Shown: positions 1-38,462 of the stretch, in pieces
Position numbering within the stretch: the stretch's first letter is position 1
Layout: every line of letters starts with the position of its first letter
Source of the DNA: Planctomycetia bacterium
GTDB lineage: Bacteria > Planctomycetota > Planctomycetia > Pirellulales > PNKZ01
Length of the DNA stretch: 38,462 bases
Reading direction: 5' to 3'
Assembly (NCBI GenBank): GCA_021413845.1
Contig: JAIOPP010000061.1
Span: 1 to 38,462, forward strand
Notes under the pieces: model-generated
The model's input: the letters and a program-made list of their open reading frames with translations, nothing else
What the model was told of the DNA's origin: nothing
Database searches by the model: none
Position numbers and translations under genes: made by a program

Positions 1-1
1 C

Positions 2-55
2 GAGACTTACAAGCAGCACGCCCACCATGTCGAAGAAGTTAAAACGACCGAATGA
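2..55 (+). CDS. Possible C-terminal tail of a gene cut by the window edge
   Basis: The first frame open from the window edge reads about 17 residues ending in EEVKTTE and then a TGA. The composition (polar, charged, no rare residues) is compatible with a real protein tail, but the piece is too short to assign a family. It ends directly against a stop codon of a short reading frame on the opposite strand. It could equally be chance. Confidence 0.25.
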   Translation, partial: ETYKQHAHHVEEVKTTE

Positions 56-145
56 TTAGGCGACAATACGGCCTGTCGGGATGGTGAGCTTTGCCATGAT
101 CGACCGAAGTTGACCGTTTGAATTCCGGACTCATAATAAACGCAT

Positions 146-331
146 ATGGCAACTGCAATCGAAACCGCCGATCTCGAAGAGGTCTGTCGGGCTGCAATCG
201 AAAAGCGGCCGATCGACCCGGAAGTCTCCCTGCGCGTGCGCTCCCGCGCAAACGCTGTGCGAGAGGAGCTCCGCAAACGCGGAGCAACCGACGTGGCGGT
301 CTCTCTCATCCGTGAAGCCCGGGACGAATGA
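146..331 (+). CDS. Antitoxin-like small protein partnering a PIN toxin
   Basis: This 61-residue acidic/basic helical protein has the layout I associate with small antitoxin-like proteins beside PIN genes: a central 'I-D-P-E-V' turn, a long charged helix (S-RANAVREELRKRG) and a C-terminal 'R-E-A-R-D-E'. Its stop overlaps the start of the next gene in an ATGA arrangement, which implies translational coupling as in VapBC operons. By analogy it would bind and inhibit the PIN ribonuclease and autoregulate the operon; no DNA-binding domain is recognisable. The downstream toxin is frameshifted, so this antitoxin may be an orphan. There is no obvious Shine-Dalgarno sequence; the ATG was chosen because it opens the conserved part. 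Confidence 0.6.
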   Translation: MATAIETADLEEVCRAAIEKRPIDPEVSLRVRSRANAVREELRKRGATDVAVSLIREARDE

Positions 332-749
332 AACTCGTTCTCGATGCTTCGGTCGCGCTCAAGTTCGTGCTGAACGAGCGCGACTCCTTAATCGCCCGTA
401 AACTACAAGACGAATTTCGACGCGGGGTCCATGAGCTGATTACCCCGGATGTCTTTCCTGTCGAAGTCGGCAACGCGCTCACGAGTGCCGAGCGAAAGAA
501 ACTGATTCCCGACGGCTTTGCGGCTATTCTTTTCGCCGACGCCCTGGATCCGGCGCCTGTCTACATCCATCGCTACCGCTGATGGCACGCGCGATTGAAA
601 TCTCTTCGCAGACCCGAACGTCCGTCTACGACTGCCTCTATCTTTTGCTTGCGGAAGATCAAGGGTGCGATTTCGTAACAGCGGACGAGAAGCTCGTTCG
701 CTCTTTGGGCAGTTCCTCGAAGATCGTCGAGCTACGGCACTTGAGCTGA
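328..749 (+). pseudogene. VapC-like PIN-domain toxin, frameshifted
   Basis: PIN-domain proteins are Mg-dependent ribonucleases with four acidic active-site residues. The first frame gives the N-terminal half: MKLVLDASVALKFVL with Asp6, and PVEVGNAL with Glu46. It stops at TGA 580-582. The family's C-terminal half follows in another frame from about 576: PLMARAIEIS, then VYDCLYLLLAED and VTADEKL with the remaining acidic residues, ending at 749. Joined, the two parts give a normal length of about 140 residues, so one or a few bases were lost or gained near 576-582. A TGATG overlap lies at the break, so translation of a separate C-terminal piece is possible, but two half PIN domains would not be expected to work. 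An assembly error is also possible. Confidence 0.75.
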
Positions 750-957
750 TCGAAGTCGATTAGAAAATCACATGCCGGCGGCAGGGCGACGCTTCGAGAT
801 CTTCGGTCACACCCAGATGGCGTCGAGGCGGGCCGTTCGTGCTCCGCCCCTTATCAATCCCAAGCCTCCCCGGTAACATGGCGGCTGCTCGGTTCTGCCT
901 GGAATCGAACGCATTGCCTCACGCAAACTCGGCCCCCAATACAAGCGATCACGCGTC

Positions 958-2310
958 ATGCCCGACATCACTCCCTTTCGCGGTCTTCGATACGATCTCG
1001 GTCACGTCGGTTCGCTGAGCAACGTCATCTGTCCGCCGTACGACGTCATCGGGCCCGAGTTTCAAGACGCGCTCTATAAGAAGCATCCGGCGAACTTCGT
1101 GCGCGTCGAGTTGAACCGCGACGAACCGGGCGATAGCGAAGCCGACAACAAGTATTCCCGCGCTGCGAAGTTCCTCAAGAACTGGCGCAAGGAAGGGGTC
1201 TTGTTCCAAGAGCCGCAGAGCGCGATCTACGTCTACCACCAGACGTTCGATTACGCCGGCCGCACGCACACGCGCCGCGGATTCATGTGTCGCGTGAAGC
1301 TCGAGCGGTTCGGCGAAGGGAAGATCTACCCGCACGAAGAAACCCTCAGCGGCCCGAAGGCCGATCGACTGTTGCTCACGAAGGCTTGCAAGGCGAACCT
1401 CTCGCAGATCTTCGGCCTGTTCCCCGACGCCGACAACGAAGCGCAGAACATCGTCGAGATGGCGATCGCGGGCAGCCCGGCCGTCGAAGCGGAAGATCAC
1501 AACGGCGTGAAGCACCGGATGTGGACGCTGACGAACCTCGACGTCATCGCCAAGGTGCAAGAAGTGATGGGCCCGAAGCCGGTCTTCATCGCCGACGGCC
1601 ACCATCGCTACGAGACGGCCTGCAACTATCGCGACGAACTCGCCGCAGCCGCCGGCGGCTCGCTCCCCTCCGGTCATCCGGCGAATTACGTCCTCATGCA
1701 ATGCGTCGGCATGAACGATCCCGGCTTGCTCGTGCTCCCGACGCACCGCCTATTCCGTGGTCTGCCGGCCATGACCTCGGCGGAGCTCATCGCCAAGCTC
1801 GGCGACAACTTCACGACCCGCGTCGCCGGCGAAGGGGCCGATCTCGCGTCGGTCGTCTGGGACGAGATCGAACAAGAAGAAGAACAAGGAACGCTCGGCT
1901 TCTACACGAACAAGGACCAGCGTTGGGTCTTGGCCCGCATTACGCCGGCCGGTCGCGAGCAAATGGCTCGGATCGCCGCGGAACATAGCGAGCCGTGGCA
2001 AGAGCTCGGCGTAGCGATCCTCCATCGGCTCGTCGTCGAGACGTTGCTGAATGGTAAGGACTTGCCGAAGCCCAAGTACGTCCACACCATTGCCGAGGTC
2101 GTCGAAAGCCTGGAAGCCGGCGACGTCGGCGGACGGGATGCGACCGGCGTGATGAGCTCCGGCGGCCAGTTCGAAGTCTCCGCCTTGGTCATGCCGGCCA
2201 CGGTCGACCACATTCGGGTCATCAGCGAGCACGCCGAACGGATGCCCGCGAAGAGCACCTACTTCTACCCGAAGCTTCTAGGCGGCATGGTCGTGAACCC
2301 GCTGGAGTAA
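958..2310 (+). CDS. DUF1015 family protein (COG4198)
   Basis: This 450-residue soluble protein has the hallmarks of the DUF1015 family. The N-terminus reads 'PFRGLRYD...VICPPYDVI', there is an 'NFVRVELNRDEP' segment, a central 'YPHEETLSGPKADRLLL', the signature 'FIADGHHRYETACNYRDE' near residues 211-228, and a C-terminal 'MPAKSTYFYPKLLGGMVVNPL'. Length and termini match full-length members. The biochemical role of the family is not firmly established; a link to serine metabolism has been suggested from gene neighbourhoods elsewhere, but nothing around this copy supports it. It is flanked by a toxin-antitoxin relic and a long non-coding stretch, so it is probably monocistronic. No clear ribosome binding site precedes the ATG, which is common in planctomycetes. 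Confidence 0.88.
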   Translation: MPDITPFRGLRYDLGHVGSLSNVICPPYDVIGPEFQDALYKKHPANFVRVELNRDEPGDSEADNKYSRAAKFLKNWRKEGVLFQEPQSAIYVYHQTFDYAGRTHTRRGFMCRVKLERFGEGKIYPHEETLSGPKADRLLLTKACKANLSQIFGLFPDADNEAQNIVEMAIAGSPAVEAEDHNGVKHRMWTLTNLDVIAKVQEVMGPKPVFIADGHHRYETACNYRDELAAAAGGSLPSGHPANYVLMQCVGMNDPGLLVLPTHRLFRGLPAMTSAELIAKLGDNFTTRVAGEGADLASVVWDEIEQEEEQGTLGFYTNKDQRWVLARITPAGREQMARIAAEHSEPWQELGVAILHRLVVETLLNGKDLPKPKYVHTIAEVVESLEAGDVGGRDATGVMSSGGQFEVSALVMPATVDHIRVISEHAERMPAKSTYFYPKLLGGMVVNPLE

Positions 2311-3025
2311 CGGCGCCTCACGACAACCTCCGAGGCGAGCGGCCGGTGTAAGCCGGCCGGTTCCGCTGAGTGCCAAGCAGCCGATATGGCGACGGCACGC
2401 GGAGCGTGCCTGCAACGTTGGCCTACTTCTGCGCGTTGAAATCGCGAGCGCGAAGTGCGATGTTGGGCCTTGTGTGAGCGAGACGTGACTCCGACCTCTG
2501 CGAGGTTTCGACGCGTCGCTTCATTGCGACGACGGATCGCGACGGGAACCTTCGAGCTCAGCCGGTGCCGCTTGTCATCGCCGGGGCTCGAAGCAATCGA
2601 CTTGAATGTCGGTCCCTCGCGACGCCGGTCGGCCGCTCGGCTTAACGGCCGTGCGGCGTCTCCTTCCGGCCTGCGGTGCGTGAGCGTTTGCTTCGGCGAG
2701 CCTTCACGCGTCGCGATCCTTTGCCGCCGCGCGTTCAGACGAAGCGCGCGGCGACCGAATGCAGAGGGTCGAACCTACACGACGGTCTTCTTAGGGTTGC
2801 AAACCTGGGAAGAGCGCTTCGCTTGTGCTGGGTGTCGTCCGGTGCGTCGTTGCCCGCGTCCTGTTCTTCCGGCGAGACCGTTCGCGGAAGCCCGGTCGGG
2901 TGCAATGCTCTGCGCAGAGTACGTTTGACAAGAAGCCCGAACCGAACCGGGCAACGACGCACGAACTTTTTCGAACCGCGAATCGACCGCGATCCAGGGC
3001 CGTGCCATGCGCAATCAAAGTAGCA
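2311..3025. other. Non-coding stretch between DUF1015 gene and parS cluster
   Basis: About 700 bases without a convincing gene. Frames that stay open here are rich in Arg, Ser and Cys, lack family motifs and overlap on both strands, as expected for shadows in GC-rich DNA. A GGCCGG/CCGGCC hairpin lies just after the DUF1015 gene. I saw no tRNA, RNase P RNA, tmRNA or SRP RNA signature, and no DnaA-box cluster. Confidence 0.6.
2341..2358. repeat. Short GC-rich hairpin after the DUF1015 gene
   Basis: A 6-bp inverted repeat, GGCCGG and CCGGCC around a TGTAAG loop, lies 30 bases after the DUF1015 stop codon. There is no T-tract, so it is not a classic intrinsic terminator, but it may protect the mRNA end or be a dispersed palindrome. 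Confidence 0.45.
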
Positions 3026-3029
3026 GGCA

Positions 3030-3045
3030 CGTTCCACGTGCCGTC
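3030..3045. promoter_or_regulatory. Degenerate parS-like site 1
   Basis: The CACGTG core is preceded by a consensus-like GTTC half, but the right half (CCGTC) departs from the palindrome. The same 17-bp word, GGCACGTTCCACGTGCC, occurs in inverse orientation at site 2, which argues against chance. Confidence 0.5.
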
Positions 3046-3162
3046 CGCCACGAATGGCTTCGAGCAACGAACACGCCGGCTTCCCGGGATATGCATCCGG
3101 GGCTATTGAACGGAGGCTGAATTTGGCGCGAACGTGCGTTGCGCTGGAAAGACGCATGTGGT

Positions 3163-3178
3163 TACGGCACGTGGAACG
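3163..3178. promoter_or_regulatory. Degenerate parS-like site 2
   Basis: A CACGTG core followed by a consensus-like GAACG half; the left half (TACGG) is degenerate. It is the inverted copy of site 1, about 130 bases away. Confidence 0.5.
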
Positions 3179-3204
3179 TGCCTACTACGTTCAATACAGC
3201 CTGT

Positions 3205-3220
3205 CGTTCCACGTGGAACG
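3205..3220. promoter_or_regulatory. parS-like site 3, perfect palindrome
   Basis: CGTTCCACGTGGAACG is a perfect 16-bp palindrome and differs from the universal parS consensus only at flexible positions. It is a probable ParB-CTP loading site. Confidence 0.8.
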
Positions 3221-3254
3221 GCCATGGTCGACCGCGACCGTTGCGAGGTCTGAG

Positions 3255-3270
3255 TGTTTCACGTGAAACA
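3255..3270. promoter_or_regulatory. parS site 4, consensus
   Basis: TGTTTCACGTGAAACA is a perfect 16-bp palindrome that matches the canonical bacterial parS sequence bound by Spo0J/ParB. It lies about 230 bases upstream of the parA start. Confidence 0.95.
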
Positions 3271-3291
3271 AGTGGACTGCGCAAAGACGAA

Positions 3292-3307
3292 CGTTCCACG
3301 TGAAACG
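3292..3307. promoter_or_regulatory. parS site 5
   Basis: CGTTCCACGTGAAACG combines the two half-site variants seen in sites 3 and 4 around the CACGTG core, 37 bases after site 4. It is a strong parS candidate. Confidence 0.9.
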
Positions 3308-3312
3308 GGTGA

Positions 3313-3404
3313 GGAAAACCAGAAATCAGAAACTAGAAACCAGAATAAGGGAATGCACTCTCCCTTCCTTCTTCTGGTTTCTGACTTCTGGTTTCTACTT
3401 TTCC
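3313..3404. repeat. Long imperfect inverted repeat of CAGAAACCAGAA-type units
   Basis: The left arm repeats AGAAACCAG-like units and the right arm repeats their complement (TTCTGGTTTCTGACTTCTGG), separated by a short loop containing ATGCACTC. The arms pair imperfectly over roughly 30 bp. The element lies between the parS cluster and parA and is much more AT-rich than its surroundings. It may be a dispersed palindromic repeat, or an attenuator or insulator in the parA leader. Confidence 0.7.
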
Positions 3405-3502
3405 CCTCCTTTCGCCATTCCGGCTTTTTCATCTATCCGCTAACATCCCCGCCCGCATCGCTCGGTCGGAAGCTGAGCGAAGGCGTAGGGAAGGAGCCCG
3501 CG

Positions 3503-4252
3503 TTGGGTCGGATCTTGTGCGTCGCCAATCAGAAGGGTGGAGTCGGCAAGACTACGACGGCGGTCAATCTGGCCGTCGCCTTAGCCAAGACCGGCGCACG
3601 CACCTTGCTGGTCGACCTCGATCCGCAATGCAACGCCACCTCGGGCCTCGGCCTGCGCCCGACGGCCCGGCATCCGCTCGTGTCGCAAGAGTCGCTGGCC
3701 GATGCCGTGGCGAAGTCGGCGACGCCGAACCTCGACGTCTTGCCCGGCAGCCGGCGGTTCGAGGATGTCGAGTTTCTGGCCGGAGCCGATGCCGAGCAAT
3801 CGGCCACGCTCGTGCGCCGGCTCGAAAGCGGCTTGCTCAATCTCTACGACTTCGTCTTGATCGATTGCCCGCCGTCGCTCGGGCAGCTCACGCGCACCGC
3901 ACTCGCCGGCGCTACCGAAGTTTTGATGCCGATCCAGTGCGAGTTCTTCGCCATGGAAGGGCTCACGCAAATGATCGAAGTGATCCGCGAGGTGATGCAG
4001 CGCAATCCGCGCCGCCTCCGCTTCGGCGGAATCTTATTGACGATGTACGACGACCAGCTGGATCTCACGACGGAAGTCGACGCCGAAGTGCGCGACTTCT
4101 TCGGCGAGATCGTGTATCGAACCGTGATCCCGCGCGATGTCGCCGTGAGCGAAGCGCCGAGCCACGGACTTTCCGTTTTAGATTACGCCCCGCGCACCCG
4201 TGGCGCGCGGGCATACGCCGAACTTTGCCTGGAGGTATTGGAACGTGAGTAA
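3503..4252 (+). CDS. parA: ParA/Soj chromosome-partition ATPase
   Basis: ParA is the ATP-driven partner of ParB that moves or regulates the replicated origin region. The protein is 249 residues, normal for a small chromosomal Soj-type ParA without an N-terminal HTH. The deviant Walker A motif KGGVGKTTTAVNLA is near residues 11-24, switch-like LLVDLDPQCNAT near 35-46, and LIDCPPSLG in the middle. I chose the TTG at 3503 because AAGGAG (3491-3496) sits six bases upstream and the conserved 'GRILCVANQKGG' begins there. The frame stays open further upstream, but that part would translate parS sites and a palindromic repeat. The gene overlaps parB by eight bases, so the two are one operon. ParB binding to the upstream parS cluster could repress it, as known for other par operons. 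Confidence 0.96.
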   Translation: MGRILCVANQKGGVGKTTTAVNLAVALAKTGARTLLVDLDPQCNATSGLGLRPTARHPLVSQESLADAVAKSATPNLDVLPGSRRFEDVEFLAGADAEQSATLVRRLESGLLNLYDFVLIDCPPSLGQLTRTALAGATEVLMPIQCEFFAMEGLTQMIEVIREVMQRNPRRLRFGGILLTMYDDQLDLTTEVDAEVRDFFGEIVYRTVIPRDVAVSEAPSHGLSVLDYAPRTRGARAYAELCLEVLERE

Positions 4253-5279
4253 AGAACGACGCTTGGGCCGTGGCTTGGAAGCCTTGTTGGGAATGAGTAC
4301 CGAAGCGGTTGCCGGCGGGCCCGGACATTCCGCCGCGCCGAGTTCGCCCGCGCGCACGAATGCGAGCCCGAGCTTCGAGCGCGACTCCGCAACCTTCGAG
4401 CGCTCCGCCGCTCCGGTCGACGGCCTCCTCAGCCTTTCGATTCACGATGTCGAAGCCAATCCGTTTCAGCCGCGGCGCGAGTTCGATGAAGCCGAGATCG
4501 AGTCGTTGGCCGCGAGCATTCGCAGCCATGGGCTGATCCAACCGATCACGGTCCGGCGCGTCGGCGGACGCTATCAACTCATCGCCGGCGAACGACGCTT
4601 GCGCGCCGCCGGCAGGGCCGGCTGGACCGAAGTGCCGGCCCGTTTGATAGAGGCCGACGATCGACTCGCGGCCGAGTTGGCGATCGTCGAGAACTTGCAA
4701 CGCAAGGATCTCAACCCGCTGGAGAAAGCCATTTCGTTTCGGCAATATATCGAGCGCTACGGCTGCACCCAGGAAGAACTCGCCGGCCGATTGGAAATAA
4801 ATCGCTCGACCGTCGCCAACTTCATTCGCCTCTTGGAGCTCCCCGAGGAAGTGCAACAAGCGGTCCGCAGCGAACGGATCACCTACGGGCACGCGCGGGC
4901 CTTGCTGCCGCTCGGCGACGAGCGCGAACAAGCCGACTTCTGCCGCCGCATTCAAACCGAAGGGCTCAGCGTGCGGGCCGTCGAAGACTTCGTGCAAGAC
5001 GCGATCCACGCAGCCGATGCCGATCCGAGCGACCAGCCGCTCGACGACGCGGACGGCGCTGCCGATGCGGCTCCGAAAGTCGTGCGCGTGCGGGCGACGA
5101 AGTCGAAGCAAACCGCCGCGCTCGAGCAACAGCTGCGCCTCGCGCTCGGCTGCAAAGTCGACGTGCGCCAGAGCGGTAAAGGACGCGGCAAGATCGTCGT
5201 CCACTTCCCGAACCACGCCGAATTCGAACGCCTATTCCAACAACTCGCCGGCCCGTTCCATCAAGCGCAGGCGGGGTGA
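4245..5279 (+). CDS. parB: ParB/Spo0J centromere-binding CTPase
   Basis: ParB loads on parS, hydrolyses CTP and spreads as a clamp to form the partition complex. The 344-residue product starts with the ParA-contacting peptide SKERRLGRGLEALLG. After a variable linker comes the ParB/Srx-like domain (about 65-160) with 'NPFQPRREFDEAEIESLAASI' and the CTP-binding 'LIAGERRLRAA'. The 'ENLQRKDLNPLEKA' element follows, then the helix-turn-helix (RLEINRSTVANFIRLLELP) and the C-terminal dimerisation domain (AALEQQLRLALGCKVDVRQ). The GTG start is preceded by GGAGG (4231-4235) and overlaps the end of parA. Five parS-like sites lie upstream of the operon. Confidence 0.96.
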   Translation: MSKERRLGRGLEALLGMSTEAVAGGPGHSAAPSSPARTNASPSFERDSATFERSAAPVDGLLSLSIHDVEANPFQPRREFDEAEIESLAASIRSHGLIQPITVRRVGGRYQLIAGERRLRAAGRAGWTEVPARLIEADDRLAAELAIVENLQRKDLNPLEKAISFRQYIERYGCTQEELAGRLEINRSTVANFIRLLELPEEVQQAVRSERITYGHARALLPLGDEREQADFCRRIQTEGLSVRAVEDFVQDAIHAADADPSDQPLDDADGAADAAPKVVRVRATKSKQTAALEQQLRLALGCKVDVRQSGKGRGKIVVHFPNHAEFERLFQQLAGPFHQAQAG

Positions 5280-5295
5280 TGGGGGAAGCTTGAAG

Positions 5296-5991
5296 TTACT
5301 CCTGGCGGACCAGCAGATTTCGGCGAAATGATTCGATCACGCCGTCCTTAATTCCAAGAGAAGAGAGCATGCTTTGCACGGAGTCGTAGCGATCGCGTAC
5401 GAGGCCCAGCAATTCCGAGACGGTCGCTGTATGGGCTCGTCCGCCGGCTGGATCGAACGAGTCGCTGTGTGCATAGTCGGTCGCGATGGCTTGCTCGGTC
5501 ACGTCGAGAAGATCCAAAAGGCACGCGACGACGATGCCGGTCCGGTCACGTCCCGCGGAGCAGGAAATGAGGATGGGGATGCTCTCCGGGCAAGCGATCC
5601 GGAGGATTACGGTCGCCAGCGCGTGGCGACTGTCATCCAACATTTCCAAGTAACGAATCGCCGTGGCCCGAGGGCTTTGATCGGCGGGAGCGAGCCAATT
5701 TGGTCGAGCGGTCTCGAAGAGGGGAAGATGGACGACCTCAGCGCCGAGAGCAATGGGAGCGCTGCCGGACTGACCGACTTCGACGGTAGTTCGTAAATCG
5801 ATCACGCAGCGCAAACGAAGAGAGGCCAAAGCACGTTGCTCGGCCGGTGTAAAGCGTGACGGTGAGCTGCTCCGAAAGAAACATCTCGGCCGCACAACGA
5901 GCTTGCTGGTGCGCGTCGGCAGCCCGCCGAGGTCGCGCAAGTTTCGCAGGCGGAGTAGCGATGTCTCGTCGTCATGAGCTGCCGCGTTCAA
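5296..5991 (-). CDS. Tyrosine-protein phosphatase family (Y_phosphatase3-like)
   Basis: The product (about 231 residues) has 'LRNLRDLGGLPT' at the N-terminus, 'RCVIDLRTTVEV' in the middle and the cysteine-phosphatase P-loop CSAGRDRTGI, with Cys144 and Arg150 as nucleophile and phosphate-binding residue. This matches the MptpB/DSP-like family, which dephosphorylates tyrosine or other phospho-substrates. The residue before the nucleophile is Ser rather than the usual His, which may alter the cysteine pKa. I chose the TTG start because CGGAG lies eight bases upstream and the conserved region begins soon after. The frame remains open further upstream across the neighbouring DUF5076 gene, so the start is uncertain. 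The gene converges on parB, 16 bases away. Confidence 0.82.
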   Translation of the reverse strand: MNAAAHDDETSLLRLRNLRDLGGLPTRTSKLVVRPRCFFRSSSPSRFTPAEQRALASLRLRCVIDLRTTVEVGQSGSAPIALGAEVVHLPLFETARPNWLAPADQSPRATAIRYLEMLDDSRHALATVILRIACPESIPILISCSAGRDRTGIVVACLLDLLDVTEQAIATDYAHSDSFDPAGGRAHTATVSELLGLVRDRYDSVQSMLSSLGIKDGVIESFRRNLLVRQE

Positions 5992-6010
5992 CGAATGCGC
6001 TCCGGTAATT

Positions 6011-6029
6011 CGCTCACCTACAGTGAGCG
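6011..6029. promoter_or_regulatory. Palindrome in the phosphatase leader
   Basis: CGCTCAC and GTGAGCG form a 7-bp inverted repeat with a CTACA loop about 20 bases upstream of the proposed phosphatase start. A TACAAT hexamer lies just upstream on the same (minus) strand, so this could be an operator or a 5' leader hairpin. Confidence 0.35.
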
Positions 6030-6143
6030 GGATCGGATCTCGATTGTAACGCGATTGAACCAAGCAAAACAAACTGACGAACGAACTCGGGCTACAGCGT
6101 GCCAATAGGCGGGATGGTCTTTGCCAACATCGCCTGGAGTTGT

Positions 6144-6407
6144 TTACCAGTGACGTTCGAGAGATTCCTTGATTGTTGCCAAGGTGACGTCTGGATTTGC
6201 TCCCGTAACGTCTTTGATTGAAAGGGCGATGTTTTCTGCGATCGCAACAAGAATCTCGCCCCAAATCTCCGGTTGTTGATCGAGCCCAGTACCTGTACGT
6301 GTCATTACGGAGACTTTTCCATTACGTGCCCAACCGGAAAGCAATTCGTATGACCCGAGATCGCTTGCAATGGGCTCCGGAATCAAGAGGCGGCGCGGAT
6401 CGTTCAC
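6144..6407 (-). CDS. DUF5076-like small protein
   Basis: This 87-residue protein reads RRLLIPEPIASDLGSYELLSGWARNGKV, then 'DQQPEIWGEILVAIAENIALSI'. The layout (an LLIP start, a 'W(A)xxG' strand and a 'xxWGxxLVxIAxNIA' helix) resembles the DUF5076 family. That family has no established function. I preferred the internal GTG at 6407 because GAGAGG lies eight bases upstream and the conserved part starts there; an in-frame GTG at 6425 is the alternative. It is read in the same direction as the phosphatase, with a spacer of about 150 bases carrying its own promoter-like hexamer, so co-transcription is uncertain. Confidence 0.6.
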   Translation of the reverse strand: MNDPRRLLIPEPIASDLGSYELLSGWARNGKVSVMTRTGTGLDQQPEIWGEILVAIAENIALSIKDVTGANPDVTLATIKESLERHW

Positions 6408-6765
6408 GACATTTTCCTCTCGCACAGATATTCGGCCAGCGAATTGCGACCGAGCAGGAATGAATCACTCTCGCTGTTTTAACCTGCGGCACGACCGCCA
6501 ACAAATTAATCGCCGTGCAATTCCCGACTCTTTCGCAATCCGGTGTATGCTCGGCTTACCGATCAGTTCGTAGAACGCAGGCAGCGGAGTCGCGCTCCAA
6601 GAAACTCCGGGATATTCTTCCCGTCGACGGCGTTTTAGGACGGCGCGCTGCTACAATGGCGACCGCTCCGAGCTTGGAACGGTTCCAGGCTCGTTCCCCA
6701 CGGTCGTGTCGAGCGACACGGCCCATGACGACGGAAGCAAACCGAGAATCGCAGAGGATCAGATC
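6408..6765. other. Divergent intergenic region
   Basis: This stretch lies between the DUF5076 gene (leftward) and the 53-residue gene (rightward) and should carry both promoters. TACAAT at 6652-6657 could be a -10 element for the rightward gene. The overlapping short frames show no family features. Confidence 0.5.
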
Positions 6766-6927
6766 ATGACCACCCCCACGACACAAGAAAAGCTCATCGC
6801 CGTCAAACAGGCGTTGGCCGATAAATACCGCTCTTTGGCCGGCGTCGCGAAGAGCGACATGAAGCGGTTTCACTTCTCGCAGAAGGCCAAGAAGTATCAA
6901 ACGCAAGCGACGTACATGGCTCGCTAA
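6766..6927 (+). CDS. Small basic hypothetical protein (53 residues)
   Basis: The product begins MTTPTTQEKLIAVKQALADK and continues with a lysine/glutamine-rich helix ending TQATYMAR. It has no membrane segment or signal peptide and is predicted by eye to be two amphipathic helices. GAGGAT lies six bases upstream of the ATG, which decides the start over an in-frame ATG 60 bases earlier. A strong intrinsic terminator follows 50 bases downstream, which supports a real short transcription unit. Function unknown; I do not recognise a family. Confidence 0.65.
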   Translation: MTTPTTQEKLIAVKQALADKYRSLAGVAKSDMKRFHFSQKAKKYQTQATYMAR

Positions 6928-6977
6928 GCTCGCGCTCTGGCTCATTGAGCTGACGCGCAACGCAGCCGAGTCCTACG

Positions 6978-7015
6978 AAAAAAGGGACGTCTCCCGAATG
7001 GAGACGTCCCTTTTT
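6978..7015. terminator. Bidirectional intrinsic terminator
   Basis: A perfect 11-bp stem, GGGACGTCTCC/GGAGACGTCCC with a CGAAT loop, is flanked by A6 on the left and T5 on the right. It can terminate the 53-residue gene rightward and the tRNA-Pro gene leftward, whose 3' end is six bases away. Confidence 0.93.
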
Positions 7016-7020
7016 CTTAG

Positions 7021-7094
7021 TCGGGGCGACATGAGTTGAACATGCGACCTTCTGGTCCCAAACCAGACGCTCTGCCAGGCTGAGCTACGCCCCG
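7021..7094 (-). tRNA. tRNA-Pro (anticodon UGG)
   Basis: A complete 74-nt cloverleaf can be folded. The acceptor pairs CGGGGCG with CGCCCCG, the D stem GCTC with GAGC, and the anticodon stem TCTGG with CCAGA around TTTGGGA (anticodon TGG). The variable loop has five bases and the T stem GCATG pairs with CATGT. The 3' CCA is not encoded. It is followed directly by the shared terminator. Confidence 0.97.
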
Positions 7095-7169
7095 CGACTT
7101 TGGACCGGGCTATTATGCAGGAAACCGGGTTTCGCCGCTAGGTTCACTTTCGCTTTCATTTCCACATTC

Positions 7170-9008
7170 TTAAGGCTCGACTTTGCCGGCATCCGAGCCG
7201 CTTGCCGGAGGGCTCGCCGTTGCCGCACCCTGCGGCGTCGGACTCGTTCCGACCGGCGGCTGAGCCTGCGGATGCGGCCTCAGATACTCGTCGCGTACGC
7301 GCTGGCGTTCTTCTTCGATCTGCTCGAACGTCGCCCCGAGATCGCGCAAGATCGCTTCGGCGACCGACAGCGCGACTTCCCCTTCGCCCGAGAACACCAA
7401 CTCGGCGCCGGCATCAAGCAAGATCGGAACCTCGCGCACGTAAACCGTGCGCGCCAGCACCCGAATCTTAGGGTTCAAGATCCGCGCCTGCCGGATCACT
7501 TCTTCGCTGTGGTTCATGCTGTTGGAGCTGAGAAAAAAGCTGCCAGTGTCTTCGATCTCGGCGGCTTTCAAAATCTCGATCTGACTCGCATCGCCGTAGA
7601 TAGCCCGAATGCCGCGCTCCTTCAAGCCGCGCACGACGTTGAGGTTCAGGTCGATCACGGTCGGCTCGATCTCGTATTGCTGCAACAGCCGAACGACGGT
7701 CTGTCCGACCGGTCCGTAGCCGACGATGATGGCCCGATGCCGAGGATCGGTCGAACGGACTTTATTCTCGTCAGGGTCCGCGAGCGCGACGCGCACATCG
7801 CGCGCAGCCAGTTGCGCGCCGAACCGCGTGCTGCGGCGGAGCCAAAGCTCGAACGGGTCGACGAACCGATACAAGATCGGATTAAGCGCGATCGAGATGA
7901 TCGCCGTGGCGACGAGCGCATTGGTCGCCTCGGTCGGCAAGATGCCGAGCTCCTTGCCGGCTGTGGCGAGGATGAAGGAGAATTCTCCGATCTGCGCCAA
8001 GGCCACGGAAATCGCCAGCGCCGTCCGAAGCGGATAGCCCAAGAGCAAGACGATTCCCAGCGCCGCCAACGGCTTGCCGATCAACACGACGGCCGTGGTC
8101 GCGGCGATCAGCAACGGGTAGTCGAGCAAGAACCGGGGCTCGAACAACATCCCAACCGAAACGAAGAACAACACGGCAAACGCGTCGCGCATCGGCAACG
8201 CTTCCGCCGCCGCGCGCAAGCTGAACTCGGAACGCCCGACGACCATGCCGGCCAGAAACGCGCCGAGCGCCATCGAAACGCCGAACAACTTCGTCGAGCC
8301 CACGGCCACGCCGAGCACGACGACCAGCACCGTGAGCGTGAACAGCTCCTGCGATCGGGTCGCCGCCGCTTGGTTGAGCAACCACGGAATGATGCGGCCT
8401 CCGAGGACGAACGTCGCACTCACGAGCACGCCGATCTTGATCGCCGTGATCAGCAGCGCCTTGCCGATCGCGGCGGCTCCGACCTCGTCGCCGCCGAAGA
8501 TCGCCGGCAGCAAGACGAGAATGACGACCGTAAAAATGTCTTCGACCACCAACCAGCCGATCGCGATGTGGCCCGTCGGGTTGTGCAGATCGCGATTATC
8601 GGCCAGCACGCGCATCAGCACGACGGTGCTGGCGACGGAAACCGCCAGGCCGAACACGAGCCCGGTTCCCCAACTCCAGCCGAACGCGCGAGCGACGATC
8701 GCCCCGAGGATCGTGGCGACGAAACTTTGCACGAACGCGCCCGGCACGGCGACGCGCCGCACCGACCACAACTTCTGAGGATGAAAATGCATCCCGACGC
8801 TGAACATCATCAAGATGATGCCGACTTCGGCCAATTGCTCGGTGAGCCCGTGATCGGCATTGAAGCCGGGCGTATACGGACCGACGGCGATTCCGGCGAT
8901 CAAATAGCCGACCATCGGCGAAAGCTGCAACAGTCGGGCCAAGTAGCCAAGCAGCAGGGCGGCAGCCAAGCCGCCGGTCAGGGTCATGATCAGGTCGAGG
9001 TTATGCAT
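7170..9008 (-). CDS. Kef/CPA2-type cation:proton antiporter with TrkA-N domain
   Basis: This inner-membrane protein of 612 residues joins a CPA2 antiporter domain to a cytoplasmic NAD-binding gate, the architecture of KefB/KefC and YbaL. About 12 membrane segments span residues 5-385, including 'SPMVGYLIAGIAVGPYTPG', the conserved 'GWLVVEDIFTVV' near 151-162 with the ion-binding Glu-Asp pair, and 'FLAGMVVGRSEF'. A Rossmann (TrkA-N) domain follows, with GYGPVG at 430-435. The C-terminal 50 residues are a Pro/Gln/Thr-rich low-complexity tail. I took the internal ATG at 9008 because AGGAGG lies seven bases upstream and the hydrophobic part starts there. The likely role is K+ (or Na+)/H+ exchange in pH or electrophile stress. 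It stands alone, 75 bases from tRNA-Pro. Confidence 0.93.
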   Translation of the reverse strand: MHNLDLIMTLTGGLAAALLLGYLARLLQLSPMVGYLIAGIAVGPYTPGFNADHGLTEQLAEVGIILMMFSVGMHFHPQKLWSVRRVAVPGAFVQSFVATILGAIVARAFGWSWGTGLVFGLAVSVASTVVLMRVLADNRDLHNPTGHIAIGWLVVEDIFTVVILVLLPAIFGGDEVGAAAIGKALLITAIKIGVLVSATFVLGGRIIPWLLNQAAATRSQELFTLTVLVVVLGVAVGSTKLFGVSMALGAFLAGMVVGRSEFSLRAAAEALPMRDAFAVLFFVSVGMLFEPRFLLDYPLLIAATTAVVLIGKPLAALGIVLLLGYPLRTALAISVALAQIGEFSFILATAGKELGILPTEATNALVATAIISIALNPILYRFVDPFELWLRRSTRFGAQLAARDVRVALADPDENKVRSTDPRHRAIIVGYGPVGQTVVRLLQQYEIEPTVIDLNLNVVRGLKERGIRAIYGDASQIEILKAAEIEDTGSFFLSSNSMNHSEEVIRQARILNPKIRVLARTVYVREVPILLDAGAELVFSGEGEVALSVAEAILRDLGATFEQIEEERQRVRDEYLRPHPQAQPPVGTSPTPQGAATASPPASGSDAGKVEP

Positions 9009-9144
9009 CGTCGTTCCTCCTCGCCGGCTCTGAGAATTCGATCGCGCCGAGACTTCGATTGTAGCCCACACGCGTCGAAATTCGGGACTTAAATTTCGCG
9101 ACGGAGCTAGAGATGCGCGGCCGGCGGAAGTGTTCGCGACTTAA

Positions 9145-9162
9145 TGCAATGAATTCATTGCA
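9145..9162. promoter_or_regulatory. Perfect 18-bp palindrome upstream of the antiporter gene
   Basis: TGCAATGAATTCATTGCA is a perfect palindrome without a loop, 137 bases upstream of the antiporter start and in an AT-rich pocket. Its form suits a homodimeric regulator's operator. No terminator-like tract is present. Confidence 0.5.
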
Positions 9163-9274
9163 GTGCGAAAACGCGACTATAAGAATCGCCCGCTCAAGCG
9201 AAATAAGAGGCCGCCTGCGCGCGGCACATATAAAACCGTGATTTCGCGAATGCGCAGCGAGAGTTCGTCGAACC

Positions 9275-9730
9275 TTACCGGCTCATGTCAAACGTGCCGC
9301 GGTCTTTCGGCGAAGTGTAGTTCGCGTGGAACTTCGAGGCCGTGGCCCAACCGCTGCAATTAAACGATCCGCCGAACAGCGGGATCTGCTTCGAAGCGCG
9401 GAAGTAGACGATGCCGTTGCCGACGCTCGTGGTTTGCAGCGTCACCGTGTAGCGAAACGGAATCACTTTCATGAACGTGCCGGAGAACTGGCACTCGTAG
9501 TTGTTTCCGCAGCAAGTGATCGTGGCCCGCAAGGTTCCTTTGTGGCCCGTGCAGCAACTGACCCACGATCCGCACGTCCAGCAGCCGGTGATGTTCGGCC
9601 GGGCGACGACGGTCGGCGCATCGGCCGCGCTCGTGGTGGTGGAAAGCCCGACCACGGCCAAGCCGATCCCGATGGCCCGAACGAGCATTCCGCGGCGCGA
9701 GGTTCGTAGACCTGGGAGCGTCGTGAGCAT
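9275..9730 (-). CDS. Exported Cys-rich hypothetical protein
   Basis: The 151-residue product has an N-terminal export signal: a TSRRG twin-arginine-like basic start, the hydrophobic 'AIGIGLAVVGLSTTTSAA' and a probable cleavage after ADA. The mature part is a small Cys-rich beta domain with 'GCWTCGSWVSCCTGHKGTL', 'TCCGNNYECQFSGTF' and a C-terminal 'SPKDRGTFDMSR'. Seven cysteines in the first half suggest disulfides or metal binding. I have the impression of similar 'W-x-SC-x-TGHKG-LRA' proteins in planctomycetes, without known function. GAGGA is five bases upstream of the ATG. It is divergent from the GT2 gene, so the 266-base spacer holds both promoters. Confidence 0.75.
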   Translation of the reverse strand: MLTTLPGLRTSRRGMLVRAIGIGLAVVGLSTTTSAADAPTVVARPNITGCWTCGSWVSCCTGHKGTLRATITCCGNNYECQFSGTFMKVIPFRYTVTLQTTSVGNGIVYFRASKQIPLFGGSFNCSGWATASKFHANYTSPKDRGTFDMSR

Positions 9731-9996
9731 CGATTCCTCAACCTGCTGAATGTCGCTTGGGCAACGTGCGCCTGCGAAATGCCGGCTCGCTGCGGTACTT
9801 CATTCCCATCGGGAGAATGTTCGGCTTCGAATAAATTACTGTGTGAAACTGCGGACGATTCTCGATTTGCCGTTCCTACGGCCGAATTCGGCCCAGCTTC
9901 GGCCCTCGCGAGCGAACGATCGTGCGGATAAAATGGAATCGGAAATCAGCAGCTCTCAGCTGTGTTGCAGCATCATTCCTGCGGTAGGGTTTTTCG

Positions 9997-11217
9997 ATGT
10001 CCACGGCCGTCAACACCCCCTCTTTCGCCACGCATCCTTCGTCGGGCGAAAGCTCCGGGGTCGCCGAAAGCGCGATGGAGCTCTCGGTCGTGATGCCGTG
10101 CTTGAACGAAGAGCTCACCGTCGGCACCTGCGTGACGAAAGCCGTGCTCACGATGCAGGCGCTCGGCATCGTCGGCGAGGTCGTCGTCGTCGACAACGGC
10201 TCGACCGATCGGAGCCGCGAGATTGCCGAAGCGGCCGGGGCCCGGGTCGTGCGCCATCATCTGCGCGGTTACGGCAACGCCCTGCGCCGCGGCTTCGACG
10301 AGGCCCGCGGCAAGTACATCGTGATGGGCGACGCCGACGACAGCTACGACTTCACGGAGATCGGGCGCTTCGTCGAGCGGTTGCGCGGCGGTGCCGAGTT
10401 GGTGATGGGAAACCGCCTCAAAGGGAAGATCATGCCCGGCGCGATGCCCTGGCATCATCGCTGGATCGGCAATCCGGTCTTGAGCGGCTTGCTGAATTTC
10501 ATCTTCCACACCGGCGCCGGCGACTGCCATTGCGGGCTGCGCGGGTTCACCAAGGCCGGCTATTTGCGCATGAATCTGCAAATGCCCGGCATGGAACTCG
10601 CCAGCGAGATCGTCATCAAGGCGACCAAGGCCGGCCTGCGGGTCGAAGAGATTCCGATCACGCTCCATCCCGACGGTCGCGATCGCCCGCCGCACTTGCG
10701 CAGTTTTCGCGATGGTTGGCGGCACCTCCGCTTCATCTTGATGTGCAGCCCGTTGTATCTGTTCGTGCTGCCGGGCCTGCTCTCCGTAACGGCTGGGCTC
10801 GCGGCGATTCCCGCCGTCGTGCTGGCCGGCTACGGCGTCTTCACCGATCGCTTCGGCCCGAACTTCATGTACACGGCCTCGCTGCTCGCGATCTGCGGCG
10901 CGCATCTATTGGTGTTCGGATTCCTCGCGAAGTTGTACACGCACCAAATCGACCCCGTGTTCGTCGATCCGCGCATCACGCGCTGGCGCGAACGATTCAC
11001 CGTCGAACGGGGCATCATTCTCGGGCTCGCCCTGCTGCTGACGGCGAGCCTGATCGGGTTGCCCGTGCTCGCGCATTGGTTGCGGACTTGGGCCGTGCCC
11101 TCGCCGGCGCAATGGATTTTTGCGGGGACGTTGTTCGTCATCGGCTTGGAAGTGGTGTTTACGAGCTTCTTGGTCGGTATCATGGAATTGCCGAGCGAAC
11201 AAAATCGTCGCGGGTAA
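9997..11217 (+). CDS. GT2 glycosyltransferase, polyprenyl-phosphate-sugar synthase type
   Basis: The 406-residue protein starts with a poorly conserved leader (1-27) and then a GT-A fold: 'LSVVMPCLNEELTVG', 'VVVVDNGSTDRS', and the metal-binding 'GDADDSYDF' with Asp112 and Asp114. It continues with 'MGNRLKG', and 'GDCHCGLRGFTKAGY' as the acceptor loop. Four C-terminal membrane helices follow (about 248-275, 285-310, 340-365, 375-395). This architecture is that of DPM1/GtrB-like enzymes that load a sugar onto undecaprenyl phosphate at the cytoplasmic face. The GT4 gene begins 30 bases later, so the two are probably one operon in surface glycan synthesis. An internal ATG at residue 27 is an alternative start. 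Confidence 0.9.
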   Translation: MSTAVNTPSFATHPSSGESSGVAESAMELSVVMPCLNEELTVGTCVTKAVLTMQALGIVGEVVVVDNGSTDRSREIAEAAGARVVRHHLRGYGNALRRGFDEARGKYIVMGDADDSYDFTEIGRFVERLRGGAELVMGNRLKGKIMPGAMPWHHRWIGNPVLSGLLNFIFHTGAGDCHCGLRGFTKAGYLRMNLQMPGMELASEIVIKATKAGLRVEEIPITLHPDGRDRPPHLRSFRDGWRHLRFILMCSPLYLFVLPGLLSVTAGLAAIPAVVLAGYGVFTDRFGPNFMYTASLLAICGAHLLVFGFLAKLYTHQIDPVFVDPRITRWRERFTVERGIILGLALLLTASLIGLPVLAHWLRTWAVPSPAQWIFAGTLFVIGLEVVFTSFLVGIMELPSEQNRRG

Positions 11218-11247
11218 AGCACCTCGGCGCAGGAGTCGGGCCGCAGC

Positions 11248-12480
11248 GTGAAGATCGGATTCATCTACGACGCCGTCTATCCTTGGATCAAAGGAGGAGG
11301 CGAGAAGACTCTCTACGAGCTCGCCTCGGCGCTGCGCGACCGAGGGCACGAATGCCATTTCTTCGGCATGCACCTTTGGGACGGTCCGCCGGAAATGGTG
11401 CGCGAAGGGCTGCACTACCACGCGATTTGTCCCGCGATCCCGCTCTACGGGCCCAACGGCAAACGAACGATCTCGCAGCCGCTGAAGTTCGCTTGGGGTG
11501 TGTTGACGAAGCTCGGTCGCTACGAGCCGGAGTCGTTCGATTTGTTCGATGTGCAGGCGTTTCCGTTCTTTTCAGTCCCTGCGTTCCAGCTCGCGCGGCG
11601 ACTCCGATTTCGTCGTGTGCCGTGGCTGCTCACTTGGCTCGAAGTCTGGGGAAGCGACTACTGGCGGCGCTATCTCGGCACGAAGGGAATTCTCGGCGCG
11701 ATCCTCGAACGCCGCTGCGCGTCGACCGCGCCGCATCATCTGTGCATCTCGCCGAACACCGGCCGGCGATTGCGCGAATTGCTCGGTGTCGAGGCAGAAA
11801 AAATCTCGGTGATCCCGCGCGGGTTTCTTCCGCCCGACGATGCTACGCTCGCCGGTTTCCGAACGAGTCGAATGCCGCGTCAAGTCGTCGTCGCCGGACG
11901 ATTGTTGTCTTATAAGCAGGTCGATGTCGTGGTCCGGGCATGGCCCGAGGTTCGCAGGCGACTTCCCGACGCCACGTTGCACATCGTCGGCGACGGCCCG
12001 GAGCGCGCCGGATTGGAACGACTCGCCGTGGAGCTAGGCCTGACGAGTAACGATCATCGCGACGATGGCGGGGTTCGCTTCCTCGGGCAGTTGCCGGAGC
12101 GCGAACAGGTGCTCGGCGAGATCGCGGCGGCGGAGTTGCTGTTGCAGCCTTCGGCGCGCGAGGGGCAAAGCACGGTCGTGCTCGAAGCCCTGACGCTCGG
12201 CACTCCGGTCCTCGCGGCGGTCGGCGACGAAACGGCGGTCGGCGATTTTCTCGGCTCCGGCCCGTCGGCGCAGCTGGCAAGGCTCGAGGTCGCCGCGTCG
12301 CCCGCGGCGTGGGCCGAGCGTATCGTGCAACTTCTGACCAACGATGCCGCGCGCGGCGAGCTCGTCGCGATGGGCCGGCGCGAAGTGGCCGCGCTCGGCT
12401 GGCAAGCGTATATCGCTCCCGCAGTCGAACGACTTTATCAAGAGGTGATCGCTCGCGCGACTAAGGTCGCCGGCCGATGA
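11248..12480 (+). CDS. GT4 family glycosyltransferase
   Basis: This 410-residue GT-B protein has an N-terminal acceptor domain with 'GFIYDAVYPWIKGGGEKTLYELASAL' and a C-terminal donor domain. The donor domain carries 'VVVAGRLLSYKQVDVVVRAW', 'LHIVGDGPERAGLE', 'VRFLGQLPEREQVLGEI' and the GT4 E-x7-E region 'REGQSTVVLEALTLGTPVLA'. GT4 enzymes transfer sugars from nucleotide donors with retention. The substrate cannot be read from sequence. The start is GTG with GGAG 13 bases upstream. It follows the GT2 gene closely and its last 20 bases overlap the convergent methyltransferase gene, so transcription from both sides collides here. Confidence 0.92.
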   Translation: MKIGFIYDAVYPWIKGGGEKTLYELASALRDRGHECHFFGMHLWDGPPEMVREGLHYHAICPAIPLYGPNGKRTISQPLKFAWGVLTKLGRYEPESFDLFDVQAFPFFSVPAFQLARRLRFRRVPWLLTWLEVWGSDYWRRYLGTKGILGAILERRCASTAPHHLCISPNTGRRLRELLGVEAEKISVIPRGFLPPDDATLAGFRTSRMPRQVVVAGRLLSYKQVDVVVRAWPEVRRRLPDATLHIVGDGPERAGLERLAVELGLTSNDHRDDGGVRFLGQLPEREQVLGEIAAAELLLQPSAREGQSTVVLEALTLGTPVLAAVGDETAVGDFLGSGPSAQLARLEVAASPAAWAERIVQLLTNDAARGELVAMGRREVAALGWQAYIAPAVERLYQEVIARATKVAGR

Positions 12481-13381
12481 CGAGCAAGCACGCAGTCTCG
12501 TTCGGGTCGGTCGCGTCGTCGTCGAGAACTCCGCGCCCGGCGGCCCAAGCCAATGGGCCGGCAAGCAACCGAAGCGGCTTCGGCAGCGCGCGGCGCATGC
12601 CGAACTGGCGTTGGATCTCGATCGGTCGGGCCTGCGCACCTTTGAGCCGATAGAGCAGGCCGCCGGTGCAATTCGTCCACCGTTCCCAGCGCCGAACTTG
12701 CGGACCGGTGAGATATCCGCGAGCGGAAACGAATTCGAACCCGGCATCGGCGAGCATCCGCTTCCAATCGTCGACCGACGGATAGCGGAAGTGCAGCAGC
12801 CGGCGATCGGTCTCGGCAAGATAGTCGGCGCGGCTGATGCGACGCAAAAAGCTCGGGCCGCGCATCAGTTGATGCAAGCCGGGAGAAGGAACGGTGGCGA
12901 GAAACAATCCGCCCGGCTTCAAGCACCGACAGACTTCCGCCAGGCACGGCGGTAGATCGGGAATGTGCTCCAACACGCTGTTGGCGAACGCGAAGTCGAA
13001 CGACGCTTCCGGCTCCGGCACACGATCGGCACCCGTGTTGTGAACGGTCGCGAACAACCCTTCGGCCACGGCCGAGGCGCACTCGGCCGGATCGGGATCG
13101 ATGCCGACGAGCGACCACTGGGCACCGGCAAGCTCGGCCAAGAGGCGCGTGAGCACGCCGTCGCCGCAGCCGACATCGAGCCCTCGACCTTGCTTCGGCA
13201 GCGCTTCCGCCAGCACCGGCAGTTCGATGGCGCGCCAGAAGTTCGTCGCCGGCTGAAACGGCGCATCGGCCATGAAGTGTCGTAGCAGACCGCGACTTGT
13301 CGCGAGTCGCGCGTGCGACGACGCGGCAGGAGCGGCGGGCGAGTTGATTGCCGGTGAACCGGTTTTCGACGAACTAGACAT
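12461..13381 (-). CDS. Class I SAM-dependent methyltransferase
   Basis: The 306-residue protein shows a Rossmann methyltransferase: motif I 'GRGLDVGCGDGVLTRLL' (LDVGCGDG at 68-75), 'LVGIDPDPAECASA' (motif II), 'FDFAFANSVLEHIPDLPPCLAEV' (motif IV) and 'LKPGGLFLATVPSP' (motif V), as in the Methyltransf_11 group. The C-terminal 120 residues are a lid specific to this subfamily. Its place beside two glycosyltransferase genes suggests it methylates a glycan or lipid-linked intermediate, but that is only context. The first 36 residues are Ser/Ala-rich and may be untranslated; Met37 at 13273 is a possible start. Neither candidate start has a clear ribosome binding site. Confidence 0.88.
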   Translation of the reverse strand: MSSSSKTGSPAINSPAAPAASSHARLATSRGLLRHFMADAPFQPATNFWRAIELPVLAEALPKQGRGLDVGCGDGVLTRLLAELAGAQWSLVGIDPDPAECASAVAEGLFATVHNTGADRVPEPEASFDFAFANSVLEHIPDLPPCLAEVCRCLKPGGLFLATVPSPGLHQLMRGPSFLRRISRADYLAETDRRLLHFRYPSVDDWKRMLADAGFEFVSARGYLTGPQVRRWERWTNCTGGLLYRLKGAQARPIEIQRQFGMRRALPKPLRLLAGPLAWAAGRGVLDDDATDPNETACLLVIGRRP

Positions 13382-13571
13382 TCGAGGCGAACTTTCTTTG
13401 AGCCGGGCGATCGCGACGAATCACAAAAAAACATTTTCCGGATTACGCGAAATTCTCACGATTCTCTCGTTTTCAACGAACCGATCTTTAACGAAAGCGT
13501 ATTATTTGCTAAACGCATACCTCACGAGAGCGGTCGGATCGAACTTCGGACATGAAATAACGGGTGCATCC

Positions 13572-13673
13572 ATGCCGGATATTGTTGTGTTTCCGTACGG
13601 AAAGATCGATCGCTACGCTCGGTTGTTTGCCTCGGCCGTGGTCGGGCTGATCGCGTTCTACGGGTTCCGATAA
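13572..13673 (+). CDS. Possible 33-residue single-span membrane peptide
   Basis: An ATG opens 33 codons reading MPDIVVFPYGKIDRYARLFA followed by a hydrophobic 'SAVVGLIAFYGF' end. This resembles a small membrane peptide. The upstream 190 bases (13382-13571) are clearly AT-rich and could hold a promoter. There is no good ribosome binding site and no known family, so it may be chance. It converges on the RidA-repeat gene. Confidence 0.3.
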   Translation: MPDIVVFPYGKIDRYARLFASAVVGLIAFYGFR

Positions 13674-13688
13674 CTCGCTCATTCGTCT

Positions 13689-14930
13689 TTATTTATTATC
13701 GCCGGCGGCTGTTTTCGCGGCCCGCGGCACGGCGATCATGTCCAGCGTGATGTGATGCCCCGCTCGGCCGACTCCGGTCACCATCGCTTTGCTAGCCGCA
13801 GGGGGACGTTTCGGGTCGTAAAACTCGGGACGAATCTTATTCAGCTCTTTGCTGGAAACGTCGTCGGCCACGTAATAGGTCGCCTTCGCCAGGTGGTTCA
13901 AGTCGCTCTCGGTTCGTTTCAGAACGGACGCGAGCTGCGCGAAAATCTCCCGAATTCGGCCCGGCGCGTCGGGTTGCTTGTCGCCGTAAAGACCTGAGAC
14001 ATAGATCGTCTTCGGGCTGTGAACGAGTGCCGCGCGACTGAAGACCGGCGACGGAGTCATTCCCGGCGGCAGCAGAAATTCCAGCTCGCTCGCCGGCGCG
14101 GCGGCATCGCCGCGCGGCGCTGCCGCGATGAGTTCGATCTCGATCGGATACGAGCCCGAACTCCATTCGACGAAGGTCAGCACCGGCAACGGGCGATCGC
14201 CGAAATAGCCCTTCATCACCGAGCGGACTTCGTCGGCCGCGTCGATCGGCTGCAGAAACGACTTCAATTGCACGACGTGCGACCAATCGAGCTTCGCAAA
14301 CTTGAGCGACTGTTCCAGGCCTGCGAGCGTTCCGAGGGTCGCTTCCGCCAGCTTTCCGGGTCGGGCATCGCCGGAGACGTAAAGCTTGTCCAGCGGCGGC
14401 AACACGGCTGCGCCCGGTGTTCGAAGCACTACGCCGGGTGCGACTTGCTTCCGCAAAACCGCGACGGCATCCACGCTCACATCGGCACCGACCGCGCTCA
14501 GCTTGCCCGCCGCAAAACAGACGGCCGGTTTGAGCGCGCCGGGAAATCGCTTGGCTAAGACTTTTTCGATGTCCGCGGCGGCAACCTGCGGCGAGAGATA
14601 GAAGTTGAGCTTCACGACATCGTCGAGCGATGCCCCTGCACCGGCGAGTTGCTTGCCGACGGCATCGAGCAGATCGTTGAGTTGGTGCGTAAGGCTCGCA
14701 GCACCGGCGACGGCCGTTTGCTCGGTGTGAACGAGCGGCCAGTTTCCGACCACCACGGCGGTCGCGGTGCCGGTCGCGGGATCAGCGTCGATCGACGCTG
14801 CTACCAATTCGGCTTCGTCGGCGGCTGTTGCGGTGCCGAGCGGATTCAGCCCGAGTCTGCTGCCGAGAGCGAGTGCCGTGGTGCCCGACTTGAGAAAGCC
14901 GCGGCGATTCAGTTCGAAGTTTTCCGCCAT
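13689..14930 (-). CDS. Tat-exported protein with three RidA/YjgF-like domains
   Basis: The 413-residue product begins with a twin-arginine signal, 'NRRGFLKSGTTALALG', so it is predicted to be exported folded. Three tandem RidA-like domains follow. Domain 1 (about 55-160) has 'SLTHQLNDLLDAVGKQLAGAG' and 'VVKLNFYL'. Domain 2 (about 175-275) has 'KLYVSGDARPG' and 'VVQLKSFLQP'. Domain 3 (about 290-405) has 'KTIYVSGLYGD' and 'LAKATYYV'. RidA proteins hydrolyse enamine/imine intermediates from PLP enzymes in the cytoplasm and normally form trimers of 130-residue subunits. Here three units lie in one exported chain, which could fold as an intramolecular trimer. The catalytic arginine of canonical RidA is not evident at the end of each repeat, so the role may be ligand binding. 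It stands alone. Confidence 0.85.
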   Translation of the reverse strand: MAENFELNRRGFLKSGTTALALGSRLGLNPLGTATAADEAELVAASIDADPATGTATAVVVGNWPLVHTEQTAVAGAASLTHQLNDLLDAVGKQLAGAGASLDDVVKLNFYLSPQVAAADIEKVLAKRFPGALKPAVCFAAGKLSAVGADVSVDAVAVLRKQVAPGVVLRTPGAAVLPPLDKLYVSGDARPGKLAEATLGTLAGLEQSLKFAKLDWSHVVQLKSFLQPIDAADEVRSVMKGYFGDRPLPVLTFVEWSSGSYPIEIELIAAAPRGDAAAPASELEFLLPPGMTPSPVFSRAALVHSPKTIYVSGLYGDKQPDAPGRIREIFAQLASVLKRTESDLNHLAKATYYVADDVSSKELNKIRPEFYDPKRPPAASKAMVTGVGRAGHHITLDMIAVPRAAKTAAGDNK

Positions 14931-15047
14931 AGCATCGTGCTCGCTTAAGTTCGTCGCTAGGGTCGGCTCCCACGTCGGGTGCCGGTCTGCGGACCTAAGT
15001 TTTAAGCGATGCGGAGAGGTGCGAAAACCGTAAATCTAGGGCGCTCA

Positions 15048-15521
15048 TCAACCTTGAATATTTACGCTGCCGCCCGTGGCCGCGGCGGCGGTTCCGCCCG
15101 TGCTGTAGGCTTCGCTCACGACGGTCGTGCTTTGCGACATGGAAATCCCTTGATTTTGGTTCGCCATGGCCCCGAGTAGCGCCATGCCAGCCAGCATTTT
15201 CCAAGGGTCGTCTTTGTCTTTCGATTCGTCGCTCTTGCTCAGCAAGAGCGAGAGCATCAACGCCGCCATGTTCTCGATCGTGGCGTTGGGCTGAGCCGAG
15301 TTGATGAACGACGACGTTTGCACGCTCGTACTGCTGCCGGCGCTCTGAGCCGACGAAGCATCCGGCTTCGCGACTCCGGCGGCCGAAGCCGATTCCGATT
15401 TTCCGACTCCTCCCGAACCTTGCGTCCCTCCGGCGGCACCGGCTGCCAGGGCGTTCGGGGCCGACGCGGTTGCGGAAGCGGCAGACGAAATCTGACCGGA
15501 GACGGCGGCAATGCCCGACAT
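15048..15521 (-). CDS. Ala/Ser/Gly-rich hypothetical protein (157 residues)
   Basis: Starting at the ATG preceded by AGAGGA, the protein has a low-complexity Ala/Ser/Gly first half (residues 5-70). A conserved-looking helical core follows (ENMAALMLSLLLSKSDESKDKDDPWKMLAGMALLGAMANQ is the region, positions about 85-125), and then a Ser/Thr/Gly tail. There is no cleavable signal peptide. The two hydrophobic helices may associate with a membrane or oligomerise. No family recognised. An in-frame upstream start at 15608 lacks a ribosome binding site. Confidence 0.6.
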   Translation of the reverse strand: MSGIAAVSGQISSAASATASAPNALAAGAAGGTQGSGGVGKSESASAAGVAKPDASSAQSAGSSTSVQTSSFINSAQPNATIENMAALMLSLLLSKSDESKDKDDPWKMLAGMALLGAMANQNQGISMSQSTTVVSEAYSTGGTAAAATGGSVNIQG

Positions 15522-15860
15522 AAAGCATCCTCTTGAATCAGCAGGGGGGTCGATCAACGCGGGGGTAAATTTCACGCTAATTACGCCCCTCCGGCGTTCA
15601 AGCAACATCCGGTGCTGCGTCGCTCTTTGTGCGATGATTCGCGCGCCCAGGTCACCGCAATCGGCACAACCGTTACGACGCGCGCGGTCCGCGATCGCCG
15701 GCGCCTACTCGATACTCGTAGTTCAACGAACGAAGCACGACGCTCGAATCTTGGCGTCGTTTGCCTCCCAAGCGCTTCCGACGTATGTACATGATTGGAG
15801 GCTTTGCATGAGCCTTTCTCACGTTCGTCGAGATCAAGTCAACCAGCACGGAATCAGCGT

Positions 15861-16736
15861 ATGACGGCAGCGGACAATAACCCCCTTGCCCATAAAACGA
15901 CGGTGGCCGAATTGTCGGGCGTCGTCGGCGACATCATGTGCAAGAAGTGCGTTACGGTGTTGCCGAACGTCTCGGCAGCCGATACCGCGGAGCAAATCGC
16001 CGCGTCGGGCGATCGCCACGCCGTGGTCGTCGATAGCGATCGGCGCATCATGGGAGTCGTCTCGCAGCGCGATATCTTCACGCACTTCATGGAGACGCTC
16101 CAAGACCAACGAGCGGCTCAGCCGGCCGCGACGGGCCAAGCCCCGTGGGAAATCGGCAGCTTGATCCACGATCAACCGGTCACGGTCTTGCCCGACGTTC
16201 TGCTGTGCAACGCCGGCCTGGTGATGGCGAACTACAAGATCGATTGCCTGCCGGTCGTCGACGAAAATAAGCTGCTGCTCGGCATCGTCAGCATTAAAGA
16301 ACTCCTGCGACACATCACCGGCAAGCTCGACGCCGGGCTCGAAGAAGAGTTTACGTTCTTCACTCCCGAGAAGAAATCGCGCCCGCAGATTCCGGCTTTC
16401 TTCCGCCGGGCCAACGGAGCCTTGGTGTTGCCGAGTTCCTGCTTGGAAGATCCGACGAGCGTTCCTGAATTCGCCGTGCTCGGCTACGAAGCGGCGACCG
16501 GGCGCATCGCCGTGCGACTCACCTCCGACAAAAATGAAGAAGGTGGGCGCAAAGTTCAAAAGGATAACGATAGCCTCGTGATCGCGGCGAGCGACTTCGT
16601 GGCCCGCTTCGACATCAAGCTGCACGTTTCGGCGTTCGACGTCACGCGGCACCGCAAACTCAATTGCGTGATCCTCACGCCGAAGCAATCCCTCCCGACG
16701 CATGTCGCAGCGGAAAAGATCGTCGCGGTAGTTTAG
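15861..16736 (+). CDS. CBS-pair (Bateman) domain protein with unknown C-terminal domain
   Basis: The 291-residue protein carries two CBS motifs. The first (about 22-85) reads 'IMCKKCVTVLPNVSAADTA' to 'IMGVVSQRDIFTHF', the second (about 105-165) 'LIHDQPVTVLPDVLLCNAG' to 'LLGIVSIKELLRHITG'. CBS pairs bind adenosyl ligands (AMP, ATP, SAM) and act as energy sensors. The C-terminal 120 residues, beginning after a 'EEEFTFFTPEKK' linker, are a beta-rich domain I do not recognise. The start is the ATG before TAADNN; upstream codons have non-coding character. It converges on the SDR gene eight bases away. No partner enzyme is adjacent, so the regulated target is unknown. Confidence 0.85.
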   Translation: MTAADNNPLAHKTTVAELSGVVGDIMCKKCVTVLPNVSAADTAEQIAASGDRHAVVVDSDRRIMGVVSQRDIFTHFMETLQDQRAAQPAATGQAPWEIGSLIHDQPVTVLPDVLLCNAGLVMANYKIDCLPVVDENKLLLGIVSIKELLRHITGKLDAGLEEEFTFFTPEKKSRPQIPAFFRRANGALVLPSSCLEDPTSVPEFAVLGYEAATGRIAVRLTSDKNEEGGRKVQKDNDSLVIAASDFVARFDIKLHVSAFDVTRHRKLNCVILTPKQSLPTHVAAEKIVAVV

Positions 16737-16744
16737 GCACGGCG

Positions 16745-17497
16745 CTATGCTCGACTTCGTGCAAGCCAATCCGAGAAGCGGGTCGGACCGAGAAGTGGAT
16801 TCTCGCCGTCCGGCATCAGCGATCGATCGTCGACCATCAGGCCGAAATAGAGCGCCTGCGGATCGGTGACGACCGTTCGTTCATCGCCTGTCGCGCGGAG
16901 GAATTGCCGCACGAGATCGTCTTGACGGATCGGTTCGTGCCCGGCCAGATCGACCGTACCGTTCAACGGTTTCGCGAGGGCCGCGTCGGCCACGACCGCG
17001 GCGACGTCGTCCGACACGATCGGCTGCATCAGAGCCGGCGGCAGGCGAACCGTCTTTCCTTCCGTCGCCGCTTGCGCGATGCCGCCGATGAACTCGAAGA
17101 ACTGCGTGGCACGAACGATGGTGTACGGAATCGAAGCAGCCTTGATCAGATTTTCTTGCGCCATCTTCGCGCGGAAGTAACCGCTCGCGAGCAGGCGTTC
17201 GGTGCCGACGACCGACAACGCCACATGATGACCTACGCCCGCGGCGGCTTCCGCGGCCAGCAGATTGCGACCCGACGTCTCGAAGAACGCCAGCACGGCG
17301 CTATCCTCCCAAGCGGGCGCATTCGCAACGTCGACGACTACCTGCGCTCCGGCGATCGCTTGCGTTAGTCCCTCGCCGGTAACGGTGTTGACGCCTGACG
17401 AGGGCGATGCCGCCACGACGTCGTGCCCGCGCCCACGCAGGTTCGCCACGACCTTTTTTCCGATCAGTCCGCTCCCGCCGATGACGACAATTTTCAT
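16745..17497 (-). CDS. Atypical SDR / NmrA-like NAD(P)-binding protein
   Basis: The 250-residue protein starts MKIVVIGGSGLIGKKVV, an extended-SDR Rossmann motif (GGSGLIG at 7-13). It continues with 'VVVDVANAPAWEDSAVLAFFE', 'VGHHVALSVVGTERL', 'YTIVRATQFFEFIGGIAQAA' and 'QPIVSDDVAAVVADAAL'. This is the layout of atypical SDRs (NmrA/YwnB group). These lack the usual Tyr-x3-Lys pair and act as redox sensors or as reductases of unknown substrates. GAGAGGTC precedes the internal ATG at 17497, which I chose over a GTG seven codons upstream. No operon partner is evident. Confidence 0.9.
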   Translation of the reverse strand: MKIVVIGGSGLIGKKVVANLRGRGHDVVAASPSSGVNTVTGEGLTQAIAGAQVVVDVANAPAWEDSAVLAFFETSGRNLLAAEAAAGVGHHVALSVVGTERLLASGYFRAKMAQENLIKAASIPYTIVRATQFFEFIGGIAQAATEGKTVRLPPALMQPIVSDDVAAVVADAALAKPLNGTVDLAGHEPIRQDDLVRQFLRATGDERTVVTDPQALYFGLMVDDRSLMPDGENPLLGPTRFSDWLARSRA

Positions 17498-17649
17498 AGC
17501 TGACCTCTCGCGGTGCAATTTGTTGCTTAACGAAAATGTTCGGTCGCAAATCAGCTCATGAAGATGATCGGCGACACGGATGGCAACGGCACGCCGTACA
17601 TCTCATCATGACTGATATATCATACCGAACCGGCATCATCGCGAGTCTT

Positions 17650-18714
17650 TCATTCAGGCGAATAGTCTAGTCTAACGTCAATATAGTTTTCGACGTACAC
17701 GTGTTGCCGTGATCGCTTTTGAAAATCCGCTGCACCATTCCCCGAAATTCTGCTGCCGCTTGTGTAGACAACCGAAAGCTTCGGCAAATCTACTAAGTAA
17801 TCCAAGCCGAGATCGGTCAGGGGGCAATCACGAATTGCAAGGTATTCAAGTTCGTTAAGGCTCTTCAGATGGCATAGTCCAGGCCCTGCGACTTGCGTCG
17901 CATCGAGTCCAAGGGATCCTAGTTTGATCATGGTTGCAAGATGTATGAGCCCCTGGTCGGTGATTGCCGTTCGATTGAGTGAAAGCCAGTCAAGTTCGTG
18001 ACAATGGCTCACATGAACGAGGCCCGAGTCTGTCACGTGCGTGTTCGCCAAATCGAGCGATCGAATTCCGGTAAGCAACTTGAGATGACGCAGGTCGTCG
18101 TCCGACACATCGGAATAAGACAGGCTGACTGACGACACTTCGTCGAATGGTCGGCCGATTTCGTCACTTAAGGACTCTCGCAACCATTCCGGCAGCAAGC
18201 AGTCGTATCCAATTGTCGCGCCAACTCTCTCAAGACCTAATACAGCTTCGTGTTGTCGATCCCAACGTGCGACACGATGCGCTATCCAAGCGAAGAACAA
18301 CGAGCAAAGAACGACACCAATCGCCGCAGTTCGCAAACGGAATTTCAATAGCGTGCCATACCTTCGTCGCCACCATTCAATTCCCGAGGCAACAACAAGC
18401 CCAATTCCGACCGCTACGCAGGCGTTTGCAATGAGCATGAGCGGATAGAAGTGATCGACGTCTTCCGTGAGGGACCAGATCGCTGGAATTCGTATAATAT
18501 AGAGCGCACAGATGGTTCCTGGCGGAGTCGGTGGAGCCGGCACTCTGCGATTCAAGTACGTCAACGGCCAGCCGTGGTCGCGACTAAAGCCGTCCGAGGT
18601 TCCAGGGACGTTTAAAAATATGACGCTAGCGATCACGAGGCATCCGACGACGATCGTCGACAGATGCGCACGACGCCGATGAGGCCCTAAGACGACGGAG
18701 GAATTCATAGGCAT
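17650..18714 (-). CDS. Membrane protein with C-terminal leucine-rich repeats
   Basis: The 354-residue protein has one membrane helix near 18-36, two more near 88-111 and 127-147, and a C-terminal part (about 190-340) of leucine-rich repeats. The repeat is of the type 'LxxLxLxxTxVTDxGLxHL', for example 'IRSLDLANTHVTDSGLVHV' and 'LDWLSLNRTAITDQGLIHL'. Such 24-residue repeats are common in planctomycete kinases and surface proteins and mediate protein contacts. Topology suggests the repeats are on one side of the cytoplasmic membrane after the third helix. The gene looks clearly less GC-rich than its neighbours and may be horizontally acquired or relaxed in codon use. The start is the first of two close ATGs; ribosome binding is weak. 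Confidence 0.8.
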   Translation of the reverse strand: MPMNSSVVLGPHRRRAHLSTIVVGCLVIASVIFLNVPGTSDGFSRDHGWPLTYLNRRVPAPPTPPGTICALYIIRIPAIWSLTEDVDHFYPLMLIANACVAVGIGLVVASGIEWWRRRYGTLLKFRLRTAAIGVVLCSLFFAWIAHRVARWDRQHEAVLGLERVGATIGYDCLLPEWLRESLSDEIGRPFDEVSSVSLSYSDVSDDDLRHLKLLTGIRSLDLANTHVTDSGLVHVSHCHELDWLSLNRTAITDQGLIHLATMIKLGSLGLDATQVAGPGLCHLKSLNELEYLAIRDCPLTDLGLDYLVDLPKLSVVYTSGSRISGNGAADFQKRSRQHVYVENYIDVRLDYSPE

Positions 18715-19027
18715 GCCGAGATAATGCCCAACAGGTATTCAACCGCCGAATCGCGGTAAAACATGACCGTGTTCTTGCGGCCATGTAGGGATGAATCCAT
18801 ATCGATGTTTTAGTCGAGAAAATAACTTGCGACAAATCGGCCGCTCGAATTCCGATACTCGACTGCAAACGACTCCATCCTAAGTCGTAAATGCCCGAAC
18901 CGCCATCAAAGCTCGCGGGTGCGGCTAAAGTAGCAGACACCTAGATAAGCCGCATACGGTTTAGTGGGTTTCGCTTAGTGGCTCGGAAATAGCCTGCGAA
19001 CGATGGCGGCTTCGCAGAGGTGCGTTT
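18715..19027. other. Intergenic region between LRR gene and sulfatase
   Basis: About 310 bases of lower GC. A leftward reading frame here overlaps the start of the LRR gene and continues into it out of frame, and it has no recognisable motif. I see no RNA gene or strong terminator. Confidence 0.45.
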
Positions 19028-20563
19028 CTACGGCAGCTTCGGGCGGGCCGGGGTCGTGCCGTCTTTGTCGACGGGATAGAGCGCGTTGTGTTTCTCCAGC
19101 GCCGTGATCAGGCCTTGCATCATGCGGCGCAGCTCCGCCGATTGCGCGGCGGCGAGATCGTGTTGCTCGAAAGGGTCGTCGGCGAGTTGGAAGAGTTGGT
19201 AGTGCGATCCTTGAGAGACCTGCGTCGGGAAATAGTGATAGATCACTTTCCACGGGCCGTCGCGATAGACGGTGAAGTAGTCCGTCCGATGCGGTGCGTG
19301 GGGATAATGCATAAGGAAGCTCGTCGGGCGCGTCGCGTCGGGCTTGCCGGTGAGGAGCGGGGCGAGCGTTAGTCCGTCGATCTCGTGCGCGGCCGGCGGC
19401 TGAACTCCGGCCGTGTTCAAGATCGTCGGGAAGATATCGTAGACCGCGGCTTGCTGCGGTTGAATCGCGCCGGCGGTGATCGGCAGACGACGCTGCACCG
19501 CTCGGCTTTCGTCGGGCTTCGCCCAGGCTGCCACGAACGGAACCCGCATTCCTCCCTCGTAGTGCGAGCCCTTCTTGCCGCGCAGAGGTGCCGCACACGC
19601 GACGTCGTGTTGATGTCCGAGCGGCGCGTCGCTGCCGTTATCGCCGAGGAAAAAAATCAGCGTGTTCTCAGCGACTCCGAGCAATTCCAAATGATCGAGC
19701 AAGTCGCCGAGCGATTTATCCATCCCTTCGACCAACGTCGCGAAGGCCTGCGCCTGCGGGCTCTTGCTGCTGTCGCGATAGTGAGCCGCGAAGCGCGGGT
19801 CGGAGTCGAACGGCGAGTGGACGGCGTAGTGCGCGAAGTTCAGAAAGAACGGCTTCACGATCTTCACCGCATCGCCGACATGCCGTTTGGCTTCGAGCGT
19901 CAAGGCTTCGGTGAGAAACGTATCGGTCCCATAGTAAGGGTCGAGCCCGAGTACGCCGTGCGCCGTCGGCTTTCCGGCTCCATCGTAGTTCTGTTTGCCG
20001 TAGTAGCTTCCCGGCGCGCCGATGGAAGCCCCGCCTACGTTGACATCGAAGCCGAGATTCTTCGGATCGGCCCCATTGAAGGCGCGCGGCGCGAAATGCC
20101 CTTTGCCGATATGGATCGTTCGATAGCCGCCGGCTTGCAACAGCGAGGCGAGCGTCACGTCTCCCTTCTGGAGCCCGCGCCAGTTCCACTCCGGCGGGCC
20201 CTGCGGTCCGCGGTTGTCTTTTTCCCAGCTGATCCAATTCGTCGTTCGATGCCGAGCGGCGTTCTGCCCGGTCGCGATCGAGATGCGCGTCGGCGAGCAG
20301 ACGCTCATCGCGTAGAAGTTGTTGAAGCGCACCCCGCGCGCAGCGAGCCGATCGAGGTTGGGCGTGCGATAGAAATCGTTGAGCGGATATCGCTGCGGCT
20401 TGCCCGATGTATCGGTGAGAAACGGCACCGAGGTGTCCATCACCCCCAGATCGTCGACGAGAAAGACGACGATGTTCGGAGGCGCATCGGCCGCCGCGGC
20501 GCGAGCCTGCGCACAAACCGCGAACAAGACCGAGAGCAACGCGCGCCGAACGTTTCGCGTCAT
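19028..20563 (-). CDS. Exported sulfatase (FGly motif CSPTR)
   Basis: The 511-residue protein starts with a signal peptide (basic TRNVRRALLS, hydrophobic core, cleavage around AAA-DAPP). It is an alkaline-phosphatase-fold sulfatase: 'NIVVFLVDDLG' with the Ca-binding Asp37-Asp38, the formylglycine motif C-S-P-T-R with Cys89, 'HIGKGHF', 'LGDNGSD' and 'LRGKKGSHYEGGMRVPF'. Sulfatases remove sulfate esters, here probably from an algal or host polysaccharide in the periplasm. Cys89 must be converted to formylglycine by an FGE or anSME not in this window. A DUF1501 remnant and a second sulfatase lie upstream in the same orientation. Ribosome binding is weak. Confidence 0.95.
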   Translation of the reverse strand: MTRNVRRALLSVLFAVCAQARAAAADAPPNIVVFLVDDLGVMDTSVPFLTDTSGKPQRYPLNDFYRTPNLDRLAARGVRFNNFYAMSVCSPTRISIATGQNAARHRTTNWISWEKDNRGPQGPPEWNWRGLQKGDVTLASLLQAGGYRTIHIGKGHFAPRAFNGADPKNLGFDVNVGGASIGAPGSYYGKQNYDGAGKPTAHGVLGLDPYYGTDTFLTEALTLEAKRHVGDAVKIVKPFFLNFAHYAVHSPFDSDPRFAAHYRDSSKSPQAQAFATLVEGMDKSLGDLLDHLELLGVAENTLIFFLGDNGSDAPLGHQHDVACAAPLRGKKGSHYEGGMRVPFVAAWAKPDESRAVQRRLPITAGAIQPQQAAVYDIFPTILNTAGVQPPAAHEIDGLTLAPLLTGKPDATRPTSFLMHYPHAPHRTDYFTVYRDGPWKVIYHYFPTQVSQGSHYQLFQLADDPFEQHDLAAAQSAELRRMMQGLITALEKHNALYPVDKDGTTPARPKLP

Positions 20564-20614
20564 CGTGGCAAGACTTTCTTTTTCGAGCTGTCGGGATGTT
20601 TCTCGAACGCGCGA

Positions 20615-20824
20615 TCAAGCGCGGCGCAGCAGGCCGGCGATCGGGCTACCACGCTCTAAGATCGACAGCGGACGGCCGGACGCGCCGCGGAGCGCGACCG
20701 AGCCGGCATCGAAACCGAGATGCGCGTAGATCGTCGCCATGAGATCTTCCGGAGCGACGAGCCCTTCGATCGGCGCGGCGTAAATGCGTTGAGGAGTCCG
20801 CAGGCAAGCTCGACGAGGAATCGA
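20615..20824 (-). pseudogene. C-terminal remnant of a DUF1501 protein
   Basis: An open frame of 69 codons without a start of its own reads PEDLMATIYAHLGFDAGSVA, then 'GRPLSILERGSPIAGLL', then a stop. This is the typical end of planctomycete DUF1501 proteins ('...DL-ATIYHLLGID... GRP-PL... G-PI-LL'), which are normally 400-500 residues and belong to the sulfatase-like phosphatase superfamily. Only the last tenth is present and an in-frame stop lies upstream, so this is a truncated relic left by a deletion or rearrangement between the two sulfatase genes. Confidence 0.65.
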
Positions 20825-21015
20825 TCATGAGATGCTCTGGGAACGGCGAGCCGACTCGACTCGGAGCGTTCCGAATCGAATCGCTTGCAACGGTGGGGAG
20901 CCGTTAGTATCTCTTCTCGACCGGCCGGAGGCAAATTTTAGATAATCCGGATCAAGCCGCGCGAATCGCATGCGGCCCGGCACGCACTCGGGAAACGGAG
21001 CCGAAAGGAATACAC

Positions 21016-21052
21016 AAAAAAAACGGGAGGCCGCCATGTCGGCGGCCTCCCG
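21016..21052 (-). terminator. Intrinsic terminator of the second sulfatase gene
   Basis: A 12-bp stem, CGGGAGGCCGCC with GGCGGCCTCCCG around an ATGTC loop, is followed on the minus strand by a run of eight T. It starts 17 bases after the sulfatase stop codon. Confidence 0.93.
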
Positions 21053-21068
21053 CGAATGTCGGCTGGGC

Positions 21069-22667
<1,599 letters not shown>

Positions 22668-22933
22668 GGTAATACCTCCCGAATGGGCGTGAAGTGGAAA
22701 GGCAAGTTGCCCGCGGGCCTTTATAATTCGCGCGCGGGTTCGGCTCAATGATTATTCCGACTTTCGTGCAGCCCTACATTCGGCACGACCGCTACGGCAC
22801 TTGTCGAATCCAACTCGGCGAAGCATTTTGCAGCCTCTTCACGCTCGCGACGTCGCCCCGTTTCGACCGATCAAATCGTAGATGCGCGATCGGATCCGTG
22901 TCGTCTAGATTCCGCAAACGAAGGCTCGCCGTC

Positions 22934-23770
22934 ATGCGTCGGATGGTACTCGTTCTCGCGTTCGTCTCGTGCCGTCTGCTGGGCGGCGACGTCGCGCCGG
23001 CATGTGCGCAGTACGAAACGCGCGAGCGTGGCGAAGCGGCGGAGCGGAAGGAACTCGAGACCGACCGCGATGCCTTCACGCCGGCGACGAACACCGTCGG
23101 CCGCCGGCTCGCGGTCTTCGAGACCTCGTATTCGTTTATCGACAACCGAACCGTCGCCGAGACGCATAGTCTGCCCGAAACCCTTTTGCGTTACGGCGTG
23201 AACGATTGGTTCGAGCTGCGGGCCGGCTGGAATTACGAAGTCGGCGGCACCGGCGACATCGTTTCCGGCAGCGAAGGGGGCGAAGGTTCCGAGGCCGGCG
23301 GCATCGAGCGCGAGTCGCAGTTCCTCTACGGCTGCAAGGTGGCGCTCACGGAGCAACGGGGCTTCATCCCGCGTAGCGCGACGATCCTGCAAGGCTACAC
23401 ACCGTCGAGCGGCAAGGCGCCGGCGACGGATGTGGCGCTCGCATATACGTTCGGCTGGGAGTTAGCCAACCGGTGGCGGCTCGACTCCGCGATGCGCTAC
23501 GGCACCGAGCATGCCGAACATGACGTGTTCAACCAATGGGCGCCGTCGGTCGTGCTGCGCGTGCCCCTTACGGAACGCTGGAACGTGCATGCCGAATACT
23601 TCGGCATCTATTCGCAAGGCTCCGAGCGCGAGTTCAGCCGGGCGTTCTTCAGCCCGGGCACGCACTATCTGCTGACCGAAAACCTGGAGCTCGGCGTGCG
23701 CCTCGGCTGGGGTCTTACGAACGACGCCTCGAACTTCTTCTCGAACGTCGGTATCGGTTGGCGGTTTTAG
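22934..23770 (+). CDS. Outer-membrane beta-barrel protein, MetA-pathway/phenol-degradation-like
   Basis: The 278-residue protein has a signal peptide ending at CAQ-YETR, followed by a charged linker and then alternating amphipathic strands with aromatic ends. Examples are 'RLAVFETSYSFID', 'WFELRAGWNYEV', 'VALAYTFGWEL', 'RWNVHAEYFGIYSQ' and the terminal 'FFSNVGIGWRF', whose last residue is the Phe expected of outer-membrane barrels. The layout resembles the MetA-pathway of phenol degradation family (PF13557), putative channels or transporters often present in planctomycetes. The start is the ATG that opens the signal peptide; upstream in-frame codons look non-coding. It may take up products released by the neighbouring sulfatases and esterase, but that is only context. 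Confidence 0.75.
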   Translation: MRRMVLVLAFVSCRLLGGDVAPACAQYETRERGEAAERKELETDRDAFTPATNTVGRRLAVFETSYSFIDNRTVAETHSLPETLLRYGVNDWFELRAGWNYEVGGTGDIVSGSEGGEGSEAGGIERESQFLYGCKVALTEQRGFIPRSATILQGYTPSSGKAPATDVALAYTFGWELANRWRLDSAMRYGTEHAEHDVFNQWAPSVVLRVPLTERWNVHAEYFGIYSQGSEREFSRAFFSPGTHYLLTENLELGVRLGWGLTNDASNFFSNVGIGWRF

Positions 23771-23783
23771 ACAACCGGCCGTT

Positions 23784-25109
23784 TTACTTCGTTCCTTTGA
23801 TGCGCGCGATGTGTTCGAGGAACATCTTGTCGGCGCGATCGACGGACTCGGGCCATTCGCGATGGCCGTACGGTACGCCGTCGATCATCTCCTTGCGACC
23901 CGGTAGATTGTTGTACGTCGCATAGATGCTCGTCGGCGGGCAGGTGCCGTCGATGAAGCCAACGGTAACAATGCCTTCGGCCTTGGTGCGCGTGGCGAAG
24001 TTCATCGCGTCGATATAGCGGGCGGCCTGCAACACCTTGGCATCGGGCTTGCGGTCGGCGCCGAGCGGCACGATCTTCGGCCAGCCCGCAATCCGGTCGA
24101 CGACATTGCCCGAGTGATCGCACAAGGCCGGCACTCCGGCATAGAACGCGGTCACGCGTGCATCGAGCCCCGCAGCCGCTAATGCTTGTCCACCCCCTTG
24201 GCTGGCCCCGCGCACGATCACGATCTTCCCATCCCATTCCGGTTGTGCGCAAAGGAAGTCGATCGCGCGGATCAAGCGGAGATACATGCCGCGGAAGTAG
24301 ATCGTCTCGCGGCTGTCGCGCCCTTGTTGCGTGTATTGCTTCAGCTCGCCGTTGTTGAGATTCGTGTAGAACTCCGGCGGCTTGCCGTTGGGAATGCCGT
24401 GAGCGTTGAGATCAAGCGCTAAGCAGCGACTACGATTGGCTGCCGACATCGCAACCCCGAGGCTACTGGAGCGCACTCCGGCTCCGTGCACGAACAGGAT
24501 CGCGGGCAAGCTTTTCGGCTCGGCGTTCTTCGGCCGAGCGAAGTAGCCCGACACCGGCTTGCCGCCGAGGCAGTCGACTTCGAGATCGAAGCACTCGACC
24601 GTGGGAATCTGCGATGCGACCGGCGTGAGCTGCGATTTCATCGGCACCGCCGCCAGCAGGCTCTTTTGGTTGTTCCAGAACTCGTCGAAGTCGTCCGGCA
24701 CCGGCAGGCTCGGCTTGATCGCGAGCGGATCGTAACCCACGCCGGCCTGAGCGGCGAGCAGCGTTTGTCCGTCGGGCTTGCATATCACCGCGAGCCTTAA
24801 GAAGCCCGGCTCGGTGAGCTTGCCTTTCACGCTGAACGGTCGGTCTGCCGAGGAAGTCTTTCCCGTGCTCAGCGTCTTATGACCATCGATGCTGAGCGTG
24901 TAGTTCAACTCGACGCCGGCGGCAGGCTTGTCGTCTTGGAGCAACTGAACGCTGAACGTCGCTTCCTCGCCCGACTTGTAAATCCCCTCGGGCCGATCCG
25001 CCGTGATCTGCAACTTGTACGCCGGCTTCACTGCCGGGGCTTGAGCTTGCGTGGAAGTCGCAACCAGCAAGGCGATAGATCCAGCAACGGCCGGCATGAA
25101 GAGTCGCAT
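23784..25109 (-). CDS. Exported acetyl xylan esterase-like hydrolase (CE7/AXE1)
   Basis: The 441-residue protein has a signal peptide (cleaved near TQA-QAP), an N-terminal Ig-like/beta domain (about 30-125) and an alpha/beta-hydrolase domain of the AXE1 (CE7) type. The latter reads 'PVPDDFDEFWNNQKSLL', 'ILFVHGAG', the nucleophile elbow GASQGGGQ with Ser303, the acid 'GFIDGTCPPTS' with Asp387, and 'PYGHREW' with His416. CE7 enzymes deacetylate xylo-oligosaccharides and cephalosporin C. Classical members are about 320 residues, and the extra N-terminal domain suggests substrate anchoring. The internal ATG was chosen because the signal peptide starts there. It converges on the barrel gene 13 bases away. 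Confidence 0.9.
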   Translation of the reverse strand: MRLFMPAVAGSIALLVATSTQAQAPAVKPAYKLQITADRPEGIYKSGEEATFSVQLLQDDKPAAGVELNYTLSIDGHKTLSTGKTSSADRPFSVKGKLTEPGFLRLAVICKPDGQTLLAAQAGVGYDPLAIKPSLPVPDDFDEFWNNQKSLLAAVPMKSQLTPVASQIPTVECFDLEVDCLGGKPVSGYFARPKNAEPKSLPAILFVHGAGVRSSSLGVAMSAANRSRCLALDLNAHGIPNGKPPEFYTNLNNGELKQYTQQGRDSRETIYFRGMYLRLIRAIDFLCAQPEWDGKIVIVRGASQGGGQALAAAGLDARVTAFYAGVPALCDHSGNVVDRIAGWPKIVPLGADRKPDAKVLQAARYIDAMNFATRTKAEGIVTVGFIDGTCPPTSIYATYNNLPGRKEMIDGVPYGHREWPESVDRADKMFLEHIARIKGTK

Positions 25110-25331
25110 CGAATGGCATCCTAGGAATGGCGAGGTTATCGGGCGGGCGAGGCTGTTATCGTCGATGAGCCTCGGTGAAAAGTCAATTCCGCGCCCCATC
25201 GCGCTGCAACCGCCCCTAGGATTCGGCCCGGTTTCGCTGCTCCGCTGCGAAACTTTTCCGCCGGGCATCGACTACAATCATCGAGTCGTCGCCTTGCAGT
25301 GTCGTCGCTCGCCCCGTCTCGGATGGTATGA

Positions 25332-27704
25332 ATGAATCGTTCTCGCTACTTAGCGGTTCTACCTTATCTAAGCGCTTTCGCCATCATTGCCGTGGCCGTG
25401 CTGACGTCGGATCATCGGGTAAGTCTTCCATTCTTCGTTTTCGTCGGCCTTTGCTTTGCCTATCTGATGCGCTCGGAGCAACGAGCGAAAAATGAACTCG
25501 AACGAGAGCTTACCGAGCGCAAGCGAATCGAAGCCGAGCTCCAGGCCAGCCAAGACCAGTTCTATAAGTTCGTGGAAAACGGACTGTTCGCCGCCTTCAT
25601 CAAAGACGAGCGGGGAGCCTACGTCTTCGTCAATAAATTCGTCGAGCGCAACTTCGGCCGCGAGCGAGCCGACTATCTCGGCAAGACCGACGGAGAAATC
25701 TATCCCGCCGACCTCGCCAAAGAGTACGTCGAGAACGACCACCGAGCGTTAAGCGAAAACGCCTCCGTCCCTTTCGATGAAACCTCGCACTCGCCGGACG
25801 GCGCCGTTCGCTATTGGTCCACGATCAAGTTTCCTTTACGGGACGCCGACGGACGACAACTGCTCGGGGGCATCGCCGTGGATGTCTCCGAGATTCGCAA
25901 AGCGGAACGACAAGCCAAAGAGAGCGAAGACCGGTTGCTGCTCGCTTTGGAAGCCGGACGGATGGGGATCTGGTTGTGGGACCTGGCGACCAATCGCGTC
26001 CAATCATCGGAAACGCAAGCCAAGATTCACGGCCGCTTGCCCGAGCAGACGGAAACGCGAATCGAAGATTCCTATCACCACATCCATCCGGACGACAGAG
26101 CAAGCGTCCGGCAGGTGATCGAAAGTGCGATGCGAAACGAAGCCCCGGATCGAACCACGTATCGGGTTGTGTGGCCGGACGGCAGCATTCACTGGGTCGA
26201 AGCCATCGGCCGTGTCTCTTGCGATGCGTCGGGAGTTCACACCCAGGTCACGGGCGTATGCGTCGACATCACCGAGCGGAAACATGCCGAGAACGCTCTG
26301 CGCGAATCCGAAGAACGTTTTCGACTGTTAGCGATGCACGCTCCGGTCGGCATCGTCCTCTGCGACGCCGAGGGGCGAACGTTATTTGCCAACCCGAAAG
26401 TGTGCGAACTAGCCGATGCTCTGCCTGAGGAAGTGATGGGCTTCGATTGGCAGACGTTCATCCATCCGGACGATCGCCAGGGATTGCTCGAGGCGTGGCG
26501 CTCGGACATCGCCGCCGGGAAGATTCATTCGTCGGGCGAATTTCGGTTCGTTCGTAAAGATGGCTCGATCCGCTGGGCTTCCTCGACCGCCTCGCTCGTA
26601 CATGATGCCAACGGAACTCCGATCGGCCAGATCGGCATTACGCTGGATATCACCGAACGCAAAGCGGCCGAAGATCGGCTCCGAACGAGAGAGGCGCAAC
26701 TCGGCGGCATCCTCGATAACACGACGGCGGTCGTTTACCTCAAAGATTCGGAGGGACGATTCCAACTCATCAACCATCGCTTTGAAAGCATTTTCCAGGC
26801 TTTGGGGCAAAGTTTCATCGGTAAGAACGACACGGAAGTTTTCCCGGAACCTCTTGCCCGCAAATTTTTAGAGTCGGACGCGCAGGTATGGCGCGAACAA
26901 ATCGCCCACACCTTCGAGGAAGACGCGCCGCACGCCGATGGCTTGCACACCTATCGATCCGTCAAGTTCCCGGTTCGAGACGCGACGGGAAAGATGATCG
27001 CGCTCGGCGGGATCTCGACCGACATCACCGATTTGAAGGAAGCCTACGAAGCCTTGCGAAAAAAAGAAGAACTCCTGCGCAATCTGATCGAAGTTCAGGA
27101 AAGCGAGAAACGGTTTCTCTGCCACGAATTTCACGATGGATTGATTCAGTACGCCGTAGCATCGTTGATGGCCTTGGAGACGCACCGCCAGAAGCAACTG
27201 GCCGATGTGTCACCGATCATCGACACGGTGATCATCGACACCGTGATCGGCAACTTACGACGAGGCGTCGACGACGGCCGACGCGTCATTCGAGGCATTC
27301 GGCCTGCCGTATTGGACGATTCCGACCTGCCCGCCGCGATCGAGGACCTGATCGGGCAGTTCGAGACTTCTGGAATGCACGTAACCGGCAAATGCGATCC
27401 CGAAATCGGCCGCTTACCCGAGGCGATTCAAACGACGATCTATCGAGTCGTGCAGGAAGCCCTGAACAACGCGAAGAATCACAGCGGCACGGATGTGGTT
27501 CGGATCGAGCTGAAGAAAACCAGCGACGGCCTGCACTTGGAAGTCAGAGACTTCGGCTCCGGTTTCGACGTTCGCTCCTCTCGCAAGCAGGGCTTCGGCC
27601 TCCTCGGCATGGCGGAACGAGTGCGGCTCCACGGCGGCGACTTGAATATCGACAGCGAACCCGATGTCGGCACTCGTATCTCGGTCCGCCTGCCGATTCC
27701 ATAG
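25332..27704 (+). CDS. Multi-PAS sensor histidine kinase, NarL-partner (HisKA_3) type
   Basis: The 790-residue protein begins with two close membrane helices (7-26 and 31-47) and a short coiled coil. Four PAS domains follow: about 75-190, 200-320, 325-445 and 452-570, each closing with the 'DITERK/DIT' PAC signature. The HisKA_3 dimerisation domain has 'CHEFHDGLIQYAV' with the phosphoacceptor His601. The C-terminal HATPase has the N box 'VVQEALNNAKNHSG', 'DFGSGFD' and 'GFGLLGMAERV'. Such kinases phosphorylate LuxR/NarL-type response regulators, and no regulator gene is in the window, so it is an orphan. The second and third PAS are of the PAS_3 type ('HPDDR') and may bind small ligands. A near-perfect 15-bp tandem duplication codes IIDTVIIDTV in the dimerisation region. 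Confidence 0.95.
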   Translation: MNRSRYLAVLPYLSAFAIIAVAVLTSDHRVSLPFFVFVGLCFAYLMRSEQRAKNELERELTERKRIEAELQASQDQFYKFVENGLFAAFIKDERGAYVFVNKFVERNFGRERADYLGKTDGEIYPADLAKEYVENDHRALSENASVPFDETSHSPDGAVRYWSTIKFPLRDADGRQLLGGIAVDVSEIRKAERQAKESEDRLLLALEAGRMGIWLWDLATNRVQSSETQAKIHGRLPEQTETRIEDSYHHIHPDDRASVRQVIESAMRNEAPDRTTYRVVWPDGSIHWVEAIGRVSCDASGVHTQVTGVCVDITERKHAENALRESEERFRLLAMHAPVGIVLCDAEGRTLFANPKVCELADALPEEVMGFDWQTFIHPDDRQGLLEAWRSDIAAGKIHSSGEFRFVRKDGSIRWASSTASLVHDANGTPIGQIGITLDITERKAAEDRLRTREAQLGGILDNTTAVVYLKDSEGRFQLINHRFESIFQALGQSFIGKNDTEVFPEPLARKFLESDAQVWREQIAHTFEEDAPHADGLHTYRSVKFPVRDATGKMIALGGISTDITDLKEAYEALRKKEELLRNLIEVQESEKRFLCHEFHDGLIQYAVASLMALETHRQKQLADVSPIIDTVIIDTVIGNLRRGVDDGRRVIRGIRPAVLDDSDLPAAIEDLIGQFETSGMHVTGKCDPEIGRLPEAIQTTIYRVVQEALNNAKNHSGTDVVRIELKKTSDGLHLEVRDFGSGFDVRSSRKQGFGLLGMAERVRLHGGDLNIDSEPDVGTRISVRLPIP

Positions 27705-27746
27705 CCGAGCCCGACCCAGAGGCCAAGCTCTTTGAAGGCCGACAAA

Positions 27747-27793
27747 TACCCCCAACAGGGCTCGAACCTGTAACCTGCCGCTTAGAAGGCGAT
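27747..27793 (-). other. 3' fragment of tRNA-Arg(UCU); candidate attachment site
   Basis: On the minus strand the piece runs from the anticodon arm to the discriminator base. It has loop CTTCTAA (anticodon TCT), most of the anticodon stem, a variable loop, a perfect T arm ACAGG-TTCGAGC-CCTGT and an acceptor half TGGGGGT plus A. No D arm or 5' acceptor half lies upstream, so it cannot be a working tRNA. Such 3' halves are left when an integrative element inserts in a tRNA gene. The orientation places the element on the right (higher coordinates) and the kinase on the chromosomal side. Confidence 0.8.
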
Positions 27794-27977
27794 AACAGGC
27801 CTAGGCCGACGCAGCTCTCAAACACTGGAAATAACGAGGTCTCACGTATTCGTGAGAACTTCGCGTACGTTCGCGAAGCGGTCGTTATCTTCCGGTGTTT
27901 TCATGGTAATGCAAACGAAAACTGGTAATCGTGGTACTCGCGCCAAGGCGACGATCGATAAAGGACTGGCAGAGCCT

Positions 27978-28290
27978 TCAGACTTGCTCTCGCAGGTCGG
28001 CAAGAAACTCAGAGGCCGGCTCGACGCTCGTGACGAGCAGGTGATCACGGGCTCGGGTGCAGGCGACGTAGAGGAGATGCCGTTCCGTGTCATAGACCTC
28101 TTGCAGGTCGGCGTCGTCGCCGATCGCCTCGATGCGCTCCACTTCGTCGTCACAGGCCATCACCGCGACGGCCCGGAACTCCAGGCCCTTGGCCATGTGC
28201 ATCGTGCTTACGGCAACAAACCCTTCTTCTCCGTCGCCGACGTCATCGAGCACTTGGTACGCTTGTCCCGACTTCTCGACTGCGGCCTTA
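27978..28290 (-). pseudogene. C-terminal fragment of a UvrD/Rep-family helicase
   Basis: The frame reads AVEKSGQAYQVLDDV, 'VSTMHMAKGLEFRAVAVMACDDEV', 'VYDTERHLLYVACTRARDHLLVT' and 'PASEFLADL'. These are the last motifs (IV to VI) of superfamily 1 UvrD-like helicases. About 100 residues remain of a protein normally above 600; the ATP-binding Walker A part is missing, so it cannot be active. A stop lies in frame just upstream, where the sequence joins the truncated methyltransferase gene. It probably derives from a helicase gene once part of the restriction-modification island. A short internal gap after 'DDEV' relative to my memory of the family suggests further decay. Confidence 0.85.
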
Positions 28291-29320
28291 GCTCAGCTCT
28301 CTCCTCCGCACTAACTTGGCGAATTGTTTTTCCGTCCGGAGATTCAAGTTGATCATAACGGCCTCCTGTTCCTTCACCCTCTCCTAAAACCTTGGGAAGA
28401 TAGAGCTGACGATACTTCATGGTTTCCAGATTCTTCGCAAACCAAAGAATGTAGTCTGTCGTTCTTTTCAATCCCGAGGATCCGAGTCCGCCTCCCTTCT
28501 GGATAACGATATTCCCGAAGAAGTTGTCGGCACCGAATACTTCATCCATTACCGCCCGAACACGATGCACGTTTTCATCGCCGATCTGTACGAAGATCGA
28601 GCCGGTATCGGTGAGAAGATCGCGAGCTACGGTGAGACGATCACGGAGATAGGTTAGGTAACTGTGAATGCCGTCGCGCCATGTGTCGCGAAATGCTTTC
28701 ACCTGCTCCGGCTCACGCGTAATGTGTGCGGCATTACCGTCCTTCACGTCACGGCTCGTGGTGCTCCATTGGAAGTTGCTGTTGAACTTGATGCCGTACG
28801 GCGGATCGAAGTAGATGCATTGCACCTTTCCCCGTAGCCCTTCACGCTCGGCGAGGCTCGCCATTACCTGCAGCGAGTCGCCGAGGATCATTCGGTTCGT
28901 CCAGTTCTGATCGTGCTGGTAGAACTCGGTCTTGGCGTCTCCCTCGGGCACGCCGTTGAAGTCGCCGAACAGGTCGAGTTGGTGACCGCGGCCCGAGGCT
29001 CGAGCGGTTGCATCCTTGGCGACCTGCGACTGCCGCAAGAGGTCGTCAACGAGCACCTTCGGATGAACCTTCTCTTGGATGTAGAGGGGCGGAGCATGGA
29101 CGACGAGGTCGCTCCAATCCTGCTCGTCCTTACCGCGCCAAACGAGCTGCGGATCAAGATCGACGTTGCGCGGGTACCGCACCGGCACCGGCCGCTGCTG
29201 CTCTTGCTTCACGACCGACTGATACTCGGCCGTCGGAATGTTCTTCCGCTTATCGACGTCGTGCGTGATCGTCTCGACGGTCTTAGCCGGCGCGCCAGCC
29301 TTTGCTGCTTTCTTCGCCAT
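28208..29320 (-). pseudogene. Type III-like DNA methyltransferase (Mod), C-terminally truncated
   Basis: The first 340 or so residues match the large site-specific DNA methyltransferases of type III-like systems: 'LDPQLVWRGKDEQDW', 'PLYIQEKVHPKVLVDDLLR', 'WTNRMILGDSLQVMASLAE', and the catalytic motif DPPYG with Asp172-Pro-Pro-Tyr175. They continue with 'DTWRDGIHSYLTYLRDRL' and 'GSIFVQIGDENVHRVR'. Full-length members are about 900-1000 residues. Here homology stops near 28285 and the last 25 residues are out-of-frame helicase sequence. In this beta-type order the SAM-binding FxGxG motif lies C-terminal and is lost with the target-recognition region, so the enzyme should be inactive. It starts 21 bases after the dinD remnant. 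Confidence 0.88.
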
Positions 29321-30743
29321 GTCGTTGATACTGCGTTGGTTCTAGCCTTCTAGGGCGTCGGGATTCTTGAGAGACTTCTTGTCTTCGGAAGCGAGTCGTC
29401 GCTCTACCTTCTTCACGTCTTCCGACGGCGGAAGACTCTCGGGCCTGATGCCGCGTTCCAAGAGGGTCTTTCGGACGGCCTCGTTGTTGGTGATGTGTTC
29501 GCGCGAGATTTGACCCTCCGACGGGGACGCGCGGAAGCTTGACGATGCCGCACTCGATCGCGTCCATCAGCGAGAAGTCGCTCATGGTCCAAGGGAACAA
29601 GGTTCCCTCGGCGTAGTTCGAGCCGCGGAGAAAGAACGGCGTGGCCGACAGGTCGATCACGCGGAGCAGACCGAGCTTCCGTTGAACTGATTCGAGTCCC
29701 GAGATCCACAACCGCGCAGCTTCGTTGTTCCCTTCCGCTTCGAGTCGCTCTTCTCCTTTGAGCTCTTCTTCGTCGTCCTCCTTCGGCTTCTCGCGATAGC
29801 AGTGGTGGGCCTCGTCGTTCAACGCGAGAATGTTCTTCATGCCCATCAAGTCGGGCATGACGCGCTGGAGCATTTGGCCTTCGGTTTCGAGAGTCTTCAG
29901 TTCTTCGCCAAGCCGGCCTTGAAGCAACTGACGGCCACCTTTCGAGAGCTCGATCCGCTCGCGAAGTTTGAAAGCGTGGTAGTTCGTAATGACGATCTTG
30001 GCGCGATTGACGTCGTCGAGCATGTCTTGCGGCACGAGCTCGCGCGACGAATAGTAACTGTCCGGATCGTTCGGCTGCAGGACTCGCAGCCGGTCTTTGA
30101 TCGTGAGCCCCGGCGCAACGATGAGGAAGCCGCGGGTGAAGTTCTTGCTCCCGGGCCGACGGACGGCGTTGATCGTTTGCCAAGCGATGAGCATCGCCAT
30201 GACGGTCGTCTTGCCGGATCCGGTGGCCAGCTTGAGGGCCAGCCGCATTAGCTCGGGGTTAGCTTCCTTGTTGGCACGAGCAAGGTGGTCTAGCAGACGC
30301 TTGCCGGATTCGGAATGACGCGCCACCTCGGTGAGCCAGATCGCCGTCTCGACCGCTTCGATCTGACAGAAGAATGGCCGCTGGTTGCTGAACGGGTGAT
30401 TCCGCCAGTGTTGCAACAGACGAGCGGTTTCCGGAGTGACTTGCCATTCGCTGGAGTTCGTGCCGGATCGCCAACGGTCGACGTGGCCGCGGACCTCGTT
30501 GATGATCGCGGTGACTTCGTACTGTTGCGCTTTGGTCGAGATCCCCTCTTCGTCCGTGAGTTCGAGTTCCTTCTGTTTCGCCTTCCGTTTCTTCGGCTTG
30601 GGAATCGGCGTAATGAACTCGGCCCGCCGGCGGGCCTCGACGACCTTTTGCGTCGGCTGGCCCTGATCGTCAAGCTCCCAGTGTCGGTGCGGATACTCGT
30701 ACGGGGAGTTCAGGATCGGTCGTTCGAAGAACGGATTCGACAT
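29283..30743 (-). pseudogene. Type III-like restriction helicase (Res), C-terminally truncated
   Basis: The first 408 residues match the DEAD/DEAH restriction subunit that pairs with the neighbouring Mod. The N-terminus reads 'NPFFERPILNSPYEYP', Walker A is ATGSGKTT at 173-180, 'VITNYHAFKLRERIELSKGG' follows, DEAH is at 310-313, and 'DLSATPFFLRGSNYAEGTLF' has SAT at 366-368. Full proteins are near 1000 residues with helicase domain 2 and a C-terminal PD-(D/E)XK nuclease. Here homology ends at 'VKLPRVPV' (about 29522) and the remaining 78 residues are out-of-frame dinD sequence. ATP hydrolysis and DNA cleavage should both be lost. It is divergent from the clamp cassette, with a 367-base spacer. 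Confidence 0.88.
29342..29517 (-). pseudogene. C-terminal fragment of DinD-like protein
   Basis: In a frame different from res the sequence reads ISREHITNNEAVRKTLLERG, then 'IRPESLPPSEDVKKVERRL', then 'KKSLKNPDALEG' and a stop. This matches my memory of the end of DNA-damage-inducible protein D (DinD), which has the pattern 'H-NN-VR--L--RGI-PE-LPP-ED--K-ERR'. Only about 57 residues remain of roughly 280. DinD relatives are often found inside restriction-modification operons, which fits the position between res and mod. The upstream part was removed by the same deletion that truncated res. Confidence 0.7.
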
Positions 30744-31110
30744 GTGTCGGCTCGGACGTCACTGGTGCCACTTCGCGCAAGAGGTCGGCGGAAGGCACGT
30801 TGCAGACCTGCCGCCTGGGATGTGTCTTACCCCTCGATCGGAGTGACTTTAACAGAGTTGTTCGAGGCCGGCTATCGTCGGCGACGACGAACTCTCGCGG
30901 CTCGGCCCGGCAGGTTTCCTCATGTCGCTCTTCAACGGTGCGAATGTTCTAGCGCGCACCGCCATTCATTGTGCTCGTCGCGTTCCGGAGCCCTAAATAG
31001 CGACCGCGATCGCGTCACAGTAGGAGAGCGAAGGAAGTGCCTTTGCCGGCGCGCCTAGTCGGAAGAAACCGCAGGCTCGCACTAGCTCACCCTGTTTCAC
31101 TGGAGCCGAT
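30744..31110. other. Divergent spacer between the decayed RM locus and the clamp cassette
   Basis: About 370 bases without a convincing gene. It should contain the res promoter (leftward) and the promoter of the three-gene cassette (rightward). I see no strong -35/-10 pair, tRNA or integrase remnant. Confidence 0.5.
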
Positions 31111-31875
31111 ATGATCAGTTCTACGCTCATGAATCACTGCGGCGCACGGCAGGTCAACGCGGCGGAACTCGCGACGATCAAACCGCCGTCGCCGACGCGG
31201 ACTTGGTTTCCGCTCGCCCACCGTGCCGTGCTGGACTCGGTCTGCGCGACTCTCGACAGTGCCGGTTACGCGATCTGCCGTAGCCGGCTCTCCATCTCGC
31301 ACGACGGCGCTCGCTTCTTCGGCACGCTGGACCTCACGACGTCGATCAATGACGGAGTGTCGCTTGCCGTCGGCATTCGCAACTCGAACGATCAGAGCTT
31401 CCCGATCGGCTTCTGTTGCGGCCAGCGGGTTTTCGTTTGCGACAATCTCGCGTTCACGTCCGAGATCGTCGTCAGCAAGAAGCACACAAGGTTCGGTCAG
31501 GAGCGCTACCTCGAAGGGTTGGCCCGAGCCGTCGGCTCGCTCGATCAGTATCGCAGTTCGGCGGCCGGCTGGATCGAACGGATGCAGTCGTACGAACTCG
31601 GCGACGACATCGCCAACTCGCTGTTGCTGCAAGCCTACGAGCGGAAGATCGTCGGGCTCCGGCTGCTGCCGCTCGTGGTCGAAGAGTGGCGGAAGCCGTC
31701 GCGGGAGGAGTACCGACCGCGGACGGCCTATTCCCTGTTCAACTGCTTCACCGAAGTGCTCGGCCGCGAGCGTCAGTCGCGGTTTCCAGCCGAGTCGGCA
31801 CTAGAGACGATGCGGCTGAGCAAGTTGCTCGCGCCGCCATCGCTGGCTGAGACGTCGTATTCCGTCGCCTCGTAG
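31111..31875 (+). CDS. DUF932-like accessory protein
   Basis: The 254-residue protein has 'LDLTTSINDGVSLAVGIRNSNDQSFPIGFCCGQRVFVCDNLAFTSE' (about 72-117) and 'KKHTRFGQERYLEGLARAVG' after it. This resembles DUF932 / phage-plasmid-like proteins, whose signature is a 'vG.RNS.D.S....G..v.VC.Nl.f' core. The family is typical of plasmids, phages and islands and has no settled function. TGGAG lies five bases before the ATG. The gene is the first of three on this strand with spacers of 121 and 95 bases, each with its own ribosome binding site. An alternative start is Met7. The family call is by pattern only. Confidence 0.6.
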   Translation: MISSTLMNHCGARQVNAAELATIKPPSPTRTWFPLAHRAVLDSVCATLDSAGYAICRSRLSISHDGARFFGTLDLTTSINDGVSLAVGIRNSNDQSFPIGFCCGQRVFVCDNLAFTSEIVVSKKHTRFGQERYLEGLARAVGSLDQYRSSAAGWIERMQSYELGDDIANSLLLQAYERKIVGLRLLPLVVEEWRKPSREEYRPRTAYSLFNCFTEVLGRERQSRFPAESALETMRLSKLLAPPSLAETSYSVAS

Positions 31876-31996
31876 CCGCATCCGCTGTCGGTTCTGAATT
31901 TGTTACCGTTCTCTATCTCCCCGGTCGTTGCGTTGCATCGACGACCGGCAACGGTCGTCGTGACGTCGCGACCTTCCTTGTTGAAGGAGTCATTCG

Positions 31997-32194
31997 ATGA
32001 CCCAAGCCGAATTGGAAAACGAACTCGCCCGCTCGACGGGCGATTCCCTCTCGACGATCCGTCGTCACGGTTTCAACCTCGTCGAAGTTCCGGATGGCGA
32101 GCCGCTCCCGATCGACTGGGACGAACTGCAGCAGTTCGAGTCGCTTCGCTATCCGCCGCGCCGTCGGCCGGTTCGTCGCCAATTGGCGGCCTAG
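31997..32194 (+). CDS. Small hypothetical protein of the clamp cassette (65 residues)
   Basis: The product reads MTQAELENELARSTGDSLST, then 'IRRHGFNLVEVPDGEPLPIDWDELQ' and a basic Arg/Pro tail. The first 30 residues have helix-turn-helix character ('LARSTGDSLSTIRRHGF'), so it may bind DNA or an RNA-processing partner. AAGGAG (31984-31989) lies seven bases before the ATG, one of the best ribosome binding sites in the window, which supports a translated gene. It sits between the DUF932-like gene and the clamp-like gene in the same orientation. No family name is known to me. Confidence 0.72.
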   Translation: MTQAELENELARSTGDSLSTIRRHGFNLVEVPDGEPLPIDWDELQQFESLRYPPRRRPVRRQLAA

Positions 32195-32289
32195 CCGCTT
32201 CGATCGTCCGATCTCACACCTCGCACCCGTGTCGCTCGCTCCGGCGTCGGGGCGAGCGACACGGCTTCATTCCTTCTTGGAGACTCGCC

Positions 32290-33756
32290 GTGTTGACCAT
32301 CTCTCGTTCGATCCTCCGCCGCTTCCGCGCGCTTTGCCGTCGCGGTGGATTGCATAAGGCCGGCTCGGCCGGCTGCGTCGTGACGTTCGCCGGCGGTCCC
32401 GAGGGCTGTCGCATCCAGGCGGCCTCGACAGACGTCGCTATAGAATACTGTCATCCCGAACCTTGCGAGGCCGGGACAATCCGATTGCCGCTCGCCGCCT
32501 TGGAGGCCTGTGAGGGCCGCAATGATGAACTAGTGACGTTCGTCGTACGGCCAGACGACTCCGTCGAGCTCGTCTGGAACGACCACGGCGTCCCTCGGTC
32601 CTCGGAGCAGATTCAACCGAAGCCGAAGGGCGACGCGTTGCCGGCGTGGCCCAACAAGATGGCCAACAACGATGCCGAGGTCTGGCAGGCGTTGGCCGAC
32701 GCCGTCGAGACGACCGATCCGAAGTCGTCGCGCTACGCGCTCGGTTGCCTTCATCTTCGCGGAGCCGCAGGAACGGTCGAGGCGACTGACGGTCGCCAAG
32801 CGCTGATTGAGTGCGGATACCAGTTCGGCTTCGAGTCCGACGTCTTGATCCCGGCGACGAAGCTACTCGGCTGCGCTGACCTGAGTCCGTCCGAGGACTT
32901 TCGGATCGGCCGAACGGAAAAGAGCGTCGTGTTCGAGCTCGGATCCTGGCGGCTGACGCTACGCATCCAAGACGGCCGGTTCCCGAAGCTCGATCAGATC
33001 GTGCCGAGCGGTGCCGCAGTGAAGTCGACGCTTGAGCTCACAGCCGACGATGCTCGATTTCTTTGCGACGCAATCCCGCGACTTCCTTGCCATGACGGTC
33101 TCCATCGACCGATCACGCTCGACCTCAACGGGCAAGTGCTCGTCCGTTCTCGCGAGACCGAGACGGCCCGGCCGACTGAGTTGCAACTCGGCACGTCGAA
33201 ACTCGTCGGCGAGCCGATGGTGCTCAACACGAACCGCCGCTACGTCGAGCGAGCATTACGGCTGGGCTTCCGTAGCGTCGGCCTCTTTGGGCCGGAGTCG
33301 CCGGTGCTTTGCGTTGACGACCGCCGCCGGTTCATCTGGATGCTGCTCGACAAGGCCTCCGTCATTCCTCGGCACGACGATCCGATCCGAATGGCACCGG
33401 ACGTTGCGCGCCGGCCAAGCAATCATGCGAAACACGCCGAATCGGATCGCAGTTCCGCTTTGCCTCGTACTTCTAAACCCCAACCAGCGGAGGCCCCTAT
33501 GACCGTACCGATCAACAAGCAAGTTGCAGCATCGGCGACGGCGGTGACGCCGAACGATGCCAAGCCGGAAAAGCCGGCGCGCAAGAGTCCGGCCACGTCC
33601 ACAATCGAGCAGGCCATGGCGCTACGCGACACGCTTCGCAACGTCGCTCGACAGGCCGGCGAACTCGCCCGCTCGCTCAAGCAACAGAAGCGGCAGGCCC
33701 GGATCGTCGCGACTACGCTCGCGTCGCTCAATGAGCTACAGAAGGTGGCTGGCTAG
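32290..33756 (+). CDS. Divergent DNA sliding-clamp-like (DnaN-fold) protein with helical tail
   Basis: The 488-residue protein shows three successive regions that follow the pattern of the beta sliding clamp. Region 1 (about 5-105) has 'IQAASTDVAIEY' and 'AGTIRLPLAALEA', like the clamp N-domain. Region 2 (about 128-242) has 'WQALADAVETTDPKSSRYAL', 'TVEATDGRQALIE', 'SDVLIPATKLL' and 'LRIQDGRFPKLDQIVPSG', like clamp 'ATDGHRL' and 'LIEGRFPDY..VIP'. Region 3 (about 245-360) has 'TADDARFLCDAIPRLP', 'PMVLNTNRRYVERALRLG' and 'RRFIWMLLD', like the clamp C-domain. Residues 404-488 form a Lys/Ala-rich linker and a coiled-coil-like helix. The GTG start has GGAG seven bases upstream. It is not the housekeeping dnaN and its role is unknown. 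Confidence 0.72.
   Translation: MLTISRSILRRFRALCRRGGLHKAGSAGCVVTFAGGPEGCRIQAASTDVAIEYCHPEPCEAGTIRLPLAALEACEGRNDELVTFVVRPDDSVELVWNDHGVPRSSEQIQPKPKGDALPAWPNKMANNDAEVWQALADAVETTDPKSSRYALGCLHLRGAAGTVEATDGRQALIECGYQFGFESDVLIPATKLLGCADLSPSEDFRIGRTEKSVVFELGSWRLTLRIQDGRFPKLDQIVPSGAAVKSTLELTADDARFLCDAIPRLPCHDGLHRPITLDLNGQVLVRSRETETARPTELQLGTSKLVGEPMVLNTNRRYVERALRLGFRSVGLFGPESPVLCVDDRRRFIWMLLDKASVIPRHDDPIRMAPDVARRPSNHAKHAESDRSSALPRTSKPQPAEAPMTVPINKQVAASATAVTPNDAKPEKPARKSPATSTIEQAMALRDTLRNVARQAGELARSLKQQKRQARIVATTLASLNELQKVAG
33489..33501 (+). promoter_or_regulatory. Internal ribosome binding site and ATG inside the clamp-like gene
   Basis: GGAGG (33489-33493), a five-base spacer and an in-frame ATG (33499) precede the last 85 codons. 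The 40 residues upstream of this ATG look like translated spacer (Ser/His/Pro/Arg-rich). The tail may therefore also be made as a separate 85-residue protein. Confidence 0.6.
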
Positions 33757-33773
33757 GTTCGGAAATGCTAAGT

Positions 33774-33812
33774 CACTTGCGTCATCTCCGTCACCGGCCG
33801 ATGACGCAAGTG
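33774..33812. repeat. Perfect 12-bp inverted repeat after the clamp-like gene
   Basis: CACTTGCGTCAT and ATGACGCAAGTG face each other across a 15-base spacer, 18 bases after the stop codon. No T-tract follows, so it may be a Rho-type or processing hairpin, or a recombinase or regulator site. Confidence 0.75.
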
Positions 33813-34013
33813 CCGCGCATTCAAGCCGTGCGCACAGCGATTACCACAAACGACCGCCGTAGAACGGCACCCGAAATGCTCCTGTATCGGCAGCGTCCGC
33901 TCGTCGTGCCGAGAAGTGCGAGTTGCACCTAAGTGCGCGCTGCATAACGACTTCGACGCACACTGAAGCGAGTGTTAGATCGTGCGAGTCGACCGGACGT
34001 TCGACAGCGAACA

Positions 34014-34043
34014 TGAGCTAACACTAAGGCAAGTGTGAGCTCA
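34014..34043. repeat. Near-perfect inverted repeat at the edge of the accessory region
   Basis: TGAGCTAACACT and AGTGTGAGCTCA pair at 11 of 12 positions across a six-base spacer. The word AGTGTTAG recurs about 40 bases upstream. Together with the first inverted repeat, it makes 33757-34127 a gene-free stretch with several palindromic words. Confidence 0.6.
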
Positions 34044-34127
34044 GATGACCTAAATCACGGCGTTTAGCGACATCTCACACCTGGACAGCCGAAACACATA
34101 CGCGCTTTTCCAAAAACAGCGCGTCGA

Positions 34128-37100
34128 TTACTTAGGCGGCGTGCCGGTCGGCAGATCCCGGAACACGATATTGCGGAAACGTGCGGTCGCCGGCGCTCCT
34201 TGCGAGACGAGTTGCCAACCCGGGAGTCCACCGGGAGGAATATCGAACTCGCCGTCGGCGGTGGTCGTGCCGTTGAGCGTGATCGTCACATGCTTGCCGA
34301 CGACGCGGACCGTCATCCGATTGTAGTCGTCGGGCTTCACCAGCTTTTGGTACACGGCCGGATCGACCGACTTTACGACACCGTTGCGCGGTCCGCTTTG
34401 CCACCAGAGGCCCCCGTAGCCGGTCTTGCCGGTGCCGCCGATCTCGACTTGCGGGCCGGTCATCGTCGTGGTCCCCAGTGCTTCGTCAAACAGCGTGCTG
34501 CGGAACTGCACTCCGGAGTTCGCTTGGTCTCCCTCGAGTTTCACTTCGTACTCGAGTTCGAAATCACGATGCCGTTTCGCGCCGTAGAGAAACGTCGCTC
34601 CTTTGACCATTTGCATGCCGACGAGCTCGCCAGATTCCCATTTCCAAACGCCGGGCTTGCCGGTCCAGCCGGTGAGGTCGATGCCGTTGAAGAGCGGAAC
34701 GTCACCGGTCGACGATGCCGACGCGGGAGCGGCTTCGGCGACCGGCGTTAGGGTCATCTCGCGTACGAGGAAGCTCGCCTGACTGCCGAGGAACAAATTT
34801 CGTTTGTCGGGGACGTTCCAATTGGAAAACGTCGAGAACTTAGTCATGTCTCCCTGCCACGCGAGAATCTCTTTCCCTTCGCAGACGACGGTGACTCCGC
34901 TTTTGCGAACCGAGACGCGAATCGTGCTCGTCTTCCCCGGAGTGAGAACGGGGCCCGGATAGCTCGGTCCCGTTTTCCCCTCGATCATTTCCAGCGCGCA
35001 TTTCCCGGGCTTGCCGAAACCGTCGATGCAGATCGTCCCTTGCCGGCCCCGCGTCGTGAAGAAGAGATCGAACGCTTGGCCTTTGTCGTCGACCCTTTCC
35101 ACCTTTACGTCCCAATCGTACTCCTCCGGAGCTTCGTATGGGATCTTCACCAGCGACCATTGGGAGCCTTCGCTGGGCGACCTGAGTCCGCCAGGCCCCT
35201 TGGTCCATACGCCTCCGTTGAACGAGACTTTCGGATCGACAAGGGCAAGCAAGTCGACGCGGCCGACGGTCGGATTACCAGCCGTCACCGGTGCGACGAT
35301 TGAGACCGGCGACGCGGCCGTCACCAGCTTCGCCGTATGAAACGTCACGGGACGCTTCCATGATCCGATGCCAAGTCGGCCTGGGTGCTTCATCGGTGTC
35401 GAAGACTCCAAACTGAGCCGTTTGAAGTCGCCTGTCCAACTCACGAGTGGTCGGTCATCGAGAAACGTTTGTAACGAACCGCGACGCACTTTTACGACGG
35501 AACGGTAGCGCTTTCCGACGACCAGCGGCAGGTCCAATTGCATCGCCGCTTCGGTAATGTCCTTGGAGAATTTGCCGTCGAGCAGTTCGAAGCCGTACAG
35601 CGGCGGCGTACGGCCGTGGGCGTTCAGTTTCCATGCGAACATGCTCCCTTGCGACGCCAGATAATGGTTGACGTTCATCCCGGGTGCAGTCGGCGTGAAC
35701 TCGATCTCGAGATCGTATTCGTCGGGCGCATCGTAAGGAAACTGTAGGACACTCGCGCCCGTCGGGTTGTGTCCGGCGAGGCCATCCGGCAGTCGCTGCC
35801 ATTCACCGAGTTGAGCGTCGCGAGCGACGTCGATCAAAGCGAGAAGATCGACGGTCGAACCGGCGGCTGCTTTGACGCGCGGCGTGCCGTCGGGATTGAG
35901 CTCGCGGACGCGTAAGTTGCGCAACTCAACCTGTGTAGGATAGAGCTGCAGGCCGATTCGCCCGCGCAATCGCTTGGCTGCGATGTTTCCTCTCTCGACG
36001 ACTTGCGTGCCGTTAATAGAGACCCGAGCGTATTTATCGATTGCGGCCAAGTACAGCTTATGCCATTGGCCGGTCGGCGTACTGGGCTGTGGAATGGGGG
36101 CCGCCGCGTTATAAAGCGCACCCGTACGCTGTTTCTCCGAGTGATGGGAGAATTTAGGACTTTTGTCATCGAGAAGCTGCACCTCATGGAAGCTGCCGTC
36201 ACTCGAATTCCCTTCCGCCCAGGCTCGAATGAACACTCCGCTGTTGCTATCGGGCGCGAGCTTGTATTCGCATTCAAATTCAAAGTCGTCGTAGTCGGCG
36301 TCGGACATCAGCCAGCCGTGTGAATCGGTCGTGCTACCGACAATCACGCCATCGACGACCGTCCAGCGACCGCCTTTTTGCGGAGTCCAACCGGTGAGAT
36401 CGCGGCCGTTGAAGAGCGAGGTCCAGCCGGCGGTCGCAACGGGGCTCGGCGCGACGCTGAGCGGCGAACCGTCGGCGGCGACCCATTGCGCACCGACGAT
36501 CTGACCGTCGCGGCCGTGACCCGATGAGTCGACGGCGACGCTTCCCCGGCCTTCGTCGAAGCGATAGAGCGCGAGAGTGTCGCCGTCGGACGTGAGTTGC
36601 GGCGGAGGATCGAATCGGGCCGAGCCGGCATAGGGAAACGTTTTCGAAATGCGGACCTGATCGACGATGCCGGCGAAATCGCCGAACCCGATTCGCAGCG
36701 CGCCGCGCGGTCGCTCGCTGCGGATGGCACGATCGATCGAGTGGCCGTGGGAACGGAGCCCGTCGACGAAAACCTGGATATCATCTCCTCGCCAAACGCC
36801 TGCGACATGCACGCGTTTGCCGAGCTCGGCGGGGAAGAATGCAGTCCCACCCACTCTGGGATTGGCTTGAGGGCTGATCGTAAAATGCCAATCTTTCTTT
36901 CCGAACCTGAGCGCGAGTTGAGAACCTTGATCGTCGCCAATTCGAATGACGTCGGTAAAGGAATCGCCTGTCTTCAGCGGTGTGACCCAGGCCTCGATCG
37001 TCAGCGGCGGGTCGCCGTCGCAATGGAAGGTGGGGAACGAGACGAACTGCTCCTTCCCTTCGAACTTCAGGGCGGCATCGACCGCACCGGTCGACTGCGG

Positions 37101-38462
37101 CGGCCCCACCGGCAAGGTCGATGGGGTCGAGGCGGTCCATTCGACGTTGCAATTGGGAAAGACTTTCTTGAGATCCGCAACGCCCGCCGCCGTAACGCCC
37201 GTGCCGCCGAGCCTGACGAGATCCAATCCCGGCAACTTAGCGAGATGCTTGAGGCCGACGTTTGTGATTCCCTCGTTGCCTCGCAGATCGATTTGGCGCA
37301 ACGAAGTTAAGCGAGTCGCAACCCATTGCATGCCACGATCGGTGATGCGACCTCCGGCGATTTGAAGCGAGTCTAGCTTCGGTAAGTCTGCCATCTGCTC
37401 AAGGGCCGTGTCCGGACATCTTAAATTCGTAACGTTGATTTCGAACAGCCGACTCAGCCCATGGATCTCCGGAAGCGAGTCGATCGGAGGAGCACCGCGT
37501 GCGATCTTCAGGACGTAGAACGGTTCGCGTGGAAGCGCCGATTTGCTCAGCACCCTGGTTGAACCGAATGCGCCGCTTCCCGCAAAAACGATTTCGCAAG
37601 AGCCCGTTCCGACAAAACACCATTCCGCGGCGGCCCGATTCCTTTGTGCTTCCGCCGCCGTGATTCCGGTTGTGGTCGGTGCGGCGGGCGTCGGCTTCAC
37701 TTCCACGCTCGCCCCGTTCGGCACGTTCACTTCCGCGACGACGTTGCCGTCTTTGTCGCGCACGGTCACGATGATGCCCGCGACGAGCAGCAGCGCCGCT
37801 CCGATGATCCCGCCGGCGATCAGCTTCACGTTCTTGGGCGGCGATTTAGTCTTCTTCGCAGCGGGGCGCGGCTGCGGAGACGCAGCGGGCGCGACGCCCG
37901 CTCCGGCCGGCAGCACTTCGCTTTTCGGGTCCGTTTCGGCAGCCGACTTATCGAACTGCGCCGTGACATCGAGCTGCGCCGCGTTCGCGGTCTTCGATCC
38001 GGCCTCCGGTTTCACCGGCGACACCGCAGCGCCCCCCTTCGTCATGCCGCCGGCAGTCGTCGGGCTATTCCCCATCGACTTCATGAACGAGGCGAGCTCG
38101 GCGTTTCCTCCGCCGCTCGAACCGGAGCCGGATCGCGAGCCGCTCGACGAACTTCCGTCGCTGAACGGCCCCAGCGCCGTAATCACTTCGTCCATCGTTT
38201 GGAAGCGATCTTGCGGCCGCTTGGCGATCATCTTGTGAAACGCTTGTTCGAGCGCCCACGGCACGTCGTCGCGCGTCTTCACCAGCGACGGCAACTGCCC
38301 ATCGCGATGCGCCATCAGCCGGCCGATCATCGAGTCACTCTCGTACACCTTCCGCGCCGTCAGCAGAAACCAAAGCGTGCAACCGAGCGAGTAGATGTCG
38401 GCTCGGGCATCGGCCGTTTTCGTGTTCGCCGCCTGCTCGGGACTCATGTAGTCGACCGTACC
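34128..38462 (-). CDS. Receptor-like Ser/Thr protein kinase fused to LRR, LamG-like and DUF1080 domains (5' end cut by window)
   Basis: The gene runs off the window, so the N-terminal kinase lobe is missing; 1444 residues are visible. Counting from the first Met, residues 1-95 are the C-lobe of a Hanks-type kinase (MSPEQA, 'ADIYSLGCTLWFLLT', 'RPQDRF'). Residues 96-205 are a Ser/Gly/Pro/Ala-rich cytoplasmic linker and 207-228 a membrane helix. Residues 300-430 are leucine-rich repeats ('GMQWVATRLTSLRQIDL'). Residues 455-650 are a LamG/concanavalin-like domain ending 'LALYRFDEGRGSVAVDSSGHGRDG', and about 665-860 a first DUF1080 domain ('LFNGRDLTGWTPQ'). Two repeated domains start 'VDLLALID/VD' (about 875 and 1065), and a second DUF1080 domain runs from about 1250 to the end. 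The sensor part is extracytoplasmic and may bind carbohydrate; both DUF1080 units may be non-catalytic. Confidence 0.93.
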   Translation of the reverse strand, partial: GTVDYMSPEQAANTKTADARADIYSLGCTLWFLLTARKVYESDSMIGRLMAHRDGQLPSLVKTRDDVPWALEQAFHKMIAKRPQDRFQTMDEVITALGPFSDGSSSSGSRSGSGSSGGGNAELASFMKSMGNSPTTAGGMTKGGAAVSPVKPEAGSKTANAAQLDVTAQFDKSAAETDPKSEVLPAGAGVAPAASPQPRPAAKKTKSPPKNVKLIAGGIIGAALLLVAGIIVTVRDKDGNVVAEVNVPNGASVEVKPTPAAPTTTGITAAEAQRNRAAAEWCFVGTGSCEIVFAGSGAFGSTRVLSKSALPREPFYVLKIARGAPPIDSLPEIHGLSRLFEINVTNLRCPDTALEQMADLPKLDSLQIAGGRITDRGMQWVATRLTSLRQIDLRGNEGITNVGLKHLAKLPGLDLVRLGGTGVTAAGVADLKKVFPNCNVEWTASTPSTLPVGPPQSTGAVDAALKFEGKEQFVSFPTFHCDGDPPLTIEAWVTPLKTGDSFTDVIRIGDDQGSQLALRFGKKDWHFTISPQANPRVGGTAFFPAELGKRVHVAGVWRGDDIQVFVDGLRSHGHSIDRAIRSERPRGALRIGFGDFAGIVDQVRISKTFPYAGSARFDPPPQLTSDGDTLALYRFDEGRGSVAVDSSGHGRDGQIVGAQWVAADGSPLSVAPSPVATAGWTSLFNGRDLTGWTPQKGGRWTVVDGVIVGSTTDSHGWLMSDADYDDFEFECEYKLAPDSNSGVFIRAWAEGNSSDGSFHEVQLLDDKSPKFSHHSEKQRTGALYNAAAPIPQPSTPTGQWHKLYLAAIDKYARVSINGTQVVERGNIAAKRLRGRIGLQLYPTQVELRNLRVRELNPDGTPRVKAAAGSTVDLLALIDVARDAQLGEWQRLPDGLAGHNPTGASVLQFPYDAPDEYDLEIEFTPTAPGMNVNHYLASQGSMFAWKLNAHGRTPPLYGFELLDGKFSKDITEAAMQLDLPLVVGKRYRSVVKVRRGSLQTFLDDRPLVSWTGDFKRLSLESSTPMKHPGRLGIGSWKRPVTFHTAKLVTAASPVSIVAPVTAGNPTVGRVDLLALVDPKVSFNGGVWTKGPGGLRSPSEGSQWSLVKIPYEAPEEYDWDVKVERVDDKGQAFDLFFTTRGRQGTICIDGFGKPGKCALEMIEGKTGPSYPGPVLTPGKTSTIRVSVRKSGVTVVCEGKEILAWQGDMTKFSTFSNWNVPDKRNLFLGSQASFLVREMTLTPVAEAAPASASSTGDVPLFNGIDLTGWTGKPGVWKWESGELVGMQMVKGATFLYGAKRHRDFELEYEVKLEGDQANSGVQFRSTLFDEALGTTTMTGPQVEIGGTGKTGYGGLWWQSGPRNGVVKSVDPAVYQKLVKPDDYNRMTVRVVGKHVTITLNGTTTADGEFDIPPGGLPGWQLVSQGAPATARFRNIVFRDLPTGTPPK

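Follow-up and report, generated by a model that had tools for sequence, protein, structure and literature searches.

What does a gene for a sliding-clamp-like protein do away from the replication genes of a planctomycete? The window, that is, the whole stretch of 38,462 nucleotides analysed here (contig C61 of the genome of a Planctomycetia bacterium), contains on its forward strand a gene whose product the initial annotation laid out along the three domains of a beta clamp, placing it in an accessory region. The gene, its clamp core and its central signature are located as follows.

32290..33756, + strand: divergent beta-clamp gene, 488 aa, GTG start (open reading frame, profiles, AlphaFold2 model)
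32290..33360, + strand: three-domain clamp core, residues 1-357 (high AlphaFold2 confidence, VIA match to a solved clamp)
32782..32805, + strand: clamp signature ATDGRQAL (ATDGHRLA in E. coli)

The frame comprises 488 open codons, with GGAG 7 nt 5' of the GTG, a start site common to most aligned relatives. Searched as a single sequence, the protein matched PF02767 at E 0.19, below the Pfam cut-off, TIGR00663 (dnaN) at E 3.4e-5 and phrog_947 (processivity factor) at E 1.8e-8 over residues 26-324. A profile of 23 family members retrieved 23 distinct PDB sequences at E <= 0.01, which were beta clamps without exception (best 1.4e-9). Profile-profile comparison of the clamp family with DnaN, represented by 19 planctomycete rows and E. 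coli, gave a match of 99.4% (E 1.5e-20) over residues 1-355, at 14% identity. The AlphaFold2 model built from the 23 sequences (pLDDT 85.2, pTM 0.72) has the clamp fold at residues 1-357. Foldseek reached 8e-21 with this model, and bacterial clamps alone were among the 50 matches listed. VIA superposition on a solved clamp aligned 338 residues (Z 30.3, rmsd 2.5 Å, 16% identity). By its predicted three-domain fold and homology along the chain, the protein is a member of the beta sliding clamp superfamily, and the three domains proposed from the sequence are upheld both by the model and by the full-length family match to DnaN. Chance resemblance is ruled out by the PDB matches, the Z-score and the profile-profile E value.

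The protein is separate from the housekeeping clamp. The canonical dnaN of this genome adjoins dnaA on contig C146, which rules out the window gene as the sole dnaN and confirms the proposed second clamp in an accessory region outside the replication locus. Against TIGR00663 the window protein scores about 23-23.9 bits, and the curated cut-off is 137.65 bits. Among 30 genomes (the window's and 29 relatives), 29 have one dnaN above this cut-off, and the thirtieth is 75% complete. Bacteria with two or more clamps, through duplication or transfer, are reported in PMC8357120, so a second clamp as such is already known. A maximum-likelihood tree (75 rows) has a long branch with 100/100 support that separates 55 clamp-like rows from 20 of DnaN, the latter being one from E. 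coli and 19 of 29 planctomycete DnaN, taken from one strand. The tree program cautioned that long branches, including those of E. coli and L022, might be grouped artificially and that some long rows may be misplaced. The second-clamp family is a clade apart from DnaN.

The family also differs from DnaN where clamps meet DNA and partners.

32305..32343, + strand: strongly basic helix that opens domain 1, residues 6-18, a predicted lining of the DNA channel

The DNA channel of beta clamps is lined by helices of this kind. Residues 6-19 carry a net charge of +4 to +6 in 11 of the 12 clamp members listed (+2 in one, which has a shifted start), whereas the corresponding helix of the eight DnaN proteins listed carries -1 to +1. 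All 23 clamp rows have R13 and R148 (R152 in E. coli). We take T172, G174, R176, P242, R246 and the C-terminal MPMR of E. coli to be the residues of the partner pocket. In the profile alignment, T172 and G174 are each kept in 22 of 23 clamp rows and P242 in all 23. The R176 position, however, holds Q in 19/23 rows and H in 4/23, R246 is R in just 7/23, and the proline of MPMR is retained in 6/23 (W350 is found in 21/23 and L353 in 23/23). The DnaN partner pocket is therefore altered at R176, R246 and MPMR and kept at T172, G174 and P242. This combination of a basic first helix, conserved R148 and R13 and a changed pocket suggests that DNA holding has been retained while partner choice seems to have shifted. 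In sum, the window clamp shares with DnaN (TIGR00663; PF00712/PF02767/PF02768) the three-domain fold, the ATDG signature, the FP motif and the full-length profile match, and departs from it in its 14% identity, its score far below the TIGR00663 cut-off, its basic first helix and altered pocket, its linker and helical tail, and its accessory, multicopy locus.

The tail follows the clamp core and may have a start of its own.

33406..33594, + strand: disordered linker, residues 373-435 (pLDDT < 50 at 373-400 and 404-435)
33601..33750, + strand: basic C-terminal helix, residues 438-487, kept in most members, not in all
33489..33501, + strand: GGAGG inside the clamp gene and, 3' of it, an ATG in frame at codon 404 (sequence read)

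The extra helical tail seen in the initial annotation appears in the AlphaFold2 model as one long helix. The last 55 residues are basic (net charge +1 to +7), and the alignment shows most of the tail missing from several members. The ATG at codon 404 is a possible internal start that would make the tail alone. A methionine is found near this codon in many relatives. On contig C158 the tail is encoded without the core.

We determined the gene order around the clamp from iterated profiles over 46 loci and 13 more, with genes called by profile alone. The order is DUF1257, DUF2997, AAA ATPase, a DUF3150-like gene (d), e, HTH-like gene, clamp, f and a Cas4-like nuclease. All nine genes occur in order at L037, L052, L061, L063, L153 and L154; many other loci are cut by contig ends or are without f and the nuclease. 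There are 45 clamp-bearing loci, of which L016 and L043 are one place and many are truncated by the end of a contig. Among unit genes, the nearest one 5' of the clamp is the HTH-like gene in 33 of these loci (gap at most 2.8 kb, median 106 nt), and the nearest one 3' is f in 27 (gap at most 4.8 kb, median 127 nt); in 26, f is succeeded by the nuclease at a median distance of 2 nt. Two genes precede the clamp in the window.

31997..32194, + strand: 65-aa HTH-like gene, the usual partner 5' of the clamp, conserved across loci
31111..31875, + strand: DUF932-like gene, 254 aa, a partner mainly in the window's own genus

The initial annotation had put these two genes and the clamp forward as a three-gene cassette. 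The HTH-like gene is real, conserved (dN/dS 0.10 against the copy on contig C1) and a constant partner, but the label "HTH" finds no match in Pfam, PHROGs or NCBIfam. The DUF932-like gene is under similar constraint in three comparisons with relatives (dN/dS 0.11-0.15), but it occurs in only 6/45 clamp loci and 1/13 further loci (L159, in another family), so that the trio gives way to a unit of nine genes. Its label is weak as well: DUF932 (PF06067) gave 14.4 bits in the window (E 0.032) and 16.9 bits in a relative, below the Pfam cut-off of 23 bits. Within the window's genus it belongs to an alternative upstream part, being followed by an ATP ligase and a WGR protein in four loci and standing alone upstream in two, the window included. 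The ligase (PF01068 1.5e-8, PF14743 8.7e-30; WGR 2.8e-18) has, read by eye, a SWIM-type zinc motif.

The nuclease matches PF12705 (PD-(D/E)XK, 2.6e-31) and the phage exonucleases of phrog_69 (7.6e-27). It resembles Cas4/AddB-type nucleases in PF12705, in a Cas4 profile match (7e-12) and in its cysteines (by eye, one close to the N-terminus and three at the C-terminal end), and differs from them in being encoded after f and the clamp, in a conserved order without cas1/cas2 or addA. The AAA protein fits PF00004 best (classical AAA, 8.6e-25) and the phage clamp-loader family phrog_168 weakly (0.00095); it is presumably Ycf46-like. An AAA antitoxin related to Ycf46 is mentioned in PMC10954446. Gene d is 34-35% identical to Manganitrophus plasmid proteins annotated as DUF3150 and is homologous to them, although a Pfam search of d gave no DUF3150 match. 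For the modelled structure of f (pLDDT 72), a Foldseek search at E 0.001 gave no match. Canonical clamp-binding motifs were conserved in none of the nine partner families except for QLLL/QLML in the nuclease (17 matches in 28 sequences, 14 of the 17 being listed), which we take as a putative part of the nuclease motif rather than a clamp-binding site. Such a result speaks against a simple tool belt like those already known, and is in keeping with either a changed code or an absence of recruitment. The literature searched, mostly without subscription papers, held no description of the clamp family or the unit and no mention of DUF3150, in agreement with the first impression that no system of this composition had been described.

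The window copy is a reduced one. The genome holds three full clamp copies plus fragments, and the unit genes that the window lacks beside its DUF932-like gene, HTH-like gene and clamp are found on C1, C54, C96 and C158. The C1 copy comprises DUF932, ligase, WGR, HTH and clamp; C54 has d, e, HTH, clamp, f and a shortened nuclease; C96 runs from DUF1257 to HTH, with a decayed clamp (2 stops) and f; and C158 has f, the nuclease and the tail mentioned above. Window and C1 copies are 82-84% alike in DNA, minus ligase and WGR, up to the clamp stop codon, where the likeness stops. Clamp dN/dS is 0.14 (window-C1), 0.25 (window-C54) and 0.24 (C1-C54), values by which the clamp is under purifying selection. 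The open frame and the dN/dS of 0.14 exclude a pseudogene in the window. The most complete operon of the genome (L027:1261-9691, on C96) is the one with the decayed clamp, retaining DUF1257 to HTH-like and f; over d-e-HTH it shares 91% identity with C54.

Within the window's order, the clamp family is present in 21/196 genomes (E <= 1e-14). At E 0.001, 43/196 genomes matched; the further 22 were not counted as family, at least G014 and G021 being ordinary DnaN. In a sample of the phylum it is present in 14/392 genomes (E <= 1e-20), and the members from order and phylum all belong to one class. Planctomycete names are attached to 25 of 27 clamp loci; one is labelled Nealsonbacteria and one "bacterium" alone. 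We compared the operon of G104, from the window's order, with that of G219 (family f21), from another order, and found 90% and 86% DNA likeness over 2.5 and 3.3 kb. The alike block runs from DUF1257 into f; at this level a portion of d and the greater share of the nuclease gene are not alike. Because the operon DNA is 86-90% alike where the dnaN proteins of the two genomes are 45% identical, the unit has, by this comparison, evidently been transferred between orders. Genomes contain up to four unit copies. Three are present in Planctomycetales bacterium 10988, with 93-94% likeness over 4.6-6.3 kb, and G547 has four, of which three are alike over about 6.4-6.5 kb at 83-84% and the fourth has a worn AAA gene. 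The surroundings of the copies are mostly unlike, apart from an extra 1.6 kb common to two G547 copies and 0.5 kb common to two 10988 copies. The 3' ends of the copies lie at terminator-like hairpins, and no end inverted repeats of 11 bases or more were found in three G547 copies.

Parts of the unit have relatives on plasmids and phages. AAA relatives were detected in 95 phage records at E 1e-8 and in 687 plasmid records at E 1e-20; 31 and 16 of these records, respectively, cover 80% of the protein. On the Candidatus Manganitrophus plasmid CP114554, AAA, DUF1257, DUF2997, DUF3150-like and e adjoin one another as in the unit; the plasmid set differs in having AAA first and, within a 25-kb stretch, no match to HTH-like, f, nuclease or clamp. 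Tunturiibacter phage Tunturi_3 has AAA, DUF2997, e and DUF3150-like within 5 kb, and farther along an annotated Cas4-domain exonuclease without a match to the unit nuclease profile. The clamp family was not found in Tunturi_3 or anywhere in the plasmid record, nor in 50,697 phage records, and a scan of viral contigs for a clamp with two short patterns yielded 0/36 candidates. A plasmid search gave one weak match (28% identity) on an unannotated Subdoligranulum plasmid. Phage beta clamps (phrog_947, BFVD clamps) share with the window clamp the fold and a placement apart from the host dnaN locus, but the ten best viral structure matches (BFVD) are 12-18% identical to it. Plasmids and phages thus have a part of the unit in common with these planctomycetes, and the clamp seems to have joined the unit within Planctomycetia. 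On a Cupriavidus taiwanensis plasmid (L079), a DUF3150-like gene lies between ATP-binding and VWA-like proteins, near PRTRC genes, a placement which suggests that DUF3150 proteins work with ATPases.

We assessed whether the unit lies among defence genes. At E <= 1e-40, 135 flank proteins matched 63 PADLOC profiles and 127 control proteins matched 25. The flank set comprises 132 of 156 proteins plus three from the window, with genes called by a crude length and GC rule and with long, short and overlapping calls dropped by hand before scanning; the control set was drawn from 20 places in 8 genomes (135 of 160 proteins sampled, 8 of > 900 residues dropped). The 25 of 63 flank profiles listed include Cas3, HmaA, DrmA/DrmD/DrmMI, BrxH, mad2 and NsnA, methylases of types I, II and III (type III being the window's own) and nine kinase (PD-T4-6) profiles. 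A second flank set of 77 proteins matched 17 profiles at the same threshold, among them a type I methylase, DISARM/BREX-type helicases, HmaA, DpdE and HEC-04. The matches of the control set include 15 profiles of one kinase group, RtcR-like, RecD, mad6 and PDC-S68. The unit thus has defence genes among its neighbours; since profiles rather than proteins were counted, and helicase profiles overlap, we note that this signal is an association rather than a statistic. Within the unit, AAA matched IetA (8.7e-13) and the nuclease matched DruK (3.1e-13) and Cas4, which we take as broad-family likeness; the clamp and the DUF932-like gene had no PADLOC match at E 0.01.

In our preferred reading, to which we give a probability of roughly 0.45, the product of the window gene is a second and probably orthogonal beta clamp, belonging to an accessory module for DNA processing that is mobile within Planctomycetia. 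The computed results behind this reading are the clamp fold, the clade apart from DnaN, purifying selection, the recurrent gene order with AAA ATPase and nuclease, horizontal transfer, the multiple copies and the defence genes nearby. The initial annotation had suggested element replication, repair or defence, for example through competition for polymerase or its recruitment, which stays a conjecture. Such a clamp would probably form a dedicated DNA ring for an accessory repair, defence or element-maintenance system. A ring of two subunits would encircle the DNA, with the basic helices holding the duplex and the altered pocket taking the module's own partners instead of polymerases with the usual motif; this ring would then keep the nuclease, joined in the window's genus by the ligase and the WGR protein, at sites where incoming or damaged DNA is broken or nicked. 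We consider a role for the host, in repair or defence, somewhat more likely than a purely selfish one. The unit, however, includes no polymerase or clamp-loader gene, and the window copy has no nuclease, AAA or ligase gene alongside, both of which count against the accessory module. Rather doubtful is the more specific proposal that the clamp, unusable with the ordinary partner code, is the hub of a nuclease-ATPase (ligase-WGR) complex on invading or broken DNA.

The main rival, possible if on balance improbable, is that the unit is the replication or recombination part of a mobile element of plasmid or phage descent, now chromosomal, whose clamp serves the element. The gene sets of the Manganitrophus plasmid and Tunturi_3 speak for this, as relatives of AAA, DUF2997, DUF3150-like and e on both would fit an element's own use, and so do the likeness of the nuclease to phage exonucleases, the existence of phage-borne beta clamps, the several and partly decayed copies, and three resolvases, two integrases and two transposases among the 135 flank proteins. 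Yet none of the nine conserved genes is an integrase, a replication initiator or a structural gene, the likeness of repeated copies stops near the 3' terminator-like hairpins, and the clamp family itself was not found in the Manganitrophus plasmid, in Tunturi_3, in the 50,697 phage records or in the viral contigs scanned with two short patterns. Quite unlikely is a decoy, in which the protein would mimic DnaN, resist loading and titrate the clamp loader or polymerase so as to halt phage or host replication. The kept fold with an altered pocket (R176 changed to Q or H in 23/23 rows, MPMR changed) and the several copies near defence genes would suit it, but the DNA-facing first helix is more basic, not less, and the central signature and R148 are kept, as expected for a DNA-bound ring. 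That the gene is a redundant housekeeping copy with no special role, as the extra clamps of some bacteria reported in PMC8357120 might suggest, is highly improbable given the separate deep clade, recurring partners, cross-order transfer and dN/dS well below 1.

Bacterial clamps are usually viewed as one essential, mostly vertically inherited protein. If the accessory-module reading is true, clamps have also been recruited into accessory systems, here as a deep sister family that is accompanied by a nuclease and an ATPase of its own, at some loci also by a ligase, and that has defence genes nearby. The family would then offer a test case for the re-coding of clamp partner specificity and a context for DUF1257, DUF2997 and DUF3150-like genes; a hub role would make it in principle a bacterial counterpart of the specialised clamps of eukaryotic DNA surveillance.

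Two structures flank the clamp gene in the window.

32227..32264, + strand: 17-bp hairpin between the HTH-like and clamp genes, no T run
33774..33812, + strand: 13-bp inverted repeat just 3' of the clamp stop (sequence read; absent from the terminator-scan list)

The hairpin is strong by z-scores from plain, not dinucleotide, shuffles; the same one is found with changes in the C1 copy, and the C54 copy has another hairpin. It is a possible regulator of clamp expression, and the inverted repeat could be a putative transcript end. An Rfam scan of 27000-34500 gave no match. Directly 5' of the cassette, 27978-30743 (- strand) holds shortened type III restriction genes (methylase of 370 aa, Res of 486 aa) and, by eye, a short piece resembling the end of a UvrD helicase; it looks like a worn defence stretch. 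Tail to tail with the clamp gene, 34128-38447 (- strand) encodes a 1439-aa protein whose N-terminal part is kinase-like by eye. Comparable giant genes lie near the copies on C1, C54 and C158, and they might aid recombination between copies.
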